From a virus, in IMG/VR virus record IMGVR_UViG_3300032334_000481, positions 1 to 56,598 of that record: a stretch of DNA of 56,598 bases. One strand, given 5' to 3'. Below are positions 1 through 56,598 of the stretch, one piece after another. Made by a program: the position numbers and the translations under genes. Under the pieces are notes generated by a model. The model searched no databases. It was not told the origin of the DNA and saw nothing but the letters and a program-made list of their open reading frames with translations. How positions within the stretch are numbered: position 1 is the first letter of the stretch; each line of letters opens with the position of its first letter.

Positions 1-1348
1 TGGAAGCAACGTGTCTATACTGTCTAACTAGATAATCTTTAACATCTTCACGTCTTGAATCTTGGATGTCAGTATCGATATCTGGAAAGTCATTACGTTC
101 TGGATTAATAAAACGGAAGAACAGAAGACCATGCTCAATAGGGTCAATGTCAGTAATGCCTAGTGCATAACAGACTAGAGAACCAGCAGCCGAACCACGA
201 CCAGGACCAACCATAATGCCTTCTTTCTTAGCCCAGTTAATCATGTTACGAACAACTAGGAAGTAAGGAGCAAAGTTTTTATCTTTAATGATTTGAAGTT
301 CTTCTTCAGCCCTAACATGATATGCAGGGTCAGCACCAACACCACGAGCAGTCAATCCTTCCATAGCAAGTTCATAAAGTTCTTGGTCTGGATTCTGATA
401 TTGTGCAGGTAGTAGGTCTAGATGGTCTTTGATATTATAATCTTCAACCTTATTCATAATCTCAATAGTATTGTCATACATATCTTGTCTTACGATACCC
501 TGGGCTTCCATAGACTTGTGCATCTCTTCATCAGATAGCAGGTGAATCTCGTAGTCTCTAAAAGTAATCTGACGGTCAGCACCATATAGGTAATCCAACT
601 TATCCATAAGACCATCAATTTCCTGACTACCAGCAAAGGTAGCATCTTTCTGAATCTTATTTGAATAAGTGTTTAGGATTAGTTTAAGTTCCTGAATCTC
701 ACGCTGTTCTGGACCTGCGTGGTGACAGTCAGGGGTAACAATAGGCTTGATACCAAACTCATCTGCAAGAGCAAGAATAGTCTTGTTAATCTCTGGTGGA
801 TTATGTGGCATAACTTCGATATAGTAGTCATCGCCAAAAGTTTTCTTAGCCCACTGTAGATGTTCTTTTGCAGCAGCAAAGTCATCTGCTTCAATTGCTT
901 TAGCAAGGAAGCCAGATAGACAGCCAGAAGTGATGATAAGACCTTCTTTATACTTTTCTAGTGAAGTCCAGTCCATACGAGGCTTCTTATAAAAACCCTC
1001 GGTCCAAGCAATCTCGTTTAGTTTATTTAGATTCTCAAGACCCTTTTCGTTTTTGGCAAGAATGATTAAGTGATTATACACAAGGTCTAGTGGCGTATCT
1101 ACACGCTCTTCTTTGTCTCTCTGGTCAAAGCGGTCTTGTGCAATGTATCCTTCGACACCAAGAATTGGTTTAATACCATTCTCAATAGCGACACGATACA
1201 TCTCACGGTGTCCAGACAAGGAACCGTGGTCAGTGATTGCGATGGCTGGCATTCCAATTTGAATTGCTCTGTCCACATATTCTTGTGGTGTTGCTATGCC
1301 ATCAAATAGCGAGTAGTGAGTGTGAACGTGCAGTCCAGCATAACTCAT
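1..1348 (-). CDS. dnaE: DNA polymerase III alpha subunit (DnaE type), 3' part outside window
   Basis: Replicative DNA polymerase of the phage. The visible N-terminal 449 residues begin with a PHP domain (His-rich motif LHVHTHYSLFDG near residues 6-15, then ITDHGSLSGH). They run into the C-family polymerase palm, with VGPGRGSAAGS near residues 381-391 and the catalytic-type acidic motif PDIDTD near 422-427. These motifs are those of bacterial DnaE. The frame is open to the left edge, so thumb, fingers and the tau/beta-binding parts are missing. The ATG at 1348 is preceded by a weak AAGGAAAA. It is the last gene of the replication block, downstream of the ssDNA-binding gene and separated from it by a hairpin. 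Confidence 0.93.
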   Translation of the reverse strand, partial: MSYAGLHVHTHYSLFDGIATPQEYVDRAIQIGMPAIAITDHGSLSGHREMYRVAIENGIKPILGVEGYIAQDRFDQRDKEERVDTPLDLVYNHLIILAKNEKGLENLNKLNEIAWTEGFYKKPRMDWTSLEKYKEGLIITSGCLSGFLAKAIEADDFAAAKEHLQWAKKTFGDDYYIEVMPHNPPEINKTILALADEFGIKPIVTPDCHHAGPEQREIQELKLILNTYSNKIQKDATFAGSQEIDGLMDKLDYLYGADRQITFRDYEIHLLSDEEMHKSMEAQGIVRQDMYDNTIEIMNKVEDYNIKDHLDLLPAQYQNPDQELYELAMEGLTARGVGADPAYHVRAEEELQIIKDKNFAPYFLVVRNMINWAKKEGIMVGPGRGSAAGSLVCYALGITDIDPIEHGLLFFRFINPERNDFPDIDTDIQDSRREDVKDYLVRQYRHVAS

Positions 1349-1375
1349 ATAAAATTTTCCTTAAAGTTTAGAGCA

Positions 1376-1407
1376 ATGGGGGCAGAGAGCGAATCGTCTA
1401 CCCCCAT
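1376..1407 (-). terminator. GGGGG/CCCCC hairpin between ssb-like gene and dnaE
   Basis: Inverted repeat ATGGGGG / CCCCCAT with an 18-base loop, directly after the stop of the ssDNA-binding gene. On the minus strand it is not followed by a clear U tract, so it may be a partial terminator or an mRNA end-protecting stem. The arm-loop sequence GGGGGCAGAGA...CTACCCCC is shared with the hairpin after the capsid gene. Confidence 0.55.
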
Positions 1408-1420
1408 CACGATTAATTGA

Positions 1421-2074
1421 TTACCAGTCAGTGTTGCTGGATGTTAGAGATGGAGCATCAAAACCGAAGTAGAAATTCTCCTGCTCTGCGTAAGCGACTT
1501 CACGAACAACCTTTTCAAGATTGAATGGCTCAATGCCATCGAACTTGAATGGTTCTGTGTCTGGCTTAGTTGGAAGCAATGTGTAGTTGGTTTCAGTTCC
1601 CTGACCATTACGCTTAATCTTCCACTCTAGGTTCGAAATTGAACCAGTCTCAATTGCATACTCACGGAGATTTCCGAAAGCAGACTGCTTTGAGATACCC
1701 TGTGACCATACAGCCACATAAGGTGCTTCAGTACCATCGTCAATAATGACGTTACCATACCAGCGAAGACGTGAACGCCAACCTGACTTAGGCTCTTTAC
1801 GACCCATCTCACAACCGTAGCAGCGACCCTCGGAATCGATTGTACATACTGCCTTACGCTTGTAATCCTTTGGATTAGTGTGTTCTGCGATTACCACAGA
1901 TAGACCACGACTTTCATCGTAGTTTGCTGAATCTGTATCCAGTTCTTCAACGAAGCGAACCTTTGCAGATTGTCCGTCAGCCAACTTGACCCAACGAACC
2001 TTTTGACCATTGTTTTCATATTTAGGCTTATCCATAATTGCACCGATATCTTTTAGCCCTTTGATTACGCTCAT
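1421..2074 (-). CDS. gp32-like zinc-containing single-stranded DNA-binding protein
   Basis: 217 residues. It probably coats single-stranded DNA at the phage replication fork. The evidence is a His/Cys zinc set, H65, C77, C85 and C88 (CTIDSEGRCYGCEMG), whose spacing resembles T4 gp32 (H64, C77, C87, C90). It is surrounded by basic and aromatic residues (GWRSRLRWYGN) and the protein ends in a short polar tail with a terminal Trp. Its place between primase and polymerase genes fits. A good Shine-Dalgarno (AAGGAGAA) precedes the ATG at 2074. Fold assignment is by motif and context only. Confidence 0.7.
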   Translation of the reverse strand: MSVIKGLKDIGAIMDKPKYENNGQKVRWVKLADGQSAKVRFVEELDTDSANYDESRGLSVVIAEHTNPKDYKRKAVCTIDSEGRCYGCEMGRKEPKSGWRSRLRWYGNVIIDDGTEAPYVAVWSQGISKQSAFGNLREYAIETGSISNLEWKIKRNGQGTETNYTLLPTKPDTEPFKFDGIEPFNLEKVVREVAYAEQENFYFGFDAPSLTSSNTDW

Positions 2075-2105
2075 AATATTCTCCTTATGTTTTCTTAGCG
2101 GTATA

Positions 2106-3050
2106 CTAGTTTAGCATACTGGCAATAGTTTTGTCAAATGATTCGTCAATATTTTTTATTGCTTCATCAGACATATCGCCAATATCTTTATATTGTTTAT
2201 CTATTTTAATAACAGTAACACGAGAGCCAAGACGTTCAACTATCTTATCTTTCATGTTACCGCCAGCCTCATCATTATCTGCAATAACAATAATGTTATT
2301 AAAATACTTAATGAGTAGGTCTGTTTGAAAATTGGATACATTTGCACCCAACGTTGCTACCGCTGGAAAACCACACTGGTCTAAACGGATAGCATCAAAT
2401 GATGATTCAACTACATAGACTTTACCAGCAGTCTTTACACGATGTAGGTTGAACAAAGTTTTTGCCTTTGGAAGTCCTGGAGTATTCTTAAACTCTTTAC
2501 CCTCGATTGAACGACCAACAAAGCCAACAGGAATTCCATCTGGAGAGTGAACAGGTATAGTTACCATATCTTGTTTCTCAGAGAACCCAAGCAAGAACTT
2601 CCTGATAGATGTTTCATTGATTAATCTACCATCGTAGTATCTAGTTGCTCTTGGAGATTCCAATGCTTGCTGATTTAATCTTTTAATCTGCAACTCGTCA
2701 TACGGAACATAGTCTGGTTTTTGAACAAGTGTCTGATTAATCTGATAAGAAAGGTCAGTCTCGATTTCTTTAGACTTGATATAACGAACAGATTCAAAAT
2801 AGGTACGACCAGATGTATGCATAATCAGGGATGGCAAATCACAGACATGCTGGCAAGAGAAACAAAAGAATAGACCAGAGTTTTTGTCTACTTCACCAGC
2901 AGGTGAACGGTAGTTGTTGTGAAAAGGACAGAAAATAATATAGTCAGAATCTACTTCCGATTCGATTGTGATGCCTGACCCTGCGATAACTCTTTTAATC
3001 TGTTCTTTTGAGTAGGAATCATTTCTGTTCCGTCTATTCCTAATATCCAT
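2106..3050 (-). CDS. DnaG-like DNA primase (CHC2 zinc finger + Toprim)
   Basis: 314 residues. It makes RNA primers for replication. The N-terminal CHC2-type zinc finger is CPFH (C41, H44) followed by CFSC (C63, C66). After it come a primase core segment and a Toprim domain, with the acidic motif VVESSFDAIR near 213 and IADNDEAGG near 255. It is much shorter than cellular DnaG (about 600 residues) and lacks a helicase-binding C-terminal domain. The start at 3050 has AGGAAAG upstream and lies 100 bases inside the preceding gene. The N-terminal helix before the zinc finger argues that this overlap is real. Confidence 0.9.
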   Translation of the reverse strand: MDIRNRRNRNDSYSKEQIKRVIAGSGITIESEVDSDYIIFCPFHNNYRSPAGEVDKNSGLFFCFSCQHVCDLPSLIMHTSGRTYFESVRYIKSKEIETDLSYQINQTLVQKPDYVPYDELQIKRLNQQALESPRATRYYDGRLINETSIRKFLLGFSEKQDMVTIPVHSPDGIPVGFVGRSIEGKEFKNTPGLPKAKTLFNLHRVKTAGKVYVVESSFDAIRLDQCGFPAVATLGANVSNFQTDLLIKYFNNIIVIADNDEAGGNMKDKIVERLGSRVTVIKIDKQYKDIGDMSDEAIKNIDESFDKTIASMLN

Positions 3051-3295
3051 AATGCTCTATTCTTTCCTATGTATGTACCATATACTGTTAATGTAAATTC
3101 GTAGTAATCTTGTTCGTTATTATATTTTATCGTAAACTGTGGGTCTATGTCAAGTCTTGGCACATACCCCAGTTCACACATTTCAAGTGTCTTGAGTCTC
3201 ACAAGTTCTAAGCGAAGCCTACCGATTGCGGCATCATTTTTAATGATACCATCAAAAGTAAAGTTCTTAATAGGTTTGTGATGTATATTCTCCAC
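2951..3295 (-). CDS. Small protein overlapping primase, unknown
   Basis: 114 residues, no family recognised. It is mixed alpha/beta with a beta-rich C-terminal half (FTIKYNNEQDYYEFTLTVYGTYIG) and a basic, Gln-rich end. The 3' end overlaps the primase gene by 100 bases in another frame. The GTG start is almost at the predicted +1 of a TATAAT promoter (3301-3306), so it may be leaderless. The position between helicase and primase suggests a replication role, but nothing in the sequence proves it. Confidence 0.6.
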   Translation of the reverse strand: MENIHHKPIKNFTFDGIIKNDAAIGRLRLELVRLKTLEMCELGYVPRLDIDPQFTIKYNNEQDYYEFTLTVYGTYIGKNRALWILGIDGTEMIPTQKNRLKELSQGQASQSNRK

Positions 3296-3300
3296 ACTCT

Positions 3301-3306
3301 ATTATA
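3301..3306 (-). promoter_or_regulatory. -10 element for 114-aa gene
   Basis: TATAAT on the minus strand, six bases before the GTG start region at 3295. The upstream bases are AGT, so the TG extension seen in sister promoters is missing. Confidence 0.4.
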
Positions 3307-3307
3307 A

Positions 3308-4528
3308 CTAGTTATCTTCAAAATCCTTATAACGATAGTAACCTTTGTCAAAGTCCACCTGAACTAAGAACTCACCCATAAATCCGTTACGGTTCTTGCG
3401 GAAGACACACTCTAGAATGTCTGAATTGGTGGCACGACCAAGAGCAAGCACCCAGTCAGCATCGTAGGCAATCTGGCGTGACCATGCTGTTTGTCCCAAA
3501 GTAGGAACTGTATCTAATTTGGTAACGTCATCTGGTGTAGCAGACGATATAGAGATGATAGGCATTTCTTCGGAGATAGCCATCAACTTTAATTCACGAG
3601 AAAGATTCTTCATACGGACAGTTTCATTATCGGACTTCTGGTTAGGTGACATCAACTGCAGATAGTCTACAATAACTAGGTCAGGCTTGTACTGGTCAAT
3701 CTTACCACGAATAACTGACGGAGTTACTTCTCCACCATTATCATTAGAGATGATGTGAAATTCTGGCTTGCCCTGAAGTTCTTTCCTATGCCAACGCTTT
3801 AGGTCTTCAATGTCTACCTGCCCATTGCTAAGTTTACGATGTGACCAGAGACCTTCACCCATGATAGCAAACACACGGTTACGAACTTCTGTCTCTGACA
3901 TTTCGAGTGAGATGATTAGCGGTGACTTGCCTTGCTTCCATGCTTGAACTGCCATGTAGAGAGCAAACCAAGACTTACCAATTCCTGGATAGGCAAGGAA
4001 GACACCCAACTGACCTGGAGTAATACCAGCAGGTAGATAATTGTCAAATCCTGGCAAACCAGTCTTGATACCAATTGAACCTAGTTCATTCTGACGAGCA
4101 AGATTTTCAAAGTATGCAACAGCAGAATCAATATCAGTAGCATCGATGTCACGGATAACTGCTGTGTTTTTCTTTAGTTCTGATGTCTTCTGGATTAGGT
4201 CTTCTAGTGCCTTAGTACCCTGACCTGCTTGAACATCTGAAGCAGTAGTTCTAAGAACATCCTTTAGACTATCATTTAGAAATTCTGCCTGTAGTTCTTC
4301 TAGGTGATACTTAGTAGCACCAACACCATCTATAGGAGCAAAATCACGGAACTTATCTACAACTAAAGATACTGGTGGCACTGTACCATTAGTCTCAGAA
4401 TAGTTGCGGATAAAAGTCCAGATGTCATTGTGGGTTCTTAAGATGTTGTCCACGTTTGCTTGTAGCAGGACGTGAACCTGCTTATCTGCCAATACAGCAG
4501 AGATTAGTTTTGATTCTGTATTATTCAC
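3308..4528 (-). CDS. dnaB: Replicative DNA helicase, DnaB/gp4 family
   Basis: 406 residues. It unwinds DNA ahead of the replisome. An N-terminal alpha-helical domain (residues 1-120) is followed by a RecA-fold motor with Walker A PGIGKS (181-186), Walker B LVIVDYLQL (284-292) and a C-terminal RKNRNGFMGE segment typical of the family's last motif. The length is a little short of bacterial DnaB (about 450-470), with a reduced N-terminal domain. The start overlaps the preceding gene by 8 bases, so the two are translationally coupled. Confidence 0.92.
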   Translation of the reverse strand: MNNTESKLISAVLADKQVHVLLQANVDNILRTHNDIWTFIRNYSETNGTVPPVSLVVDKFRDFAPIDGVGATKYHLEELQAEFLNDSLKDVLRTTASDVQAGQGTKALEDLIQKTSELKKNTAVIRDIDATDIDSAVAYFENLARQNELGSIGIKTGLPGFDNYLPAGITPGQLGVFLAYPGIGKSWFALYMAVQAWKQGKSPLIISLEMSETEVRNRVFAIMGEGLWSHRKLSNGQVDIEDLKRWHRKELQGKPEFHIISNDNGGEVTPSVIRGKIDQYKPDLVIVDYLQLMSPNQKSDNETVRMKNLSRELKLMAISEEMPIISISSATPDDVTKLDTVPTLGQTAWSRQIAYDADWVLALGRATNSDILECVFRKNRNGFMGEFLVQVDFDKGYYRYKDFEDN

Positions 4529-4829
4529 TTAGCCACTCTTTCGCCTTGAGCCTACGTTCTGCTCGTTCTTTGTTGTCTTGTTCTACTTGTTTACGTTTGT
4601 AAACAATGTGGTCTGCATAGTTTGCAAAGTATTTCCATGACGGATTTTCCGATACATCAAAGTAATACTGGAGTAGTTCATAGCATTCTGGTATGCCATA
4701 GGATTCAATAAGTGCATCTGCAGCCCATTGCTCAACATTTAAATTTAGGGATGGCTTTTCTTCGTACTTTGCAGTATGTAATTTACTGTAACGACTAAGC
4801 AAAGCCATACGGTCTTTGCGGTCAGCCAT
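4521..4829 (-). CDS. Small helical protein upstream of helicase
   Basis: 102 residues. No family is recognised with certainty. It is predicted mostly helical, with a very basic and charged C-terminus (YKRKQVEQDNKERAERRLKAKEWL). It overlaps the helicase start by 8 bases and the upstream gene by 1 base (TAATG). Small helical genes directly in front of phage helicases are often loaders or helicase-associated factors, so that is the best guess, from position only. Confidence 0.6.
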   Translation of the reverse strand: MADRKDRMALLSRYSKLHTAKYEEKPSLNLNVEQWAADALIESYGIPECYELLQYYFDVSENPSWKYFANYADHIVYKRKQVEQDNKERAERRLKAKEWLSE

Positions 4830-5038
4830 TACTTATTCTCTGTCTCTTCTACAGATTCCTTGACTTTCTCAGCCAATCTTTGCTCAACAAATGCATACAC
4901 ACGTTCAAATGCTTCACCAGTTGTTTCTCCATTACGCTTACTATCTGATACAGATAGGTCAATACGCAATGATTGAAAGTTACCCAAGTTAAGCGTATAG
5001 CCTAGCCCAACTGTAACCTTAGTCTCATCGTTATTCAT
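4829..5038 (-). CDS. Small conserved phage protein of replication block
   Basis: 69 residues. The pattern is GLGYTLNLGNFQSLRIDLSV, then GETTGEAFERVYAFVEQRLAEKVKE: one beta-rich half and one amphipathic helix. It resembles a small phage protein type I have seen near replication genes, but no function is known to me. It is preceded by GAAAGGACAATGG (Shine-Dalgarno AAAGGA). The stop overlaps the next start in TAATG. Confidence 0.6.
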   Translation of the reverse strand: MNNDETKVTVGLGYTLNLGNFQSLRIDLSVSDSKRNGETTGEAFERVYAFVEQRLAEKVKESVEETENK

Positions 5039-5057
5039 ACCATTGTCCTTTCAAGAA

Positions 5058-5588
5058 CTAAATTGATTCATTCCAGATTGGCACAAATCTGCCATCTTCT
5101 GTCTTTGTATAAACCAGTATACCATCGCCCATACGCCTTGTCAACTCTTGTTTTGTAGGTGTTACATCGTTGGTTATTAGTTTATCTTTTCTTGGTCTAC
5201 CGTGGTGGTAGGAAGCAAGTATATCACGAATTTCCCTAACCTGTGATTCAGAATAGTAAGAACGGACCTGCCAGCCCCTCTCTCCGCCCTTCTGTGACCC
5301 CATAGGGAAGGGAATAATGCCTTTTAGCATTAATGCTGGCATATATTTCTTATGCCTGTTTACGAGGCTTGCAGCCTCTCCTACGGTATATGCTCTTTGC
5401 CTGTTCTTTTTAAAATCACTAACTAAACAACTTTCTATTTGGTCAAGTGTAATATTATAAACAGACATTATGCCATTAGAGTTATTCATGTGATATACAC
5501 GGACAAGGCTTCCATTTAAAAACCAAACTTTTTTATTCCCTGAAATAACAGGGGCAGCATTGTATTGCTCCATTGTTAAAGCAGCCAT
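5058..5588 (-). CDS. MerR/excisionase-like helix-turn-helix protein
   Basis: 176 residues. The central part, AYTVGEAASLVNRHKKYMPALMLKGIIPFPMG, followed by YYSESQVREIRDILASYH, matches a winged-helix MerR/Xis-type DNA-binding domain (residues 66-128). A basic segment (RPRKDKL) follows. It sits exactly at the border between tail genes and replication genes, so a role in switching expression is plausible but unproven. The start codon overlaps the previous stop (TAATG). Confidence 0.65.
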   Translation of the reverse strand: MAALTMEQYNAAPVISGNKKVWFLNGSLVRVYHMNNSNGIMSVYNITLDQIESCLVSDFKKNRQRAYTVGEAASLVNRHKKYMPALMLKGIIPFPMGSQKGGERGWQVRSYYSESQVREIRDILASYHHGRPRKDKLITNDVTPTKQELTRRMGDGILVYTKTEDGRFVPIWNESI

Positions 5589-6016
5589 TACACTCCAATA
5601 GCAATTACACTTACGTCCAAAGTTACAACGCCATCTTTGTCATAATCAATTTTATAATATATAGCAGAAGTATCTATGCCTGTAATGGTTAGTGTTGCTT
5701 TTACTGTAGAAGAACTTTTTGAAACTAAGGTGGCAGTTGCTATTGGTGCTTGACCAAATTGTGTATTAAAAGATATTTGTCCAGTTGTTGGAGTTTTAGC
5801 AGTAACATTGGCAGAATTTAAAACGTTGACTACCCTGGCTTGAAATTTAATGTTACTTGTTTTTGCTGATGTTGGTTGATTTGTGTATGATTGAATTTGA
5901 GAGGAGCCAGTTGAAGCCAACTCTCCATTAATACTAATTAACGAACTAACAATGTCATAAAGGTACTGGGTATCAATTGGTTGACCATTGCTTGGTAGTG
6001 AAGGTACTTTTGCCAT
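5588..6016 (-). CDS. Small virion/tail-fibre-type protein
   Basis: 142 residues, Ser/Thr/Asn-rich and beta-strand rich. The N-terminus resembles baseplate-attached fibre proteins (GQPIDTQYLYDIVSSLISING). The last 70 residues look like a beta-sandwich of the 'IDYDKDGVVTLDVSVIAIGV' type. It is the last gene of the tail block. The ATG is exactly at the predicted +1 of an extended -10 promoter, so it is probably also transcribed alone as a leaderless mRNA. Confidence 0.65.
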   Translation of the reverse strand: MAKVPSLPSNGQPIDTQYLYDIVSSLISINGELASTGSSQIQSYTNQPTSAKTSNIKFQARVVNVLNSANVTAKTPTTGQISFNTQFGQAPIATATLVSKSSSTVKATLTITGIDTSAIYYKIDYDKDGVVTLDVSVIAIGV

Positions 6017-6022
6017 ACTTTA

Positions 6023-6031
6023 ATTATACCA
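6023..6031 (-). promoter_or_regulatory. Extended -10 promoter, leaderless (TGG-TATAAT)
   Basis: TGGTATAAT ends exactly six bases before the ATG at 6016, which places +1 on the A of the start codon. Confidence 0.65.
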
Positions 6032-6035
6032 TAAC

Positions 6036-8057
6036 CTATAGCCTTAGTGATGTTACTAAGGAACCACCAACAATAGATATTGTCCAGTTAGCACTTGTTG
6101 TACCACTTCCAGCAACAGTTTCTGCATACATAGTTATAGATGTTGTAGAACTACTTGTTATTATGCCTTCTAGGTAGTCTGTTGGAGCAGCGGTTCTAGC
6201 AGCCCTTATTTTCATACCAGGGATAAGTACGTTACTTGTGTTTGTTACCGCAAAAGTTTTAGAAGCAGGAACTGTCATAGTGTTGCTTGTTGTAGATGTA
6301 AATGTGGGGGTTACTGAATTTTTAGGTATTTGAGAATCTGCTTTTATTACTAACAATGTTCCTGTTTTATAATCAACTGCTGTTGTTGTTGGTGGTAAAG
6401 ATACCCCATTTGATGAGTCGGAATAAATCCTTAATCCGATATTTCTGTCCGAACTAGAATACGGTAAACTCATGTTAGTTAAATTTACACTATATGGTAA
6501 AGTTGAGTCATTTGTTTCGAGGGTTGCGTAGGCATTGAAGTATGTACTTCTGCTTTTTGTTATACTCCACAAAGTATATTTATTTACATCTGTTACAATT
6601 TCAGACTCGTTATCATTAGATGCTAAAACAATAGCCTGAACAAACATCGGTTTTAGTTGATACTGCTCTATTGGAATACCAGTTTCTATAGTACCATTAT
6701 GGTTTGTGCTAGATGTGACTGTTGCATTATTTGCTATAAACACTATATCCCCAGATGCGGTATGACCAGTTGTTGGTCTGGTTGGATGTGAAATAGATGA
6801 AAGATTTCCTGCAGTAAAATCTTGACGAGAATCAACATCGATGGAAGTAGTAGAATTTATCTTAGTTATTTTGACAGCACCAGAACCCAAACTGCCAGGT
6901 GACCCTGCTCCAACAATCATCTGCCCAACTTCTAAATTATTTGTAAATGGTGTAACAGAAGTTATTCTTGCTGTTTTTACTTGTTCTGTATTATCTACCA
7001 AGCCTACAGTAAAAGTTTGAGATATTGTTGTCATTGCATATTGCGTATTTGATAAAACAATTATATTGTTGTCGTAATCAACTTGAGATACTATGCCATC
7101 TCCAAAATCTCCATCTCCACTAATTTTAGTTAACGACATTCCAGGAACAACCCCATAGTTAATTAAATTTTCATTTGTAACAATCGTACAACCACCTTGA
7201 GTTATGACTGCTGTTAATTTTGAAGTATTCATTTTTCTTGAAAAAGATATTTCATACTGATTGTCTGATGAAGTTTTAACGTACTCATAGTCTGTCCATG
7301 CATGTGTTCTTGTAATATTTGTAATATAGCCAGATGAGGTCCATGAAGAACCTGATTGAATATTAAAAACATTTCCAGAAGAATAAGGCTGACTTGCTTG
7401 TATTGCAAAAGTATTTCCTGGAGTTGTAGTTCCTGGTCCAGCATATAAATTTACTGTTCCAGATGAATCTGTTATTACTTTATCTAAATATGTTTTAAAA
7501 GATAATGAAGTGTTTCTATAGTCTGGATTAGAACTTGATAAAGTTAAAGTCCCAATATAAATACCACTACTTAGTGTGGGGGCACTAAGTGTTCCCCATT
7601 TTGCAAGAAATGACCACATATTCCAAGAAACATAGGCATCAAATTTTTTAACATTTGAATCAGTTGGGTTTTCCCATTTTAATTTAAAATCGTCTTGTTC
7701 TGGATAATGTATTCCATTTTCTTTATTAGATGTAATTTGTGTAATTTCACTGCTGGGCATTGTGGAATCCATATTAGTAGAACTGGTTGAAGATAAATTA
7801 ATTGCAGTTCCTCCATGTAAATCTGTTGGATAGTCTTCGTTTAATGGAGCATTAGAATAATTGGTTTGTAAAATTGTTGCATTTTCTGAACTATTATTTT
7901 TTTTTAAAAAATTTAAACTTATTGGATTAGACCATGAAGAAATTTGACTAGAATCTTGATAATTTTTTAATCTATATCTAAAGGTAATTCCAACCGAGGA
8001 CCCATCTGCTGTAAACTTATCAATATTATTTATTGGAATTACTATTTCTCTAGACAT
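6036..8057 (-). CDS. Tail/baseplate protein with beta-sandwich repeats
   Basis: 673 residues, no enzyme motif. The N-terminus looks like a fibronectin-III or baseplate-attachment strand set (ITFRYRLKNYQDSSQISSWSNPI). Then come several short beta modules with the shared pattern N-x-L-xx-GM-x-(I/V)-x-G-x-G-...-I-(T/D)-x-x-(T)-S-I: near residues 297-330, 362-402 and 610-660. Similar modules occur in other virion proteins of this genome. It lies in the baseplate region downstream of the tail hub and overlaps the preceding gene by 8 bases. It could be a receptor-binding or upper-baseplate protein. Confidence 0.65.
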   Translation of the reverse strand: MSREIVIPINNIDKFTADGSSVGITFRYRLKNYQDSSQISSWSNPISLNFLKKNNSSENATILQTNYSNAPLNEDYPTDLHGGTAINLSSTSSTNMDSTMPSSEITQITSNKENGIHYPEQDDFKLKWENPTDSNVKKFDAYVSWNMWSFLAKWGTLSAPTLSSGIYIGTLTLSSSNPDYRNTSLSFKTYLDKVITDSSGTVNLYAGPGTTTPGNTFAIQASQPYSSGNVFNIQSGSSWTSSGYITNITRTHAWTDYEYVKTSSDNQYEISFSRKMNTSKLTAVITQGGCTIVTNENLINYGVVPGMSLTKISGDGDFGDGIVSQVDYDNNIIVLSNTQYAMTTISQTFTVGLVDNTEQVKTARITSVTPFTNNLEVGQMIVGAGSPGSLGSGAVKITKINSTTSIDVDSRQDFTAGNLSSISHPTRPTTGHTASGDIVFIANNATVTSSTNHNGTIETGIPIEQYQLKPMFVQAIVLASNDNESEIVTDVNKYTLWSITKSRSTYFNAYATLETNDSTLPYSVNLTNMSLPYSSSDRNIGLRIYSDSSNGVSLPPTTTAVDYKTGTLLVIKADSQIPKNSVTPTFTSTTSNTMTVPASKTFAVTNTSNVLIPGMKIRAARTAAPTDYLEGIITSSSTTSITMYAETVAGSGTTSANWTISIVGGSLVTSLRL

Positions 8058-9456
8058 ATGGAGTTACTCCAGCGGCAAATTTAAACTCTACCAAACTCAT
8101 TGTTCCAGAATCTTTTGCAATAGGAAGTTCTGAATTAACAACAGTATATCCAACCAATCCATACAATGGATTTGTGTTTGATTTATTTTCAAATCTAATA
8201 GCGTCTAGACATATTGTAAAGTCAGTTAGTGTTGAACCAGAATAATCCTGAGCACTTTCTACACTAGAATAAATTTTTAATGTTCTTACACTGTCCCAAT
8301 TAAAATTTGATGTTTGAGATGTCAAAGTATCTTTAAGTTTTAAAGTAAGAATTTTGTACCTATTATTTTGCATTGGACCGCCAGCACCAGTTAGGTCTGA
8401 ATTTGTAAATTTAAAATGATATTTTGCAGAGTCTAAACCAGTTTGAGTAACAAATTCAAGCATTATGTTAATTGACATTGGTGTTGTTGTTGTAGTTGCA
8501 TTTTTATTAATTAGTGAAAATGCAAGTCTTAGTTCATCATTTTGAGAATTACCATTTAAATTTGCTACAAATGGAACCGAAATATAATTTGATGATGCTA
8601 TTGGAGTTAGGTCAGCCGAAAATTCTGACATATCTCCAGCAAGAAACATCACGTCACTTTGAAATCTTGGAACCTCTAATCTATTTATTCTAGATAAATT
8701 ATTAAAAAATATATTTTCTGCATTTGAAACAAAAGCCTTATCTGTTTTTATAATATTATTTGTTCCATCTGTTATTGCTGAATAATATGGAACATCAATA
8801 AAATCAGAACTACTATAATCAAAATAACTCCATGCTTCATTTTTAGTAAAATTTACAGCAATATAACTATCTTTCCCATTTGCATAAGTATTAGTTTCAC
8901 TTGGATATAATCCAAACTCAGTTATCCCATATCTATTTGCTAATGTTGAAGGTATCTCTGCTGTTAAAACAATTTTTGGAATATACCCCAAAATTGTTAT
9001 AGAATCTGTTATTGTTTGTGGGTCTGTAGGATTTGTTTTTTTATCTAATACTGTTATTGTTGTCGATGTAGAATCATAAATTTCATAAAATCCGTCAGCG
9101 TTGATTGCGGCATCGGGGTCGCTATTAGTAAATCCTGGAGAATTTGAAATTATAATTGTTGAACCAGGGTTAAATTGATTTCCTTTTGGAATTGTAAAAA
9201 TAAAAACATTTGCACCGTCAACAACCTCTTGACTTGTCTGTACTTCTGTTGCATAAAGTTCAAGTGACTCAACAACAATATTTCTTGAAGTTATTGGAAA
9301 TCTTCCCATTTCAAAATCTAGTTCTGTTTTTGCTGCATAATTTCCAATGGTTGTTGATGGCGTGGCTCCACAACCAATAGCAATATGAGATGCAAACGAT
9401 GTTGTTTGACCAATAAGGTATTTAGAAATAATGTCTCTGCCAGTTAGTGTAATCAT
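8050..9456 (-). CDS. Minor tail/baseplate protein
   Basis: 468 residues. The N-terminus (RDIISKYLIGQTTSFASHIAIGCGA) resembles N-terminal docking segments of phage tail proteins. The rest is beta-rich. The C-terminal half (residues 250-430), with VPRFQSDVMFLAGDMSEFS and FNWDSVRTLKIYSSVESAQ, resembles carbohydrate-binding jelly-roll folds. No catalytic motif is seen. The predicted +1 lies 6 bases upstream of the ATG, with AAAGAG close to the start. Confidence 0.65.
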   Translation of the reverse strand: MITLTGRDIISKYLIGQTTSFASHIAIGCGATPSTTIGNYAAKTELDFEMGRFPITSRNIVVESLELYATEVQTSQEVVDGANVFIFTIPKGNQFNPGSTIIISNSPGFTNSDPDAAINADGFYEIYDSTSTTITVLDKKTNPTDPQTITDSITILGYIPKIVLTAEIPSTLANRYGITEFGLYPSETNTYANGKDSYIAVNFTKNEAWSYFDYSSSDFIDVPYYSAITDGTNNIIKTDKAFVSNAENIFFNNLSRINRLEVPRFQSDVMFLAGDMSEFSADLTPIASSNYISVPFVANLNGNSQNDELRLAFSLINKNATTTTTPMSINIMLEFVTQTGLDSAKYHFKFTNSDLTGAGGPMQNNRYKILTLKLKDTLTSQTSNFNWDSVRTLKIYSSVESAQDYSGSTLTDFTICLDAIRFENKSNTNPLYGLVGYTVVNSELPIAKDSGTMSLVEFKFAAGVTPYV

Positions 9457-9468
9457 AATATCTCTTTA

Positions 9469-9477
9469 ATTATAACA
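9469..9477 (-). promoter_or_regulatory. Extended -10 promoter (TGT-TATAAT)
   Basis: TGTTATAAT upstream of the tail gene at 9456; predicted +1 is about 9462. Confidence 0.5.
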
Positions 9478-9480
9478 TAT

Positions 9481-9951
9481 CTAGGGTTTTTTGTTCAAAA
9501 ACTCAATTTCTATATAGAAATTAGATGCTTCGTCTTCTACCAGTATAACTAAATCCTTGTTATCCTCTGAAATATAGGCATCTAGATTGGGAGCAAAAGA
9601 TGAAATATCGTAGGTGGTTCGATGGCTTGGATATAATAAATAATTATTTAGATTTATAGCATAATCTGTTGTTGTGGATAAAATACCGTTTACTGGAAAA
9701 AGTAAATTTGTTGAAGAATAGGCAACTATGTTTTCACTAATATTTTTTATTGGAAAAGTATTTGGTCTTGTCAATAATTCTTCTGGCTCATATGCCAAAA
9801 ATTCTTGACCACCAATTTCATTAAAAATTGCACCAACCATATAGTCAACTGGAACCTCTCCAGTTTCTATAAATAAATTTGATGTAGCAATTTTAACTGG
9901 TTCTCTTTTATTATATCCTGTATCTTTCCTAGTTATTTTTGGCTTTGCCAT
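9481..9951 (-). CDS. Small virion-associated protein, unknown
   Basis: 156 residues. A lysine-rich start (KPKITRKDTGYNKREPVK) is followed by an acidic, beta-rich body. No motif is recognised. It sits between the tail hub and a baseplate gene and overlaps the hub stop by 1 base (TAATG), so it is probably a baseplate component. Confidence 0.6.
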   Translation of the reverse strand: MAKPKITRKDTGYNKREPVKIATSNLFIETGEVPVDYMVGAIFNEIGGQEFLAYEPEELLTRPNTFPIKNISENIVAYSSTNLLFPVNGILSTTTDYAINLNNYLLYPSHRTTYDISSFAPNLDAYISEDNKDLVILVEDEASNFYIEIEFLNKKP

Positions 9952-12900
9952 TAGATTACCTCCTCCAAATAAAGTTTCATAGATGGACCATCTGGACCCC
10001 TATTATATTCTATATGATAAACAACAAATCTATTATTTGGCAACTGCTGTACATTGTCAACGTTATAATTAACTTTAACAATGTCTCCTAACTGAATCAT
10101 TGGATTGGCAAATATGTCAACAGACATTGCTTTTTTAGGAACCATAATTTTTTCTACCATCCAATTCATTAAGTTTGATGCCATATCTAGGTTTTGAATA
10201 TATGTTCCAGATATTGTAAATTCTTTTCTACCATATGTATTTCTACTATTTTGTATAGTAACATATTTATTATTTAATTCAGAATATCTATTATAGTTAT
10301 TTAAGTTGCTTGTAGTAGATAAAAATTCGTCAACTGTTAAGTTATGGTCTGCCTGTTGTGTAAACGTTACCCCCTGAATTCTTAAATAATTTCCACTAGA
10401 CTCATCTAGGCTTAAAGCAAAATCTGTAACATTAAAAACAAGGAACTCTGCAGAATATGGGTTAGCCCTAAATCCTGAAACTAAATATCCTTGCAGTTCA
10501 TTAAAGGTTGGGGATATTTTAGAATACAATGCTGGGTATGCTTTTTCATATTTAACATTGAAGTAAGCACATTCACGCATTATAGTTCCAAATTCTTCGT
10601 AATATAAAGAATTACTATTTGTTCCGCTTGTAGTTATTCCAGTTAAAAATGATTCTACTACCCCTGGATTTATCAAATACTTTCTGTAAGCACTTGATGT
10701 TAGTTTTTCTACTGATAAAAATTGATTAAGTGGTGAATTCTTGGCTTCGAATTGTGTCTTTGGGTTGTCTGCAATTGCAAAAACATTATCAAACATACAT
10801 TTACCAGCACCACGAACAAACAAAGCAAAGTTTTTATTGTTATCATTGCTGCCTATAGCATCTCTATCTATGACTGTTGTTATTAATCTATTATTTAAAT
10901 ATAGATAAAACTTTACAACTTTACTTGATACTTCTTCAATCTTTATGGACAAGTCGTATACTGTTGAGTTTGCTTGACCCACAATCTTTCCCATACCAGA
11001 GAACAAACCAGAGTCAACTAAAATTGGTGCAGAACCATACCAAAGAGTAATTGGAATTGCTTCTTGTGATGTTTCACCCTTTAAAACTTTGTAAAAATAA
11101 ATATTTGGAATTGTTGTTATTTCCTTGTTTGAATCTACCTGCTCAATTATGCTTTGGCTTGTTAATGCGTCTATTTCAAAATAATATCCTGTGTGTGCTT
11201 TGGTGGTTGTGTCTAGTCTTATTGCTATTCCACCACCAGTGCCACTAATAATTGTACCATTTTTAATATCCATTTCGTCCGCACCAACAGGCAATTGATT
11301 AATTCCAGATATATTTTTATCTTTTTGTTTTCCAAGAATTTTCATTCTTGTTCCAAAATTAGTAAATGCTTCCGTGTATGGTTTATAAACATAAGATATA
11401 AAGTTATTAGAGTTTTTATCACTTTTTTGTATTCCAGTAATTGTAAGTGCAGAAGCGGCAACACTACCATTTGGTTTTGTTTTGTCTATAGTAGTTGTGC
11501 TTGGTGATTCGGTAAAATATGAGGTATCAAACATATCAAATGTCAATCCTGTTGTACTTGGTTTATTTGATAAGGTTGAAATTCCACTAACAGAAACCTC
11601 TTCAAGAGTTCTATTCAACACGGTAATTGTTTTATTGGTTCCTGTTGCGGTAAAACCTTTTGTTAAAGTAAAACTTTTATTATCTACTGCAACTGTTTTT
11701 ACTTTTGTTCCAGATGGAACTCCAGGACCAGTTACAATCCAGCCAACTTCTATATCTTCTGTAGTCAAGTCTCCAGTAAGAGTTACTGTTGCTGTTGGAC
11801 TATTTGATGTTGTGCAACCTGTAATTTCATATTTTGTTTGGTCATATTGATGATTATCTTTAAACATCCAAGAGGACTGCATCTCAAATGCTTTTTTGTT
11901 TTCATCTTGCAACCAGTGATTTGAAGAATCCAAAATTGTGTGATTTGTTGCTGTTGTTCCAAACTGAGCACGACCATGTTTTGCAATACCAGTAATGTTT
12001 CCATTAGAGTCAACTGTTGGTTCTGTATAGATTTTTATACGACCAGTTGGAAACATCTTTCCATTAAATCCAATTTGTGAAAAATATTTTTGATAGTCAT
12101 TTATGTTTTCTATCCAAACATTACTTGTTTGTGCTTCTATATAAAATGAAATATTTCCAGCGGTTAGATGATTATTGGTTACTGTGAAAGTATTATTTTT
12201 TGTATCTATAGATGTGACAATTGGTGCTGTTCCAAATTGACCAGCACCAGAACCAGTCTCTACAAGTTTCTGACCTATTGATAGGCTAAAAATATTTCCA
12301 CTTGTAAGGGTAATTTTATTAGTTCCTGTTAGAAGTGTTGCTCCAAAACCAGTTATTCTAGAACTTTCAACAGTATGTTCAACACCCTTATATTTTATAA
12401 TTTCTCCATTTGCATAAAGGTATCCTTCATATCTAGTAAGCCAATAAATAGATTGACCAAAATCAATTGTATTATTAATTATAGTTCCAGAACTTACTGA
12501 AGGAACTTCATCCGATAATGTTTTGTTCATTGGCATTGCACTTAGCACATAACTTGACTGTGTATTTATCTCTTCATTTGTTGGTCTTAGGGCTTCTGTT
12601 CCAGATACCTCCCAAAGCAAGACTGGTTTATGTTTATATGACTGATTATTATTAAGCAAAGATGCTTCTTTAATTGTTCCATAAGATTTTTGAATATATT
12701 TATTTGAATAAACAATTTTTCCATCATTAAAAACTTCATTGTTTTCCGAAGAAATACTCATAATGTTTGACAGTATTGACTGTGTTGCTGCATTTTTTAG
12801 AACACCTGTATCATTAAAATCTTTTGTTCCATATAACTCAATGTTAATTGGTCTTTCATCTTCAGATGGCATTATGTAGTTTTTAGACATAACAACAAAA

Positions 12901-14798
12901 TTATTAAATTCATCAAAGAACATTGCTGACTGAGTTGATTGTGCTAGATTGTTTAATACTTCTGCTACCGTTGTTTCTGGTGCCACATAAAAATACGGAA
13001 TAATATCTTCTGATTCTGTGCTTGTTTTATAAAATTTATAGTTTGAAAAACCAATGTTATCCAGTATAGTTGCAATCGCTTTACTTAATTTAACATTTTG
13101 CATTAAGAGACTTGGTGCTGTCATAGATTCAAAGTAGAAGTATAGGTCTCTTAATGTAATTGTTGCGTTTCTATCTTCATTAGAGATGGAAGGAAAACCA
13201 TCCGAATAGTATACTTTGATTGGAACAAAGTAGTCTACAACATTACTAGTTCTATCATCTGTAATTTGTTCATAGAATTTAATTTGTAAGTTTTTGGAAG
13301 AAATATCTGATATCAAACTTCCTGTAATTGCTCCAGCATTAAGCGTTAGGTCATTGTATGGGTTTAACGATTGGTCATAATCAAATATTGAAATCTCTCC
13401 GTTTGATGCTGAAAGTTGTCCAACTGGAATTCCTGTGTTTCCAATATCAGAGGCAATCTTTGTTACAGAATATGACTTTACTCTATCTGAAATATTTGCA
13501 GCAAGTCTTGGAGACATCTCTATCAATTCAAAGGATGAGTTTTGTTTGCTCATTGTGTTTACTACAATTCTTAAACCTTTGACAAATTGAAATTCTCTAT
13601 AGTTTGCTGAGTATACACTTGCTGGAGTTCCATAAAAATCTGGAGATGTTAGTTTAGATACATTAGAGGATTGTAGTGTTTCTCCTTCTTCTCTTAAATA
13701 CCAGCCATAAATTGGCACAAAAGAATTTGTTGTCCAGTCAGTTCCATTCCAAACATAATATGTTCCAGCATTAACATTTGTAGGGTCTAAAACTAAATAC
13801 GCATCTCCAACATAACCACCTATTGGCAATGATGCTTGCGAAGGATATTGTCCTAAATTTCTGAATCCTGTTGGCAATGTATTTGTAATTCCAAAAGCAA
13901 GTTCTATATATCCATCAGAACCTATGATTCTTTTTCCTGTTGAACGTATTGAAGAACTTGTAAACACTTTAGCATCTTGCCAAATATTGTTTGAATCTAA
14001 GTATTGAATCTTCCAGTCTTCTGGAGTTTTTTGATTAATCAATGCCCCTGTGTTTAATTCATTTTCATAAAATGGGTCTGGTAGTGACAAATTATTTGAA
14101 GTTTTGTATGTTCTTAAACTATAGTCACTTGCATGTGTTTGCATTTTTACAACAATTCTATTTGCTGGAACTGGTGTTGAATATACTACAAATGGTGCGG
14201 CATCATCAATGTAGTATTCTCCGTCAACCTTTTTAGTTTTTGATATACCCCTTTCAATCGAGTTAGTTGTTCCATCAACACGATAGGAACTCCAATACTT
14301 AAATTTATCATCTTTAGAAGAAAGATAGTACCTTGGCTGTAAATACATATTTTCATTTGGAAAATTTAAATACTGACCACCACTAAGATAGCGAAGTTTA
14401 TTAATACCTGAGCGTGGTCTAAAACGAGCAACACAATCTACAAGAGAATAAAGAATTTTTTCTGTCTCATTTTTTTTAACAAAAATATTTGGGGTATTGT
14501 TTGATGAATTTAAACCATTATAAATAAGAATATTTGAATCTGTTGCATTTGTATATGAACCCAAAACATCTGTGTTATCGTAGGAGGTTGCAACAATTCC
14601 ATAGTTATTCTCTGTTGGACTATCTATATTTGGTCTGTTTCTATAATTACCTAACAGTAAAATATTGTCAGAATAGTTTAAATTCCATTCTGCTAATATC
14701 AATGATTGAAGATTTATTGATGAAGATTGTTCAATATAGTTTTGAAGATTTGTATTCTGAAACATTATACCTCTTCCAGCGTTACTGACACATTCCAA
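9951..14798 (-). CDS. Large tail-tip/hub protein (Tal-like)
   Basis: 1,615 residues. The central part, about 540-700, looks like a tail hub domain (VKVYYSDGFPSISN..., LSKAIATILDNIGF, TTVAEVLNNLAQSTQSAMFFDEFNNFVVMSK). The C-terminus ends in the hub-like MIQLGDIVKVNYN...YHIEYNRGPDGPSMKLYLEEV. A ConA-like/LamG-type stretch (KMFPTGRIKIY through NRLITTVIDRD, about 930-1330) and two shared beta modules are inserted. It is placed directly after the distal tail gene, as expected for the protein at the tail tip. No peptidase motif was spotted. The start overlaps the previous gene by 34 bases. Confidence 0.8.
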   Translation of the reverse strand: MECVSNAGRGIMFQNTNLQNYIEQSSSINLQSLILAEWNLNYSDNILLLGNYRNRPNIDSPTENNYGIVATSYDNTDVLGSYTNATDSNILIYNGLNSSNNTPNIFVKKNETEKILYSLVDCVARFRPRSGINKLRYLSGGQYLNFPNENMYLQPRYYLSSKDDKFKYWSSYRVDGTTNSIERGISKTKKVDGEYYIDDAAPFVVYSTPVPANRIVVKMQTHASDYSLRTYKTSNNLSLPDPFYENELNTGALINQKTPEDWKIQYLDSNNIWQDAKVFTSSSIRSTGKRIIGSDGYIELAFGITNTLPTGFRNLGQYPSQASLPIGGYVGDAYLVLDPTNVNAGTYYVWNGTDWTTNSFVPIYGWYLREEGETLQSSNVSKLTSPDFYGTPASVYSANYREFQFVKGLRIVVNTMSKQNSSFELIEMSPRLAANISDRVKSYSVTKIASDIGNTGIPVGQLSASNGEISIFDYDQSLNPYNDLTLNAGAITGSLISDISSKNLQIKFYEQITDDRTSNVVDYFVPIKVYYSDGFPSISNEDRNATITLRDLYFYFESMTAPSLLMQNVKLSKAIATILDNIGFSNYKFYKTSTESEDIIPYFYVAPETTVAEVLNNLAQSTQSAMFFDEFNNFVVMSKNYIMPSEDERPINIELYGTKDFNDTGVLKNAATQSILSNIMSISSENNEVFNDGKIVYSNKYIQKSYGTIKEASLLNNNQSYKHKPVLLWEVSGTEALRPTNEEINTQSSYVLSAMPMNKTLSDEVPSVSSGTIINNTIDFGQSIYWLTRYEGYLYANGEIIKYKGVEHTVESSRITGFGATLLTGTNKITLTSGNIFSLSIGQKLVETGSGAGQFGTAPIVTSIDTKNNTFTVTNNHLTAGNISFYIEAQTSNVWIENINDYQKYFSQIGFNGKMFPTGRIKIYTEPTVDSNGNITGIAKHGRAQFGTTATNHTILDSSNHWLQDENKKAFEMQSSWMFKDNHQYDQTKYEITGCTTSNSPTATVTLTGDLTTEDIEVGWIVTGPGVPSGTKVKTVAVDNKSFTLTKGFTATGTNKTITVLNRTLEEVSVSGISTLSNKPSTTGLTFDMFDTSYFTESPSTTTIDKTKPNGSVAASALTITGIQKSDKNSNNFISYVYKPYTEAFTNFGTRMKILGKQKDKNISGINQLPVGADEMDIKNGTIISGTGGGIAIRLDTTTKAHTGYYFEIDALTSQSIIEQVDSNKEITTIPNIYFYKVLKGETSQEAIPITLWYGSAPILVDSGLFSGMGKIVGQANSTVYDLSIKIEEVSSKVVKFYLYLNNRLITTVIDRDAIGSNDNNKNFALFVRGAGKCMFDNVFAIADNPKTQFEAKNSPLNQFLSVEKLTSSAYRKYLINPGVVESFLTGITTSGTNSNSLYYEEFGTIMRECAYFNVKYEKAYPALYSKISPTFNELQGYLVSGFRANPYSAEFLVFNVTDFALSLDESSGNYLRIQGVTFTQQADHNLTVDEFLSTTSNLNNYNRYSELNNKYVTIQNSRNTYGRKEFTISGTYIQNLDMASNLMNWMVEKIMVPKKAMSVDIFANPMIQLGDIVKVNYNVDNVQQLPNNRFVVYHIEYNRGPDGPSMKLYLEEVI

Positions 14799-15370
14799 AA
14801 ATCATAGTTATTAGTACCGCCACGCTTAACAATATTGTAATCAAAACTAGAAATAAACATTTCAATAACTTCGTTGTATTCTGCCAAGTGTCCGTATTGT
14901 CCAGACTCTGCAAAATTAGATTTTCTATCGTATGCTAAAAAAACATAGAACGAACCTGTGTGATTTTGATACCAATCAAGTAATTCATTTCCACCTGCAC
15001 CGCCATCAATTGTGAATGGCTTTATTGTTGATAGACCAGTTGTTACATCGAATTGTGGGTCAGTACGGAATGCTCTAGATGGCAACATATCCCAAGATGT
15101 AGAAATAGTCATTTTATCTGCAATGTGATATGAACGCATACGACCATTAATCATACGTTCACGTTTCTCAATACGCTCTGGTTTAAAAGATATTTCTTTT
15201 CTACCGTGGTCAGATAGTACTATAAAATCATCCCCTGCAGTAGCGGCATTTACTTCATATCCTTGTGGAACATAAACATTGTTAGAAATTATTGGTGGGG
15301 CATCTGACCATAACATAGCCTGTGGTCTTTTATATTTTTTTCTACCTGCTAAATATACACTATCTGTCAT
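14765..15370 (-). CDS. Distal tail / minor tail protein
   Basis: 201 residues. The position between tape measure and hub, the size, and the sequence (KMTISTSWDMLPSRAFRTDPQFDV, WYQNHTGSFYVFLAYD, MFISSFDYNIVKRGGTNNYDFWNVSVTLEEV) fit the minor tail protein that joins the tail tube to the tip in actinobacterial siphoviruses. The start overlaps the tape measure stop by 1 base. Confidence 0.75.
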   Translation of the reverse strand: MTDSVYLAGRKKYKRPQAMLWSDAPPIISNNVYVPQGYEVNAATAGDDFIVLSDHGRKEISFKPERIEKRERMINGRMRSYHIADKMTISTSWDMLPSRAFRTDPQFDVTTGLSTIKPFTIDGGAGGNELLDWYQNHTGSFYVFLAYDRKSNFAESGQYGHLAEYNEVIEMFISSFDYNIVKRGGTNNYDFWNVSVTLEEV

Positions 15371-18300
15371 TATAGAACATTGCTCCTAAGTCTTTGTGAG
15401 TCAACTCTCTTAATCTGTCTAAGAACTGCATCTGCAATATCGTTGGCATCTGAAGAGTTTGCGTTAACTGTAATACTATAATTATACACTGATTCGCCAA
15501 CCGATGTTCCAGAATTCATTGAATTAAGTTTATCTATTCCAATACTATCTACCGCTGCTTTTCTAACTACAAATTCTCCTGGGGTAAGCATAGCAGGAAC
15601 AGTATCAGTTCCATAAATACCTCCACCAATAGCATAGCCTTTTGGAATAACCATACCACCAGAAGCAAAACCTCCCCAAGACCTAACTTCTTTATTTGCA
15701 ATATCTGTCTTCTTTGTCGTTGCATTAAGTCCAACCGAACCCAAATCTATGCCTTGTTGAATCAATGTTGGAATTTGGTCAATGGCATCGTTTGTTTGCT
15801 TATGTCTGTTAAACATAAAAGCAACTTTTTTATTATACGCAGTATATACTGTTTGAAGTTTTGCCTTGTTGTCTGGTGTCATATCTTTCCATTTAACATT
15901 TCCAACACCTAGTTTACCAGCAGCATCTTTATACGCCTTTTGTTTTGCCAAATAATCTGCTAACTCTGTATTATATGATGTAAATCTATTTTTTATAAGA
16001 TTAATTACATTTTTAGTTTCTTCTGGTAAGGCATTCAAAAGATTTTCTGATGCTTCTTTACCAGCAGCACTATTTAGAATATTTGCCATTCCAGTTGGGT
16101 CATAATAACTTTCTACGGTATCTTGTAATCCTACAAGTTTTGCAAAATCTTTTGTAAACGCTGCTCTTTGACTTTCTTTTACATCTGCATAAATAGATTG
16201 CATATTTCCACTTCTAACTGCGTTAGAAAGTTTGTATGCGTCTAGTTTGTAAGTGCTTGCTGCAGATACCTGTGCTGCAGTTGAAGCAGTGTTTGCCTTA
16301 GTTGCCTCTGCTTTAAGACCTGCAGTAGATGCTGCCTTTTTTAATTTTGATAGTTCAGCCGCTGACGTTTCAGGTTTAATTAATTTACCTTGGTCATTAT
16401 ATTTACCATCTTTACTAATTTTTCCTTTAGCATCATATTTTGTTCCAATAGGATTACCCTTAGCATCTTTTTTAGTATCCTCATCTTTATTGCCGCTAGA
16501 ATTGGAACCACTAGAACCAGTAGTAGGATTATATGGTTTTATAAGAGCCAAAGCCTTTCCATCTTTAAGAATACTAGCCATGTGCTTTGCAGATTTAAGA
16601 GCATTTTGTTCAATGTTGTATTGATATTGTTCTTCTTTAAGTTTGTACCCTGCAATTTTTTCAGCATTACTCTGAAGAATTGCTTCAAGTTTTGTGCGGT
16701 CAGTCAGAACACCATTGATTCTGACCTCAACCCCTTCAAGTTCTATCTTCCTAGCATTTTCAATGCTATCTTTTGCATCATTCAATGCTTGCTTCTGGTC
16801 ATTTTGTTTTGCTTGCAAAGCAGCCCTGGCTGCAGCAGCAATATCACCTTTTGACAATGCGTCAGCCAGTGTGAGAGTGTCTTGCTGTCTTTGATTGTTC
16901 TTTTCTTGAATCTTACCAATCTCGTCAAGAGCCTTTATACGTTTGTCGTACTTATCATTAATTTTCTTTTCTTTATTAGAAATTACATCAAGACCAGCCT
17001 GATACAATTCGTTGTCTTTTGCTAATCGCTCTGCTGGAGTTGCAAGAACATAGGTAAGACCAATCTCACTAGCATCTTTAATTTCTTTTAACTTCTTTAA
17101 AAGTGCTCCAGCATTAGCCCTTAACTTACCAGTCTTTTTATCAACAATTCTGTTCTGCTCTTCTTCAGTACCATTCATAAAGTCTCTAATAATTTCTGCA
17201 TCCGCACCCTGAGCCTTCATCAATACTGCTATACCACCCATTTGCTTGACTGCTGCATTTCCGTACTTCATAATTGCTTTATAAGAATCATTCCAACCAG
17301 TAGTAAGTTTTTGCTGCCAGTTGTTTGCTTCACGAAGCATCTTCACATATGGGTCAAGGATGGATGGGTCTGGTCCTTGCTTTTCATCATTTGTATCATT
17401 AGGGTCTACTGTTAAGTCTTGTAATGCTCCTGCTTGTGTAACTCTTTTTGCTTCAGAAAATGCATATTCTATTTTATATGTTTCAAGAAGTTTTGTATCG
17501 CTCATGTTAATATCTTTTCGAGCAGTAGAAGCCCATAATTTAATTGCTGGTATTAGTTCTTTATCTGCTTTAATTAGTGAATTAAATTCTGTTGTAAAAA
17601 TAATTTTATTCTTTTTATCTTTAAGTTTATTAAAGTAACCAGACACTTTGCCATCTTTCATGGCTTTTGCCAATTCCGAATTAGTTCCAGCAACAGTGGT
17701 AACTGTATCAACGGTTATTGTTGTTTTCTTACCATCCAATTCTTTATATATTCTATCTATTTCTTTTGCTTCATTTAAACCTTTACCTGCATAATATTCT
17801 TGAACTGCTTTCTTGCTAGTTTCATCCATTTCAAATACACCAGTTGTTTTGTTTGTTAATTCTAGAGCACTTGCTGTTGATGCTATTTCTTCTGATGTTT
17901 GTCCTACCTGATTATTTATAAGTGCAGTACCCTGTCCTCTATCCATGCTTCCTGCAATGCCAAGTAATTGATTTATTGCAGTTGGGTTTGTTTTAAGTAG
18001 TTCAAGTAGTGTATCTCCAGAAATATTCATATTCATTGCATTTTGCATTTGTGTTGTTCCAAGAGTTTTTGATGCAAGTAATTGAGTAAAGAATATTTCT
18101 TGTTGGTCACTAAAACCACTAAAGTTTTGAACAGCATCACCAACAGCCTTTGCGGTATCTTGGAATCCAGTATCTTTATATGCTTCTGTCAATGCGTCTC
18201 TAGCAGCCTGTGCTGTTTGACCAGTATTTCCAGTGCTGACTATGTTGTCAAAAAGAGTCTGCATTGTTTGCTGAGTATATGTTGTTAAATCTTGCTTATC

Positions 18301-21300
18301 TTTATCTGTTGCTTTTTCATTTAACGCTAAAGCATCTGTTGCAGACTGAATTGCATTCATTGCAGCAATAGTTGATTCATTTACTGCAGAACCCTTTGTT
18401 GCATCATCTGCGTTTGTATTACTTATTGTTGTAACTGCATCCAAAGCAAGTTTTATAGAATTTTTAGAAACACTTAGTGGTGTTCCATCTGGTCCAAAAA
18501 GACTAGTTATTTTTGCATTGATGTCAATACCAAATTGAGTATTTTTAATTTGCTTTGCTAGATTAGCAACAATACTTCGTGCCTGTGCTGGTGAAAGGAT
18601 TCCTTGAGCAATTGCTGTGCCCATTTGAGACAAAACTAATTGTGATGTTGCTTCTGGACTACCACTCTTTAATGATTTTCCTGCTTGTTCCGATAATGCT
18701 TTTCCAGACTCTGACTCCATGTAAGATTCACCAAATGTTTTTTTACCTGGCTGGATATAGAAGAAACTGCTCGCAGATGTTTCACGTCTCTTATCCATAA
18801 GTTCTCTAGCACCAACTTTTTTAGTAAACTCTGATAACTGAGCCATCGCCTGAGTTGATGCACCAAGTACTCTTACATTCTTTGCAGATGCATCTCTAAG
18901 TTCTTTAAAGTGTGCTTCTAACTGACCTGCAATAGTTACCACCGCCATCAAGCCACCGACAACCATACCAGCAGGTCCAGGAATCATAGACATAGCGGAT
19001 GTCATAGCACCAATAGCAGGTAGTGCTGCTTGAGCACCCTTACCAATATCACCAGGAACCTGAGTTAGCAAACCAGCCAAACCAGAAGCACCATACATCA
19101 TTCCTGTGGCTTTTCCTGTAAATTCATTTCTAGTAATCAATGACTTAAGACCTTTAGGCTTTTTAACTGTCATATTGTTTTTTTCTAGATATTCTTGTTC
19201 TTTTCTATTAATATATTCATCATTTTCCTGAAGTCTCTTCTGGTCTTTTTCATCTAATTGAACTTTTGCTCTTAACTGTTTATTTTCTTGTAGTGCTCTA
19301 TCATACTTCTTAATTGACAAAGACAATTCTTCTTCTAGATTTTCCTGAGTAATCTTTAAAGTTTTTTCCTGTGTGCTATCAACACCAAGCATCTTATCTG
19401 CAAATTTAGACCACAAAGAATTACTTTGAAGTTTTTCACCAGCAGAATCTACTTTGCTACCCAACTTTTTAGCCCATCCACCAAAACTAAATTTTTGAAC
19501 AACACCACCATCTTCATATCCAGGAATAACACCGCCCTTAGCATACCCTGGCAAATTACCAGAAATCATCTGCTGAATCATAGGGCGATGTCTAGCAGCC
19601 TGAGCAGCAGGAATAACAGCCTCACCTGGAGACAGCATGGCAGGAACTACATCGCCAGCACCCTTCGGTCCTGGAACTGAAAATACTCCATCAGCAAAGA
19701 AATATGGCTTTGGCTTTGTCTTTTGTCCTGGAACTCTGTATGGGTTTGTGCTCATTCCTTTAAAGAAAGTTTTTGCAGGTATTCCGTTTACAGTAAACTC
19801 ACTTACCTCTTTACCCCAGTCATCTTCATAAATCCATTCCTGAAGAGATTGCAACATTGCTATTTTGTTTCTAGCAATTCCAGAATATACCTCTTGTCCT
19901 CCATATCCTAAAGAGTATTTTTGATACCCTGGAAGTTCTCCCAAAATAGGTTTTCCATTTACAAGCAAGTCATCAAAAGTAGGTAATCCAATTCTTTTGT
20001 ATTTACCAGTTTTTTTACTAAATACAGATTTTCCTATATCACCAAATTCACCTTGAGTTATCATTGTAGCAATTTGTGCAAGTTGGTCTAGGTCATATGT
20101 TCTGTTCCAATCTTCAAACTTAAAACTCTTTAATCTTGAAGATGTGAAAACTTTTTTATTTGCCTCTGGCTTAGTATCATCTGCACTACTATACATCATT
20201 CTAGATTTAGGTAACCATTTAAAATCATTTTCAGAAACAACTCCACCACCTGCATACCCTGGAATTACTCCACCCTTATTTAAATGAAGTCCAAACATTG
20301 CCAAAACTATTTTTGCAAGTTGTCCTAAACCACTAGTAGCAGCCTTGAATCCTAATGGATTAGTTACAGCCATACTACCTAATCCTGCCATTCCTGCAAG
20401 ACCAGCATACGCTAAACCTTGTGCAACTTCACCAATTTTTTCTGGAGCAGCCTTTGCTATCTTTTTTGCTTTGTATCCCAATGTTTGTTGTTCTAAGTAT
20501 TCTGCACTTCTAGCAATCTGATTATCAAGAGCCTCATCGCTTCTCAAACGCATCAGTCTATCCATAGATGCTGTATTTAGTCTTTCTCTTCCGTTATAAC
20601 TAGCCTCTTTGGATTGTGCTAATGCAAGAGCAAATTGTGGGTTAGATTTAATTGATTGAATAACTGCATCATCTGATAATCCTTGTTTCTTTAAATCAAC
20701 TAGTTCAAGTAGAATGTTGTGTTTTAGTTCTGCATCAGAATATGAAGACTTCTTTTGTCCCATACCAGGAATACCAAAACTTCCCTTGGCATATCCAGGA
20801 ATGATACCGCCCTTAGCAAGTTCAATAGGCAAAGTCTCTTCCCACTCAATGACCTTTTCTGTTCCGCCACCCTTCTTAAAAGCAGCAATAGCATCTTCAT
20901 ATGCGTATAGGTCTGGATAAACTTGTTCCATCTTTAGACCATTCTTTTGTAGTCCTGGATGAACCACACGCTTTTCATCTACAGAAGCAAGATACTCAAA
21001 TAGTTCCATTGCTGTCTTATATGCTTCAGTATATTGTCCATCTCTATGAAGTTTAAGAACTGACTCATATTTTGTTAATGACCTGTCTTTGTATGCTACT
21101 GTACCAGCCTCGTTCGAATAAGTATCTGAACCAACCACTTGAGAACGATACTGTCCAAGTCTAGAAAGTAATGCTTCTTGTGGTGCTGGAACTGCTCCTG
21201 GAGTTCCTCCAGAATACCCTGGAACCATTCCACCCATGTTATATCCTGGGATAACTCCACCATTGGCAAGGAAATATGGTTTTGGTTTTGTCTTTTGCCC

Positions 21301-24300
21301 TGGAACTTTATATTCATTTAAAGATAATCCCTTGAAGAAAGTTTTTGCTGGTATTCCATTTACAGTAAAGTCACTTGCTTCTTTACCCCAATCATCCGCA
21401 TAAATCCATTCTTGAAGAGATTGCAATATTGCTATTCTGTTTCTAGCAAGTCCAGCATAGACCTCTTCTCCTTCATATCCCAGGGAATACTTCTGATATC
21501 CTGGAAGTTCTCCTAATAATGGTTTTCCATTTACAAGTAGGTCTTCAAAAGTAGGAACACCAATTCTCTTATACTTACCACTTTGCTTGTTAAATACAGA
21601 CTTTCCTATACCACTAAACTCACCTTGAGTTATCATTGTAGCAATTTGTGCTAGTTCATCTAGGTCGTGTGTACGACCCCAATCTTCAAATTTAAAACTC
21701 TTTAGTCTAGAAGAAGTGAAAACTTTCTTATTAGCATTTGGCAGAGTAGATGACTCATTAGAATATTGTCTTTCTCTATCTGACTTAGGGAGCCACTTAA
21801 ATTGTCCAGGGAATTTTTCTTCAATAGCATCTCTAGGTACTTTAGAGTTTGAACGAATATTATCGGTTCCTTCGGCATACCCTGGTAAGTTACCAGCAAT
21901 CATCCCCTGAATAAGTCCACTATGCTTTGCTGCTTGTTTAGCAGGAATAACTGCTTCGCCAGGCGACAACATAGCAGGTACTACATCTCCAGCACCTTTT
22001 GGACCAGGGACTGAAAATGTACCATTAGCAAAAAAGTATGGCTTTGGCTTTGTTTTTTGACCTGGAACTCTGTATTCATTTAAAGATAATCCCTTGAAGA
22101 ATTGTTTTGCAGGAATGTTGTTTACAGTAAAGTCTTTTGCGTCTTTGCCCCAGTCATCTTCATAAATCCATTCCTGAAGTGACTGTAGCATTGCTATTTT
22201 ATTTCTAGCAATTCCAGCATATACTTCTTCACCGTCATATCCTAAAGAATATTTTTGATACCCTGGAAGTTCTCCCAAAATAGGCTTTCCATTTACAAGT
22301 AAATCATCGAAAGTAGGTAATCCAATTCTCTTATATTTACCAGTTTTTTTACTATATACAGACTTTCCTATATCACTAAACTCACCTTGAGTTATCATAG
22401 TTGCTAACTGTGCTAGTTCATCTAGGTCATATGTTTGATTCCAATCTTCGAATTTAAAACTTTTTAGTCTTGAAGATGTAAATACTTTTTTATTAGCATT
22501 TGGTTTAGTTTCATTCTCATTGTAATGCATCATTCTTGATTTAGGAAGTTGAGTAAACGCTCCTGGGAATTGCTGTTCAATAGCATCTAAAACTCTTGGA
22601 GTACCCTTAGCAAGAGCAAGTGGGTCAATAACTTTAATTCCAAGTTGGCTAACAGAAGCACGAGTTTCTGGAAGGTCATCGTAAAACTCTTCGATATCAT
22701 ACCACTGCTGATACTTAGAAGTTTTGTCATACTTCATCTGTTCTGGTTTACGATAATCTTTGCTTGCTCTAGAAATTAGTTTTACACCATTTGTGTCAAT
22801 ACCCAATTTTTGCAGGGTATCCAGTGTAACAGCATCATAAGACTGTGGTCTTGCAGTCATAAGAAGAATCTTGTTACCACGAATCTGAGCATCTTTTAAT
22901 CTTTGAATAGCGGCAGGAATACCTTTAGGGTCTTTGGCTACTTCTTCCCACCAGTTGAGTCTTTGCTCTTTAGGTAAAGCCTTGTTTCTTTCTTGATGTG
23001 CTGGCATGAATGATGCTAGGTCAAGTAGTGTGTCATCTACGTCAAATACTGATGCTTTAGGCTTTCCTGTTCCTCCTGGAACAATACCACCAGCAGCGTA
23101 TCTAGCAACACCTTCAAAGAATCTATCTGCATTTAAATTAGACTCTTCTGAATTTTTTCCAGCAAAATATTCTTTATTTTTTAGTAATTCAAAGTTTGGT
23201 ATTGCATTAATTGGATTAATCCTAAGAGTGTTTCCACCTCTTTGTGTTCTATATGTTTGCCATCCACCCTGAGTTAATGCTTCTGGTGCTGTATCTGAAT
23301 CTCTCCATTGGAATGGTTTACTTCCTCTAGCAGTTAGCAACGATTCAATTTCGTTCATTGCTGCTAATTCTTGTGGTGTCTGTTTTCCTTCAAATTTAAA
23401 AGGAGTAGATGGATTTGTTCTAGCACGACTAATTGTATTTAAAATTTGTTGATAAGTTTCTGGACTAATGTTATCCCATGCTCCAGGAACAGTTTCTTCT
23501 CCTGCTTGAGCAAACCTTCTTGCATTAGCCATTGTTCTATGCTTTAATGCACTAACTAGTTTTCTAACCTCTTCTGGACTAAGGTCATTGGCAAATGTTC
23601 CTCTTGGAATAAAGTTTGCTTTTGATGGTTCGAAAGCACTAGGGCTTGTCGCACTCATCCTGAATCTTTCTAAGGTTTCTTCTGATACTTGTTGTGGTCT
23701 ACCTTGGGCATCTGTATTAGCAGAAATATCGTAAAAGACTTTGCTCATTTGTTCATTTGTTCTAGCATTTCCACCTGCTAATGCTTCTTGTGCAATTTGA
23801 TTTGTTGACTTAACTACTCGTCCCTGTGAGTCTTTTTGAGCAGGTGCTCTCATTATGCCAACTCTTTCTGCTTGGTCACGAATAAATCTAAAGCCTCCTC
23901 CCTCTAAAATTCCTGCAACAATATTACCCAAACTTTGGTCAGTGACTTCTGCTGTAGGATTTTGCAATACTGCAGAAACAATATTAGAATCTAATGTATT
24001 TAACATTGTGTCTACAGTTGACTGATTCATAAATGATTCAGACTTCGGGTCAGCATAATCACCAACATGAGAATATAGTTTTAATTTATCAAATTTTCCA
24101 TTAAACATTTGCCAGACGCTTGCAAACTCTTGTCCATTAGGACGTGCTAATCTACTATCCTTTTTTATTCTTTGGTTTAGTTTTGTTATCATTCTTGCAG
24201 TGACATTACCCAAAAGCAAGAAAGGACTTCTATCTAATTTTTCTGGGTCTACTCTAAACCCAGTATCTCTACTCATTCTATCTATGGTTGCATCTGAAAT

Positions 24301-27300
24301 TGCTTGGGTTCTACGTCCAGTTCTAGGGTCTCTGTCATTTGGACTTGAAATTTCGTTAACTATGTGAGTGTCTTGAATTCCAAAATAAGTATCAATTTCG
24401 TCATCATTAACTTTTCCAAGATTTTTTTCGTATGCAGAGTTCTTATCTGCCTGACTCATTTCCTCATATTTATTTTTTGGAACACTAGGAGTTCCAACAG
24501 AATATTGTTTTGGTTTTACCGCAGAATGCATTACTTGATACTTAGCCCAGTCAACAGACATACCTGCCTGAAGTCTTTGCTGCATATCCATATATGCTTG
24601 CTTTTCTTCTGGAGAAAGATTACCAAAGCCAGCAATAGTAGCCTGAAGTCTTGGAGCAACTGCTTGAATCTCTGCCTTAATTGCTGCATCGTATTCTGCA
24701 GGTGTCATGCTCTTAGCAATTTCTGATGTTGATTCAGCGAAGAACTTCTTAGCACCACCCTTTACACCAAGTAGGTTGATAATGGCTTGCTCTTCCATTG
24801 AATTAATTTTGCCACCAAGTTTACGTTTACCTGATGCTGTTTGGAATACCCCAGAAGTACCAACATCTGCGAGAATGTTTTCTCCAAGATTTCCAACACC
24901 AAGGTCCTTATCTCCACGAAGAAGAGAAGCAACAAGTTGTTTAATATAATTATCCTTGCTGAAAGTTTTTGGAACATCTGCTAGTCTTTCATCTACTGGT
25001 GATTCAAGAACTAGGAACTTTCTCTTATTGTCTGGGTCTGTTGGGTCCATCATTACACGAAGTGCTTGTTGTGGTGCTACAAGACCGTGTACATCACGAG
25101 CAATGGTTGTTCCTCTAATCTCTGCCATTGCAGAAACTAAGTCCATCTGTGGCTTTACAAATACCTTAGTGCCATCTGGCTTTTCGTATACCCCACCAAC
25201 ACCAAACGCAGGGAAAGAGTGACCAGTTGTTGGAGAAATTTGTGTTCCATAATTAGTTGGTGGAGTTTGACCATAAGGACCTGCAGCAACTTCATCGCTG
25301 ATTTCCTTCATAGTCTTACCTGTTCTTACAAGACCTTCAGTTTGTTTTTCGGTAAGTGGTCCAATAGTGCTTTGACGCATACCAACACCAGTAGTACCAC
25401 TTTCAAATCCAGGAAGATTTCCTCTAACCATGCCAGCAATTACAGGTGCATATTTTCTTGCATGTTTTGCAGGGATAACTGCTTCTCCTGGAGATAGAAG
25501 AGCAGGAACAATATCTCCTGCACCAGCAGGACCAGGAACCATAGATACACCATTAGCATATTTCTTAGGTGTTGCACTTGGGTCTCCAACTGGAACACCT
25601 GGTATACCAGCGTAACCCTGTTGTGCTTGTACTGCTTGACGATATGCTTCTGTAAGTTTATTAACTGCTTCAGTTTCTGAGGTAAATGTTTGACGAAGTT
25701 TAGCGTGGGCTTGGTCAAGAGAGTCAGCAATTGCAGCAGCCCTTAGTTGTTCTGTTGTCATGTATGAAGTTTGTTCACCAAGAACATCTGATGGCTTAGT
25801 TGTTTTATTAATGAAAGCCTTAATATTTGTGAAGAGTTTCATAATGTTTGCAATACCGTTTGCAATCAAACCAAACGTCATCAAAAGAACTGGACCAATA
25901 CCTGCAACAACAGTAACTAATACCGTTATAAAACTTTTTGCACCTTCACCTAGGTTATTAAATCCATCTAGAATTTTTCCAACAAATTCAACAATTGGGG
26001 TAACAGCCTTTAGGAATGCTTCTCCAACTGGTGCAAGTTTTGCTTGCATATCTTGAAGAGATTTTTGGAACTTAAACATTGGAGAATCTGAAATCTTTTT
26101 CATTTCTCGTTCAGATAGGATTGCTAACTCTTCTGCTGAGTTTTTAGATAGTTCTGCAACCTGCTGTGCCTGACTACCCTCTGCAATTACGTTTTGAAAT
26201 AGTGTAGACATACGAGAAAACTGGAATTTTCCAAACATTTGCTCAATAGCACGAGCACGGTTTAGTGGGTCAAGTGTATCTAAGGATTTAGCAAAATCAA
26301 CGATTGTCTTTTTTAGGTCACCTTTATTGTTTTCAACAATTCCTTTAATATTAATGCCAAGTTTTCCAAGGAACTCGGAAGCCTTAGCACTAGGATTAAT
26401 CATAGATGCAAGACCAGACTTAAGTGCGTTAGCACCTTCAGATGCGTTAATGCCACCTTCCTTCATTGCTGTAAGGAAGAACGCCAGGTCTTTAACATCT
26501 CCACCAAGTTGCTTTACAACTGGGGCTGCTTTTGGAATAGCAATAGTTAGGTCATCAATGCTTAGTGTTGTCTGGTTTTCTACTGCGTTAAGGAAGTCAA
26601 TATTTTTTCCTAGGTCATCGGCTGCAATACCAAAAGCATTTGTAAGACTAATTGTTGTCTCTAGTGCTTTCTGTTGGTCTACCCCACCGAGAACAGAAAG
26701 TTTTGCAGACTGGTCAATTTGCTGTAGTAGGTCTGTACCAGTCTTACCCATAGCGGCTGCTTGAGCAGCCATATCCATAGTATCTGCAACAGCAACACCA
26801 TATTTTGTAAACTCATTTGCAAGTGCTTGAACAGACTTAACCATTTTATTGGTCTCTGTTGTTGTAGTATTCATGTCTCCATAAACACGCTTAAACTTAA
26901 TAGAGGCTGCTTCAATTTGCATATATGACTTAGCAGCGGCAGAACCCATTAGGGTAAGTGGAATTGTAAAACCAACCATCAACTGGCGACCAGCCCATTG
27001 GGTATTCTTACCAAAGTTTAGAAGTTGAGTAGAGCCTTGCTTCATCAACTGGTTAAAGAGTTGCTGTTTTTGAGCAGCAATCTGTGTCTTTGTTGCAAGA
27101 CTATTCATGTCAAGTGCAAGTGGCTTTACAGCAATAGCCTTCATTGCACCATTAGCATCACGACCAAGTTTAATATATTGGGTTTGAACTTCTTTTACTC
27201 GTTCAATTGCTACTTGCTGGATAGTGGCAAATTCTGATTTAAATAATTTACCAAATGTTTTAGATGCTCCACCAGCATAGCGAAAATATTCGCCAATTCC

Positions 27301-27558
27301 CATTTTGTTTTTTTCAAGTGCTTCTGTAAAAGACTCTGCACTTGTTTTAATGGTTTTTATATTTGCCTGGAATTTTCCAGTTGCATTAATAGAGGTTACA
27401 AGATTTTGCTGCATTGCAGCAGCAGCCTGTGCATTTGCTGCACCTGCTTTTCGCATTGCTTGCTGAAAGGCTGATATTTGTTCCTGAAGTAACTTAAGTT
27501 GAGCCAGAGCATCTGACGTATCTATATTTACTTTTATGTTGGATTCAATATCAGCCAT
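15370..27558 (-). CDS. Giant tape measure protein with inserted enzymatic-type domains
   Basis: 4,062 residues. It sets tail length during assembly. Residues 1-150 form an N-terminal coiled coil. Residues 180-480 are a TP901-type tape measure core. A hydrophobic segment follows near 540-570. Next come Gly/Pro linkers with VPGPxGAGDxVPAxLSPGEAVIPA (near 671, 1850, 2628), a possible kinase-fold domain (785-900), and a HAD-like phosphatase domain (DVDDT at 1506-1510, LMTARP near 1566). Three near-identical 165-residue repeats lie at about 1680-1845, 1935-2100 and 2460-2625. Further features are more hydrophobic segments (about 2330-2410, 2810-2860), a helical region 3400-3760 and a terminal TVPAMLTPGEFVV motif. 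If all of it spans the tail at 0.15 nm per residue the tail would be near 600 nm; the inserted domains make that an upper bound. Confidence 0.95.
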   Translation of the reverse strand: MADIESNIKVNIDTSDALAQLKLLQEQISAFQQAMRKAGAANAQAAAAMQQNLVTSINATGKFQANIKTIKTSAESFTEALEKNKMGIGEYFRYAGGASKTFGKLFKSEFATIQQVAIERVKEVQTQYIKLGRDANGAMKAIAVKPLALDMNSLATKTQIAAQKQQLFNQLMKQGSTQLLNFGKNTQWAGRQLMVGFTIPLTLMGSAAAKSYMQIEAASIKFKRVYGDMNTTTTETNKMVKSVQALANEFTKYGVAVADTMDMAAQAAAMGKTGTDLLQQIDQSAKLSVLGGVDQQKALETTISLTNAFGIAADDLGKNIDFLNAVENQTTLSIDDLTIAIPKAAPVVKQLGGDVKDLAFFLTAMKEGGINASEGANALKSGLASMINPSAKASEFLGKLGINIKGIVENNKGDLKKTIVDFAKSLDTLDPLNRARAIEQMFGKFQFSRMSTLFQNVIAEGSQAQQVAELSKNSAEELAILSEREMKKISDSPMFKFQKSLQDMQAKLAPVGEAFLKAVTPIVEFVGKILDGFNNLGEGAKSFITVLVTVVAGIGPVLLMTFGLIANGIANIMKLFTNIKAFINKTTKPSDVLGEQTSYMTTEQLRAAAIADSLDQAHAKLRQTFTSETEAVNKLTEAYRQAVQAQQGYAGIPGVPVGDPSATPKKYANGVSMVPGPAGAGDIVPALLSPGEAVIPAKHARKYAPVIAGMVRGNLPGFESGTTGVGMRQSTIGPLTEKQTEGLVRTGKTMKEISDEVAAGPYGQTPPTNYGTQISPTTGHSFPAFGVGGVYEKPDGTKVFVKPQMDLVSAMAEIRGTTIARDVHGLVAPQQALRVMMDPTDPDNKRKFLVLESPVDERLADVPKTFSKDNYIKQLVASLLRGDKDLGVGNLGENILADVGTSGVFQTASGKRKLGGKINSMEEQAIINLLGVKGGAKKFFAESTSEIAKSMTPAEYDAAIKAEIQAVAPRLQATIAGFGNLSPEEKQAYMDMQQRLQAGMSVDWAKYQVMHSAVKPKQYSVGTPSVPKNKYEEMSQADKNSAYEKNLGKVNDDEIDTYFGIQDTHIVNEISSPNDRDPRTGRRTQAISDATIDRMSRDTGFRVDPEKLDRSPFLLLGNVTARMITKLNQRIKKDSRLARPNGQEFASVWQMFNGKFDKLKLYSHVGDYADPKSESFMNQSTVDTMLNTLDSNIVSAVLQNPTAEVTDQSLGNIVAGILEGGGFRFIRDQAERVGIMRAPAQKDSQGRVVKSTNQIAQEALAGGNARTNEQMSKVFYDISANTDAQGRPQQVSEETLERFRMSATSPSAFEPSKANFIPRGTFANDLSPEEVRKLVSALKHRTMANARRFAQAGEETVPGAWDNISPETYQQILNTISRARTNPSTPFKFEGKQTPQELAAMNEIESLLTARGSKPFQWRDSDTAPEALTQGGWQTYRTQRGGNTLRINPINAIPNFELLKNKEYFAGKNSEESNLNADRFFEGVARYAAGGIVPGGTGKPKASVFDVDDTLLDLASFMPAHQERNKALPKEQRLNWWEEVAKDPKGIPAAIQRLKDAQIRGNKILLMTARPQSYDAVTLDTLQKLGIDTNGVKLISRASKDYRKPEQMKYDKTSKYQQWYDIEEFYDDLPETRASVSQLGIKVIDPLALAKGTPRVLDAIEQQFPGAFTQLPKSRMMHYNENETKPNANKKVFTSSRLKSFKFEDWNQTYDLDELAQLATMITQGEFSDIGKSVYSKKTGKYKRIGLPTFDDLLVNGKPILGELPGYQKYSLGYDGEEVYAGIARNKIAMLQSLQEWIYEDDWGKDAKDFTVNNIPAKQFFKGLSLNEYRVPGQKTKPKPYFFANGTFSVPGPKGAGDVVPAMLSPGEAVIPAKQAAKHSGLIQGMIAGNLPGYAEGTDNIRSNSKVPRDAIEEKFPGQFKWLPKSDRERQYSNESSTLPNANKKVFTSSRLKSFKFEDWGRTHDLDELAQIATMITQGEFSGIGKSVFNKQSGKYKRIGVPTFEDLLVNGKPLLGELPGYQKYSLGYEGEEVYAGLARNRIAILQSLQEWIYADDWGKEASDFTVNGIPAKTFFKGLSLNEYKVPGQKTKPKPYFLANGGVIPGYNMGGMVPGYSGGTPGAVPAPQEALLSRLGQYRSQVVGSDTYSNEAGTVAYKDRSLTKYESVLKLHRDGQYTEAYKTAMELFEYLASVDEKRVVHPGLQKNGLKMEQVYPDLYAYEDAIAAFKKGGGTEKVIEWEETLPIELAKGGIIPGYAKGSFGIPGMGQKKSSYSDAELKHNILLELVDLKKQGLSDDAVIQSIKSNPQFALALAQSKEASYNGRERLNTASMDRLMRLRSDEALDNQIARSAEYLEQQTLGYKAKKIAKAAPEKIGEVAQGLAYAGLAGMAGLGSMAVTNPLGFKAATSGLGQLAKIVLAMFGLHLNKGGVIPGYAGGGVVSENDFKWLPKSRMMYSSADDTKPEANKKVFTSSRLKSFKFEDWNRTYDLDQLAQIATMITQGEFGDIGKSVFSKKTGKYKRIGLPTFDDLLVNGKPILGELPGYQKYSLGYGGQEVYSGIARNKIAMLQSLQEWIYEDDWGKEVSEFTVNGIPAKTFFKGMSTNPYRVPGQKTKPKPYFFADGVFSVPGPKGAGDVVPAMLSPGEAVIPAAQAARHRPMIQQMISGNLPGYAKGGVIPGYEDGGVVQKFSFGGWAKKLGSKVDSAGEKLQSNSLWSKFADKMLGVDSTQEKTLKITQENLEEELSLSIKKYDRALQENKQLRAKVQLDEKDQKRLQENDEYINRKEQEYLEKNNMTVKKPKGLKSLITRNEFTGKATGMMYGASGLAGLLTQVPGDIGKGAQAALPAIGAMTSAMSMIPGPAGMVVGGLMAVVTIAGQLEAHFKELRDASAKNVRVLGASTQAMAQLSEFTKKVGARELMDKRRETSASSFFYIQPGKKTFGESYMESESGKALSEQAGKSLKSGSPEATSQLVLSQMGTAIAQGILSPAQARSIVANLAKQIKNTQFGIDINAKITSLFGPDGTPLSVSKNSIKLALDAVTTISNTNADDATKGSAVNESTIAAMNAIQSATDALALNEKATDKDKQDLTTYTQQTMQTLFDNIVSTGNTGQTAQAARDALTEAYKDTGFQDTAKAVGDAVQNFSGFSDQQEIFFTQLLASKTLGTTQMQNAMNMNISGDTLLELLKTNPTAINQLLGIAGSMDRGQGTALINNQVGQTSEEIASTASALELTNKTTGVFEMDETSKKAVQEYYAGKGLNEAKEIDRIYKELDGKKTTITVDTVTTVAGTNSELAKAMKDGKVSGYFNKLKDKKNKIIFTTEFNSLIKADKELIPAIKLWASTARKDINMSDTKLLETYKIEYAFSEAKRVTQAGALQDLTVDPNDTNDEKQGPDPSILDPYVKMLREANNWQQKLTTGWNDSYKAIMKYGNAAVKQMGGIAVLMKAQGADAEIIRDFMNGTEEEQNRIVDKKTGKLRANAGALLKKLKEIKDASEIGLTYVLATPAERLAKDNELYQAGLDVISNKEKKINDKYDKRIKALDEIGKIQEKNNQRQQDTLTLADALSKGDIAAAARAALQAKQNDQKQALNDAKDSIENARKIELEGVEVRINGVLTDRTKLEAILQSNAEKIAGYKLKEEQYQYNIEQNALKSAKHMASILKDGKALALIKPYNPTTGSSGSNSSGNKDEDTKKDAKGNPIGTKYDAKGKISKDGKYNDQGKLIKPETSAAELSKLKKAASTAGLKAEATKANTASTAAQVSAASTYKLDAYKLSNAVRSGNMQSIYADVKESQRAAFTKDFAKLVGLQDTVESYYDPTGMANILNSAAGKEASENLLNALPEETKNVINLIKNRFTSYNTELADYLAKQKAYKDAAGKLGVGNVKWKDMTPDNKAKLQTVYTAYNKKVAFMFNRHKQTNDAIDQIPTLIQQGIDLGSVGLNATTKKTDIANKEVRSWGGFASGGMVIPKGYAIGGGIYGTDTVPAMLTPGEFVVRKAAVDSIGIDKLNSMNSGTSVGESVYNYSITVNANSSDANDIADAVLRQIKRVDSQRLRSNVL
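19685..22520 (-). repeat. Three copies of a ~165-residue module inside the tape measure
   Basis: Copies lie at about 22500-22025, 21745-21262 and 20180-19690. Each starts with ANKKVFTSSRLKSFKFEDW, contains LATMITQGEF or IATMITQGEF and PGYQKYSLGY, and ends with VPGQKTKPKPYF. They are separated by Gly/Pro linkers. The copies differ at scattered positions, so this is duplication followed by drift. I do not recognise the fold. Confidence 0.9.
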
Positions 27559-27575
27559 TCAACTACACCGCTTTA

Positions 27576-27899
27576 CTAGCCGATTAAACCACCCATTAGC
27601 GAAGCATCGCTAAGTCTAATACCAGATGCCTCTTCGACAATCTTGTATACGGTTGGTAGGTCCAAAAGTTCTTCTAGAGACTTTGAATCCTTGGCAATTT
27701 CTGGAGCATATTGCTGAAGAGCAATCTGTACACACTCCATGAGAAGTGTCATTGACTTCTCGTTATCATCTGCCACATCTGCGATACCCTCAAATTTCTT
27801 CATAAAAGGTCGTAGAAGTGAGATTTTTAGTGGTCGTACTGAGATAGTTGTTCCATCTAGTAGTTCTACAGTTTTTGTTTCATTGATAGTTGTAGACAT
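27576..27899 (-). CDS. Tail-assembly-chaperone-like protein, short paralog
   Basis: 107 residues. It starts with a beta-hairpin type segment (TVELLDGTTISVRPLKISLLRPFMKKFEGI), followed by helices (LMECVQIALQQYAPEI, LPTVYKIVEEASGIRL). The same pattern opens the next-upstream 230-aa protein, so the two are paralogs. It sits directly in front of the tape measure gene, where chaperones G/GT lie in siphoviruses. SD AAGGAGG; start ATG. Confidence 0.8.
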   Translation of the reverse strand: MSTTINETKTVELLDGTTISVRPLKISLLRPFMKKFEGIADVADDNEKSMTLLMECVQIALQQYAPEIAKDSKSLEELLDLPTVYKIVEEASGIRLSDASLMGGLIG

Positions 27900-27923
27900 G
27901 AATCCTCCTTAAGGTTCTATATA

Positions 27924-27932
27924 ATTATAGCA
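27924..27932 (-). promoter_or_regulatory. Extended -10 promoter (TGC-TATAAT)
   Basis: TGCTATAAT on the minus strand; predicted +1 near 27917 gives an 18-base leader holding the strong AAGGAGG. Confidence 0.55.
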
Positions 27933-27944
27933 TAGAATGCTTTC

Positions 27945-28637
27945 TTACATTACTTCATAATCAAGACCCATGCCTATACCAAATCCAGCCTTAGCGGCAC
28001 GCTGTCCTTGATAAGAGATAATATCATTAGGGTCGCTAGTTGCACCATTGGATGCTACCCTGGCTTTCATTGCTTCCCAAGGGTCTACTTCTTGTTTTCC
28101 GCTGGCTTCATCTAAGTCTACCCCTTGCATGGCAGCAAGAAACTTCTTTTCATTATAATCAAGTTCTCTAGTTGTTTCCAAGATTGCCATTAGTTCTGGC
28201 ATAGATATATGAGATTCTAGTTCATCAAAGTTTTTCCAAATACCCAAAACAAATATTTCAGATTCAAGTTTAACTAGGTCTAGTGTTTCCCACGAATTCT
28301 CTTTAATTGGTTTAGTTGCTTGATTACTAGAACCTGAATCTGTTTTATCTCCATTAATTTTAATTCCTGCACAATGTTCTATAATCTTATAGATTGTTTG
28401 AAGGTCAACAATATCTTCAACATCATCTATAGTTTTCGCTACTGGATAAAATTGTTTCATTGCTATTCTTACACAATCTGTTAAAACTCTAACAGATTCG
28501 TCATCATTTGTTGAAGAGTGTATCGTGTCAAATTTTTCCATAAACTCTTTTAAATATTTAATCTTTAATGGACTTATCTCTAAGATTGTTCCATCCACAA
28601 GTTGTATTTCGTTTATTTCATATATTTTAGTAGGCAT
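27945..28637 (-). CDS. Tail-assembly-chaperone-like protein, long form
   Basis: 230 residues. The N-terminal 100 residues parallel the short paralog (EIQLVDGTILEISPLKIKYLKEFMEKFD, LTDCVRIAMKQFYP, LQTIYKIIEHCAGIKI). The C-terminal 120 residues (LDLVKLESEIFVLGIWKNFDELESHISMPELMAIL and DYNEKKFLAAMQGVDLD) look like the T extension of G-T proteins. Thus short and long forms appear as two genes instead of one frameshifted pair. The ATG lies exactly at the predicted +1 of a TGG-TATACT promoter. Confidence 0.8.
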   Translation of the reverse strand: MPTKIYEINEIQLVDGTILEISPLKIKYLKEFMEKFDTIHSSTNDDESVRVLTDCVRIAMKQFYPVAKTIDDVEDIVDLQTIYKIIEHCAGIKINGDKTDSGSSNQATKPIKENSWETLDLVKLESEIFVLGIWKNFDELESHISMPELMAILETTRELDYNEKKFLAAMQGVDLDEASGKQEVDPWEAMKARVASNGATSDPNDIISYQGQRAAKAGFGIGMGLDYEVM

Positions 28638-28643
28638 ACTATA

Positions 28644-28652
28644 AGTATACCA
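28644..28652 (-). promoter_or_regulatory. Extended -10 promoter, leaderless (TGG-TATACT)
   Basis: TGGTATACT ends six bases before the ATG at 28637, so +1 coincides with the start codon. It lies just beyond the terminator of the tail tube gene. Confidence 0.65.
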
Positions 28653-28684
28653 AAAGAAACTGCCCCAGGAATCCCCAGGGCAGT
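28651..28684 (-). terminator. Intrinsic terminator after tail tube gene
   Basis: Minus strand: ACTGCCC / GGGCAGT stem (28659-28684) followed by TTTCTTTTGG. It separates the highly expressed tail tube gene from the chaperone genes. Confidence 0.8.
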
Positions 28685-28712
28685 CTCAACGATATTCAGT
28701 TATTATTTAGTT

Positions 28713-29498
28713 TTAGAAGGTTCTATCTACAATCTTTCCATATGAACCTGAGTCATCTGGAAGTAGACGGAAGTTAACTTCGAATGCAGTTGCTGAATCA
28801 CGCTTTGCTGATACTGTTACTGAATCGATTGAAACAGCACGGTATGCAATGTAGACACGCTCTGCTGCGTCCGATGTAGTAGGGCTGGTTGAGTCAAATC
28901 CGTCCTTGTTCAAAAGACCTGGACCAACTGCAATAATACCACGCTCTACTGGGTAATCTCCCAAGTCTCCTGAGTTAATGTCTAGAACTGACTGTGTGAC
29001 TGCTGCCACACCTGCACTAGTTGTAGTCAAAGTTGCACCTGATGTAATTGAAGCCAAGTTACCAACTGTAAGTTGGGTCATGTTGGTCAAGTTAGACAGG
29101 TATGTAACCTCAGAGATTGTTGAAATTAGGTTTCCAAGACCTGGCTGATAGTCAACGTCCTTACCAGCAATTGCTAGAAGTAGGTTTTCTAGTGTTGCTT
29201 CAGCAAGAGTTGTCTTCAGTGTTACCTTCATACCCTGCTTGAAAATCTTAGCAGTATCTAGTAGTTGGTCTACCATAACTTCACCAAAATCTGGAGCAAA
29301 GGTAATCTCAAGACCGTTGTTGGTATAACCAACGTTACGGAACTGAGTAGCGTAACGGTCTGTTAGAGAAGTCTTGTAAGACTCACCACCAACGAAACCT
29401 GGAATTGTTGTTGCACTCAGTGACTGTGAATCTCTTGTCACAAAGAATGCTGCTGCACCAACGATAATGTTGGCATTTGTACCTCTTGTATATCCCAT
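28713..29498 (-). CDS. Major tail tube protein
   Basis: 261 residues. It polymerises into the tail tube. The N-terminus GYTRGTNANIIVGAAAFFVTRD and the segment NVGYTNNGLEITFAPDFGEVMVDQLLDTAKIF fit the tube/major tail family of actinobacterial siphoviruses. So does the location: after the neck genes, before the chaperones, with its own promoter and terminator. The ATG at 29498 is preferred over the GTG codons at 29510 and 29507, because those codons form part of the Shine-Dalgarno (AAAGGTGGTG). Confidence 0.85.
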   Translation of the reverse strand: MGYTRGTNANIIVGAAAFFVTRDSQSLSATTIPGFVGGESYKTSLTDRYATQFRNVGYTNNGLEITFAPDFGEVMVDQLLDTAKIFKQGMKVTLKTTLAEATLENLLLAIAGKDVDYQPGLGNLISTISEVTYLSNLTNMTQLTVGNLASITSGATLTTTSAGVAAVTQSVLDINSGDLGDYPVERGIIAVGPGLLNKDGFDSTSPTTSDAAERVYIAYRAVSIDSVTVSAKRDSATAFEVNFRLLPDDSGSYGKIVDRTF

Positions 29499-29551
29499 AT
29501 TTTTCACCACCTTTCATTGTGAGAATAATCGGGCTTTGTTTCCTCTATATA

Positions 29552-29560
29552 AGTATAACA
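29552..29560 (-). promoter_or_regulatory. Extended -10 promoter (TGT-TATACT) of tail tube gene
   Basis: TGTTATACT on the minus strand; predicted leader of about 47 bases with a strong Shine-Dalgarno, as expected for an abundant structural protein. Confidence 0.5.
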
Positions 29561-29572
29561 CGGTTTTAAAAA

Positions 29573-30097
29573 TTAATCTTGTTGGAGCATTGTATAGTCA
29601 TAATATATGACTAGTTTGTTACCGCCATACGTTCTTGCTGTAGCAAAATTGATAATATCTCTAGTTTCTTGAAGTTGAAATACTTTAAAATTGTGAAATC
29701 TAAAGTTTGGCTGGATACTTTCTCCTTCTACCAATATAGAGCCTTTTCTTGTGCACCATTCATTGAGTTCTTCTGCTGACTCATCTTCACGGTCAAGAAG
29801 TCTATTTACTTTTTCAGTAATCTTAATCATGTTAATAATTGAATTTTCGGCAGTAGCATAGAAATAGTATAGTAGTTCTTCACATTTGATATGTGGAAAA
29901 GGCGATTTACGCATACGGATAAGTCTGTCATATGTACACATAACTCCACCTGGAGGAAAGAATTCTGTGACATCATTAATTGTTGATGGGGTAGTTGGGA
30001 AGAATGGAACTGTATCAAATCCAAGTCCTTCTAATTTTTCTTGTAGATAGGCATTGACCCATAATACAGGCGTGTTTAAGATAGATGTTTTAGTCAT
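29573..30097 (-). CDS. Tail terminator/neck-type protein
   Basis: 174 residues, alpha/beta. Assigned as a tail-terminator-like or other tail completion protein by position (last neck gene before the tail tube) and size. The sequence (VNAYLQEKLEGLGFDTVPFFPTTP, GVMCTYDRLIRMRKSPFPHIKCEELLYYFYA) is compatible with the family but carries no diagnostic motif I can name. The start overlaps the previous gene in TAATG fashion. Confidence 0.6.
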   Translation of the reverse strand: MTKTSILNTPVLWVNAYLQEKLEGLGFDTVPFFPTTPSTINDVTEFFPPGGVMCTYDRLIRMRKSPFPHIKCEELLYYFYATAENSIINMIKITEKVNRLLDREDESAEELNEWCTRKGSILVEGESIQPNFRFHNFKVFQLQETRDIINFATARTYGGNKLVIYYDYTMLQQD

Positions 30098-30777
30098 TAT
30101 TCTATTTTACCACCTTTTGCTGCCCAGCGATATCCAACCTGAAACCCAAGACCTTTTCCTCCACCTTTAATTCCAGAATTTAAATTATCTTTATATGGTC
30201 TAGGATTGTTAAAATGTTCAGTTATTCCACTAGTCATAATATATGATTGAGTAAAATAACTTTCAAAAAAAGTTTTTAATGTTTCTTCAAAACTACCAGC
30301 AACGCTATCTCCACCAGGTCTAGAAACAAGTGTTGGCTTTTTTGTAAAAACAACCTCTCCATCTTTCTCAAATCTTAAAACACCATTTGGCTTTGGCTTG
30401 ATAATAATTGGCATACCATTCTCCATGATGTTAGCCTTATCATAGAATGGTTCTGTTGAATTGTTTGAAAATGAGGTGGATTGTGAAAAAGTATAGTTAA
30501 ATGATAAACTATTTTTTCCAACAACAACATAGTCTATATCAAATAGCCTTGCTTCTGGAGAACCAGTTTGATACCATTCATAAACGTGATGTAGACTTTC
30601 TGGACTTATTCTAGCGTTTGTGTCTATAAAGTTTTTCAATGATTCTATAACTGATTTACCAAGGTTATCCATAATAACTGGTTTTGCTTCTTCTACCCCA
30701 TCTAAAAAACCTATAGAATAGTTAACCAAATTCTTTAAATCTTTTTGAAGGTTCTCTATCTGAAAAGAAACTATCAT
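30097..30777 (-). CDS. Neck protein, HK97 gp10-like
   Basis: 226 residues. A helical N-terminus (QIENLQKDLKNLVNYSIGFLDGVEEAKPVIMDNLGKSVIESLKNFID) is followed by a beta-rich half and a Gly-rich C-terminus. It occupies the slot of the gp10-like neck/head-closure protein. It overlaps its neighbours by 1 and 4 bases, so the neck genes form a coupled operon. Confidence 0.6.
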   Translation of the reverse strand: MIVSFQIENLQKDLKNLVNYSIGFLDGVEEAKPVIMDNLGKSVIESLKNFIDTNARISPESLHHVYEWYQTGSPEARLFDIDYVVVGKNSLSFNYTFSQSTSFSNNSTEPFYDKANIMENGMPIIIKPKPNGVLRFEKDGEVVFTKKPTLVSRPGGDSVAGSFEETLKTFFESYFTQSYIMTSGITEHFNNPRPYKDNLNSGIKGGGKGLGFQVGYRWAAKGGKIE

Positions 30778-31220
30778 AGGTCAACAGCCTGATTTTCTGA
30801 GCGTCTAAGAATAACTTTGTAATATTCCACTTTTCCAAATGGACCAACAATTGGATTGATAGTGGCAATTTCAAATAGTGTGGCATTACCAGAGCGTGGT
30901 CCTGCACTTTCACTATAAATTGATTCACCGTCTTTGCTACGAATATTAGTAACAACAATGTTTGTAATAGAATATAATGATTCATTACTTGATACTGTTA
31001 GGTCATTCCTTACTCTACCTATAATAGCATTATCAATATTAATGTTTGCTTCTGTTCCAACGTCCTGCTTAAACTTGCTACCGCCAACATTAAAGAAACA
31101 GGCTATAGTCTTATCTAGAACCCATTGCTTTTTAAGGTTTCCATATGCTCCAGTTTCAACGATTGGATAATAAATATCAGCAAGTAGTGGGTATGTGAAG
31201 TCAGTTGTTTCGCATATCAT
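30774..31220 (-). CDS. Head-tail connector (stopper-like) protein
   Basis: 148 residues, beta-rich (KQWVLDKTIACFFNV, IIGRVRNDLTV, GPFGKVEYYKVILRRS). The size and slot fit a head-completion or stopper protein between the adaptor and the gp10-like protein. It overlaps the next gene by 4 bases and the previous one by 1 base. Confidence 0.6.
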   Translation of the reverse strand: MICETTDFTYPLLADIYYPIVETGAYGNLKKQWVLDKTIACFFNVGGSKFKQDVGTEANINIDNAIIGRVRNDLTVSSNESLYSITNIVVTNIRSKDGESIYSESAGPRSGNATLFEIATINPIVGPFGKVEYYKVILRRSENQAVDL

Positions 31221-32377
31221 TATAGTATTGATGGCTTAAATACATTGCCCTTGTAGTTGTTAAGAATCTTATCAACGAGCATGTTGCCAGTTCCCTCCAA
31301 AAATTGTGGGGCAAATTTAATATCGAATTGGTCTGTACTATATTGTGTAACAAATCGTTTGTAATAATCGTTTGAACCACACTTTAATTCTTCAATAAGA
31401 ATTGTTGCAGCCCTTTCGACATCTGGTGGAATAGTCTTATATCCAGCATCTAGAATAAAAGTAAAATCGCTACCTTCTGGGAATGCAACATATCCACTAA
31501 TTGCTCCAGAATATAGACCTAGGTCTCCAGAGGCTGATGGAAGCCTTAGCGGTGTAGATTCATTTCTATTATAAAATCCATTTGCTTCTACCCTAGCGAT
31601 TGCTGAATTATCAAGCAATGTCTTATATTCGTATTCCCAAACTCTAAGAACGCTACCTGCTGTAGTAATATTTCCTGTTGTTGGGTTTGCAAAACTAAAA
31701 GATGTAGTTGTTGGAACTGCTGTAACAATAAATGTTCCACGGTATCCTGTTGGAATAACTGCAGAAATTGTAACGACATCTCCAATTTCATATCCGTGAG
31801 CAGTTGCTGTTGTTAGTGTAACTGTTCCAGATGATATTGTTGGAGTTTGTGTTGCAAGAGTGATAGCAACATCTTCACCATTATAGGTAAGAACATTGTT
31901 CTCATAAACTTTTAGAACTTTGTTGACATTGTGCCAAATAGGAAAATAATCTCCACCCTGTCCTTCTTTTACAATAACTAATTTATGATTATAGAAAGCA
32001 TCTCCATTTGCAGAATGGTCTAAAATATATCCATCCATAATTGACCTTGCAATAATTTCCCATTTCTTATATTCAGCAATGTCTGCTGCTGTGGATGCCA
32101 AAGTATTTGGATTAACATACGGACGATAAACACTTAGATTATCATCGACAACAACTTCTCCAGTTGAGTCTGTTACCCTAAATAAAAATTCACGGTCAAA
32201 CTGTACTTTTGAACGTGATAAAACATATGATATTTGTTTATTTGCATCAGATGTTAATGTTGTTGTTTCGTATGAGTGGTCCACCAAATCCTCAACATAA
32301 ACAGAATATGCAGTATTTGCTGCTGGTACATCCCATTTAGTTGTGATTGGATATGGTGGAACTCTCAATACTTCCAT
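31220..32377 (-). CDS. Head-tail adaptor-region protein with inserted beta module
   Basis: 385 residues. The N-terminal beta domain (VPAANTAYSVYVEDLVD...REFLFRVTDSTGEVVVDD) is followed by a helical part (DIAEYKKWEIIARSIMDGYI). Then comes an inserted beta module, ISSGTVTLTTATAHGYEIGDVVTISA...VTAVPTTTSFSF (about 190-250). The C-terminal helix-rich part (PPDVERAATILIEELKCGSNDYYKRFV) resembles gp6-type adaptors. It is encoded between the capsid and stopper genes. Confidence 0.6.
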   Translation of the reverse strand: MEVLRVPPYPITTKWDVPAANTAYSVYVEDLVDHSYETTTLTSDANKQISYVLSRSKVQFDREFLFRVTDSTGEVVVDDNLSVYRPYVNPNTLASTAADIAEYKKWEIIARSIMDGYILDHSANGDAFYNHKLVIVKEGQGGDYFPIWHNVNKVLKVYENNVLTYNGEDVAITLATQTPTISSGTVTLTTATAHGYEIGDVVTISAVIPTGYRGTFIVTAVPTTTSFSFANPTTGNITTAGSVLRVWEYEYKTLLDNSAIARVEANGFYNRNESTPLRLPSASGDLGLYSGAISGYVAFPEGSDFTFILDAGYKTIPPDVERAATILIEELKCGSNDYYKRFVTQYSTDQFDIKFAPQFLEGTGNMLVDKILNNYKGNVFKPSIL

Positions 32378-32773
32378 TTAAGCAAATGCCTCCGCTACTT
32401 CGTCTGGTGTTGCTAGACGAATGCCTTTATGCTTTAGCCAAAACTCTACATGTCTTTTTGAAACAATATTGTATCCAATATTGACTTTTCCTGGTCCATC
32501 TGCATAAAGGTTGCGTGATGAAAAGATTGCAACTTTATTGTTTGCTGATTCTACTACAACCTCTTCTTTTTCTACCTTTGCTTTTTCAGCATTGGTAGTT
32601 GTTGAACCCATTACACCATCTTCATTGAATCCCAATGTAGGTGTATTCTTTTTAGGTTCTGGTGCTACAATTACATCTTCTACTACAACTTCTGCTGGTG
32701 TTTCTACAACGTCTTCAACAACGGTTTCAATTTCAACAGACTTTGTGGTAGGTGTCTTTTTTACTTCAGCCAT
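32378..32773 (-). CDS. Small protein after capsid gene, acidic repeats
   Basis: 131 residues. The N-terminal half is low complexity and Val/Glu-rich (VEIETVVEDVVETPAEVVVEDVIV). The C-terminal 55 residues are ordered, ending in VSKRHVEFWLKHKGIRLATPDEVAEAF. It may be a head decoration or connector-associated protein by position; function unknown. It has its own promoter and strong SD (AAGGAGG) after the capsid terminator. Confidence 0.6.
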   Translation of the reverse strand: MAEVKKTPTTKSVEIETVVEDVVETPAEVVVEDVIVAPEPKKNTPTLGFNEDGVMGSTTTNAEKAKVEKEEVVVESANNKVAIFSSRNLYADGPGKVNIGYNIVSKRHVEFWLKHKGIRLATPDEVAEAFA

Positions 32774-32799
32774 GATAAATCCTCCTTAGATTTATTTCA

Positions 32800-32808
32800 A
32801 TTATACCA
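32800..32808 (-). promoter_or_regulatory. Extended -10 promoter (TGG-TATAAT)
   Basis: TGGTATAAT immediately downstream of the capsid-gene terminator, reading toward the 131-aa gene. Confidence 0.55.
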
Positions 32809-32813
32809 GATAA

Positions 32814-32852
32814 ATGTATAAAGGGGGCAGAGAAATTAATCCCTACCCCCTT
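32814..32852 (-). terminator. Terminator after major capsid gene
   Basis: Minus strand: AAGGGGG / CCCCCTT stem (32821-32852), then TTTATACATTT. The sequence GGGGGCAGAGA...CTACCCCC recurs in the hairpin at 1376-1407. Confidence 0.7.
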
Positions 32853-32874
32853 CAAATGGTAATGCATTACAGAA

Positions 32875-34023
32875 TTACTCTGTATCTGCATCTTGCCATG
32901 CTACTGCATCCAGTTCTTCCCATGCAATTCCAAAGCGAACGAATACTGTATATTCTACAGTGTCCTTCTTTGGTACATAGAAACGGTTTACAGTGATATC
33001 TCTCTGGAAGCCCCAAATACGGTTCTGTGGGAACGTTAGGTCAACGAATCCTGCAGGGTAGTAAGGAACTTCAAGAACAGGTACACCTAGAACACGAGTC
33101 TGACGTGCTCCACCAAAGGTCTGGTTTGCACCACCTAGGAACTCTCCACGAGAGCCTTCGGTAGAACCAATGTTAGCAATTACTGTACCGTTATTTCTAA
33201 CAATATTAGCAAATGTATCTGTACCAGCATAGAACTTTAGTCCGTTAGTGATAGCACGGTATCTGCGAGGCATAGCCAAGATAAGTGCTTGCATTTTTTC
33301 AACTGTCCATTCTGTAACTGCAGACGCATTGGTAACCTGGTGAGCAGCACCAGAGGTAGAACCTGCTGGAGTTGCCCAAGTAGAACCCTTTTCCAAGTTA
33401 ATGAATCCGTTCATAATGCTTAGGAACGAACCAGTTGAACCGTCACCGTTAATGGCTAGGTCTTCGATGTCGTTACCGAAAGCATTAGTCATAAGACGAA
33501 CTAGGTGGTCCTCCAAAGCGGCACCCTCGATGTTATCTTCGAGTGACTCTGCAGAAACTTCCCAGTCTAGACGAATCTTCTTAGTAGTTAGTTCAACCTT
33601 TGAGAAAGTTGCACCAGTGTTAGTATAAGTTGAAACACCCTGGTTTGCAGCACGAATAACACGGTCGCCCACGTTAATCTTCTCCAATTCCATTGTATTT
33701 GCTCTCATCGTTACTCTGCGTCCATCTTGTGCAAGTGTGGTTGCGTCCCAAACATAGTCGATAAATCGTCTTGCCTGTTCAGGGCGTAGGATACCAGTAC
33801 CTGGGTAAGTGTTGTTCGCAGTGCTAGATGGGTTTACACCATTTGCACCAGAGGTAACACCAAAGTTAGCGGTTGGGCTAGTGCTTAGGTATGTACCGTG
33901 TTCTGAGAAAGCAGCAGTTCCGTTTGTTGGGGAACCAGTTGCTCCGAAAGCACCTTCAGCGTTAGGAAAGTTCGAGACTGGACTAGCACCTGAAGGCATA
34001 TTTTTGATAATTTCTTCTGACAT
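32875..34023 (-). CDS. Major capsid protein (HK97 fold)
   Basis: 382 residues. It forms the icosahedral shell. It shows HK97-type signatures: a disordered N-terminal region, then TTKKIRLDWEVSAESLEDNIEGAALEDHLVRLMTNAFGNDIEDLAINGDG (E-loop/spine helix region, about 155-205). The C-terminal part, NRFYVPKKDTVEYTVFVRFGIAWEELDAVAW, is typical of capsid P-domain ends. The start ATG at 34023 is chosen because the GTG at 34035 is part of the Shine-Dalgarno AGGAGGTG. It follows the protease and is flanked by a strong terminator. Confidence 0.9.
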   Translation of the reverse strand: MSEEIIKNMPSGASPVSNFPNAEGAFGATGSPTNGTAAFSEHGTYLSTSPTANFGVTSGANGVNPSSTANNTYPGTGILRPEQARRFIDYVWDATTLAQDGRRVTMRANTMELEKINVGDRVIRAANQGVSTYTNTGATFSKVELTTKKIRLDWEVSAESLEDNIEGAALEDHLVRLMTNAFGNDIEDLAINGDGSTGSFLSIMNGFINLEKGSTWATPAGSTSGAAHQVTNASAVTEWTVEKMQALILAMPRRYRAITNGLKFYAGTDTFANIVRNNGTVIANIGSTEGSRGEFLGGANQTFGGARQTRVLGVPVLEVPYYPAGFVDLTFPQNRIWGFQRDITVNRFYVPKKDTVEYTVFVRFGIAWEELDAVAWQDADTE

Positions 34024-34047
34024 TTTATTTTTCACCTCCTAGTGAGT

Positions 34048-35298
34048 TTATTTTAGTAAATCGGATGTTGTGAGGAAACTTCCGCCCCATACTGATTTTT
34101 CCACCAGTACTGGTTCCTGAATGACCTCTCCGAGGTCACCAGACTTACGGAAAGCGGTGTCTGCTTCTACAGCATCAATACGCTTTCCAAGATTGTTAAA
34201 GTCTGACTCTGCATCTGCAACCTTTGAGGTAACAAATCCGAGGGACTTCTTTAGTTCAGCAACTTCTGTCAATAGTGATGCATTTGCATCTGCTAGAGAC
34301 TTTACAATTGCTGCAATGTCGCTAAAGGCTGTTGTAACTGTTGAGCCTAGTTCTGAAACTGCCTTAGCAATCTCTTCCTCTGGAACTGGAACAACTTCTT
34401 CTACAACTTCTTCTACATGTGTTGGGTCTGCTACTGGAGCGTCTTCAACAACTTCTTCTGTAGCAGGAGCGTCAACTACAACTTCTGCCTCTGGAGCGAC
34501 ATCTACTGATTCAACGTTTACGTTTTCATCGGTCATGTTATCATTCTCCTTTTTAATAATCTTAGAAGTATTAATGCCTTTAGCACTATCAACTAAGAAC
34601 TTTACCATGTCAAGTTTATCATTGTCTGACTTCTCGACAAAACCTATGTTTTGCATTTGTGCTCCAGTAACTGGACTTAATGCTGAATCCTCTTCTGAGA
34701 TTGTTACTAGTCCTGATTCTTTGTCCCAGAATACATTTTCTAGAACTGCTTCGGTACCCTCGCCAGTAATGGTGTCTACACCATCTACCTTTTCAACTGA
34801 TAGGATGTTTGCAAACTGATTTGCAGGACTGTCAACTAGGGATAACTCAACCAAGTCGTAATCCTTAATAATTCTAATAGCGGAATCGCTCTTCTCATCG
34901 TAGCCATCATCCCACTTGTTCATCTTACCGCCAATAGAAAAGCCTGTGTATGTTCCATCTAGAACCTTTTCCCATGCATCCTGAGCACCCTTTGAAACGT
35001 ATGCTGATACATAGATACCCTGATAGAACTTCTTTGTCTCTGGGTCAAAATACTTGTCTTCTTTGAATGCTACCATTTTGCCTACTGCTTTTGGTTGGTG
35101 CATCTCACGGATGTTACCACGGAATTTAGAGAAGGCTGATACAGATGCCTCTGGAGTAACGATATCATTCTGCTTGTCAATGTTATCAAGCGTGGCAAAT
35201 CCAGATACGATTCTACGTTCTGCATCTACCTTAGTGAGAGGCATAGAGATACGGACATTATTTCCGTCAATGTTAAAATGTGCCTTCTGAATACTCAT
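34048..35298 (-). CDS. Prohead protease with scaffold-like C-terminus
   Basis: 416 residues. The N-terminal 170 residues match HK97-type prohead protease: a VSGFATLDNIDKQNDIV segment, probable catalytic His in REMHQP (H67) and Ser in GFSIGG (S121), and LVELSLVDSPAN. The C-terminal half is acidic with Glu/Val repeats, then a coiled coil (IAAIVKSLADANASLLTEVAELKKSLG), as expected for an internal scaffold. So this is a fused protease-scaffold. An internal Met (MTDENVNVESVD, after an AAAGGAGA at about 34553) could allow separate scaffold translation. Confidence 0.88.
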   Translation of the reverse strand: MSIQKAHFNIDGNNVRISMPLTKVDAERRIVSGFATLDNIDKQNDIVTPEASVSAFSKFRGNIREMHQPKAVGKMVAFKEDKYFDPETKKFYQGIYVSAYVSKGAQDAWEKVLDGTYTGFSIGGKMNKWDDGYDEKSDSAIRIIKDYDLVELSLVDSPANQFANILSVEKVDGVDTITGEGTEAVLENVFWDKESGLVTISEEDSALSPVTGAQMQNIGFVEKSDNDKLDMVKFLVDSAKGINTSKIIKKENDNMTDENVNVESVDVAPEAEVVVDAPATEEVVEDAPVADPTHVEEVVEEVVPVPEEEIAKAVSELGSTVTTAFSDIAAIVKSLADANASLLTEVAELKKSLGFVTSKVADAESDFNNLGKRIDAVEADTAFRKSGDLGEVIQEPVLVEKSVWGGSFLTTSDLLK

Positions 35299-35305
35299 AC
35301 TACTA

Positions 35306-35352
35306 ATTATAGCCCCTTTTTATGAAAGTGTTATGTAATTGTTATTATACCA
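35306..35352 (-). promoter_or_regulatory. Two -10 elements upstream of prohead protease
   Basis: TGG-TATAAT at 35344-35352 and a TATAAT at 35306-35311. The second places +1 within one base of the ATG at 35298, so both a 39-base leader and a nearly leaderless transcript are possible. Confidence 0.45.
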
Positions 35353-35357
35353 CTTTT

Positions 35358-36956
35358 TTAGGAGGAGCGTCTCCCCTCGCCCTTTGGATTTCTACCAGCA
35401 GTTGTAGCAGCATTATCTGCTTGTGCCTGTTGGCGTTGTGCATCACGCTCTCTATTACCTGCATTATTTGCATTTGAATCTGCTGCCTGTCTAGCAGTTG
35501 GTTGAACCATAGAATCGCTTTCTGAGCGTTCTGGCAAGTTAAGAAGTTCACGAGCCTCGTTAGGAACCATAATCTGGTTCTTAACATAGTTAGTAAGAAT
35601 CTGTGACTGAGCCAACTCATCAGTAAGAGTAAGTTCATTAAACTTAAATTCTAGAATATCTGTTTTTTCACGAATAATCTTATTAAGAATTTTTTCAAGA
35701 TTACGTTGTGCTGGTCTTGCTACCTGTTCTTTAAATGTACGGTCTTGTGCTAGTGAGTCTGCAATTGTTGAAGAACTGCTACCACCTAATTTAGACAATG
35801 GAACTTGGTGGGCAACCAAAATATCATCACGATTCTGTTCACGGTATTTTGTAAATGAGCCTTCTTGAACACCAGCCTCAATAGGTTCCATCTTGAACTC
35901 AACCTTATTGTTTTCAGTATCTCCTGGAAGTGGAATGTAAAGAGTTCTGTGAGACTGTCCCTTAAGACCTGTCTGCAAGAAACGGAATAGTTTGTCTTCT
36001 GCTTCTTGTGTAAGTTGTGCACCCTTTAAAGTCACAATATAACGTGGAACAGCCTTGTTATTGAAATAGTCAATATTGTATTGTGTTGCAAGCATATCGC
36101 CTAGTAATGCTGGCATAGCAGCAATTACATCTGGAACACCATAAAAAGTATTTAGTGGAGAGTATTCTTTAATGTGGATAATCTCATTTGGTCTTTGGTC
36201 ATCTGTAATATAGTTAACGTTCTTTGCACCAAAGTTACGAAAATAAACTACCTTGTTAGCAATAATTTGAACATACCCATCACGAAGTCTGCGAACACGC
36301 ATTGTTGATGCAGGAATATGACCAATATAACCAATCTCCCCTGTAACTGTTCTACCAACTTCAATGTATCCATTGCCCATTGTATGAACATCTGTAAATA
36401 CTTTTTCAAGGACGGATGAAAATGATTCGTCCTGGTTTAGGCTTTCTAGCCAATCTTTTAGTTGTACTTTAAGTCTTTCAATACGTTTACGAGCACGAGC
36501 CATTTGGTCTGCTGATGCTGCTTCTAGTTTTAGATTAGTTTTATCTGAAACAATAAAATCATAGCCAAGACCAACTGTATTTTCAACCTTGGCATCAATG
36601 GCAGCGTGGTTAGCAAATGAAGTGTCATAGTAGTTTGCTAGTTCGTAAAGATTGTATGGTGGGGTAATGACATCAAACAATGCATATGCATTACGGAATA
36701 CTACACCAGGATTAATAGCATTTGAACGTGCTTCTCCAATACCCATTTGAATTGCACCAGCAGATTCTAAATATGCATCATCTCCCAAAGCCTTAACCAT
36801 TCTAGAACTTCTACGTTTAAAGTTTGTTTGCATTCCAGAAAATGATTTAATTTCATCCCATGACTTAATGAATGGGTCGTGGTCAGCAAACTCGTTCTTT
36901 AGTACTTGTGCTTCATCTAGGCGAGCAGGAGTGTTAGCATATTCATAATAACTCAC
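35358..36956 (-). CDS. Portal protein
   Basis: 532 residues. It forms the dodecameric DNA gate in the capsid vertex. Typical portal features: YNLYELANYYDTSFANHAAIDAKVENTVGLGYDF, VFTDVHTMGNGYIEVGRTVTGEIGYIGHIPASTMRVRR, and IIHIKEYSPLNTFYGVPDVIAAMPALLGDMLATQYNIDYFNNKAVPRYIVT. The C-terminus is helical then Gln/Ala/Asn-rich. It is followed by protease and capsid in standard order. No terminase gene lies upstream of it in the window. It overlaps the previous stop by 1 base. Confidence 0.92.
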   Translation of the reverse strand: MSYYEYANTPARLDEAQVLKNEFADHDPFIKSWDEIKSFSGMQTNFKRRSSRMVKALGDDAYLESAGAIQMGIGEARSNAINPGVVFRNAYALFDVITPPYNLYELANYYDTSFANHAAIDAKVENTVGLGYDFIVSDKTNLKLEAASADQMARARKRIERLKVQLKDWLESLNQDESFSSVLEKVFTDVHTMGNGYIEVGRTVTGEIGYIGHIPASTMRVRRLRDGYVQIIANKVVYFRNFGAKNVNYITDDQRPNEIIHIKEYSPLNTFYGVPDVIAAMPALLGDMLATQYNIDYFNNKAVPRYIVTLKGAQLTQEAEDKLFRFLQTGLKGQSHRTLYIPLPGDTENNKVEFKMEPIEAGVQEGSFTKYREQNRDDILVAHQVPLSKLGGSSSSTIADSLAQDRTFKEQVARPAQRNLEKILNKIIREKTDILEFKFNELTLTDELAQSQILTNYVKNQIMVPNEARELLNLPERSESDSMVQPTARQAADSNANNAGNRERDAQRQQAQADNAATTAGRNPKGEGRRSS

Positions 36957-37351
36957 TAGTCATCACTTCCAAATTGGTCAAAAGTTTTCTTTGCATCGAT
37001 AAGTGCACCGAGGTCTGTTTCTGAAGGAATGTATCCTTGAGCCATTCTATCAATCTGCTCACTGTATTCTTCATCCGATACCTTGCGAACATTGGCAAAA
37101 AATACTGCCTGACCATCTGGCTTTCCTAGCCAAGATGCCTCATTACGAAGTAGAGCAATTCTAGACTCATCGCCTCGCATTGAGTCAATTGATAATGCAT
37201 TTCCTTCGTCATCTGTAAAAAATTTACCAGAACGTAACTGCCAAACGTAGATTCCATAGTCTGAAAAAGGCTCTTCTACGATAGAAACCTTTGTTTTACC
37301 AATTTGGTTGGGCATGACTTGACCAATATCTTTTGTAGTATCTATATTCAT
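36956..37351 (-). CDS. Small protein upstream of portal, unknown
   Basis: 131 residues, alpha/beta and acidic. The segment VWQLRSGKFFTDDEGNALSIDSMRGDESRIALLRNEASWLG and the helix EEYSEQIDRMAQGYIPSETDLGALIDAKKTFDQFG suggest a folded cytoplasmic-type protein. It is coupled to the portal gene (1-base overlap), hence probably head-assembly related. The ATG at 37351 is preferred over the GTG at 37357 because it lies one base from the predicted +1. Confidence 0.6.
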   Translation of the reverse strand: MNIDTTKDIGQVMPNQIGKTKVSIVEEPFSDYGIYVWQLRSGKFFTDDEGNALSIDSMRGDESRIALLRNEASWLGKPDGQAVFFANVRKVSDEEYSEQIDRMAQGYIPSETDLGALIDAKKTFDQFGSDD

Positions 37352-37358
37352 AACCACT

Positions 37359-37367
37359 AGTATACCA
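37359..37367 (-). promoter_or_regulatory. Extended -10 promoter (TGG-TATACT)
   Basis: TGGTATACT; predicted +1 at 37352, one base from the ATG of the gene before portal. Confidence 0.55.
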
Positions 37368-37369
37368 CA

Positions 37370-40300
37370 TTATGATACATTAGTGATATAAGTTTGACGA
37401 ATTGGTGTGTTTAAATATGTATATCCTCCATCAATTATGCCTAAATTATTAGTTATACTTGTTTCTCCAACAATTCTATTTGTTCCAGTAAACATAGAAT
37501 ACATGTTTGTTGAGGATATTGCGTTTGGTCCTAAAACATTTTCCCATGAGCCAGTATCACTAACAACAGACCATTTATACGAGGTTATTGAGTTCCAGGT
37601 TGTGTTCCAGTTTATTAGACTATTTAACCAATAACTGTTATCAATAATAAAATTCCAACTATAAGGTGTTGTTGTTAATGGTGATTCCCAGGTAAATGAT
37701 GTTATATCATTCCATGTTCCATCGGCAAACTTAAATTGATAATAAGATAAATTATCTATTGAAATTCCACCAATTAAATTAAACTCTCCTGTAATATCAA
37801 ATATAAGTGGTTCTTTAAAAAATATTCCAAGCGTGTACCAACGATTTGTGTTTATTGTTGGAGAATTATCATGTTTTCCATTTATAAAATAAAATACTTT
37901 ATCATCTGGTGTACCATTTAGTGAAGCAGAAATTATTGCAGTATCTCCATTTCCTGTTCTTGTTAAAACAACTTCAACGGTTTTATTTTTAGCCTTTATC
38001 TCAAAAACTTTTTCTGAGGCATTTGGAAATTTTGCATAAAAAGGAGAGGAACTAGTATCTAATTCTGAATTGTAAAATATTGATAATTGCAGCATACTTA
38101 TATTTGCTGTATCGTTAATTGGAATTCTAATTCCACGGACAGTATTAGCAACTGTTTTATCAAATCCAACTAGTCTAATTCCAGAATCTCTGCTCATGTA
38201 TGTATATGGATTTTCTCTTTTACTAATCAGAAATGGATTATATCCATTGTAGTTATATAATGATGTTGATGTATTATATGTATATGGGATGATTTCTGTT
38301 CCATATTTTGTTCCGATTGATTTTGTTGAACTTTCATCATATGCTTGTGATGATAGTTGCATTTTTTGAATTTGAATTAAATTATTTTCGGTATCTGCAA
38401 CATTAAAATCTATATGTATAACTAGGTTATATTCTCTAATGTCTATGCCAGTTGGTGGGTAAATTATAAATCCATCTACTACCTCGTATTTTGTTGTTTC
38501 CCAAGATACATCTGGAATGACTGTTCTATCCAAACTTGGCTCTACATTTGTAGTGAAAGTAGAGTCTGGCTGATAGGAATTAAACACTGGCTCAAATGTT
38601 ATATATGTTTTTATGTTTGAATTTTCATAATTATTAGTATCAAAGTATTTTTTAGAAGACACTGTTTTGTTTAATAGTGATGATTCATAATCAATGTTAA
38701 ATTGAATAAAGTTATACGGATATACCGTGTCATTTTCTACTTTACAAAATTGTGACAAAGGAATTGCATTTTTCCAATATCCATTAGTAAATACACCTAG
38801 CCTATATCCAGTACTTGTAAAATTTAAATAATCTTGGTATGGCTTAATCTCATAACTACCTACAATGTCATTTGCTACTGAACCTGCTATAGTTAAAACA
38901 TTGCTTCCGTCAACTGGATATGTGAATGTTCCAGATGATGAAACTAGAGATGAGCGTTTTGACAAATTTTCTTCTGTTAAGAATTTGACTGAATAAATAT
39001 TAGCATCGCATGTTTGCGAAACAGTTAAGTCATCATCTCCACCAATATAAACAATTAAATCGGATTGGTTAGAGAAGAAGTTTTTTACATCTGCCCCACT
39101 TCCCTGCTGATTTTGTGTCAAACAATATGTTATAAAAGCATCTATATCTATGCCAATAATAAAATTAAAATTTGAAGAATATGAAATAAGATTGTTTGTG
39201 TTTTCTGAAAATATCTCGTATTCTGTTCCTGACTGATAATTTATTCTATAGGAGATTGTAGAATTATTTACAATTATAGAAAAATATTGATTTGAATTTT
39301 CCTTATTAACAATTTTGAATAAAACTTGGTCTGAAGTTGGTAATGAAGTATAGTATCCATGAATATAAAAACCTTTTGTTTGCTGAGTCATTATATTTAG
39401 TTTTTCAACTTGTAAATTTGATATTGCAGTAGACATTGTTCCAGATTTTAGGTTAAATACTGTTCCAGAAATTGTGCTTTCTAAATCAGTAATGATTTTT
39501 GTATCTGAGTTTAGTGTTGCTTTGTTATATTGATAATTAGATATATAGTTGTTATCGACTACAACGTTGTCTGTTTTTGATTGTTTCCAACTGGCATTTG
39601 AAGTGTAATTGTAGTTAACAGCATATTTAGATTTAGAATAATCAACTACTATAGACTTTCCATTAAAGTTTCTAACTACGTTATCTGGAAAAGAAACTCC
39701 ATGTCCAAATCCAAATCTTCTTAAAGCCTGGACGGTATCTATCTGATAAGTGTATGTTGATATGCAGTCATAAGTACCCTGCCCAAATGAAAGATATTCC
39801 GTATCTGTTAATGTGTTCAAGTCTGTGTCTGATAGTGATAAATATATCAAATCTTCTCCATTTACTATCAGTTTAGATGAATTTGAAGTATTTACAATTT
39901 GAATTAAGAATGGTCTATTGAAATCTTTAATATATGCGGTTCCACTTTTACCACCAATTTGCAATATAAATGATGTCTGATTAACATATAAACCATTGCC
40001 ATCATCCGTTGCAGAATATGCACCAACAATTTTTCTTTTACCAAGGTATGGTTTTTCTATTTTTGTCCAGAATTCTAAAGTGTTATTATTGTATCTACCA
40101 TTGTAAGTAAAGATTCCTTTTGACGGTATGTTTATTGTATTATTTGAACCAGAAAAAAATACCGAATAGTCGGAACCAAAAACAATTGGAGCAACTTTTT
40201 CAAAGTTAACTGATGATGTTATAAACCCAAAATTATTTGCTGTATTTAAAGAACGAACTATTTTTCCAGTTATTGGTGATAAATTTTGGTCAAGGTCAGA

Positions 40301-40405
40301 AAGATTTATGCTGGCAAAGTTAAGCACTTCATCATCGAATATATATATTGACGTAGGATGTTCTTGCAAAATTTTTTCTGCATAGGAGTGTGATATATTA
40401 GCCAT
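37370..40405 (-). CDS. Large structural protein with ConA/LamG-like regions
   Basis: 1,011 residues, Asn/Ser/Tyr-rich and almost all beta. Segments such as NGRYNNNTLEFWTKIEKPYLGKRKIVGAYS (about 100-130) and FNFIIGIDIDAFITY look like concanavalin-A/LamG sandwiches, repeated at least three times along the chain. No enzyme motif is seen. It lies between the reductase gene and the portal module, so it could be a head fibre or an adhesin. The GC content looks lower than the head genes. The start is one base from the predicted +1 of a TGA-TAGAAT promoter. Confidence 0.65.
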   Translation of the reverse strand: MANISHSYAEKILQEHPTSIYIFDDEVLNFASINLSDLDQNLSPITGKIVRSLNTANNFGFITSSVNFEKVAPIVFGSDYSVFFSGSNNTINIPSKGIFTYNGRYNNNTLEFWTKIEKPYLGKRKIVGAYSATDDGNGLYVNQTSFILQIGGKSGTAYIKDFNRPFLIQIVNTSNSSKLIVNGEDLIYLSLSDTDLNTLTDTEYLSFGQGTYDCISTYTYQIDTVQALRRFGFGHGVSFPDNVVRNFNGKSIVVDYSKSKYAVNYNYTSNASWKQSKTDNVVVDNNYISNYQYNKATLNSDTKIITDLESTISGTVFNLKSGTMSTAISNLQVEKLNIMTQQTKGFYIHGYYTSLPTSDQVLFKIVNKENSNQYFSIIVNNSTISYRINYQSGTEYEIFSENTNNLISYSSNFNFIIGIDIDAFITYCLTQNQQGSGADVKNFFSNQSDLIVYIGGDDDLTVSQTCDANIYSVKFLTEENLSKRSSLVSSSGTFTYPVDGSNVLTIAGSVANDIVGSYEIKPYQDYLNFTSTGYRLGVFTNGYWKNAIPLSQFCKVENDTVYPYNFIQFNIDYESSLLNKTVSSKKYFDTNNYENSNIKTYITFEPVFNSYQPDSTFTTNVEPSLDRTVIPDVSWETTKYEVVDGFIIYPPTGIDIREYNLVIHIDFNVADTENNLIQIQKMQLSSQAYDESSTKSIGTKYGTEIIPYTYNTSTSLYNYNGYNPFLISKRENPYTYMSRDSGIRLVGFDKTVANTVRGIRIPINDTANISMLQLSIFYNSELDTSSSPFYAKFPNASEKVFEIKAKNKTVEVVLTRTGNGDTAIISASLNGTPDDKVFYFINGKHDNSPTINTNRWYTLGIFFKEPLIFDITGEFNLIGGISIDNLSYYQFKFADGTWNDITSFTWESPLTTTPYSWNFIIDNSYWLNSLINWNTTWNSITSYKWSVVSDTGSWENVLGPNAISSTNMYSMFTGTNRIVGETSITNNLGIIDGGYTYLNTPIRQTYITNVS

Positions 40406-40412
40406 ATCTACT

Positions 40413-40421
40413 ATTCTATCA
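40413..40421 (-). promoter_or_regulatory. Extended -10 promoter (TGA-TAGAAT)
   Basis: TGATAGAAT just downstream of the reductase terminator; predicted +1 at 40406, next to the ATG at 40405. Confidence 0.5.
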
Positions 40422-40423
40422 CA

Positions 40424-40458
40424 TAAGAAAATACCCTGCCAAGTTAATGACAGGGTAT
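40424..40458 (-). terminator. Intrinsic terminator after ribonucleotide reductase
   Basis: Minus strand: ATACCCTG / CAGGGTAT stem (40431-40458) followed by TTTCTTATG. With the promoter at 42542-42569 it makes the reductase a self-contained transcription unit. Confidence 0.75.
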
Positions 40459-40467
40459 CTTACCTAT

Positions 40468-42507
40468 TTAGTTTTTATCTGGAATTTTGATTTCACAGTA
40501 ATCGGTGGTACAGTAGGCTTCGCCTTGTGCTTCCAGATTGCCCACTCCGTCATAGATAGCAGAGAAATCAATCTTTGCCAATCTACCAATATAGTAGTCA
40601 TACTCATCTTCTGTAATTTCTGTATATGGCTGTTGTGGATAAACATCATTACCCATTGATAGGAATGATACCGCCTTCAACTGACCCTCATACATATTTA
40701 GAACAGAAGTGATATGTTGTGTTTCCTTTTCCTTATCAAAAGACAAGGTTACAGAAACTCCGTTGTCAGACCAATACTTCTGGGCAGTAGCAGCAAGTGC
40801 TGTCTTCTCAAATAGAGTGACATCCTTTTCTGCTCTCTTATGTCCAGATGCAATTGGGAAATATACTACGGAAGTATTTGCTGATACAAGGTCTGCTTCA
40901 ATCTTATACCCTGCTGCTTTGAACAAGTGTAGCATTGGGTCTTGGTTGCTGAAGCGGATTGCTCTTAGATAGAACTTTCCACCTGGACCCCAGTGAACAC
41001 CAGGGGTAGCACCAGAAAGAATTGACACAGAACCAGATGGCTTAACTGTAGTTACACGAATTGATTCACGAACACATAGCCACTCTGAATACTTGTTGTC
41101 ATAGTAACGAATCTTGTTATATCCATCATCCATCCACTTACGCACAGTTGGAAGACCATGCTCATCAGCAAATGATGCGATACCAGTTAGAGATGTTCCG
41201 ATTCTACGGTTTCTCTGCATAATACCGTTGGTCTGTTGCCAGTGAGTAGGAAGAAGTGTTACAGTCTTTCCATATAGGTAGGCAAACTTAAGAGTACGCA
41301 AGAAGTCTTCTTTGCTATCGTGACGGTTTAGGTGAACTTCTACAAGTGTGCATAGTTCATATGATTCCAATGGTTGTTCTGCACATGGATTGAATCCCAT
41401 AACACGGAAATCCTTCCCATCTGGAGCATCAGCCAAACGACCATAGTTTCTAGCAACATCTAGCCAGATAAATCCTGGCTCTCCGTTATCTGCAATGCGG
41501 TCTACATACTTTGAGTAGTCCATACCAACGGTTGCTGATACAGAGTTATTTGACATCCAAGCCCATCCTGGATTCTCTGGGTCATATGAGTTACGCTCAG
41601 GGAATACTTCTGGATTCTTTAGGTTAAGGAAGTCATCGTCTCCTTCTGCTCCCAAAGCAAGGGTAGCAGAACGTCTAACGTTTCCAGATACTACACAAGT
41701 ACCAATAAGATTAACTAGGTCAACAATAGCACGAGCATCTAGTGTTTCTCCTACACGCTGTCCTAGCACATGACTAATTCTTTCATGTAGTTTGATTAGT
41801 GGTGCTGGTCCTGACGCTACCCCACCAAATCCCTTGATAGGTGCACCTTCTGGGCGAATTTCAGAATAGTCAAACTTCTGGATACTCTGACCTGCACGAA
41901 GATATGAGTTGATTAGCAAGCGAGTTGCTTCTACCCAACCTTCACGAGTATCTGGAATTACATAGGTAACTTCTGGTTCTGATGGTGCATAAATAACAAA
42001 GTTCTTGTCTTTTCCAAGGGTATCAAAGCCAACTCCAATACCAAGCATAAGAGCATCCATTACCCAAGCAAACAACTGACCTGGGTCATTCTTGTCTAGG
42101 TCTTTTGTAGATACCATAGCACAATTCTGCAAAGCAGCAGAGTTACGCTTTTCCATTGTAAGTGGTGTGCCAAACGTCCACATACCACGACCTGGAGGTG
42201 TCCACTTTAGCGTGAACATACGGTCAAATGCTTCTTGTGCTGACTTCTGTGCCTTATAGTCATTCCATGGGAGACGATTCTCCTTTGCATGGTTTTTCTG
42301 GACAGAATACATACCTTCAATAACTCTGCGTACAACTTCGTACCAGCGTTCTTTAGTTCCGTCATCTTTGACTCGTGAGTAAGTGCGAACGAAGGTAATT
42401 TCACCTAGTGCGTTGCCACCTGCATCCACGAATCCAAAGGGTGATTCCAATGATTTGTACTTTTCGACAAAATCTGTTGGGAGTGTAAAAGAGAAAAATT
42501 CTGACAT
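40468..42507 (-). CDS. nrdJ: Class II (adenosylcobalamin-dependent) ribonucleoside-triphosphate reductase
   Basis: 679 residues. It reduces ribonucleotides to deoxyribonucleotides for phage DNA synthesis. It is the monomeric type related to the Lactobacillus leichmannii enzyme (739 residues). The active-site set is visible: C129 (LQNCAMVS), C375-x-E377 and C386 (NPCAEQ...ELC), with the same spacing as C408/E410/C419, and a C-terminal CX4C redox pair (C666, C671). The finger-loop motif TYSR is present near 42-45. B12 must come from the host or environment. It has a consensus promoter and terminator of its own, although it is embedded among structural genes. Confidence 0.93.
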   Translation of the reverse strand: MSEFFSFTLPTDFVEKYKSLESPFGFVDAGGNALGEITFVRTYSRVKDDGTKERWYEVVRRVIEGMYSVQKNHAKENRLPWNDYKAQKSAQEAFDRMFTLKWTPPGRGMWTFGTPLTMEKRNSAALQNCAMVSTKDLDKNDPGQLFAWVMDALMLGIGVGFDTLGKDKNFVIYAPSEPEVTYVIPDTREGWVEATRLLINSYLRAGQSIQKFDYSEIRPEGAPIKGFGGVASGPAPLIKLHERISHVLGQRVGETLDARAIVDLVNLIGTCVVSGNVRRSATLALGAEGDDDFLNLKNPEVFPERNSYDPENPGWAWMSNNSVSATVGMDYSKYVDRIADNGEPGFIWLDVARNYGRLADAPDGKDFRVMGFNPCAEQPLESYELCTLVEVHLNRHDSKEDFLRTLKFAYLYGKTVTLLPTHWQQTNGIMQRNRRIGTSLTGIASFADEHGLPTVRKWMDDGYNKIRYYDNKYSEWLCVRESIRVTTVKPSGSVSILSGATPGVHWGPGGKFYLRAIRFSNQDPMLHLFKAAGYKIEADLVSANTSVVYFPIASGHKRAEKDVTLFEKTALAATAQKYWSDNGVSVTLSFDKEKETQHITSVLNMYEGQLKAVSFLSMGNDVYPQQPYTEITEDEYDYYIGRLAKIDFSAIYDGVGNLEAQGEAYCTTDYCEIKIPDKN

Positions 42508-42541
42508 AGTGTTTCCACCTTTCCATAACTGTGATGTATAA

Positions 42542-42569
42542 AGTATACCACAGTTTTAAGAAAAGTCAA
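42542..42569 (-). promoter_or_regulatory. Consensus sigma-70-type promoter of reductase gene, with hairpin
   Basis: Minus strand: TTGACT (42564-42569), 16 bases, then TGG-TATACT (-10 at 42542-42547). An inverted repeat AACTGTG / CACAGTT covers the -10 and early transcript and could be an operator. This is the only minus-strand promoter seen here with a clear -35. The gene start has SD GGAAAGGTGG. Confidence 0.75.
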
Positions 42570-42575
42570 ACACTA

Positions 42576-43661
42576 CTAACTTATTCTATAGGTTACCCAG
42601 GTATTAGTACCAGTTCTTCTAGACCTAAATCTTGCAGAAGTACCGAAAGCGACTGCTCCGCTACCCACAATAGTATGTGCAGTTCCTGCTGTTACTGTGT
42701 TTGACCCTGATGCTCCAGTATTTATAAATGACCAATCAAAGCCCATGTCTGTATAAGTGTTTTGGACGTTAGTATCCATCAAAGTGCCTGTAGGCAATGG
42801 AAAGTTTCCTGTAGTAGCACTAGACACCACAATAAAAGTTTGAAGGTCTGTATAAGTAAGTGTTCTGGCAGTTGATATTGTTGTAGGCGGAGAGGGCTGC
42901 CAAAAAAAGTTTTTTCCATTTAGAAAAGTACGAGAAGCAACTACGTTTGTTCCGATTTGAACAGTTGGAGTAGTTGTTCCTGTACCAATGTTTATACTTG
43001 CTGTTGTTGAGGTTGTTCCAATTCTTACTAAAGTATTATTTGCTCCAGTAGCAATATTTAAAGTTGAATCACCATTAGTAACAAGATTCAATTGTTTAGA
43101 ATAAGCAGTTGAAGACTTATCCATAATATTTACAGTAGTAGCAGGAACTCCACCAGAAGTGTATCCAGTAGTGTCTGTCCATCCGATAGCAACGGTAGAT
43201 GTATTGGAATCACCAATAAAAATTCTTCCATTACTGCCAAAACCAGTATCGCCATTATAGGTTATTGAACCACCTTGTAAATAAATATTTCCAGAGTATG
43301 CACCATAACCTTCAGCGTTTCCAGATTTAAGGTATAAATTACCAGAAGTAGCAATATCAGGTAATTCAGGGTCAGAGGTTAAAGAAGTAATTGCTGTACC
43401 AGTAGCCATAGTAACGTTAGAACTTGTTACAGTTACAAAACCAGTAGCATTAGTGCCAGCAATACCTGTAACAGATGTTCCTGCACCAGTAAACCCAGAA
43501 CCACCACCAGAAACAGTAGTCCAAATAGGTGTTGCACCTGCACCTTGTGAAGTTAAAACTTGACCAGAAGTTCCTGCTGCTGTAGAAAGGGTAAGTTGAC
43601 CATCAATATTTATTTTAGATAATGCTGGTAACTGGATTCCAGATAATTGTTTTTTTGCCAT
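42576..43661 (-). CDS. Fibre-like structural protein
   Basis: 361 residues, Thr/Gly/Ser-rich beta-helical composition. The N-terminus (KKQLSGIQLPALSKINIDGQLTLST), repeated 'TVQIGT/ATLNIAT' strands and an ending in GTSARFRSRRTGTNTWVTYRIS resemble tail fibre or decoration proteins of aquatic phages. The ATG at 43661 is exactly at +1 of a TGG-TATAAT promoter. A longer reading to 43736 would run over the promoter and the end of the previous gene, so it is rejected. Confidence 0.7.
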   Translation of the reverse strand: MAKKQLSGIQLPALSKINIDGQLTLSTAAGTSGQVLTSQGAGATPIWTTVSGGGSGFTGAGTSVTGIAGTNATGFVTVTSSNVTMATGTAITSLTSDPELPDIATSGNLYLKSGNAEGYGAYSGNIYLQGGSITYNGDTGFGSNGRIFIGDSNTSTVAIGWTDTTGYTSGGVPATTVNIMDKSSTAYSKQLNLVTNGDSTLNIATGANNTLVRIGTTSTTASINIGTGTTTPTVQIGTNVVASRTFLNGKNFFWQPSPPTTISTARTLTYTDLQTFIVVSSATTGNFPLPTGTLMDTNVQNTYTDMGFDWSFINTGASGSNTVTAGTAHTIVGSGAVAFGTSARFRSRRTGTNTWVTYRIS

Positions 43662-43667
43662 ATATAG

Positions 43668-43676
43668 ATTATACCA
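43668..43676 (-). promoter_or_regulatory. Extended -10 promoter, leaderless (TGG-TATAAT)
   Basis: TGGTATAAT ends six bases before the ATG at 43661; +1 coincides with the start codon. Confidence 0.65.
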
Positions 43677-43678
43677 GA

Positions 43679-45028
43679 CTATCCAATTAGGACAATACGG
43701 TAAGTTGCTGCAGAAACAGTTGTAGATGCATTCCAAGTAATAGTTACATCTCCAGTTGGGGCAGAAGAACCTGCAGTCTGGTCAACCTTAAAGTCTGCAT
43801 CAACCAATAGACCACTAGAAACCTCATACATTTGAACTAGAATTCCTGGGGTATTTCCAATCAAGTGTGTTGTTGCTGGAATAGACCATGTTGCAGTTCC
43901 AGATGATGGAGTAATAGATGCATTAGTTGCAGTATATTTTTTCAATCCAGTAACAGCGGCTACTGCTGTTGTTACGAATGCTGTAGTAGCAATTTGAGTT
44001 GTATTAGTTCCAGCAGTTGCTGTTGGAGCAGTTGGGGTACCAGTCAAAGCAGGTGATGCAAGAGGTGCGGCATCAGTAATTCCATAACCAGATAGCGTAG
44101 TTGGTGTGGAAGAAATCTTTGACCATGCAAGGCTTGTAATCCATGATGGGTTTGCATATGAACCACTTGTATAAACTCCATTTGTAACCGTTCCTGCGTT
44201 ACCTGAAACAGAACCAGTAATTGTATTAGTTACAGTTAGGTTTGCTAGTGTTCCAACGCTGGTAAGTGAAGAGTTTACTACACCAGAACCAAGAGTTGTT
44301 GCATTAAGAACAGTTGTTCCAGCAATTTTAAATACCTTGCCAGTTAGAAGGTTTAGGTCTTCTGATGATGTCCATGCACTAGTTGCATTAACCCAGTTAA
44401 AAGTTTTGTCAGTTGCACCCTTTAGAGTAATACCTCCACCATCAGCAGTTGTATTATCTGGTGATGTTACAGAACCAAGTTCAAGGTTTTTGTCATCAAC
44501 TGTAATGGTTGTTGAGTTAACTGTAGTTGTTGTTCCGTTAACAATTAGGTCTCCACCAACGGTAACGTTACCAGATGTTGTAAGACTTGTTAGGGTTCCA
44601 ACACTTGTCAAAGATGATGCTGTTACCCCTGAATTTAGGGTAGAACCAGTAAGAGTCCCTGCTGCTGCAGTAACGGTAATATTGGCAGAGCCATCGAAGG
44701 AAGTTCCGTTAATTGTTCTAGCAGTCTGAAGGGTGGTTGCGGTAGATGCGTTACCTGTAAGGGCACCTACAAAAGTTGTTGAGGTTACTGAAGTAAGACC
44801 TGCGATTGTTGTTGCAGATGAACCAATGGTGATAGCAGTGCTACCAACTGTAACTGTATCAGCGGTGGTGGCTACGTTGAGGGTAGCAGAACCATTACCA
44901 AATACTAGTCTACCACCTGAGTAATATAAAGCACCTGCAGTTGTTCCTGCACCATGTGTGCTATTTAGCACTGGGTTCAACAATAGATTGCTATTTAAAT
45001 CTATGTTGGTTAAAAACTTTCTTGACAT
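43679..45028 (-). CDS. Tail-fibre-like protein with aquatic-phage strand module
   Basis: 449 residues. It contains repeated beta-strand units (TVGSTAITIGSSATTIAGLTSVTSTTFVGALTGN) and the module VNSTTITVDDKNLELGS...TTADGGGITLKGATDKTFNW (about 165-220). A paralogous copy of this module lies in the 567-aa protein. A 'SWITSLAWSKISSTPTTLSGYGITDA' segment is typical of fibre shafts. It is probably a receptor-binding fibre or its connector. SD AGAAGGAGA; ATG start. Confidence 0.75.
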   Translation of the reverse strand: MSRKFLTNIDLNSNLLLNPVLNSTHGAGTTAGALYYSGGRLVFGNGSATLNVATTADTVTVGSTAITIGSSATTIAGLTSVTSTTFVGALTGNASTATTLQTARTINGTSFDGSANITVTAAAGTLTGSTLNSGVTASSLTSVGTLTSLTTSGNVTVGGDLIVNGTTTTVNSTTITVDDKNLELGSVTSPDNTTADGGGITLKGATDKTFNWVNATSAWTSSEDLNLLTGKVFKIAGTTVLNATTLGSGVVNSSLTSVGTLANLTVTNTITGSVSGNAGTVTNGVYTSGSYANPSWITSLAWSKISSTPTTLSGYGITDAAPLASPALTGTPTAPTATAGTNTTQIATTAFVTTAVAAVTGLKKYTATNASITPSSGTATWSIPATTHLIGNTPGILVQMYEVSSGLLVDADFKVDQTAGSSAPTGDVTITWNASTTVSAATYRIVLIG

Positions 45029-45042
45029 TTCTTATTCTCCTT

Positions 45043-45402
45043 CTAAGACAAGTACGCATATCCTATGTAAGGTGATGAAAGTGTCACAGTAATTTGGTTG
45101 TTACTGATATATGCAATATCGCCTTCTAGTATATTACCATTATAATCTGTTATTACAACATTTGGCTTAAAAGATAGGTTATGTGTAATAGTCCATACGG
45201 AAAGACTTGCATTTTGTGTATGGGTGTAAGAAATGGTTTGGGGGTCAACTTTTGTGTATCCAAGATTGTTCCAAGTGGTAGTACCGTCACCAATTTTAAT
45301 TTTATTGGTATCAGTTTCTACCCCAATTTCACCAGCAAGCAGAACAGGGTTTGTGGAAGTCCAACGACTTGCAGTTCCCCTCTTCTGTTGCATGGTTGGC
45401 AT
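45043..45402 (-). CDS. Small fibre/tip protein with RGT...GDGT motif
   Basis: 119 residues. The N-terminus, QQKRGTASRWTSTNPVLLAGEIGVETDT followed by KIKIGDGTTTWNNLGY, is a common phage fibre N-terminal repeat, also found at the start of phage hyaluronidase-like and tropism-determinant proteins. The rest is a small beta domain (TISYTHTQNASLSVWTITHNLSFKPNVVITDYNGNIL). It probably attaches to or forms part of the fibre complex. Confidence 0.7.
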   Translation of the reverse strand: MPTMQQKRGTASRWTSTNPVLLAGEIGVETDTNKIKIGDGTTTWNNLGYTKVDPQTISYTHTQNASLSVWTITHNLSFKPNVVITDYNGNILEGDIAYISNNQITVTLSSPYIGYAYLS

Positions 45403-45403
45403 G

Positions 45404-45649
45404 TTACTCTGACACCTCTGTGCTTGCTAGAGAGTCTAGTTCCTGCTTGTAAACAGAAATCATCTGTTCTAGCAAATCTAGATTTTTATTAATCTCTGTT
45501 TGTGCTTGCTCATTTGGCTCTTCCTGTGCGTTAATTACGTTCAGGTTAAGGCTCAACTGGTAAGCCTCTACTGCTAGTTGCTGGATTCTTTGTGTCACTA
45601 CCGAAGTTCTTTCGTCAACGGTAAGTAATGAATTAAAATCAATAGACAT
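45404..45649 (-). CDS. Small coiled-coil protein of fibre cluster
   Basis: 81 residues, predicted almost entirely helical (VVTQRIQQLAVEAYQLSLNLNVI, INKNLDLLEQMISVYKQELDSLAS). No family is recognised. It lies first in the transcript 45649-43679, with SD GAAAGGTGG. It could be a fibre chaperone or trimerisation partner, from position only. Confidence 0.6.
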   Translation of the reverse strand: MSIDFNSLLTVDERTSVVTQRIQQLAVEAYQLSLNLNVINAQEEPNEQAQTEINKNLDLLEQMISVYKQELDSLASTEVSE

Positions 45650-45682
45650 TGATTAACCACCTTTCAAGTGTTGTATTTTTTA

Positions 45683-45691
45683 ATTATAGCA
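45683..45691 (-). promoter_or_regulatory. Extended -10 promoter (TGC-TATAAT), divergent with lysin promoter
   Basis: TGCTATAAT on the minus strand. It lies about 30 bases from the plus-strand promoter of the NlpC/P60 gene, so the two divergent promoters share upstream DNA. Confidence 0.55.
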
Positions 45692-45702
45692 TATGATAGT
45701 GA

Positions 45703-45772
45703 CTTTTAGGTTAATTCGTGGTATAATTTATATACGACACCCTTCAAAAAGGTGTTTTTCCATTAAAGGAGG
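45703..45772 (+). promoter_or_regulatory. Promoter, 5' hairpin and SD of NlpC/P60 gene
   Basis: Extended -10 TGG-TATAAT (45719-45727), possible weak -35 GTGACT. Three bases after the predicted +1 (about 45734) is a stem ACACC / GGTGT followed by five T (45737-45759), which looks like an intrinsic terminator inside the leader. A strong SD AAAGGAGG follows at 45765-45772. Confidence 0.6.
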
Positions 45773-45777
45773 AAAAT

Positions 45778-46323
45778 ATGAATAATTTAAAAATCAAAAG
45801 ATTACTCGCTACAGGAATTTTAAGTTTGACTCTGACTGGTTGCGTTACCCCTCAAGCCAGTGCTGCTGAAATGCCTAATAACAATGTTGTTACAAAGCAA
45901 CATGATTTCACAAATGATTTAGTTCACAATGCTAAATTAAATAAGAATACCGATAGGATGAAAGAAACCCTGATGAAAATATTTCATCGTATAAACAAGA
46001 CTCCATATGTTTTTTCTGGTTCTAGCATATATGGCTGGGATTGTTCTGGAATGGTTGTTTGGACATATAAACAATTTGGGATTGAACTTCCACATTCCGC
46101 CAACAAACAAGCACATGTGGGCAAGAGAGTTTCTAATCCAAAACTAGGAGACATTGTTGTATTTGCTTATAATGGTTCTACTAATTTCTACCACTCTGGT
46201 ATTTATATTGGCAAGGGTAAAATAGTAAACTCTAATAGTTACTATGGAACTACAGTCATTGAATATCTATCTGATTATAGTAATAGTCAAATAAGATTTG
46301 TAAGAATTGTTCCTACTATTTAG
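45778..46323 (+). CDS. NlpC/P60-family lipoprotein, probable cell-wall peptidase
   Basis: 181 residues. The N-terminal signal peptide has a lipobox LTGC (C22), so the product should be exported and lipid-anchored. The NlpC/P60 papain-like domain spans about residues 60-170, with catalytic Cys in WDCSG (C89) and His in YHSGIYIG (H139). Asn or another polar residue near NSNS probably completes the triad. These enzymes cut peptide bonds in peptidoglycan stems. It is the only plus-strand gene inside the late block. It may be a lysis enzyme or a surface enzyme displayed during infection. Confidence 0.85.
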   Translation: MNNLKIKRLLATGILSLTLTGCVTPQASAAEMPNNNVVTKQHDFTNDLVHNAKLNKNTDRMKETLMKIFHRINKTPYVFSGSSIYGWDCSGMVVWTYKQFGIELPHSANKQAHVGKRVSNPKLGDIVVFAYNGSTNFYHSGIYIGKGKIVNSNSYYGTTVIEYLSDYSNSQIRFVRIVPTI

Positions 46324-46325
46324 AA

Positions 46326-48029
46326 TTATGCTCCAGCCATTACATACCAGTTAGTTCCATCAGCAACTAGAGTTGCAAACGAGCCTACAGTTGCGGAACA
46401 TATTAATGTTCCAAGTGATTGTGTTCCAGTTCTAGGCATTACTACTGATGCTGATGCTACAACCTGAAATGATGCTGATTTGTTTACAAAATTAAGAGTC
46501 CTACCAGCAGTTGCTGTTGGTAGAGTAACTGTTACAGTTGCTGATGAACCTGTAATATTATAATTTTTTTCACCAGCGGCAACAGTAAATGATGCTGATT
46601 TTTGTATTACAGAGTCACCAGAGTTAATAACTGTTCCGTTGATTGTAGTAGAACCTGTGCTTGTTCCAATATTAATTGTTTTTGTGCCTACTGCTGTTGC
46701 AGCAATATTAACAGTACCAGATGTTACGCTACCAAACATGTTTACTGTTGCTGTTGTTAGGTTTGTGTTAAATAAAGCCAATGTTCCAGTAGTAACGCTG
46801 GTTGCAATAATTGGATTGTTTATTGTGAGTGTTCCAGCAGATGTTGAACCAAGTGTTAGTGATGTTGCAGCGGCAAAACCAGTAATTGTTGCAGGAGTAG
46901 CAAATAACGCAAGAGTGGCTGCGTTACCATTTATTGCTGGAGCATTTAAGTTTAAGGTAGTTCCTGCCTGAACTGTTGATGTTCCAGCAGTTGTAGAACC
47001 AATCGTAAGTGCTGTTGCTGCACGACCAATATTTAAAGTAGTAGAAACTGTATCAAAAACATCCATAGATGAAGAGCCAATTACAGATGTTGCAAAAGTT
47101 GGCGATGTAGCCATAACATTTGCTCCAGTGCCAGTATATGTACTAAAGTCTGTTAGACCTGCTTCCCAAGCAGTGTTATCAGAAATACTTGTGCTAATAC
47201 ATGTAACCATTGCAGTTGTTCCTGGAATCACTGTTATGACTAAAGCGACAGCAGCAGAGGCATTAACTGTAATATTTGCACTTGAATTATTTACAATACG
47301 AAAAGTCCAGCCTTGAGCCAATGTACTTGTTGCTGGAAGTGTAACTGTTTGTGCTGTGCTTCCTGTAAATTGCTGATAATAAGAACTTGTATTTGTCAAA
47401 ACTACTGGTGTTCCAGATGTTGCGGTTGAGGTATATCCCATCAGATGTGTCATCGTTCTATTTGGATTGTTTACTGAAAGAACTCCATTAAGTGTTGTTG
47501 TTCCGCTAGTATTTCCAAGAGCAAGGGTTGACGAAGCGTTGGCACCAAGAACTAGGTCAGCACCAGTTCCAGAAGCAATATTAACATTATTGATTTTAAG
47601 TGTCTTACCAGTTGCAAGATTCCAGTTTTCAGATGTAGTCCAGTTAGCGTTTGTATTGTCCCAAAGAATGGTTTTGTTTGTTGTACCAAAAAGACTTACA
47701 CCTCCACCATCGGCAGTAGTATTTGTTGGAGAAGCAACTGCACCTAATTCAATTAATTTGTCATCAATTGTTATGGTTGTTGAATTAATTGTGGTTGTTC
47801 CGCCATTAACTGTAAGTGTTCCAGAAATTGTTACGTTACCTGATAAAGTTGGGTTTCCAGTATAAAGAGTATATAGGGCACCATAAATACCAGTGGTTTG
47901 GCTTAGTGTTGCATTTGTTGTTCCATAATATAACTGCTTAAGAGCAGTTTGAATATTTGCGGTATCCGCTAAGTCTGGAATAAATGTGGCAAGCGTTGTG
48001 CCTGTACCTGTACCAATTTGAGTAGCCAT
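46326..48029 (-). CDS. Large tail-fibre-like protein
   Basis: 567 residues. The N-terminus holds QTALKQLYYGTTNATLSQTTGIYGALYTL, then VNGGTTTINSTTITIDDKLIELGAVASPTNTTADGGGVSLFG (paralogous with the module in the 449-aa protein). Many 'TLNIG/ALTIGS/SLTLGSTSAGTLTI' strands follow, suggesting a beta-solenoid shaft. It ends in a compact domain SASVVMPRTGTQSLGTLICSATVGSFATLVADGTNWYVMAG. ATG exactly at +1 of a TGC-TATAAT promoter. Confidence 0.75.
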   Translation of the reverse strand: MATQIGTGTGTTLATFIPDLADTANIQTALKQLYYGTTNATLSQTTGIYGALYTLYTGNPTLSGNVTISGTLTVNGGTTTINSTTITIDDKLIELGAVASPTNTTADGGGVSLFGTTNKTILWDNTNANWTTSENWNLATGKTLKINNVNIASGTGADLVLGANASSTLALGNTSGTTTLNGVLSVNNPNRTMTHLMGYTSTATSGTPVVLTNTSSYYQQFTGSTAQTVTLPATSTLAQGWTFRIVNNSSANITVNASAAVALVITVIPGTTAMVTCISTSISDNTAWEAGLTDFSTYTGTGANVMATSPTFATSVIGSSSMDVFDTVSTTLNIGRAATALTIGSTTAGTSTVQAGTTLNLNAPAINGNAATLALFATPATITGFAAATSLTLGSTSAGTLTINNPIIATSVTTGTLALFNTNLTTATVNMFGSVTSGTVNIAATAVGTKTINIGTSTGSTTINGTVINSGDSVIQKSASFTVAAGEKNYNITGSSATVTVTLPTATAGRTLNFVNKSASFQVVASASVVMPRTGTQSLGTLICSATVGSFATLVADGTNWYVMAGA

Positions 48030-48035
48030 ACGTTA

Positions 48036-48044
48036 ATTATAGCA
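48036..48044 (-). promoter_or_regulatory. Extended -10 promoter, leaderless (TGC-TATAAT)
   Basis: TGCTATAAT ends six bases before the ATG at 48029, giving a leaderless fibre mRNA. Confidence 0.65.
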
Positions 48045-48048
48045 CAAC

Positions 48049-49083
48049 TTAGTCTTTAAATAGGTCAAAACTAGATGATGTCATGGAATTAACATTTAAA
48101 TTAAGTTGGTTTTTTCTATTTTTAAATTTCAAGTTATGGTTACAGACATATAGCATATTTTTGGCAAGGTATCCCCAAACATATTCCTTATATTCATAAT
48201 CTAACATTCTTGTTGTAATAGCAATAGCCTTTTCACAATACTTTTTAGATTTTCTATATTTCTTTTTTATAAAAGAAACCATAGCAATATCAACTAAGAA
48301 TTCTCGTTCTAATGGTTGAAGTTTGTGAGCCTTATATAAATATTTCTTGTTTAATGTACAAATAAATAAATTCTTGTATTGTCTTGCTTTCTCCATTGGG
48401 TGCAAATCATCTTTAAACTTATTTAAAAATTCAAAAATTACATGGTTAGCCTGTTCTTTATTTTCTGCCATCGAAACTGCTATTTTATAAATCCAATATC
48501 TTTTATTATCTTTTTCTTCTTCAAAGGCATCTAAAATCATGTTTGAATATCTGTTTGTATTTTCGTGTTGATTTGAATAGTGATAAATCTGAAACTTTTC
48601 TAGCAAACCTTCTTTGTGGTTTTCATTTCTATCTGGAAACACTAACTCGTGAACAATATACTTCCATCTATATCCATGTCTTGCATGTACTTTATTGAGT
48701 AGATATTCGACCTGCGGTTGTGTTCTAGATTGGGGGTCTCTCCAAGACCACACATACCTATATTGTAGTTGAGTAAAACTTGGGTCAATAGATTCTAGGT
48801 CTTCTCGCCAACCTTTTGACAATCTTTCATCCATATCAAGAGATACACACATGTCAATATCATCTGGTAGCAAGGCAAGAGCAGCATTACGAGCATCATC
48901 AAAACGCCAAGGCTTAATAGAGATATCGACTACCTTAATACCAAGTTTTTTAGCAATACGTTTAGTCTTGTCTGTTGAACCTGTATCAGCAATCAACAGG
49001 TAGTCTGCATCTTTAGCAGAATCATACCATTCCTGTACATTTGTTTCTTCGTTAAGTGCGATTGTGTATACCGCAATTTTCAT
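48049..49083 (-). CDS. Family 2 glycosyltransferase
   Basis: 344 residues. A GT-A fold N-terminal domain (residues 1-110) has AVYTIALNEETNVQEWYDSA, ADTGSTDKTKRIAKKLG and a D-x-D type nucleotide-sugar/metal motif MCVSLDMDERLSKGW (about 84-98). The C-terminal half is helical, possibly TPR-like, with many Lys/Tyr. It transfers a sugar from a nucleotide donor; acceptor unknown. Being within the fibre cluster, it may glycosylate virion proteins or alter the host surface. Leader of about 18 bases with SD AAAGGA. Confidence 0.88.
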   Translation of the reverse strand: MKIAVYTIALNEETNVQEWYDSAKDADYLLIADTGSTDKTKRIAKKLGIKVVDISIKPWRFDDARNAALALLPDDIDMCVSLDMDERLSKGWREDLESIDPSFTQLQYRYVWSWRDPQSRTQPQVEYLLNKVHARHGYRWKYIVHELVFPDRNENHKEGLLEKFQIYHYSNQHENTNRYSNMILDAFEEEKDNKRYWIYKIAVSMAENKEQANHVIFEFLNKFKDDLHPMEKARQYKNLFICTLNKKYLYKAHKLQPLEREFLVDIAMVSFIKKKYRKSKKYCEKAIAITTRMLDYEYKEYVWGYLAKNMLYVCNHNLKFKNRKNQLNLNVNSMTSSSFDLFKD

Positions 49084-49107
49084 ACCTAAATCCTTTGTTC
49101 GATATCT

Positions 49108-49116
49108 ATTATAGCA
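49108..49116 (-). promoter_or_regulatory. Extended -10 promoter (TGC-TATAAT)
   Basis: TGCTATAAT upstream of the glycosyltransferase gene. Confidence 0.55.
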
Positions 49117-49120
49117 TTAG

Positions 49121-49585
49121 TTAGGAGACTGCAATTTCATAAAAACCAGACATGTCAAAATGTGTGGTGCTGTGTGCCCAAGATACTGGAGTATTGTATT
49201 TCCAGGCTAGGTCTGTTGTGCTACCCGAATAGTAAAGTTTCGCTTTGGCATTTGGACCATCAGCATCAATATCTACAATTGCTGCAATGTGATATCTAGA
49301 ATCAGTATTTGGATTATGTAGCGTTCCTCCACGAGCAGTAAATGTTTGCTTTGGCGGAAATGGTAGATTAAACTGATACTGACCAGTTCCTAAATTTGTA
49401 TATCCAGCAAAAGAAATATTCACACAAAAGAAAACCATGTTTCCAATTCTATTATAGTTTCCAGAGGCGGTTACGCCAGCAAAAGTACCAGTTGCGTCAG
49501 TAAACACTGGACTCCAAGTTCCATTCGTAGATGCAGGAGCACCCTGTGGTCCAGGCATTGCTACTAGTTTAATAACTGTTGCCAT
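49121..49585 (-). CDS. Small virion protein with collagen-like N-terminus
   Basis: 154 residues. The start TVIKLVAMPGPQGAPAS resembles the collagen-type start of the neighbouring 98-aa protein. A beta-rich C-terminal domain follows (YNRIGNMVFFCVNISFAGY...WAHSTTHFDMSGFYEIAVS), resembling phage fibre tip domains. Translation is probably coupled to a six-codon leader ORF by a TAATG junction. Confidence 0.7.
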   Translation of the reverse strand: MATVIKLVAMPGPQGAPASTNGTWSPVFTDATGTFAGVTASGNYNRIGNMVFFCVNISFAGYTNLGTGQYQFNLPFPPKQTFTARGGTLHNPNTDSRYHIAAIVDIDADGPNAKAKLYYSGSTTDLAWKYNTPVSWAHSTTHFDMSGFYEIAVS

Positions 49586-49605
49586 TACAAATCAACTCTT
49601 TTCAT
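49585..49605 (-). CDS. Six-residue leader ORF (MKRVDL)
   Basis: The ATG at 49605 is exactly at the predicted +1 of the TATAAT at 49612-49617. The stop overlaps the next start (TAATG). It could recruit the ribosome to a leaderless mRNA, which then re-initiates on the 154-aa gene. It may equally be a fortuitous reading frame around the SD-like AAAAGAG. Confidence 0.35.
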   Translation of the reverse strand: MKRVDL

Positions 49606-49611
49606 AAAACT

Positions 49612-49619
49612 ATTATACA
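49612..49619 (-). promoter_or_regulatory. -10 promoter (TG-TATAAT)
   Basis: TG directly joined to TATAAT on the minus strand; +1 predicted at 49605. Confidence 0.5.
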
Positions 49620-49916
49620 TTAAATAACTCCACCATCTACTTTTTCTAGAACAAGAGTGTTTGTGTTTTGGTCATAGGCTAGACCGCCACCTACGTTAAG
49701 ATTTCCTAAAGCCCCTGCTGGTCCCTGAATTCCCTGAATTCCCTGAATACCTTGGATACCCTGTATGCCCTGGTCACCCTTGTCGCCTTTTGCTCCAGGC
49801 ATTGGAATAAGTTTGACTGTAGGAGTAAATCCTTGATTAATAATTTTAACAATAACATCATTAGTATTATTAGGAACAACCTGTCCTAGAATTGCTGGTG
49901 AGTAGTAGGTTGGCAT
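49620..49916 (-). CDS. Collagen-like repeat protein
   Basis: 98 residues. A globular start (YYSPAILGQVVPNNTNDVIVKIINQGFTPTVKLIPMPG) leads into GAKGDKGDQ, five GIQ triplets and GPAG (about 42-70), then a short C-terminal domain. Gly-x-y repeats form trimeric collagen helices in phage fibres. At DNA level the repeat is a 9-base unit (around 49728-49770), prone to copy-number change. The start overlaps the upstream stop. Confidence 0.8.
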   Translation of the reverse strand: MPTYYSPAILGQVVPNNTNDVIVKIINQGFTPTVKLIPMPGAKGDKGDQGIQGIQGIQGIQGIQGPAGALGNLNVGGGLAYDQNTNTLVLEKVDGGVI

Positions 49917-50296
49917 TATGCGTTAACACTCACATCAGCAAGAACGGTTATTTTACCGATAACTGGTGTCCAGATTTCAGAATTAATGGTTACTTGTAGG
50001 TCAAAGGACATTTCTGTTACAACGTTTGCTTGTCCAGTACCCCATGTTTTTGTAAGTGTTGCAGGTGCAGTAATATCAACATATCCAGTACCAGCAGTGA
50101 CTGTTAGTGTATCAAAACCACCATCTTTTAGGTCATAAGCAGAACTTGTAAAAGTCCACGTTGAGATATCGTAATAGGTTGCACCGTCTGTTTGGTAAAA
50201 TTCAACACGGATTCGGGCGGTATCACCACGAACGACCTTCCATTGCACGAATGCTGGGTCTGCTCCAAAATTATCAGGGATATCGTAATTAGTCAT
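49916..50296 (-). CDS. Small beta-sandwich virion protein (baseplate/fibre base)
   Basis: 126 residues. The sequence QWKVVRGDTARIRVEFYQTDGATYYDISTWTFTSSAYD followed by DVTAPATLT-like strands and WTPVIGKITVLADVSVN fits the Ig-like N-terminal proteins that anchor upper baseplates or fibres. The start is set at the ATG 50296 because it is exactly at +1. The ATG at 50311 overlaps the -10 box itself and cannot be in that transcript. Confidence 0.7.
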   Translation of the reverse strand: MTNYDIPDNFGADPAFVQWKVVRGDTARIRVEFYQTDGATYYDISTWTFTSSAYDLKDGGFDTLTVTAGTGYVDITAPATLTKTWGTGQANVVTEMSFDLQVTINSEIWTPVIGKITVLADVSVNA

Positions 50297-50302
50297 AAGA
50301 TT

Positions 50303-50310
50303 ATTATACA
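50303..50310 (-). promoter_or_regulatory. -10 promoter, leaderless (TG-TATAAT)
   Basis: TATAAT at 50303-50308 on the minus strand; six bases later the ATG at 50296. Confidence 0.6.
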
Positions 50311-50383
50311 CTATAAATAAAGAACCAGTGCCTGAAGTGGGTATGAGAGAGAGTATCAGACACTGGCTCTATGGTTAATTATA
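50311..50383 (-). ncRNA. Promoter followed at once by a terminator-like hairpin (possible ~55-nt transcript)
   Basis: Minus strand: TGG-TATAAT (-10 at 50378-50383), +1 about 50371. Then comes the stem CCAGTG-x-CTGA-type inverted repeat (50325-50366, 11 pairs with one mismatch), followed by TTCTTTATTTATAG. It may make a short RNA or simply end read-through from the membrane-protein gene. Confidence 0.4.
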
Positions 50384-50519
50384 CCATTTTAGGGATTTCT
50401 GTGTTTTGGTTTGACAAATCTTAAAAAGTATGATACCCTCTTATCTATAGAGATAAGGGCTATATATTATATATTTATATATTAGTATATATTATAGTTT
50501 ATATATATTATATTAATAA
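50312..50519. other. 208-base non-coding gap
   Basis: Holds the hairpin unit above, a plus-strand TTGACA (50411-50416) with TATGAT 12 bases on, a perfect stem CTTATCT / AGATAAG (50440-50457) and a nearly pure A/T tract (about 50461-50519) just downstream of the 97-aa gene. Confidence 0.7.
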
Positions 50520-50813
50520 TCAAAGTTCGGTTTTTTCTGATTTAATTTTCTTTTGTGTTTTGACACCTTCGGTGATTAAAATGTTAACTAGTGTATCTAG
50601 TTTTTCTTCTAGTTTATGTGATTTTTCTTCTAGTCGTGATACCTGGTCTTTTAATGATGACCCATGATTAGGTCGAAGTTCTGAAAGGTCTTCTTTAAGT
50701 TCATTTGACAGGTTTTTAATTTCGGCACAAATAAACCAGCGAATACCACCTACAAGGATTGCGACAATAGATAATCCACTAAGGATAAGTCCAGTCCAAT
50801 CAGTTATTGACAT
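50520..50813 (-). CDS. Membrane-anchored coiled-coil protein (holin-like candidate)
   Basis: 97 residues. One N-terminal transmembrane helix (WTGLILSGLSIVAILVGGIRWFI, about 6-28), then a charged helix, the segment LRPNHGSSLKDQVSRLEEKSHKLEEKLDTLV (coiled coil) and a Lys-rich tail. Actinobacteriophages often encode such 'GGSSLKDxVxRIE' membrane proteins near lysis genes, and some are annotated as holins. Function here is not proven. First minus-strand gene of the late block; leader of about four bases and no SD. Confidence 0.7.
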   Translation of the reverse strand: MSITDWTGLILSGLSIVAILVGGIRWFICAEIKNLSNELKEDLSELRPNHGSSLKDQVSRLEEKSHKLEEKLDTLVNILITEGVKTQKKIKSEKTEL

Positions 50814-50823
50814 AATATAAATA

Positions 50824-50831
50824 ATTATACA
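50824..50831 (-). promoter_or_regulatory. First late promoter (TG-TATAAT)
   Basis: TATAAT at 50824-50829 on the minus strand; predicted +1 near 50817, four bases before the ATG at 50813. Confidence 0.5.
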
Positions 50832-50996
50832 CTAGGTTTTGAGTGTTTTCGATTTTTTCAAACGGTGAAAATATGAGACACCAAACCCTCATATCTGCCT
50901 GTATGCAATGAAGTTGCCAGATAGGGCAAATAAGGGTTTAAATGCCCCATAGAGACGATAAAAGGTATGCACCCTAACATCTATAGCCCCAAAATG

Positions 50997-51005
50997 TGAT
51001 ATACT
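50997..51005 (+). promoter_or_regulatory. Extended -10 promoter of first rightward gene (TGA-TATACT)
   Basis: TGATATACT; the predicted transcript starts near 51012 and carries SD GAGAGAG before the ATG at 51032. It does not match the PafBC-type promoters that follow. Confidence 0.5.
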
Positions 51006-51031
51006 ATAAATCTACCGAAAGAGAGAGCGAT

Positions 51032-51214
51032 ATGGACGAAAAAGTACAATACGTCAAACACTACGAATCAAAAGAATATCTTGAAGCATGCATAGCAGCC
51101 AAGATGACATCAAAAGAGATAGCCAATCAGAGTAAAGTGTCATATAAGTTAATTAACTATTGGCTGATAAAGCATGGATTGCTTCGCAATACCCCAGACG
51201 TTAGGCTACCATAA
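51032..51214 (+). CDS. Small HTH-like DNA-binding protein
   Basis: 60 residues. EYLEACIAAKMTSKEIANQSKVSYKLINYWLIKHGLLR reads as a helix-turn-helix of the resolvase/sigma-like type (TSKEIANQSKVSYKLINYWL). It is the first gene of the rightward block, so a regulator is plausible. The ATG at 51032, with SD AAAGAGAG, is preferred over the GTG at 50996, which would precede the promoter. Confidence 0.7.
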   Translation: MDEKVQYVKHYESKEYLEACIAAKMTSKEIANQSKVSYKLINYWLIKHGLLRNTPDVRLP

Positions 51215-51435
51215 TGGAAATCTTTATATTCCTTGCAGCAATGCTCTTCGTATTAGCATTTAACTTCATTTATGACAAATACAAAATGATTAATACCACC
51301 AAAAATAACCACAGATGCTACCTACCCAGAGAAAACTATCTAACATCCAAGAAAGAATGGCAATGTGGCAAATGCAAATCCTATTGGTACGTCAAATACG
51401 ACAGTTATGGTTCATACTATGTCAAAAGAGAATAA
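51214..51435 (+). CDS. Small membrane protein with zinc-ribbon-like end
   Basis: 73 residues. N-terminal transmembrane helix (IFIFLAAMLFVLAFNFIY), then a cytoplasmic part with HRC (residue 35) and WQCGKCKSYWYV (CxxC). The start overlaps the HTH gene stop (TAATG). No family recognised. Confidence 0.65.
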   Translation: MEIFIFLAAMLFVLAFNFIYDKYKMINTTKNNHRCYLPRENYLTSKKEWQCGKCKSYWYVKYDSYGSYYVKRE

Positions 51436-51549
51436 ACATACCGCCAAAAACTGAAAAAATTTGTTTTCTACAAAATCTGAATATTTTGATTATGTGTATG
51501 ATGCAGGGTTTCTAATAAAGAAATCAAATTTATTTAGTGAGCACACACC

Positions 51550-51685
51550 ACCACACGCATATGCAATCTGCTTGTGAGTGTATACCATACGCATAGTCGA
51601 TTTGATTGTAAACATACACTATACGCATACCTTATCTGTTTGTCAAGTGGTACTACACGCATACCCGATATTTTTAGAGATGCAC
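51550..51685 (+). repeat. Four tandem 34-bp repeats (iteron-like)
   Basis: Units start at 51550, 51584, 51618 and 51652, at an exact 34-base period. Conserved core AC(C/T)A(C/T)ACGCATA, then a second conserved block (T)NTGNTTGTNA in units 1-3; unit 4 decays. The rest of each unit is variable. It looks like an array of protein-binding sites. Confidence 0.8.
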
Positions 51686-51710
51686 GCCCCGAAGGTAACA
51701 GTTTGATAAC
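51682..51710 (+). repeat. GC-rich intergenic repeat, copy 1
   Basis: GCACGCCCCGAA then GGTAACAGTTTGATAAC. Confidence 0.65.
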
Positions 51711-51743
51711 GAAACACTTAATAATGTGTGTTTATACTGGTAA

Positions 51744-51765
51744 TGTCGGTGGTCTTGTGTATAAT
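51744..51765 (+). promoter_or_regulatory. PafBC-type promoter 1
   Basis: TGTCGGTG, 8 bases, TATAAT. Only copy with G at the R position of the consensus TGTCRGTG-N8-TANNNT. Confidence 0.8.
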
Positions 51766-51792
51766 AGTAGTATCAAAAGAAATGGAAAATAT

Positions 51793-51927
51793 ATGTCATC
51801 AGAATCAAAAAAATACACCCTAGTAGAATACACCTTTGGTGGTCAGCGTGTCGTGTCTGCTATCCATCACCTAGACCTAATCAAGTTCCTAATTGAGAAC
51901 AAAGACGCTACTATAATCAAAAAGTAG
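51793..51927 (+). CDS. 44-aa protein, unknown
   Basis: Beta-then-helix pattern (KKYTLVEYTFGGQRVVSAIHHLDLIKFLIENKDATII), with possible small nucleic-acid- or protein-binding fold; not recognised. The start at 51793 follows promoter 1, with an AAAGAAATGG-type SD. Confidence 0.6.
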   Translation: MSSESKKYTLVEYTFGGQRVVSAIHHLDLIKFLIENKDATIIKK

Positions 51928-51929
51928 TT

Positions 51930-51951
51930 TGTCAGTGGTATCCCCTATAAT
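51930..51951 (+). promoter_or_regulatory. PafBC-type promoter 2
   Basis: TTGTCAGTG, 8 bases, TATAAT: a complete match to the longer consensus with the leading T. It begins right after the previous stop codon. Confidence 0.85.
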
Positions 51952-51986
51952 AGAATAATCAAACCCCTAAAAGAAAGAAATACTAA

Positions 51987-52157
51987 ATGAATATCTATTC
52001 ACTAATAATCACAGATGTAGCAACAGGCGTAGCCCCTATCTATGAAGTTCATAGTTGGGAAAAGGTTGAAGAAATTATCCGTTCCACTATGGAACTAACC
52101 AAGAATGAGTTTATCTTTGAAGTAGTAGGCAGAGCAAACTCTAAGTCGGTGAATTAG
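51987..52157 (+). CDS. 56-aa protein, unknown
   Basis: MNIYSLIITDVATGVAPIYEVH opens with two strands and a helix follows (SWEKVEEIIRSTMELTKNEFIFEVVG). No family recognised. SD AAAGAAAG upstream; transcribed from promoter 2. Confidence 0.6.
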   Translation: MNIYSLIITDVATGVAPIYEVHSWEKVEEIIRSTMELTKNEFIFEVVGRANSKSVN

Positions 52158-52159
52158 TT

Positions 52160-52327
52160 GTGGCTGATATCACTTATCTTGTTAGTCGTGTTGTTCGTAT
52201 GGGTAAAACAGTAGCCCCCTTTGCTATCGCAAAGATAAAAGCGTATGCGTGTAAGCGTTGCTATACAATCGCAAGCGTATCACTATTAGATAATAAAATC
52301 ACAGTAAAGAAATGTAGGTGTGTGTAA
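52160..52327 (+). CDS. 55-aa Cys-rich protein (zinc-ribbon-like)
   Basis: GTG start two bases after the previous stop. An N-terminal basic helix is followed by CKRC (C31, C34) and CRC (C52, C54) around a short beta stretch. This could make a four-Cys zinc site. The ATG at codon 14 is an alternative start. Confidence 0.6.
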   Translation: MADITYLVSRVVRMGKTVAPFAIAKIKAYACKRCYTIASVSLLDNKITVKKCRCV

Positions 52328-52401
52328 TGGGTATTGAAACAATCCTATTGTTAGCAGTAGCGTATCTATTCTTCAAGGATAAGGAAAAGAAGAATGACTA
52401 A
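52327..52401 (+). CDS. 24-aa membrane micropeptide
   Basis: MGIETILLLAVAYLFFKDKEKKND: one short hydrophobic helix with a basic tail. The start overlaps the previous stop (TAATG) and the end overlaps the next gene by 8 bases. The tight coupling argues it is translated. Confidence 0.5.
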   Translation: MGIETILLLAVAYLFFKDKEKKND

Positions 52402-52528
52402 GCCATTTATCTTCACAGGCTTAGGCTTATTCCTAATAACTGCTTGGTCATTCGTATCTCAAATACATTGGGGTAGTGTGATGGGTTGTGTAGCAGGATA
52501 TAGCCTAATGGATATGCTATTCAATTAG
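52394..52528 (+). CDS. 44-aa small membrane protein
   Basis: Two hydrophobic segments (FIFTGLGLFLITAWSFV and VMGCVAGYSLMDMLF) around a short loop. Last gene of the promoter-2 operon, directly before a terminator. Confidence 0.6.
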   Translation: MTKPFIFTGLGLFLITAWSFVSQIHWGSVMGCVAGYSLMDMLFN

Positions 52529-52569
52529 ATTGGTGGGTGTGTCGCTACTTGACATACCCCCAATTTTGG
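52529..52569 (+). terminator. Terminator after promoter-2 operon
   Basis: Stem ATTGG-GGGTGTGTC paired with GACATACCC-CCAAT (one bulge, one wobble), followed by TTTT. Confidence 0.7.
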
Positions 52570-52599
52570 CGTGCGTCCCAATTATAACAAAATGATAAC
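52570..52599 (+). repeat. GC-rich intergenic repeat, copy 2
   Basis: GCGTGCGTCCC, then AATTATAACAAAATGATAAC. Confidence 0.65.
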
Positions 52600-52643
52600 G
52601 AATAATGATAAATAGGTAAAATAGGCGTGTTTTAGGGGTCAAA

Positions 52644-52665
52644 TGTCAGTGGTAGGGTATACAGT
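52644..52665 (+). promoter_or_regulatory. PafBC-type promoter 3
   Basis: TGTCAGTG, 8 bases, TACAGT. Predicted +1 near 52672, four bases before the structured RNA element. Confidence 0.8.
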
Positions 52666-52675
52666 ATAAGTATAA

Positions 52676-52733
52676 AGCAAATGAGCCTTAGCAAATAAAC
52701 GAGAAATCGGTGAGCCTAAGCAAATAAGTTGCT
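52676..52733 (+). ncRNA. Twin-internal-loop structured element, locus 1 (5' leader)
   Basis: P1 AGCAA/TTGCT; loop ATGAGC facing CAAATAAG; P2 CTTAG/CTAAG; loop CAAATAAA facing GTGAGC; P3 CGA/TCG closed by a GAAA tetraloop. It fills the 5' leader of the 63-aa gene. It also contains two tiny MSLSK frames. Confidence 0.7.
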
Positions 52734-52764
52734 AAAAGTTTCCTACTAATGAAAGGGGTCAGCA

Positions 52765-52956
52765 ATGACTTACTATGATAACTATGATGATGACGCTCAA
52801 TACGCTAAGGAAGTGTATTGGGATAGTAAGGGTATGGGTTATCTAAACCCTGCTCCTGCTCCTGTTGTGTATGTGAGAGATACCCAATGTCCTACCTGTA
52901 AGCGTTGGGGTTCTGCTAAGGCAGTTGCTTCACACGCTACTAAGTGTAAGGCTTAG
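52765..52956 (+). CDS. 63-aa zinc-finger-like protein
   Basis: Acidic Tyr/Asp-rich start, Pro/Ala linker, then CPTCKRWGSAKAVASHATKC: C-x2-C-x12-H-x3-C, the spacing of a small zinc finger. Good SD GAAAGGGG. Likely nucleic-acid or protein binding. Preceded by RNA locus 1. Confidence 0.7.
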   Translation: MTYYDNYDDDAQYAKEVYWDSKGMGYLNPAPAPVVYVRDTQCPTCKRWGSAKAVASHATKCKA

Positions 52957-52961
52957 TATTT

Positions 52962-52988
52962 GGTGGTAGTATCACTACCCCAAAAAAA
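52962..52988 (+). terminator. Hairpin after 63-aa gene
   Basis: GGTAGT-ATC-ACTACC stem extended by GG/CC and TTT/AAA. No T tract follows, so termination would be weak or the stem only protects the end. Confidence 0.5.
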
Positions 52989-53019
52989 CCGCACGCCCGA
53001 TTTATAACAAAATGATAAC
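52989..53019 (+). repeat. GC-rich intergenic repeat, copy 3
   Basis: CCGCACGCCCGA, then TTTATAACAAAATGATAAC. Confidence 0.7.
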
Positions 53020-53052
53020 AAAATAGCAAAACACCCTAAAATAGCCCCTAAA

Positions 53053-53074
53053 TGTCAGTGGTTAGGTGTATAGT
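53053..53074 (+). promoter_or_regulatory. PafBC-type promoter 4 (leaderless)
   Basis: TGTCAGTG, 8 bases, TATAGT; six bases later the ATG at 53081, so +1 and start codon coincide. Confidence 0.8.
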
Positions 53075-53080
53075 GAAACT

Positions 53081-53194
53081 ATGAAAGATAAAAAGACAGA
53101 ACTAACCATAATGCTTGCCAAGTATGCGAGAGCAGGTATTCCCCTAACCCCAGCAGAGAGAAACCTAGTCAAGTATTTACTAAGTAAACAATAG
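53081..53194 (+). CDS. 37-aa basic protein, leaderless
   Basis: Helical, with TELTIMLAKYARAGIPLTPAERNLVKYLLS, resembling a fragment of a small DNA-binding or J-type helix pair; not recognised. No Shine-Dalgarno can exist, because the start lies at the predicted +1 of promoter 4. Confidence 0.6.
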   Translation: MKDKKTELTIMLAKYARAGIPLTPAERNLVKYLLSKQ

Positions 53195-53232
53195 GTAAAC
53201 AATTTGCGAAACACCCTAAAAACAGGCTCAAA

Positions 53233-53254
53233 TGTCAGTGGTTAGTGGTAATGT
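53233..53254 (+). promoter_or_regulatory. PafBC-type promoter 5
   Basis: TGTCAGTG, 8 bases, TAATGT: fits TANNNT but is a poor -10. Confidence 0.7.
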
Positions 53255-53295
53255 AATAATAGATAAATAAATAACTAATAAAAGAAAGGGTCTAA

Positions 53296-53415
53296 ATGAC
53301 TACTTATGAGATGAAAATGAGATACAAGGAACTTATGCGTATCGCAGAAAGCGAATGTATGCTCGCTAGTGAGTTTGATGAACTACAAGCGTTATTCGTA
53401 AAACTAAATAAATAA
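53296..53415 (+). CDS. 39-aa helical protein, unknown
   Basis: TYEMKMRYKELMRIAESECMLASEFDELQALFVKL: one long amphipathic helix or coiled coil. SD AAAGAAAGGG; follows promoter 5. Confidence 0.55.
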   Translation: MTTYEMKMRYKELMRIAESECMLASEFDELQALFVKLNK

Positions 53416-53423
53416 ATAATCTT

Positions 53424-53495
53424 CGTTAGATAATGAGCCTAATTAGGTGAGCCTAGAAATAGCAAATAAACTAATTAGCAAATAAGTATCTAACG
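53424..53495 (+). ncRNA. Twin-internal-loop structured element, locus 2 (intergenic)
   Basis: P1 CGTTAGATA/TATCTAACG (9 pairs); loop ATGAGC facing CAAATAAG; P2 CTAATTAG/CTAATTAG; loop GTGAGC facing CAAATAAA; P3 CTA/TAG with GAAA tetraloop. It lies between two genes with no promoter of its own, so it is probably inside the mRNA. Confidence 0.75.
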
Positions 53496-53543
53496 CCAAC
53501 AAAACTAAATAAATAATAATCTACAAAAAGAAATGAGAAATAA

Positions 53544-53954
53544 ATGAAACTAAAAACTTGGAAATCTACCCAAATCCTTCTATCACTTAGCGACTATCGC
53601 AAGTTCTATGCTTCTATCGCAGAATTGCCTATTAGCGAAAAGCATTCCCTTATTCATAACAAACTAATTGGTCTTAGCACTATTTACCTAAACTATGACT
53701 TTGAGAATGACACTATGCTAACTCAAAAAAATAGTGAATGGAAATACTCTGCTGAATGCGATGCGTTCGCTATGAGTGAGTTTGCTAAAACTAAAAAAAT
53801 GCTTGCTGAACTTGATGAGTTAGGCGTTCCAGATTATCATAACGGAATGCGTGTCAGTGATGGCGAAACTTATTTCTTAGGTTTTCTAAAAATGGAATGC
53901 GTGTTGCGTTCTCGTGTGTTGCTTGCTCACTCGTGGAGAATAGAGCAACGCTAA
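53544..53954 (+). CDS. 136-aa protein, unknown
   Basis: Largest gene of the rightward block. Mostly helical (WKSTQILLSLSDYRKFYASIAELPISEKHSLIHNKLIGL; FAKTKKMLAELDELGVPDY), ending KMECVLRSRVLLAHSWRIEQR. No family recognised. The leader AAAAAGAAATGAGAAATAA is shared with other genes here. Confidence 0.7.
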   Translation: MKLKTWKSTQILLSLSDYRKFYASIAELPISEKHSLIHNKLIGLSTIYLNYDFENDTMLTQKNSEWKYSAECDAFAMSEFAKTKKMLAELDELGVPDYHNGMRVSDGETYFLGFLKMECVLRSRVLLAHSWRIEQR

Positions 53955-53959
53955 TAATT

Positions 53960-53984
53960 TTTTGGTAGCAATACCAAAATTTTT
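53960..53984 (+). terminator. Terminator after 136-aa gene
   Basis: Stem TTTTGGTA-GCAA-TACCAAAA (GNRA loop) followed by TTTTT. Confidence 0.8.
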
Positions 53985-54025
53985 GCCGCACGCCCCCAGC
54001 GACACGCCCGAAAAACATTGATAAC
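53985..54025 (+). repeat. GC-rich intergenic repeat, copy 4
   Basis: GCCGCACGCCCCC, then ACACGCCCGAA, ending ATTGATAAC; the GC part is duplicated. Confidence 0.6.
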
Positions 54026-54069
54026 ACTATTGTTATAAAGGCATAAAAAGGTGTGTTTGTCCGCCTAAA

Positions 54070-54091
54070 TGTCAGTGGTTAGGTTTATACT
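54070..54091 (+). promoter_or_regulatory. PafBC-type promoter 6
   Basis: TGTCAGTG, 8 bases, TATACT. Confidence 0.8.
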
Positions 54092-54121
54092 GTAAGTAGA
54101 TAAAAAGAAATGAGAAATAAA

Positions 54122-54235
54122 TTGAGTAAAGATACTGCCGAATGCTCCAAGTGTGGAGTTGTTATTGAGTTCGCTACAAGCGAAGAGTTTGAGAAATTGG
54201 TTGATGAACACATTCACCGCTATCCACTAGGCTAA
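54122..54235 (+). CDS. 37-aa mini zinc-finger protein
   Basis: Residues ECSKCGVVIEFATSEEFEKLVDEHIHRYP: CxxC, helix, then HxH, a possible one-zinc fold. The TTG start at 54122 has the same leader as its neighbours. An in-frame ATG at 54110 would add four residues but has no spaced SD. The stop overlaps promoter 7. Confidence 0.6.
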   Translation: MSKDTAECSKCGVVIEFATSEEFEKLVDEHIHRYPLG

Positions 54236-54236
54236 A

Positions 54237-54258
54237 TGTCAGTGGTTAGTTGTATAAT
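54237..54258 (+). promoter_or_regulatory. PafBC-type promoter 7
   Basis: TGTCAGTG, 8 bases, TATAAT; starts one base after the previous stop. Confidence 0.85.
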
Positions 54259-54289
54259 TGTAAATAGATAAAAAGAATAGGAAATAAAA

Positions 54290-54451
54290 ATGGTTGGAAT
54301 TATCTGTGTGTATGATGGAACTAAGACTTGGGCTTACATCTGCCCTACTTGTAAAGAGTATGATGGTCTAATGGAAATTAGCAAGGCAGTCAAAGAGTAT
54401 GACTTTATTGCTGAAATGTATGCTGATGAAATAGCGTTTATGCCTAGTTAG
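54290..54451 (+). CDS. 53-aa protein with CPTC motif
   Basis: VGIICVYDGTKTWAYICPTCKEYDGLMEISKAVKEYDFIAEMYADEIAF: beta-hairpin with CxxC (18-21) plus C6, then an acidic helix. Possible zinc-ribbon mini-protein. SD AAGAATAGGAAA. Confidence 0.6.
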   Translation: MVGIICVYDGTKTWAYICPTCKEYDGLMEISKAVKEYDFIAEMYADEIAFMPS

Positions 54452-54457
54452 CATAAA

Positions 54458-54479
54458 TGTCAGTGGTATCCTGTATAAT
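54458..54479 (+). promoter_or_regulatory. PafBC-type promoter 8
   Basis: TGTCAGTG, 8 bases, TATAAT. It drives the three-gene unit 54508-55176. Confidence 0.85.
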
Positions 54480-54507
54480 TGTAAGTAAGAAAAGAATAGG
54501 AAAATAA

Positions 54508-54678
54508 ATGTTAGATAAAGAATTTGATACTTTTAGACTAATGAATGAACTAAGACTAAAAGATGGTGTTGCTGGTGAAAACCCTGTTGCCTATGCCTAT
54601 GGTCTATGTTTTGGACAACTAACTCAAAAGCAAAAAGCGTTGATTGCTCAAATTGTAAATAAGATGGAGAATAAATAA
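54508..54678 (+). CDS. 56-aa helical protein, unknown
   Basis: LDKEFDTFRLMNELRLKDGVAGENPVAYAYGLCFGQLTQKQKALIAQIVNKMENK; two helices around a loop. No family recognised. The stop overlaps the next start (TAATG). Confidence 0.6.
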   Translation: MLDKEFDTFRLMNELRLKDGVAGENPVAYAYGLCFGQLTQKQKALIAQIVNKMENK

Positions 54679-54950
54679 TGAAGTTCAATGTAATTAGTGA
54701 TGCTGGACACGCTTGGCTTGAAGTAAGCCTAGACCAATTTCCTAACGCCAAACAATTTGGAACTGGCTGTGGATACATAAATGGTAATACAATTTATCTT
54801 GAAGAAGACTTTGAAATGCCACAATTCTTAGGCGACTTAGTATTCAACGGAACTCCAATGAGCGAAATACAACTTAGCGAAATTGAAGTTGATGATGAAT
54901 GGTATGGCAGAAACTATGCTCGCAATGAAGACTTATTCTCAATAAAATAA
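54678..54950 (+). CDS. 90-aa acidic protein, unknown
   Basis: KFNVISDAGHAWLEVSLDQFPNAKQFGTGCGYINGNTIYLEEDFEMPQFLGDL then MSEIQLSEIEVDDEWYGRNYARNEDLFS. The strongly acidic beta-rich character resembles DNA-mimic or anti-defence mini-proteins, but that is only composition. The first half (GHAWLEVSLDQF) recalls small conserved phage proteins of unknown role. Confidence 0.6.
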   Translation: MKFNVISDAGHAWLEVSLDQFPNAKQFGTGCGYINGNTIYLEEDFEMPQFLGDLVFNGTPMSEIQLSEIEVDDEWYGRNYARNEDLFSIK

Positions 54951-54969
54951 ATAGTAAAGGAAAATAAAA

Positions 54970-55176
54970 ATGGTAAAAGTTGCTCTGGTAATCTCAACTC
55001 TAATTCTAGGAATTTTTAGTTTTGTAATTGCTGACGCTTATTCTTACACTGCCCTAATCAATTCTCAAGAGAGTTATCAAGTTCTCTCTGGTCAGTGGGC
55101 GTTAGTTGGAACTGAATTAGTAATCGGTTCGCTATTGCTGGCAGTTGGTTTCATAATCAAATCACGCAAACGCTAA
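54970..55176 (+). CDS. 68-aa two-helix membrane protein
   Basis: First hydrophobic helix VALVISTLILGIFSFVIADAY, short external loop with Ser/Gln, second helix LVIGSLLLAVGFII, basic end KSRKR. This fits a small holin or a superinfection-exclusion type protein, among other options. SD AAAGGAAA. Confidence 0.65.
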   Translation: MVKVALVISTLILGIFSFVIADAYSYTALINSQESYQVLSGQWALVGTELVIGSLLLAVGFIIKSRKR

Positions 55177-55183
55177 TCAAAAT

Positions 55184-55210
55184 AATTTTGGGGCTAACTA
55201 CCCCGAAATT
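55184..55210 (+). terminator. Terminator after 68-aa gene
   Basis: Stem AATTTTGGGG / CCCCGAAATT (10 pairs, one wobble) with loop CTAACTA, followed by T C C only. Confidence 0.7.
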
Positions 55211-55211
55211 T

Positions 55212-55244
55212 CCGCACGCCCCCGAATTATAACAGTTTGATAAC
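55212..55244 (+). repeat. GC-rich intergenic repeat, copy 5
   Basis: CCGCACGCCCCCGAA, then TTATAACAGTTTGATAAC. Confidence 0.7.
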
Positions 55245-55260
55245 AAAGGGTGTTTTGCTA

Positions 55261-55289
55261 TTGACAAATGGCGTTTTGTGTGTAATAAT
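55261..55289 (+). promoter_or_regulatory. Sigma-70-like promoter in front of RNA locus 3
   Basis: TTGACA (55261-55266), 16-17 bases, TAATAAT. The transcript would carry the RNA element about 30 bases downstream. Confidence 0.55.
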
Positions 55290-55321
55290 AGATATATAAA
55301 TAAATAAAGCAACAAAAGGAG

Positions 55322-55390
55322 CCACGACAGTGAGCCTAGCAAATAAGTCGAACATCTGTTCGAATGAGCCTAGCAAGTAAATGTCAGTGG
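55322..55390 (+). ncRNA. Twin-internal-loop structured element, locus 3 (overlaps promoter motif)
   Basis: P1 CCACGACA paired with TGTC-GTGG (one bulged A) of promoter 9; loop GTGAGC facing CAAGTAAA; P2 CTAG/CTAG; loop CAAATAAG facing ATGAGC; P3 TCGAAC/GTTCGA with loop ATCT. Confidence 0.7.
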
Positions 55391-55403
55391 TATCCCTTAT
55401 AAT
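55382..55403 (+). promoter_or_regulatory. PafBC-type promoter 9
   Basis: TGTCAGTG, 8 bases, TATAAT. Its first half forms one arm of P1 of RNA locus 3 in any transcript from upstream. Confidence 0.85.
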
Positions 55404-55430
55404 TGAACTACATAAAAAGAAAGATAACTA

Positions 55431-55598
55431 ATGAAGAAACCTAGAATGACAGTTGCCGAAAAGCGTTTTGAAACCCTAATCTCCAAGTTTGTATTTGTTG
55501 AGAATGGTGGAAGACTAATTGATAGCCCCCAGTGGAAAATGCTAAACAAGCAGACCCAAGACGCTTACATAACCCTAATCGCAACTAAGACACGCTAA
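55431..55598 (+). CDS. 55-aa basic protein, unknown
   Basis: KKPRMTVAEKRFETLISKFVFVENGGRLIDSPQWKMLNKQTQDAYITLIATKTR: basic start, mixed helices, several Lys/Arg; possible nucleic-acid binding. SD AAAGAAAG; driven by promoter 9. Confidence 0.6.
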   Translation: MKKPRMTVAEKRFETLISKFVFVENGGRLIDSPQWKMLNKQTQDAYITLIATKTR

Positions 55599-55605
55599 CC
55601 CTAAA

Positions 55606-55627
55606 TGTCAGTGGTTAGTTGTATAAT
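55606..55627 (+). promoter_or_regulatory. PafBC-type promoter 10
   Basis: TGTCAGTG, 8 bases, TATAAT. Confidence 0.85.
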
Positions 55628-55652
55628 TGAAATCTAAAGAAAGAAGAAACTA

Positions 55653-55751
55653 ATGGAAGATTGGAAAATGGCGTTAGCCGAAATTCAAAAGTCAATGAGA
55701 GAAGACTTTATCTCTCAAATCAAAACTTCAAAAGAAAAGGAAAATAACTAA
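55653..55751 (+). CDS. 32-aa helical peptide
   Basis: EDWKMALAEIQKSMREDFISQIKTSKEKENN: one amphipathic helix. SD AAAGAAAG; coupled to the next gene by TAATG. Confidence 0.55.
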   Translation: MEDWKMALAEIQKSMREDFISQIKTSKEKENN

Positions 55752-55912
55752 TGGAAGAATTCTACAAGAGCAGAGAAGAAGATTTTGCTAAGTGGATTGA
55801 AAAAAATCAAATGCTGATTGACAACAACTTATTTACAGCAAAAGAAATTTTTGAACACGCTTATACACTTGGAGCGTTGTATGAAATCAAAAGTAGAAAC
55901 GGAGAAATCTAA
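55751..55912 (+). CDS. 53-aa helical protein, unknown
   Basis: EEFYKSREEDFAKWIEKNQMLIDNNLFTAKEIFEHAYTLGALYEIKSRNGEI: two helices, acidic start. Translationally coupled on both sides (TAATG before; TAAAATG after). No family recognised. Confidence 0.6.
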   Translation: MEEFYKSREEDFAKWIEKNQMLIDNNLFTAKEIFEHAYTLGALYEIKSRNGEI

Positions 55913-55913
55913 A

Positions 55914-56114
55914 ATGGACATTAGAGAAAAGTTTACTCAAGAAGAACTAGAAGAACAGTTTGATGAAATGCTAGATGAAACTTATCCAGAATTCAAAATT
56001 GGTTATTCAACTTTTTATCCATCACAAATTTTAGCAAACTGCGACCCAATCGCTTATCAAATCTCTGTTGATGAATACATAGATTTTCTTCAAGAGCAGG
56101 AAGACGAAGAGTGA
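55914..56114 (+). CDS. 66-aa acidic protein, unknown
   Basis: DIREKFTQEELEEQFDEMLDETYPEFKIGYSTFYPSQILANCDPIAYQISVDEYIDFLQEQEDEE. The pattern resembles a small conserved phage protein type, function unknown to me. Strongly acidic. The start at 55914 is chosen because a longer reading from 55818 lies inside the previous gene in another frame. Confidence 0.65.
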   Translation: MDIREKFTQEELEEQFDEMLDETYPEFKIGYSTFYPSQILANCDPIAYQISVDEYIDFLQEQEDEE

Positions 56115-56170
56115 TAACTTTTTTTATTCTACTAACAGTTGTTTTGCTAGTAGTGTTTTTTATTAGTTGA
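56111..56170 (+). CDS. 19-aa hydrophobic micropeptide
   Basis: ITFFILLTVVLLVVFFIS after a GTG start that overlaps the previous stop (GTGA). A single transmembrane helix with almost no tail. Coding status rests on coupling and composition only. Confidence 0.4.
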   Translation: MITFFILLTVVLLVVFFIS

Positions 56171-56206
56171 TTTTGTGGGTGTAGTATTTATACTATGCCC
56201 CAAAAT
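56171..56206 (+). terminator. Hairpin after acidic/micropeptide operon
   Basis: GGGTGTAGTAT-TT-ATACTATGCCC with two wobbles, extended by TTTTG/CAAAA. No T tract follows. Confidence 0.6.
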
Positions 56207-56208
56207 TG

Positions 56209-56258
56209 CCGCACGCCAAATCTGCCTGGACACACGCACGCCCCGACACGCCCGAAAT
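56209..56258 (+). repeat. GC-rich intergenic repeat, copy 6 (expanded)
   Basis: Three CACGCC units (GCACGCCAAA, GCACGCCCCG, ACACGCCCGAA); the TTATAACA...TGATAAC half is missing. Confidence 0.55.
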
Positions 56259-56303
56259 CATTTAAGAAGATTAAATAATTTTCCCCGATTTCCTATTGCC
56301 AAA

Positions 56304-56325
56304 TGTCAGTGGTAGGGTGTAGAAT
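56304..56325 (+). promoter_or_regulatory. PafBC-type promoter 11
   Basis: TGTCAGTG, 8 bases, TAGAAT. Confidence 0.8.
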
Positions 56326-56350
56326 AGTATTATCAAGAAAGGAAAAACTA

Positions 56351-56479
56351 ATGGCTAAACACTATGTAATTATGGAATACACTAACGCTAAGGGAGAAAC
56401 TAAGACGGAAGCAATGCGTTCGGTTGACATCGCTGAATTTCTAACCAAATACCCTAACGCCAAGCGTGTCTATGGCTAA
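56351..56479 (+). CDS. 42-aa protein, unknown
   Basis: AKHYVIMEYTNAKGETKTEAMRSVDIAEFLTKYPNAKRVYG: strand-strand-helix mini-fold. SD AAAGGAAA. The stop overlaps the start of promoter 12. Confidence 0.6.
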   Translation: MAKHYVIMEYTNAKGETKTEAMRSVDIAEFLTKYPNAKRVYG

Positions 56480-56480
56480 A

Positions 56481-56502
56481 TGTCAGTGGTCGCTGGTAAA
56501 AT
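56481..56502 (+). promoter_or_regulatory. PafBC-type promoter 12
   Basis: TGTCAGTG, 8 bases, TAAAAT. Confidence 0.8.
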
Positions 56503-56531
56503 AATAACATCAAGAAGAAATGGAAAATAAA

Positions 56532-56598
56532 ATGGAAAAAGAAAATAGATACACTTTTGGTGGATTTGAGTATGGCTCACAGGGTCAGTTTCACCTAA
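56532..56598 (+). CDS. Start of a further small gene (truncated by window)
   Basis: 22 codons visible (EKENRYTFGGFEYGSQGQFHL); SD-like AAATGGAAAA; open at the window end. Follows promoter 12. Confidence 0.5.
   Translation, partial: MEKENRYTFGGFEYGSQGQFHL

What the first reader, a model, noticed from the sequence alone, without database searches (positions are those of the whole stretch)
51744..56502. Array of twelve PafBC-type DNA-damage promoters driving the phage mini-gene region
Twelve plus-strand sites fit TGTCRGTG-N8-TANNNT with no gaps (starts 51744, 51930, 52644, 53053, 53233, 54070, 54237, 54458, 55382, 55606, 56304, 56481). Eleven share the extra G after TGTCAGTG. Spacing to the -10 is always 8. 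Each stands directly before a small gene or operon. This is the published actinobacterial RecA-independent SOS consensus bound by PafBC, a WYL-domain activator. No PafBC gene is seen here, so the phage seems to borrow the host activator. That would switch on its accessory genes when single-stranded DNA or damage appears, for example during host genome breakdown. I saw no site of this type in the minus-strand late region.
Basis: partly seen in the sequence, partly recalled or inferred. Interest (0 to 1): 0.92.

Follow-up and report, generated by a model that had tools for sequence, protein, structure and literature searches.

The report
Phage promoter array matching host DNA-damage switch
A family of viruses of water-dwelling actinobacteria carries 10 to 24 copies of the promoter that actinobacteria use to turn on DNA-repair genes, placed before many tiny viral genes, so the virus probably uses the host's own single-stranded-DNA alarm to switch on its takeover genes.

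Summary
Twelve plus-strand TGTCRGTG-N8-TANNNT sites lie at the stated places (0.12 expected; none on the minus strand), each before a small gene. It is a trait of a phage group: of 120 IMG/VR loci fetched with a narrower form of the motif, 72 hold three or more sites, 71 of them on one strand only. The logo of 413 sites is TGTC(A/G)GTG(G/C)-N5-TG-n-TATAAT: a -26 element plus extended -10, no -35. This is the published mycobacterial RecA-NDp/PafBC consensus. No array record searched encodes a WYL protein. All six long records examined encode WhiB, so hosts are actinobacteria. PafC is in 383 of 395 genomes of class Actinomycetes; in 16 of 42 reduced genomes the same element stands before recA. 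Array genes with cultured relatives (DUF932, GP88) lie there in terminal regions of small genes, so 'early/host-takeover module' fits better than 'accessory genes'. The array runs past the window end (22-24 sites over 15 kb in relatives). Best reading: host PafBC, activated by ssDNA, drives these genes. The exact host, PafBC binding and timing are untested. I found no earlier report of PafBC-type phage promoters.

The parts
51744..51765 (+). -26 element + -10, site 1 (TGTCGGTG-N8-TATAAT); first start codon 51793
51930..51951 (+). site 2; operon from 51987
52644..52665 (+). site 3; structured leader, then gene at 52765
53053..53074 (+). site 4; ATG at 53081, 6 nt after the -10, probably leaderless
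53233..53254 (+). site 5; gene at 53296
54070..54091 (+). site 6; gene at 54110
54237..54258 (+). site 7; gene at 54290
54458..54479 (+). site 8; operon 54508-55176
55382..55403 (+). site 9; gene at 55431
55606..55627 (+). site 10; operon from 55653
56304..56325 (+). site 11; gene at 56351
56481..56502 (+). site 12; gene runs off the contig
51793..56598 (+). mini-gene module (proteins of about 30-136 aa, mostly without family match); shuffled homologues in relatives
55348..55363 (+). perfect LexA-type palindrome TCGAACATCTGTTCGA, 18 bp before site 9; may be the apical hairpin of an RNA element instead
50996..51214 (+). small putative HTH gene (fold judged by eye, no Pfam match) next to the array, no -26 site; no significant match in four long array-bearing relatives

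Best explanation
The array is a set of PafBC-class promoters: a -26 element TGTCRGTGG, then an extended -10 box at a fixed distance, with no -35. They drive a divergent, rapidly shuffled early (host-takeover) module of mini-genes in phages of actinobacteria. The phage brings no PafBC. Host PafBC, bound to ssDNA that arises when phage DNA enters, is processed or replicates (or when the host chromosome breaks), would dock between sigma-A region 4 and the -26 element and start transcription. Shown here: element, spacing, placement, conservation, absence of phage WYL genes, WhiB in long relatives, PafC in the presumed host class, and the same element before recA there. Inferred: the exact host, PafBC binding, ssDNA as the trigger, early timing.
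For: 12 sites vs 0.12 expected. 120 viral loci: 460 sites at spacing 8 vs 30 in all at spacings 4-7 and 9-12; 71 of 72 loci with 3+ sites are one-stranded (each locus was fetched by one such site). Control pattern 0 in 44 records. Logo of 413 sites: strong -26, G/C at +8, TG before TATAAT, no -35. 86% of 420 sites have a start codon within 90 nt, mostly 20-35 nt, vs 24% at random positions. Same consensus published for recA P1. Motif kept between phages with about 37-54% core-protein identity. No WYL in 44 records. WhiB in six long relatives. PafC in 383/395 Actinomycetes. Motif 118 vs control 36 in 42 small genomes, before recA in 16.
Against: The host of this contig is not identified. Mycobacterial sites prefer T before TGTC; here it is A in 11 of 12 and A 57% / T 37% in the family. 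Cultured relatives (six Stanwilliamsviridae-type Streptomyces phages, Gaia, Nebkiss) and the lake phage DSL-LC01 lack the array, and the matching region of Samisti12 shows no such element, so the module does not need PafBC in general. Many low-GC actinobacteria outside class Actinomycetes show neither PafC nor the element at recA; if the host were one of those, the model fails. No expression data.
Confidence: 0.78

Rival explanations
1. Phage-own middle promoters: a phage-encoded activator (as MotA in T4) binds TGTCAGTGG and the likeness to the PafBC element is convergent.
For: Architecture (element upstream of the -10, no -35) resembles phage middle promoters; a small putative HTH gene sits next to the array in window, G345, G002 and G006; phage WhiB proteins exist.
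Against: The HTH gene has no significant match in four other long array-bearing phages. WhiB is not known to read such an element (general knowledge). The match to the published consensus is exact in letters and spacing, and the same element stands before recA in actinobacteria.
Confidence: 0.13
2. The promoters are effectively constitutive in the host: basal PafBC activity or the extended -10 alone suffices, and they do not sense damage. This can be true together with PafBC recognition.
For: Extended -10 (TG-n-TATAAT) is common in the logo; Samisti12 small genes have apparently ordinary promoters in the matching place (judged by eye).
Against: The -26 element would not be so strictly kept in about 10-24 copies per phage if it were not read; G/C at +8 is kept in AT-rich DNA.
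Confidence: 0.2
3. Repeated DNA with another role (packaging, replication or recombination sites) rather than promoters.
For: Array genes are shuffled between relatives together with the element, as recombination sites would allow.
Against: One-strandedness, a -10 box at fixed distance, and start codons at fixed distance.
Confidence: 0.03

Closest known systems
RecA-NDp / PafBC promoters of mycobacteria (recA P1 type)
   Same: TGTCRGTG, 8-nt spacer, TANNNT; same class of element before recA in likely host groups
   Different: In a phage, about 10-24 copies in one block, before unknown mini-genes instead of repair genes; A more often than T before the element
Cyanophage genes under host PhoBR control (PMC10976474)
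   Same: Phage genes put under a host stress regulator
   Different: Different regulator and signal; here a whole array of near-identical promoters rather than scattered genes
T4 MotA/AsiA middle promoters (from memory)
   Same: Activator element upstream of a -10, no -35; recruitment through sigma region 4
   Different: T4 encodes its activator; here it appears to be the host's
Terminal small-gene region of Streptomyces phage Samisti12 (Stanwilliamsviridae)
   Same: Many small genes, apparently with single promoters; DUF932 homologue; related DnaE and capsid proteins in the family
   Different: No -26 element in that region; TAGACT-type -10 boxes judged by eye

Membership tests
PafBC-dependent (RecA-NDp) promoters | TGTCRGTG element | tested here: met
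   12 of 12; used as search key in relatives
PafBC-dependent (RecA-NDp) promoters | 8-nt spacer to TANNNT | tested here: met
   12 of 12; 460 vs 30 at other spacings in 120 loci
PafBC-dependent (RecA-NDp) promoters | no -35 element | tested here: met
   logo of 413 sites
PafBC-dependent (RecA-NDp) promoters | T before TGTC (weak position in the consensus) | tested here: inconclusive
   A in 11 of 12, T in 1; T in 37% of the family
PafBC-dependent (RecA-NDp) promoters | host encodes PafBC and uses the element at DNA-damage genes | tested here: inconclusive
   met for class Actinomycetes (383/395 with PafC; recA site in 16 of 42 small genomes); the actual host is unknown
PafBC-dependent (RecA-NDp) promoters | PafBC and ssDNA dependent activation | not testable with these tools
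   needs a bench assay
Phage middle promoters with phage-encoded activator (MotA type) | activator gene shared by all array-bearing phages | tested here: inconclusive
   WYL 0 of 44 records; neighbouring small HTH gene not found in four long array phages; WhiB is shared; no exhaustive search for an activator was made

The most novel reading that the evidence does not exclude
A widespread group of aquatic actinophages has placed a whole early/takeover regulon (about 10-24 promoters) under the host's ssDNA-sensing activator PafBC, so that infection-made ssDNA is the on-switch, in some relatives with LexA-type boxes nearby.
Probability: 0.6. Interest if true: 0.85.

Novelty: new variant of a known kind. 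Interest (0 to 1): 0.72.

Why it matters
It would show that phages use the RecA-independent arm of the actinobacterial DNA-damage response as an infection sensor, give a sequence mark for early modules in uncultured actinophages, and make a direct test possible in model hosts that have PafBC. It also points to a large set of unknown, probably takeover, mini-genes that can be listed simply by the promoter in front of them.

Tried and rejected
Motif scan of GTDB contigs was dominated by chance hits and gave only handles. A phylum-wide sample held mostly other classes; low-GC genomes there mostly lacked PafC and the recA element, which first seemed to contradict the model until class Actinomycetes was sampled. 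Cultured relatives as carriers of the array: rejected. Phage-encoded PafBC: rejected for the records searched. Small HTH gene as a universal activator: disfavoured. LexA boxes as a constant part of the design: not supported; few sites, and in the window the palindrome may be an RNA hairpin. Rfam families in the array: none. No paper on PafBC sites in phages was found in the held library.

Full report
Observation. The pattern TGTCRGTG-N8-TANNNT occurs exactly 12 times in the window, all on the + strand between 51744 and 56502, against 0.12 expected in shuffles. No other spacing gives a comparable set and the minus strand holds none. Every site is followed by a small open frame; leaders from the end of the -10 box are 17-42 nt except for 52644 (99 nt, with a structured leader) and 53053 (6 nt, probably leaderless). 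The contig ends inside the array.

Relatives. Within these, the broader pattern occurs 460 times at spacing 8 and 30 times in all at spacings 4-7 and 9-12. Because one TATAAT site at spacing 8 was the search key for each locus, about 340 of the 460 are independent of the search. Of 72 loci with three or more sites, 71 have them on one strand only. In 44 whole records the reversed control pattern occurs 0 times, while 43 carry the motif, up to 24 copies in a record. Contigs collinear with the window (G345, G002, G006) show that the array is divergent from the late genes and, in G002 and G006, runs on for about 15 kb with 22-24 sites; homologues of the window's mini-genes are present in a different order. 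Long records of a second lineage (G019, G024, G026, G027; 112-116 kb, capsid and portal about 37-51% identical) carry 8-10 sites in a 9-10 kb block. Cultured relatives found through the capsid, DnaE and ribonucleotide reductase proteins (Streptomyces phages Sham, Bmoc, BillNye, Coruscant, Wakanda and Riptide; Mycobacterium phages Gaia and Nebkiss) have at most one match, and lake phage DSL-LC01 none.

Anatomy. The logo of 413 non-redundant sites shows a fixed TGTC(A .87/G .13)GTG(G .82/C .16), a spacer whose main further feature is a TG one base before the -10 (extended -10), a TATAAT-like -10, no conserved -35, then an A/G-rich ribosome-binding stretch. The invariant letters are fixed by the search pattern; the +8 preference, the TG, the -10 letters and the lack of a -35 are not. 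86% of 420 sites have a plausible start codon within 90 nt, mostly 20-35 nt from the -10, against 24% for random positions on the same strand. These are promoters by every sequence criterion at hand.

Identity. PMC5656591 prints the mycobacterial RecA-independent consensus as tTGTCRgtg - 8 nt - TannnT, and PMC11804915 describes PafBC at a -26 element, inserted between the DNA and sigma-A domain 4, and activated by ssDNA bound to its WYL domains. The phage element is that consensus with G or C added. The window and 43 array-bearing records encode no WYL protein. Six long array-bearing records each encode a WhiB protein over the Pfam cut-off, a family confined to actinobacteria and their phages (general knowledge). 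PafC is found in 383 of 395 genomes of class Actinomycetes. In 42 small genomes of that class (1.2-1.9 Mb) the motif occurs 118 times against 36 for the reversed control, and in 16 of them it stands before recA. So small-genome members of the class have the activator gene and use the element where it is expected. Whether one of them is the host of this phage is not shown. Many low-GC actinobacteria outside the class have neither.

What the array drives. Window mini-genes have almost no family matches. In relatives the arrays include DUF932, GP88 and an Api92-like protein. The nearest cultured relatives of DUF932 lie at about 1.2 kb in Samisti12-like phages, with two places per record, as expected for terminal repeats. 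Those of GP88 lie at the right end of Trixie-like mycobacteriophages, the second annotated gene of a leftward operon; from general knowledge of L5-like phages this is the early operon. The small-gene region of Samisti12 shows no -26 element; by eye its genes have TAGACT-type -10 boxes and in places a -35. I therefore read the array as the early or host-takeover module with its usual promoters exchanged for PafBC-type ones.

Mechanism. Most likely: ssDNA made by infection (processing of incoming ends, replication, host breakdown) loads PafBC, and PafBC with host RNAP-sigmaA reads the array. Sequence, spacing, placement and conservation are shown; PafBC dependence, ssDNA trigger and timing are inferred. 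Main rivals are a phage-encoded activator with a convergent site, and constitutive use of extended -10 promoters.

Novelty. I found no report of PafBC promoters in phages in the held library, which lacks most subscription journals. Phages that place genes under a host stress regulator are known (cyanophage and PhoBR, PMC10976474), hence 'new variant of a known kind'.

Side finding. Array leaders and spacers hold a recurrent RNA-like element in which the internal loop (A/G)TGAGC / CAAATAA is repeated one to three times between helices whose letters covary. Modules: 22 on the array strand, 1 on the other, 0 in 1.16 Mb of control DNA. One window copy folds with z -2.7. Rfam gives no match.

Noticed in passing
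window 52681-52735, 53424-53496, 55330-55378; also L025, L039, L054, L068, L082, L097, L110, L122, L416, L424: Recurrent structured RNA-like element: internal loop (A/G)UGAGC / CAAAUAA repeated one to three times between covarying helices, on the array strand of these phages, no Rfam match.
   Followed up: partly
window 55348-55363; L048 7738, L062 9905 and 10622, L069, L422, L424: Perfect or near-perfect LexA-type palindromes CGAACAnnTGTTCG in arrays, some 33-65 bp before a -26 element; in the window, L082 and L042 the palindrome is also the apex of the RNA-like element.
   Followed up: partly
L473 and L485 (small actinobacterial genomes): The element also stands 24 nt before a gene that looks like carD (judged by eye from the protein start), besides recA.
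   Followed up: no
window 53053-53194 and similar units in L422, L424: ATG 6 nt after the -10 box: a probably leaderless mini-gene.
   Followed up: no
window 51685, 52557, 52977, 55202, 56198: Repeated CCGCACGCCC...TTATAACAAAATGATAAC stretches between units, of unknown role.
   Followed up: no
L418:16408-16698, L517:3678-4031, L413:14701-15012 and three more: WhiB-like proteins in six long array-bearing phage records; a possible second handle on sigma-A.
   Followed up: partly
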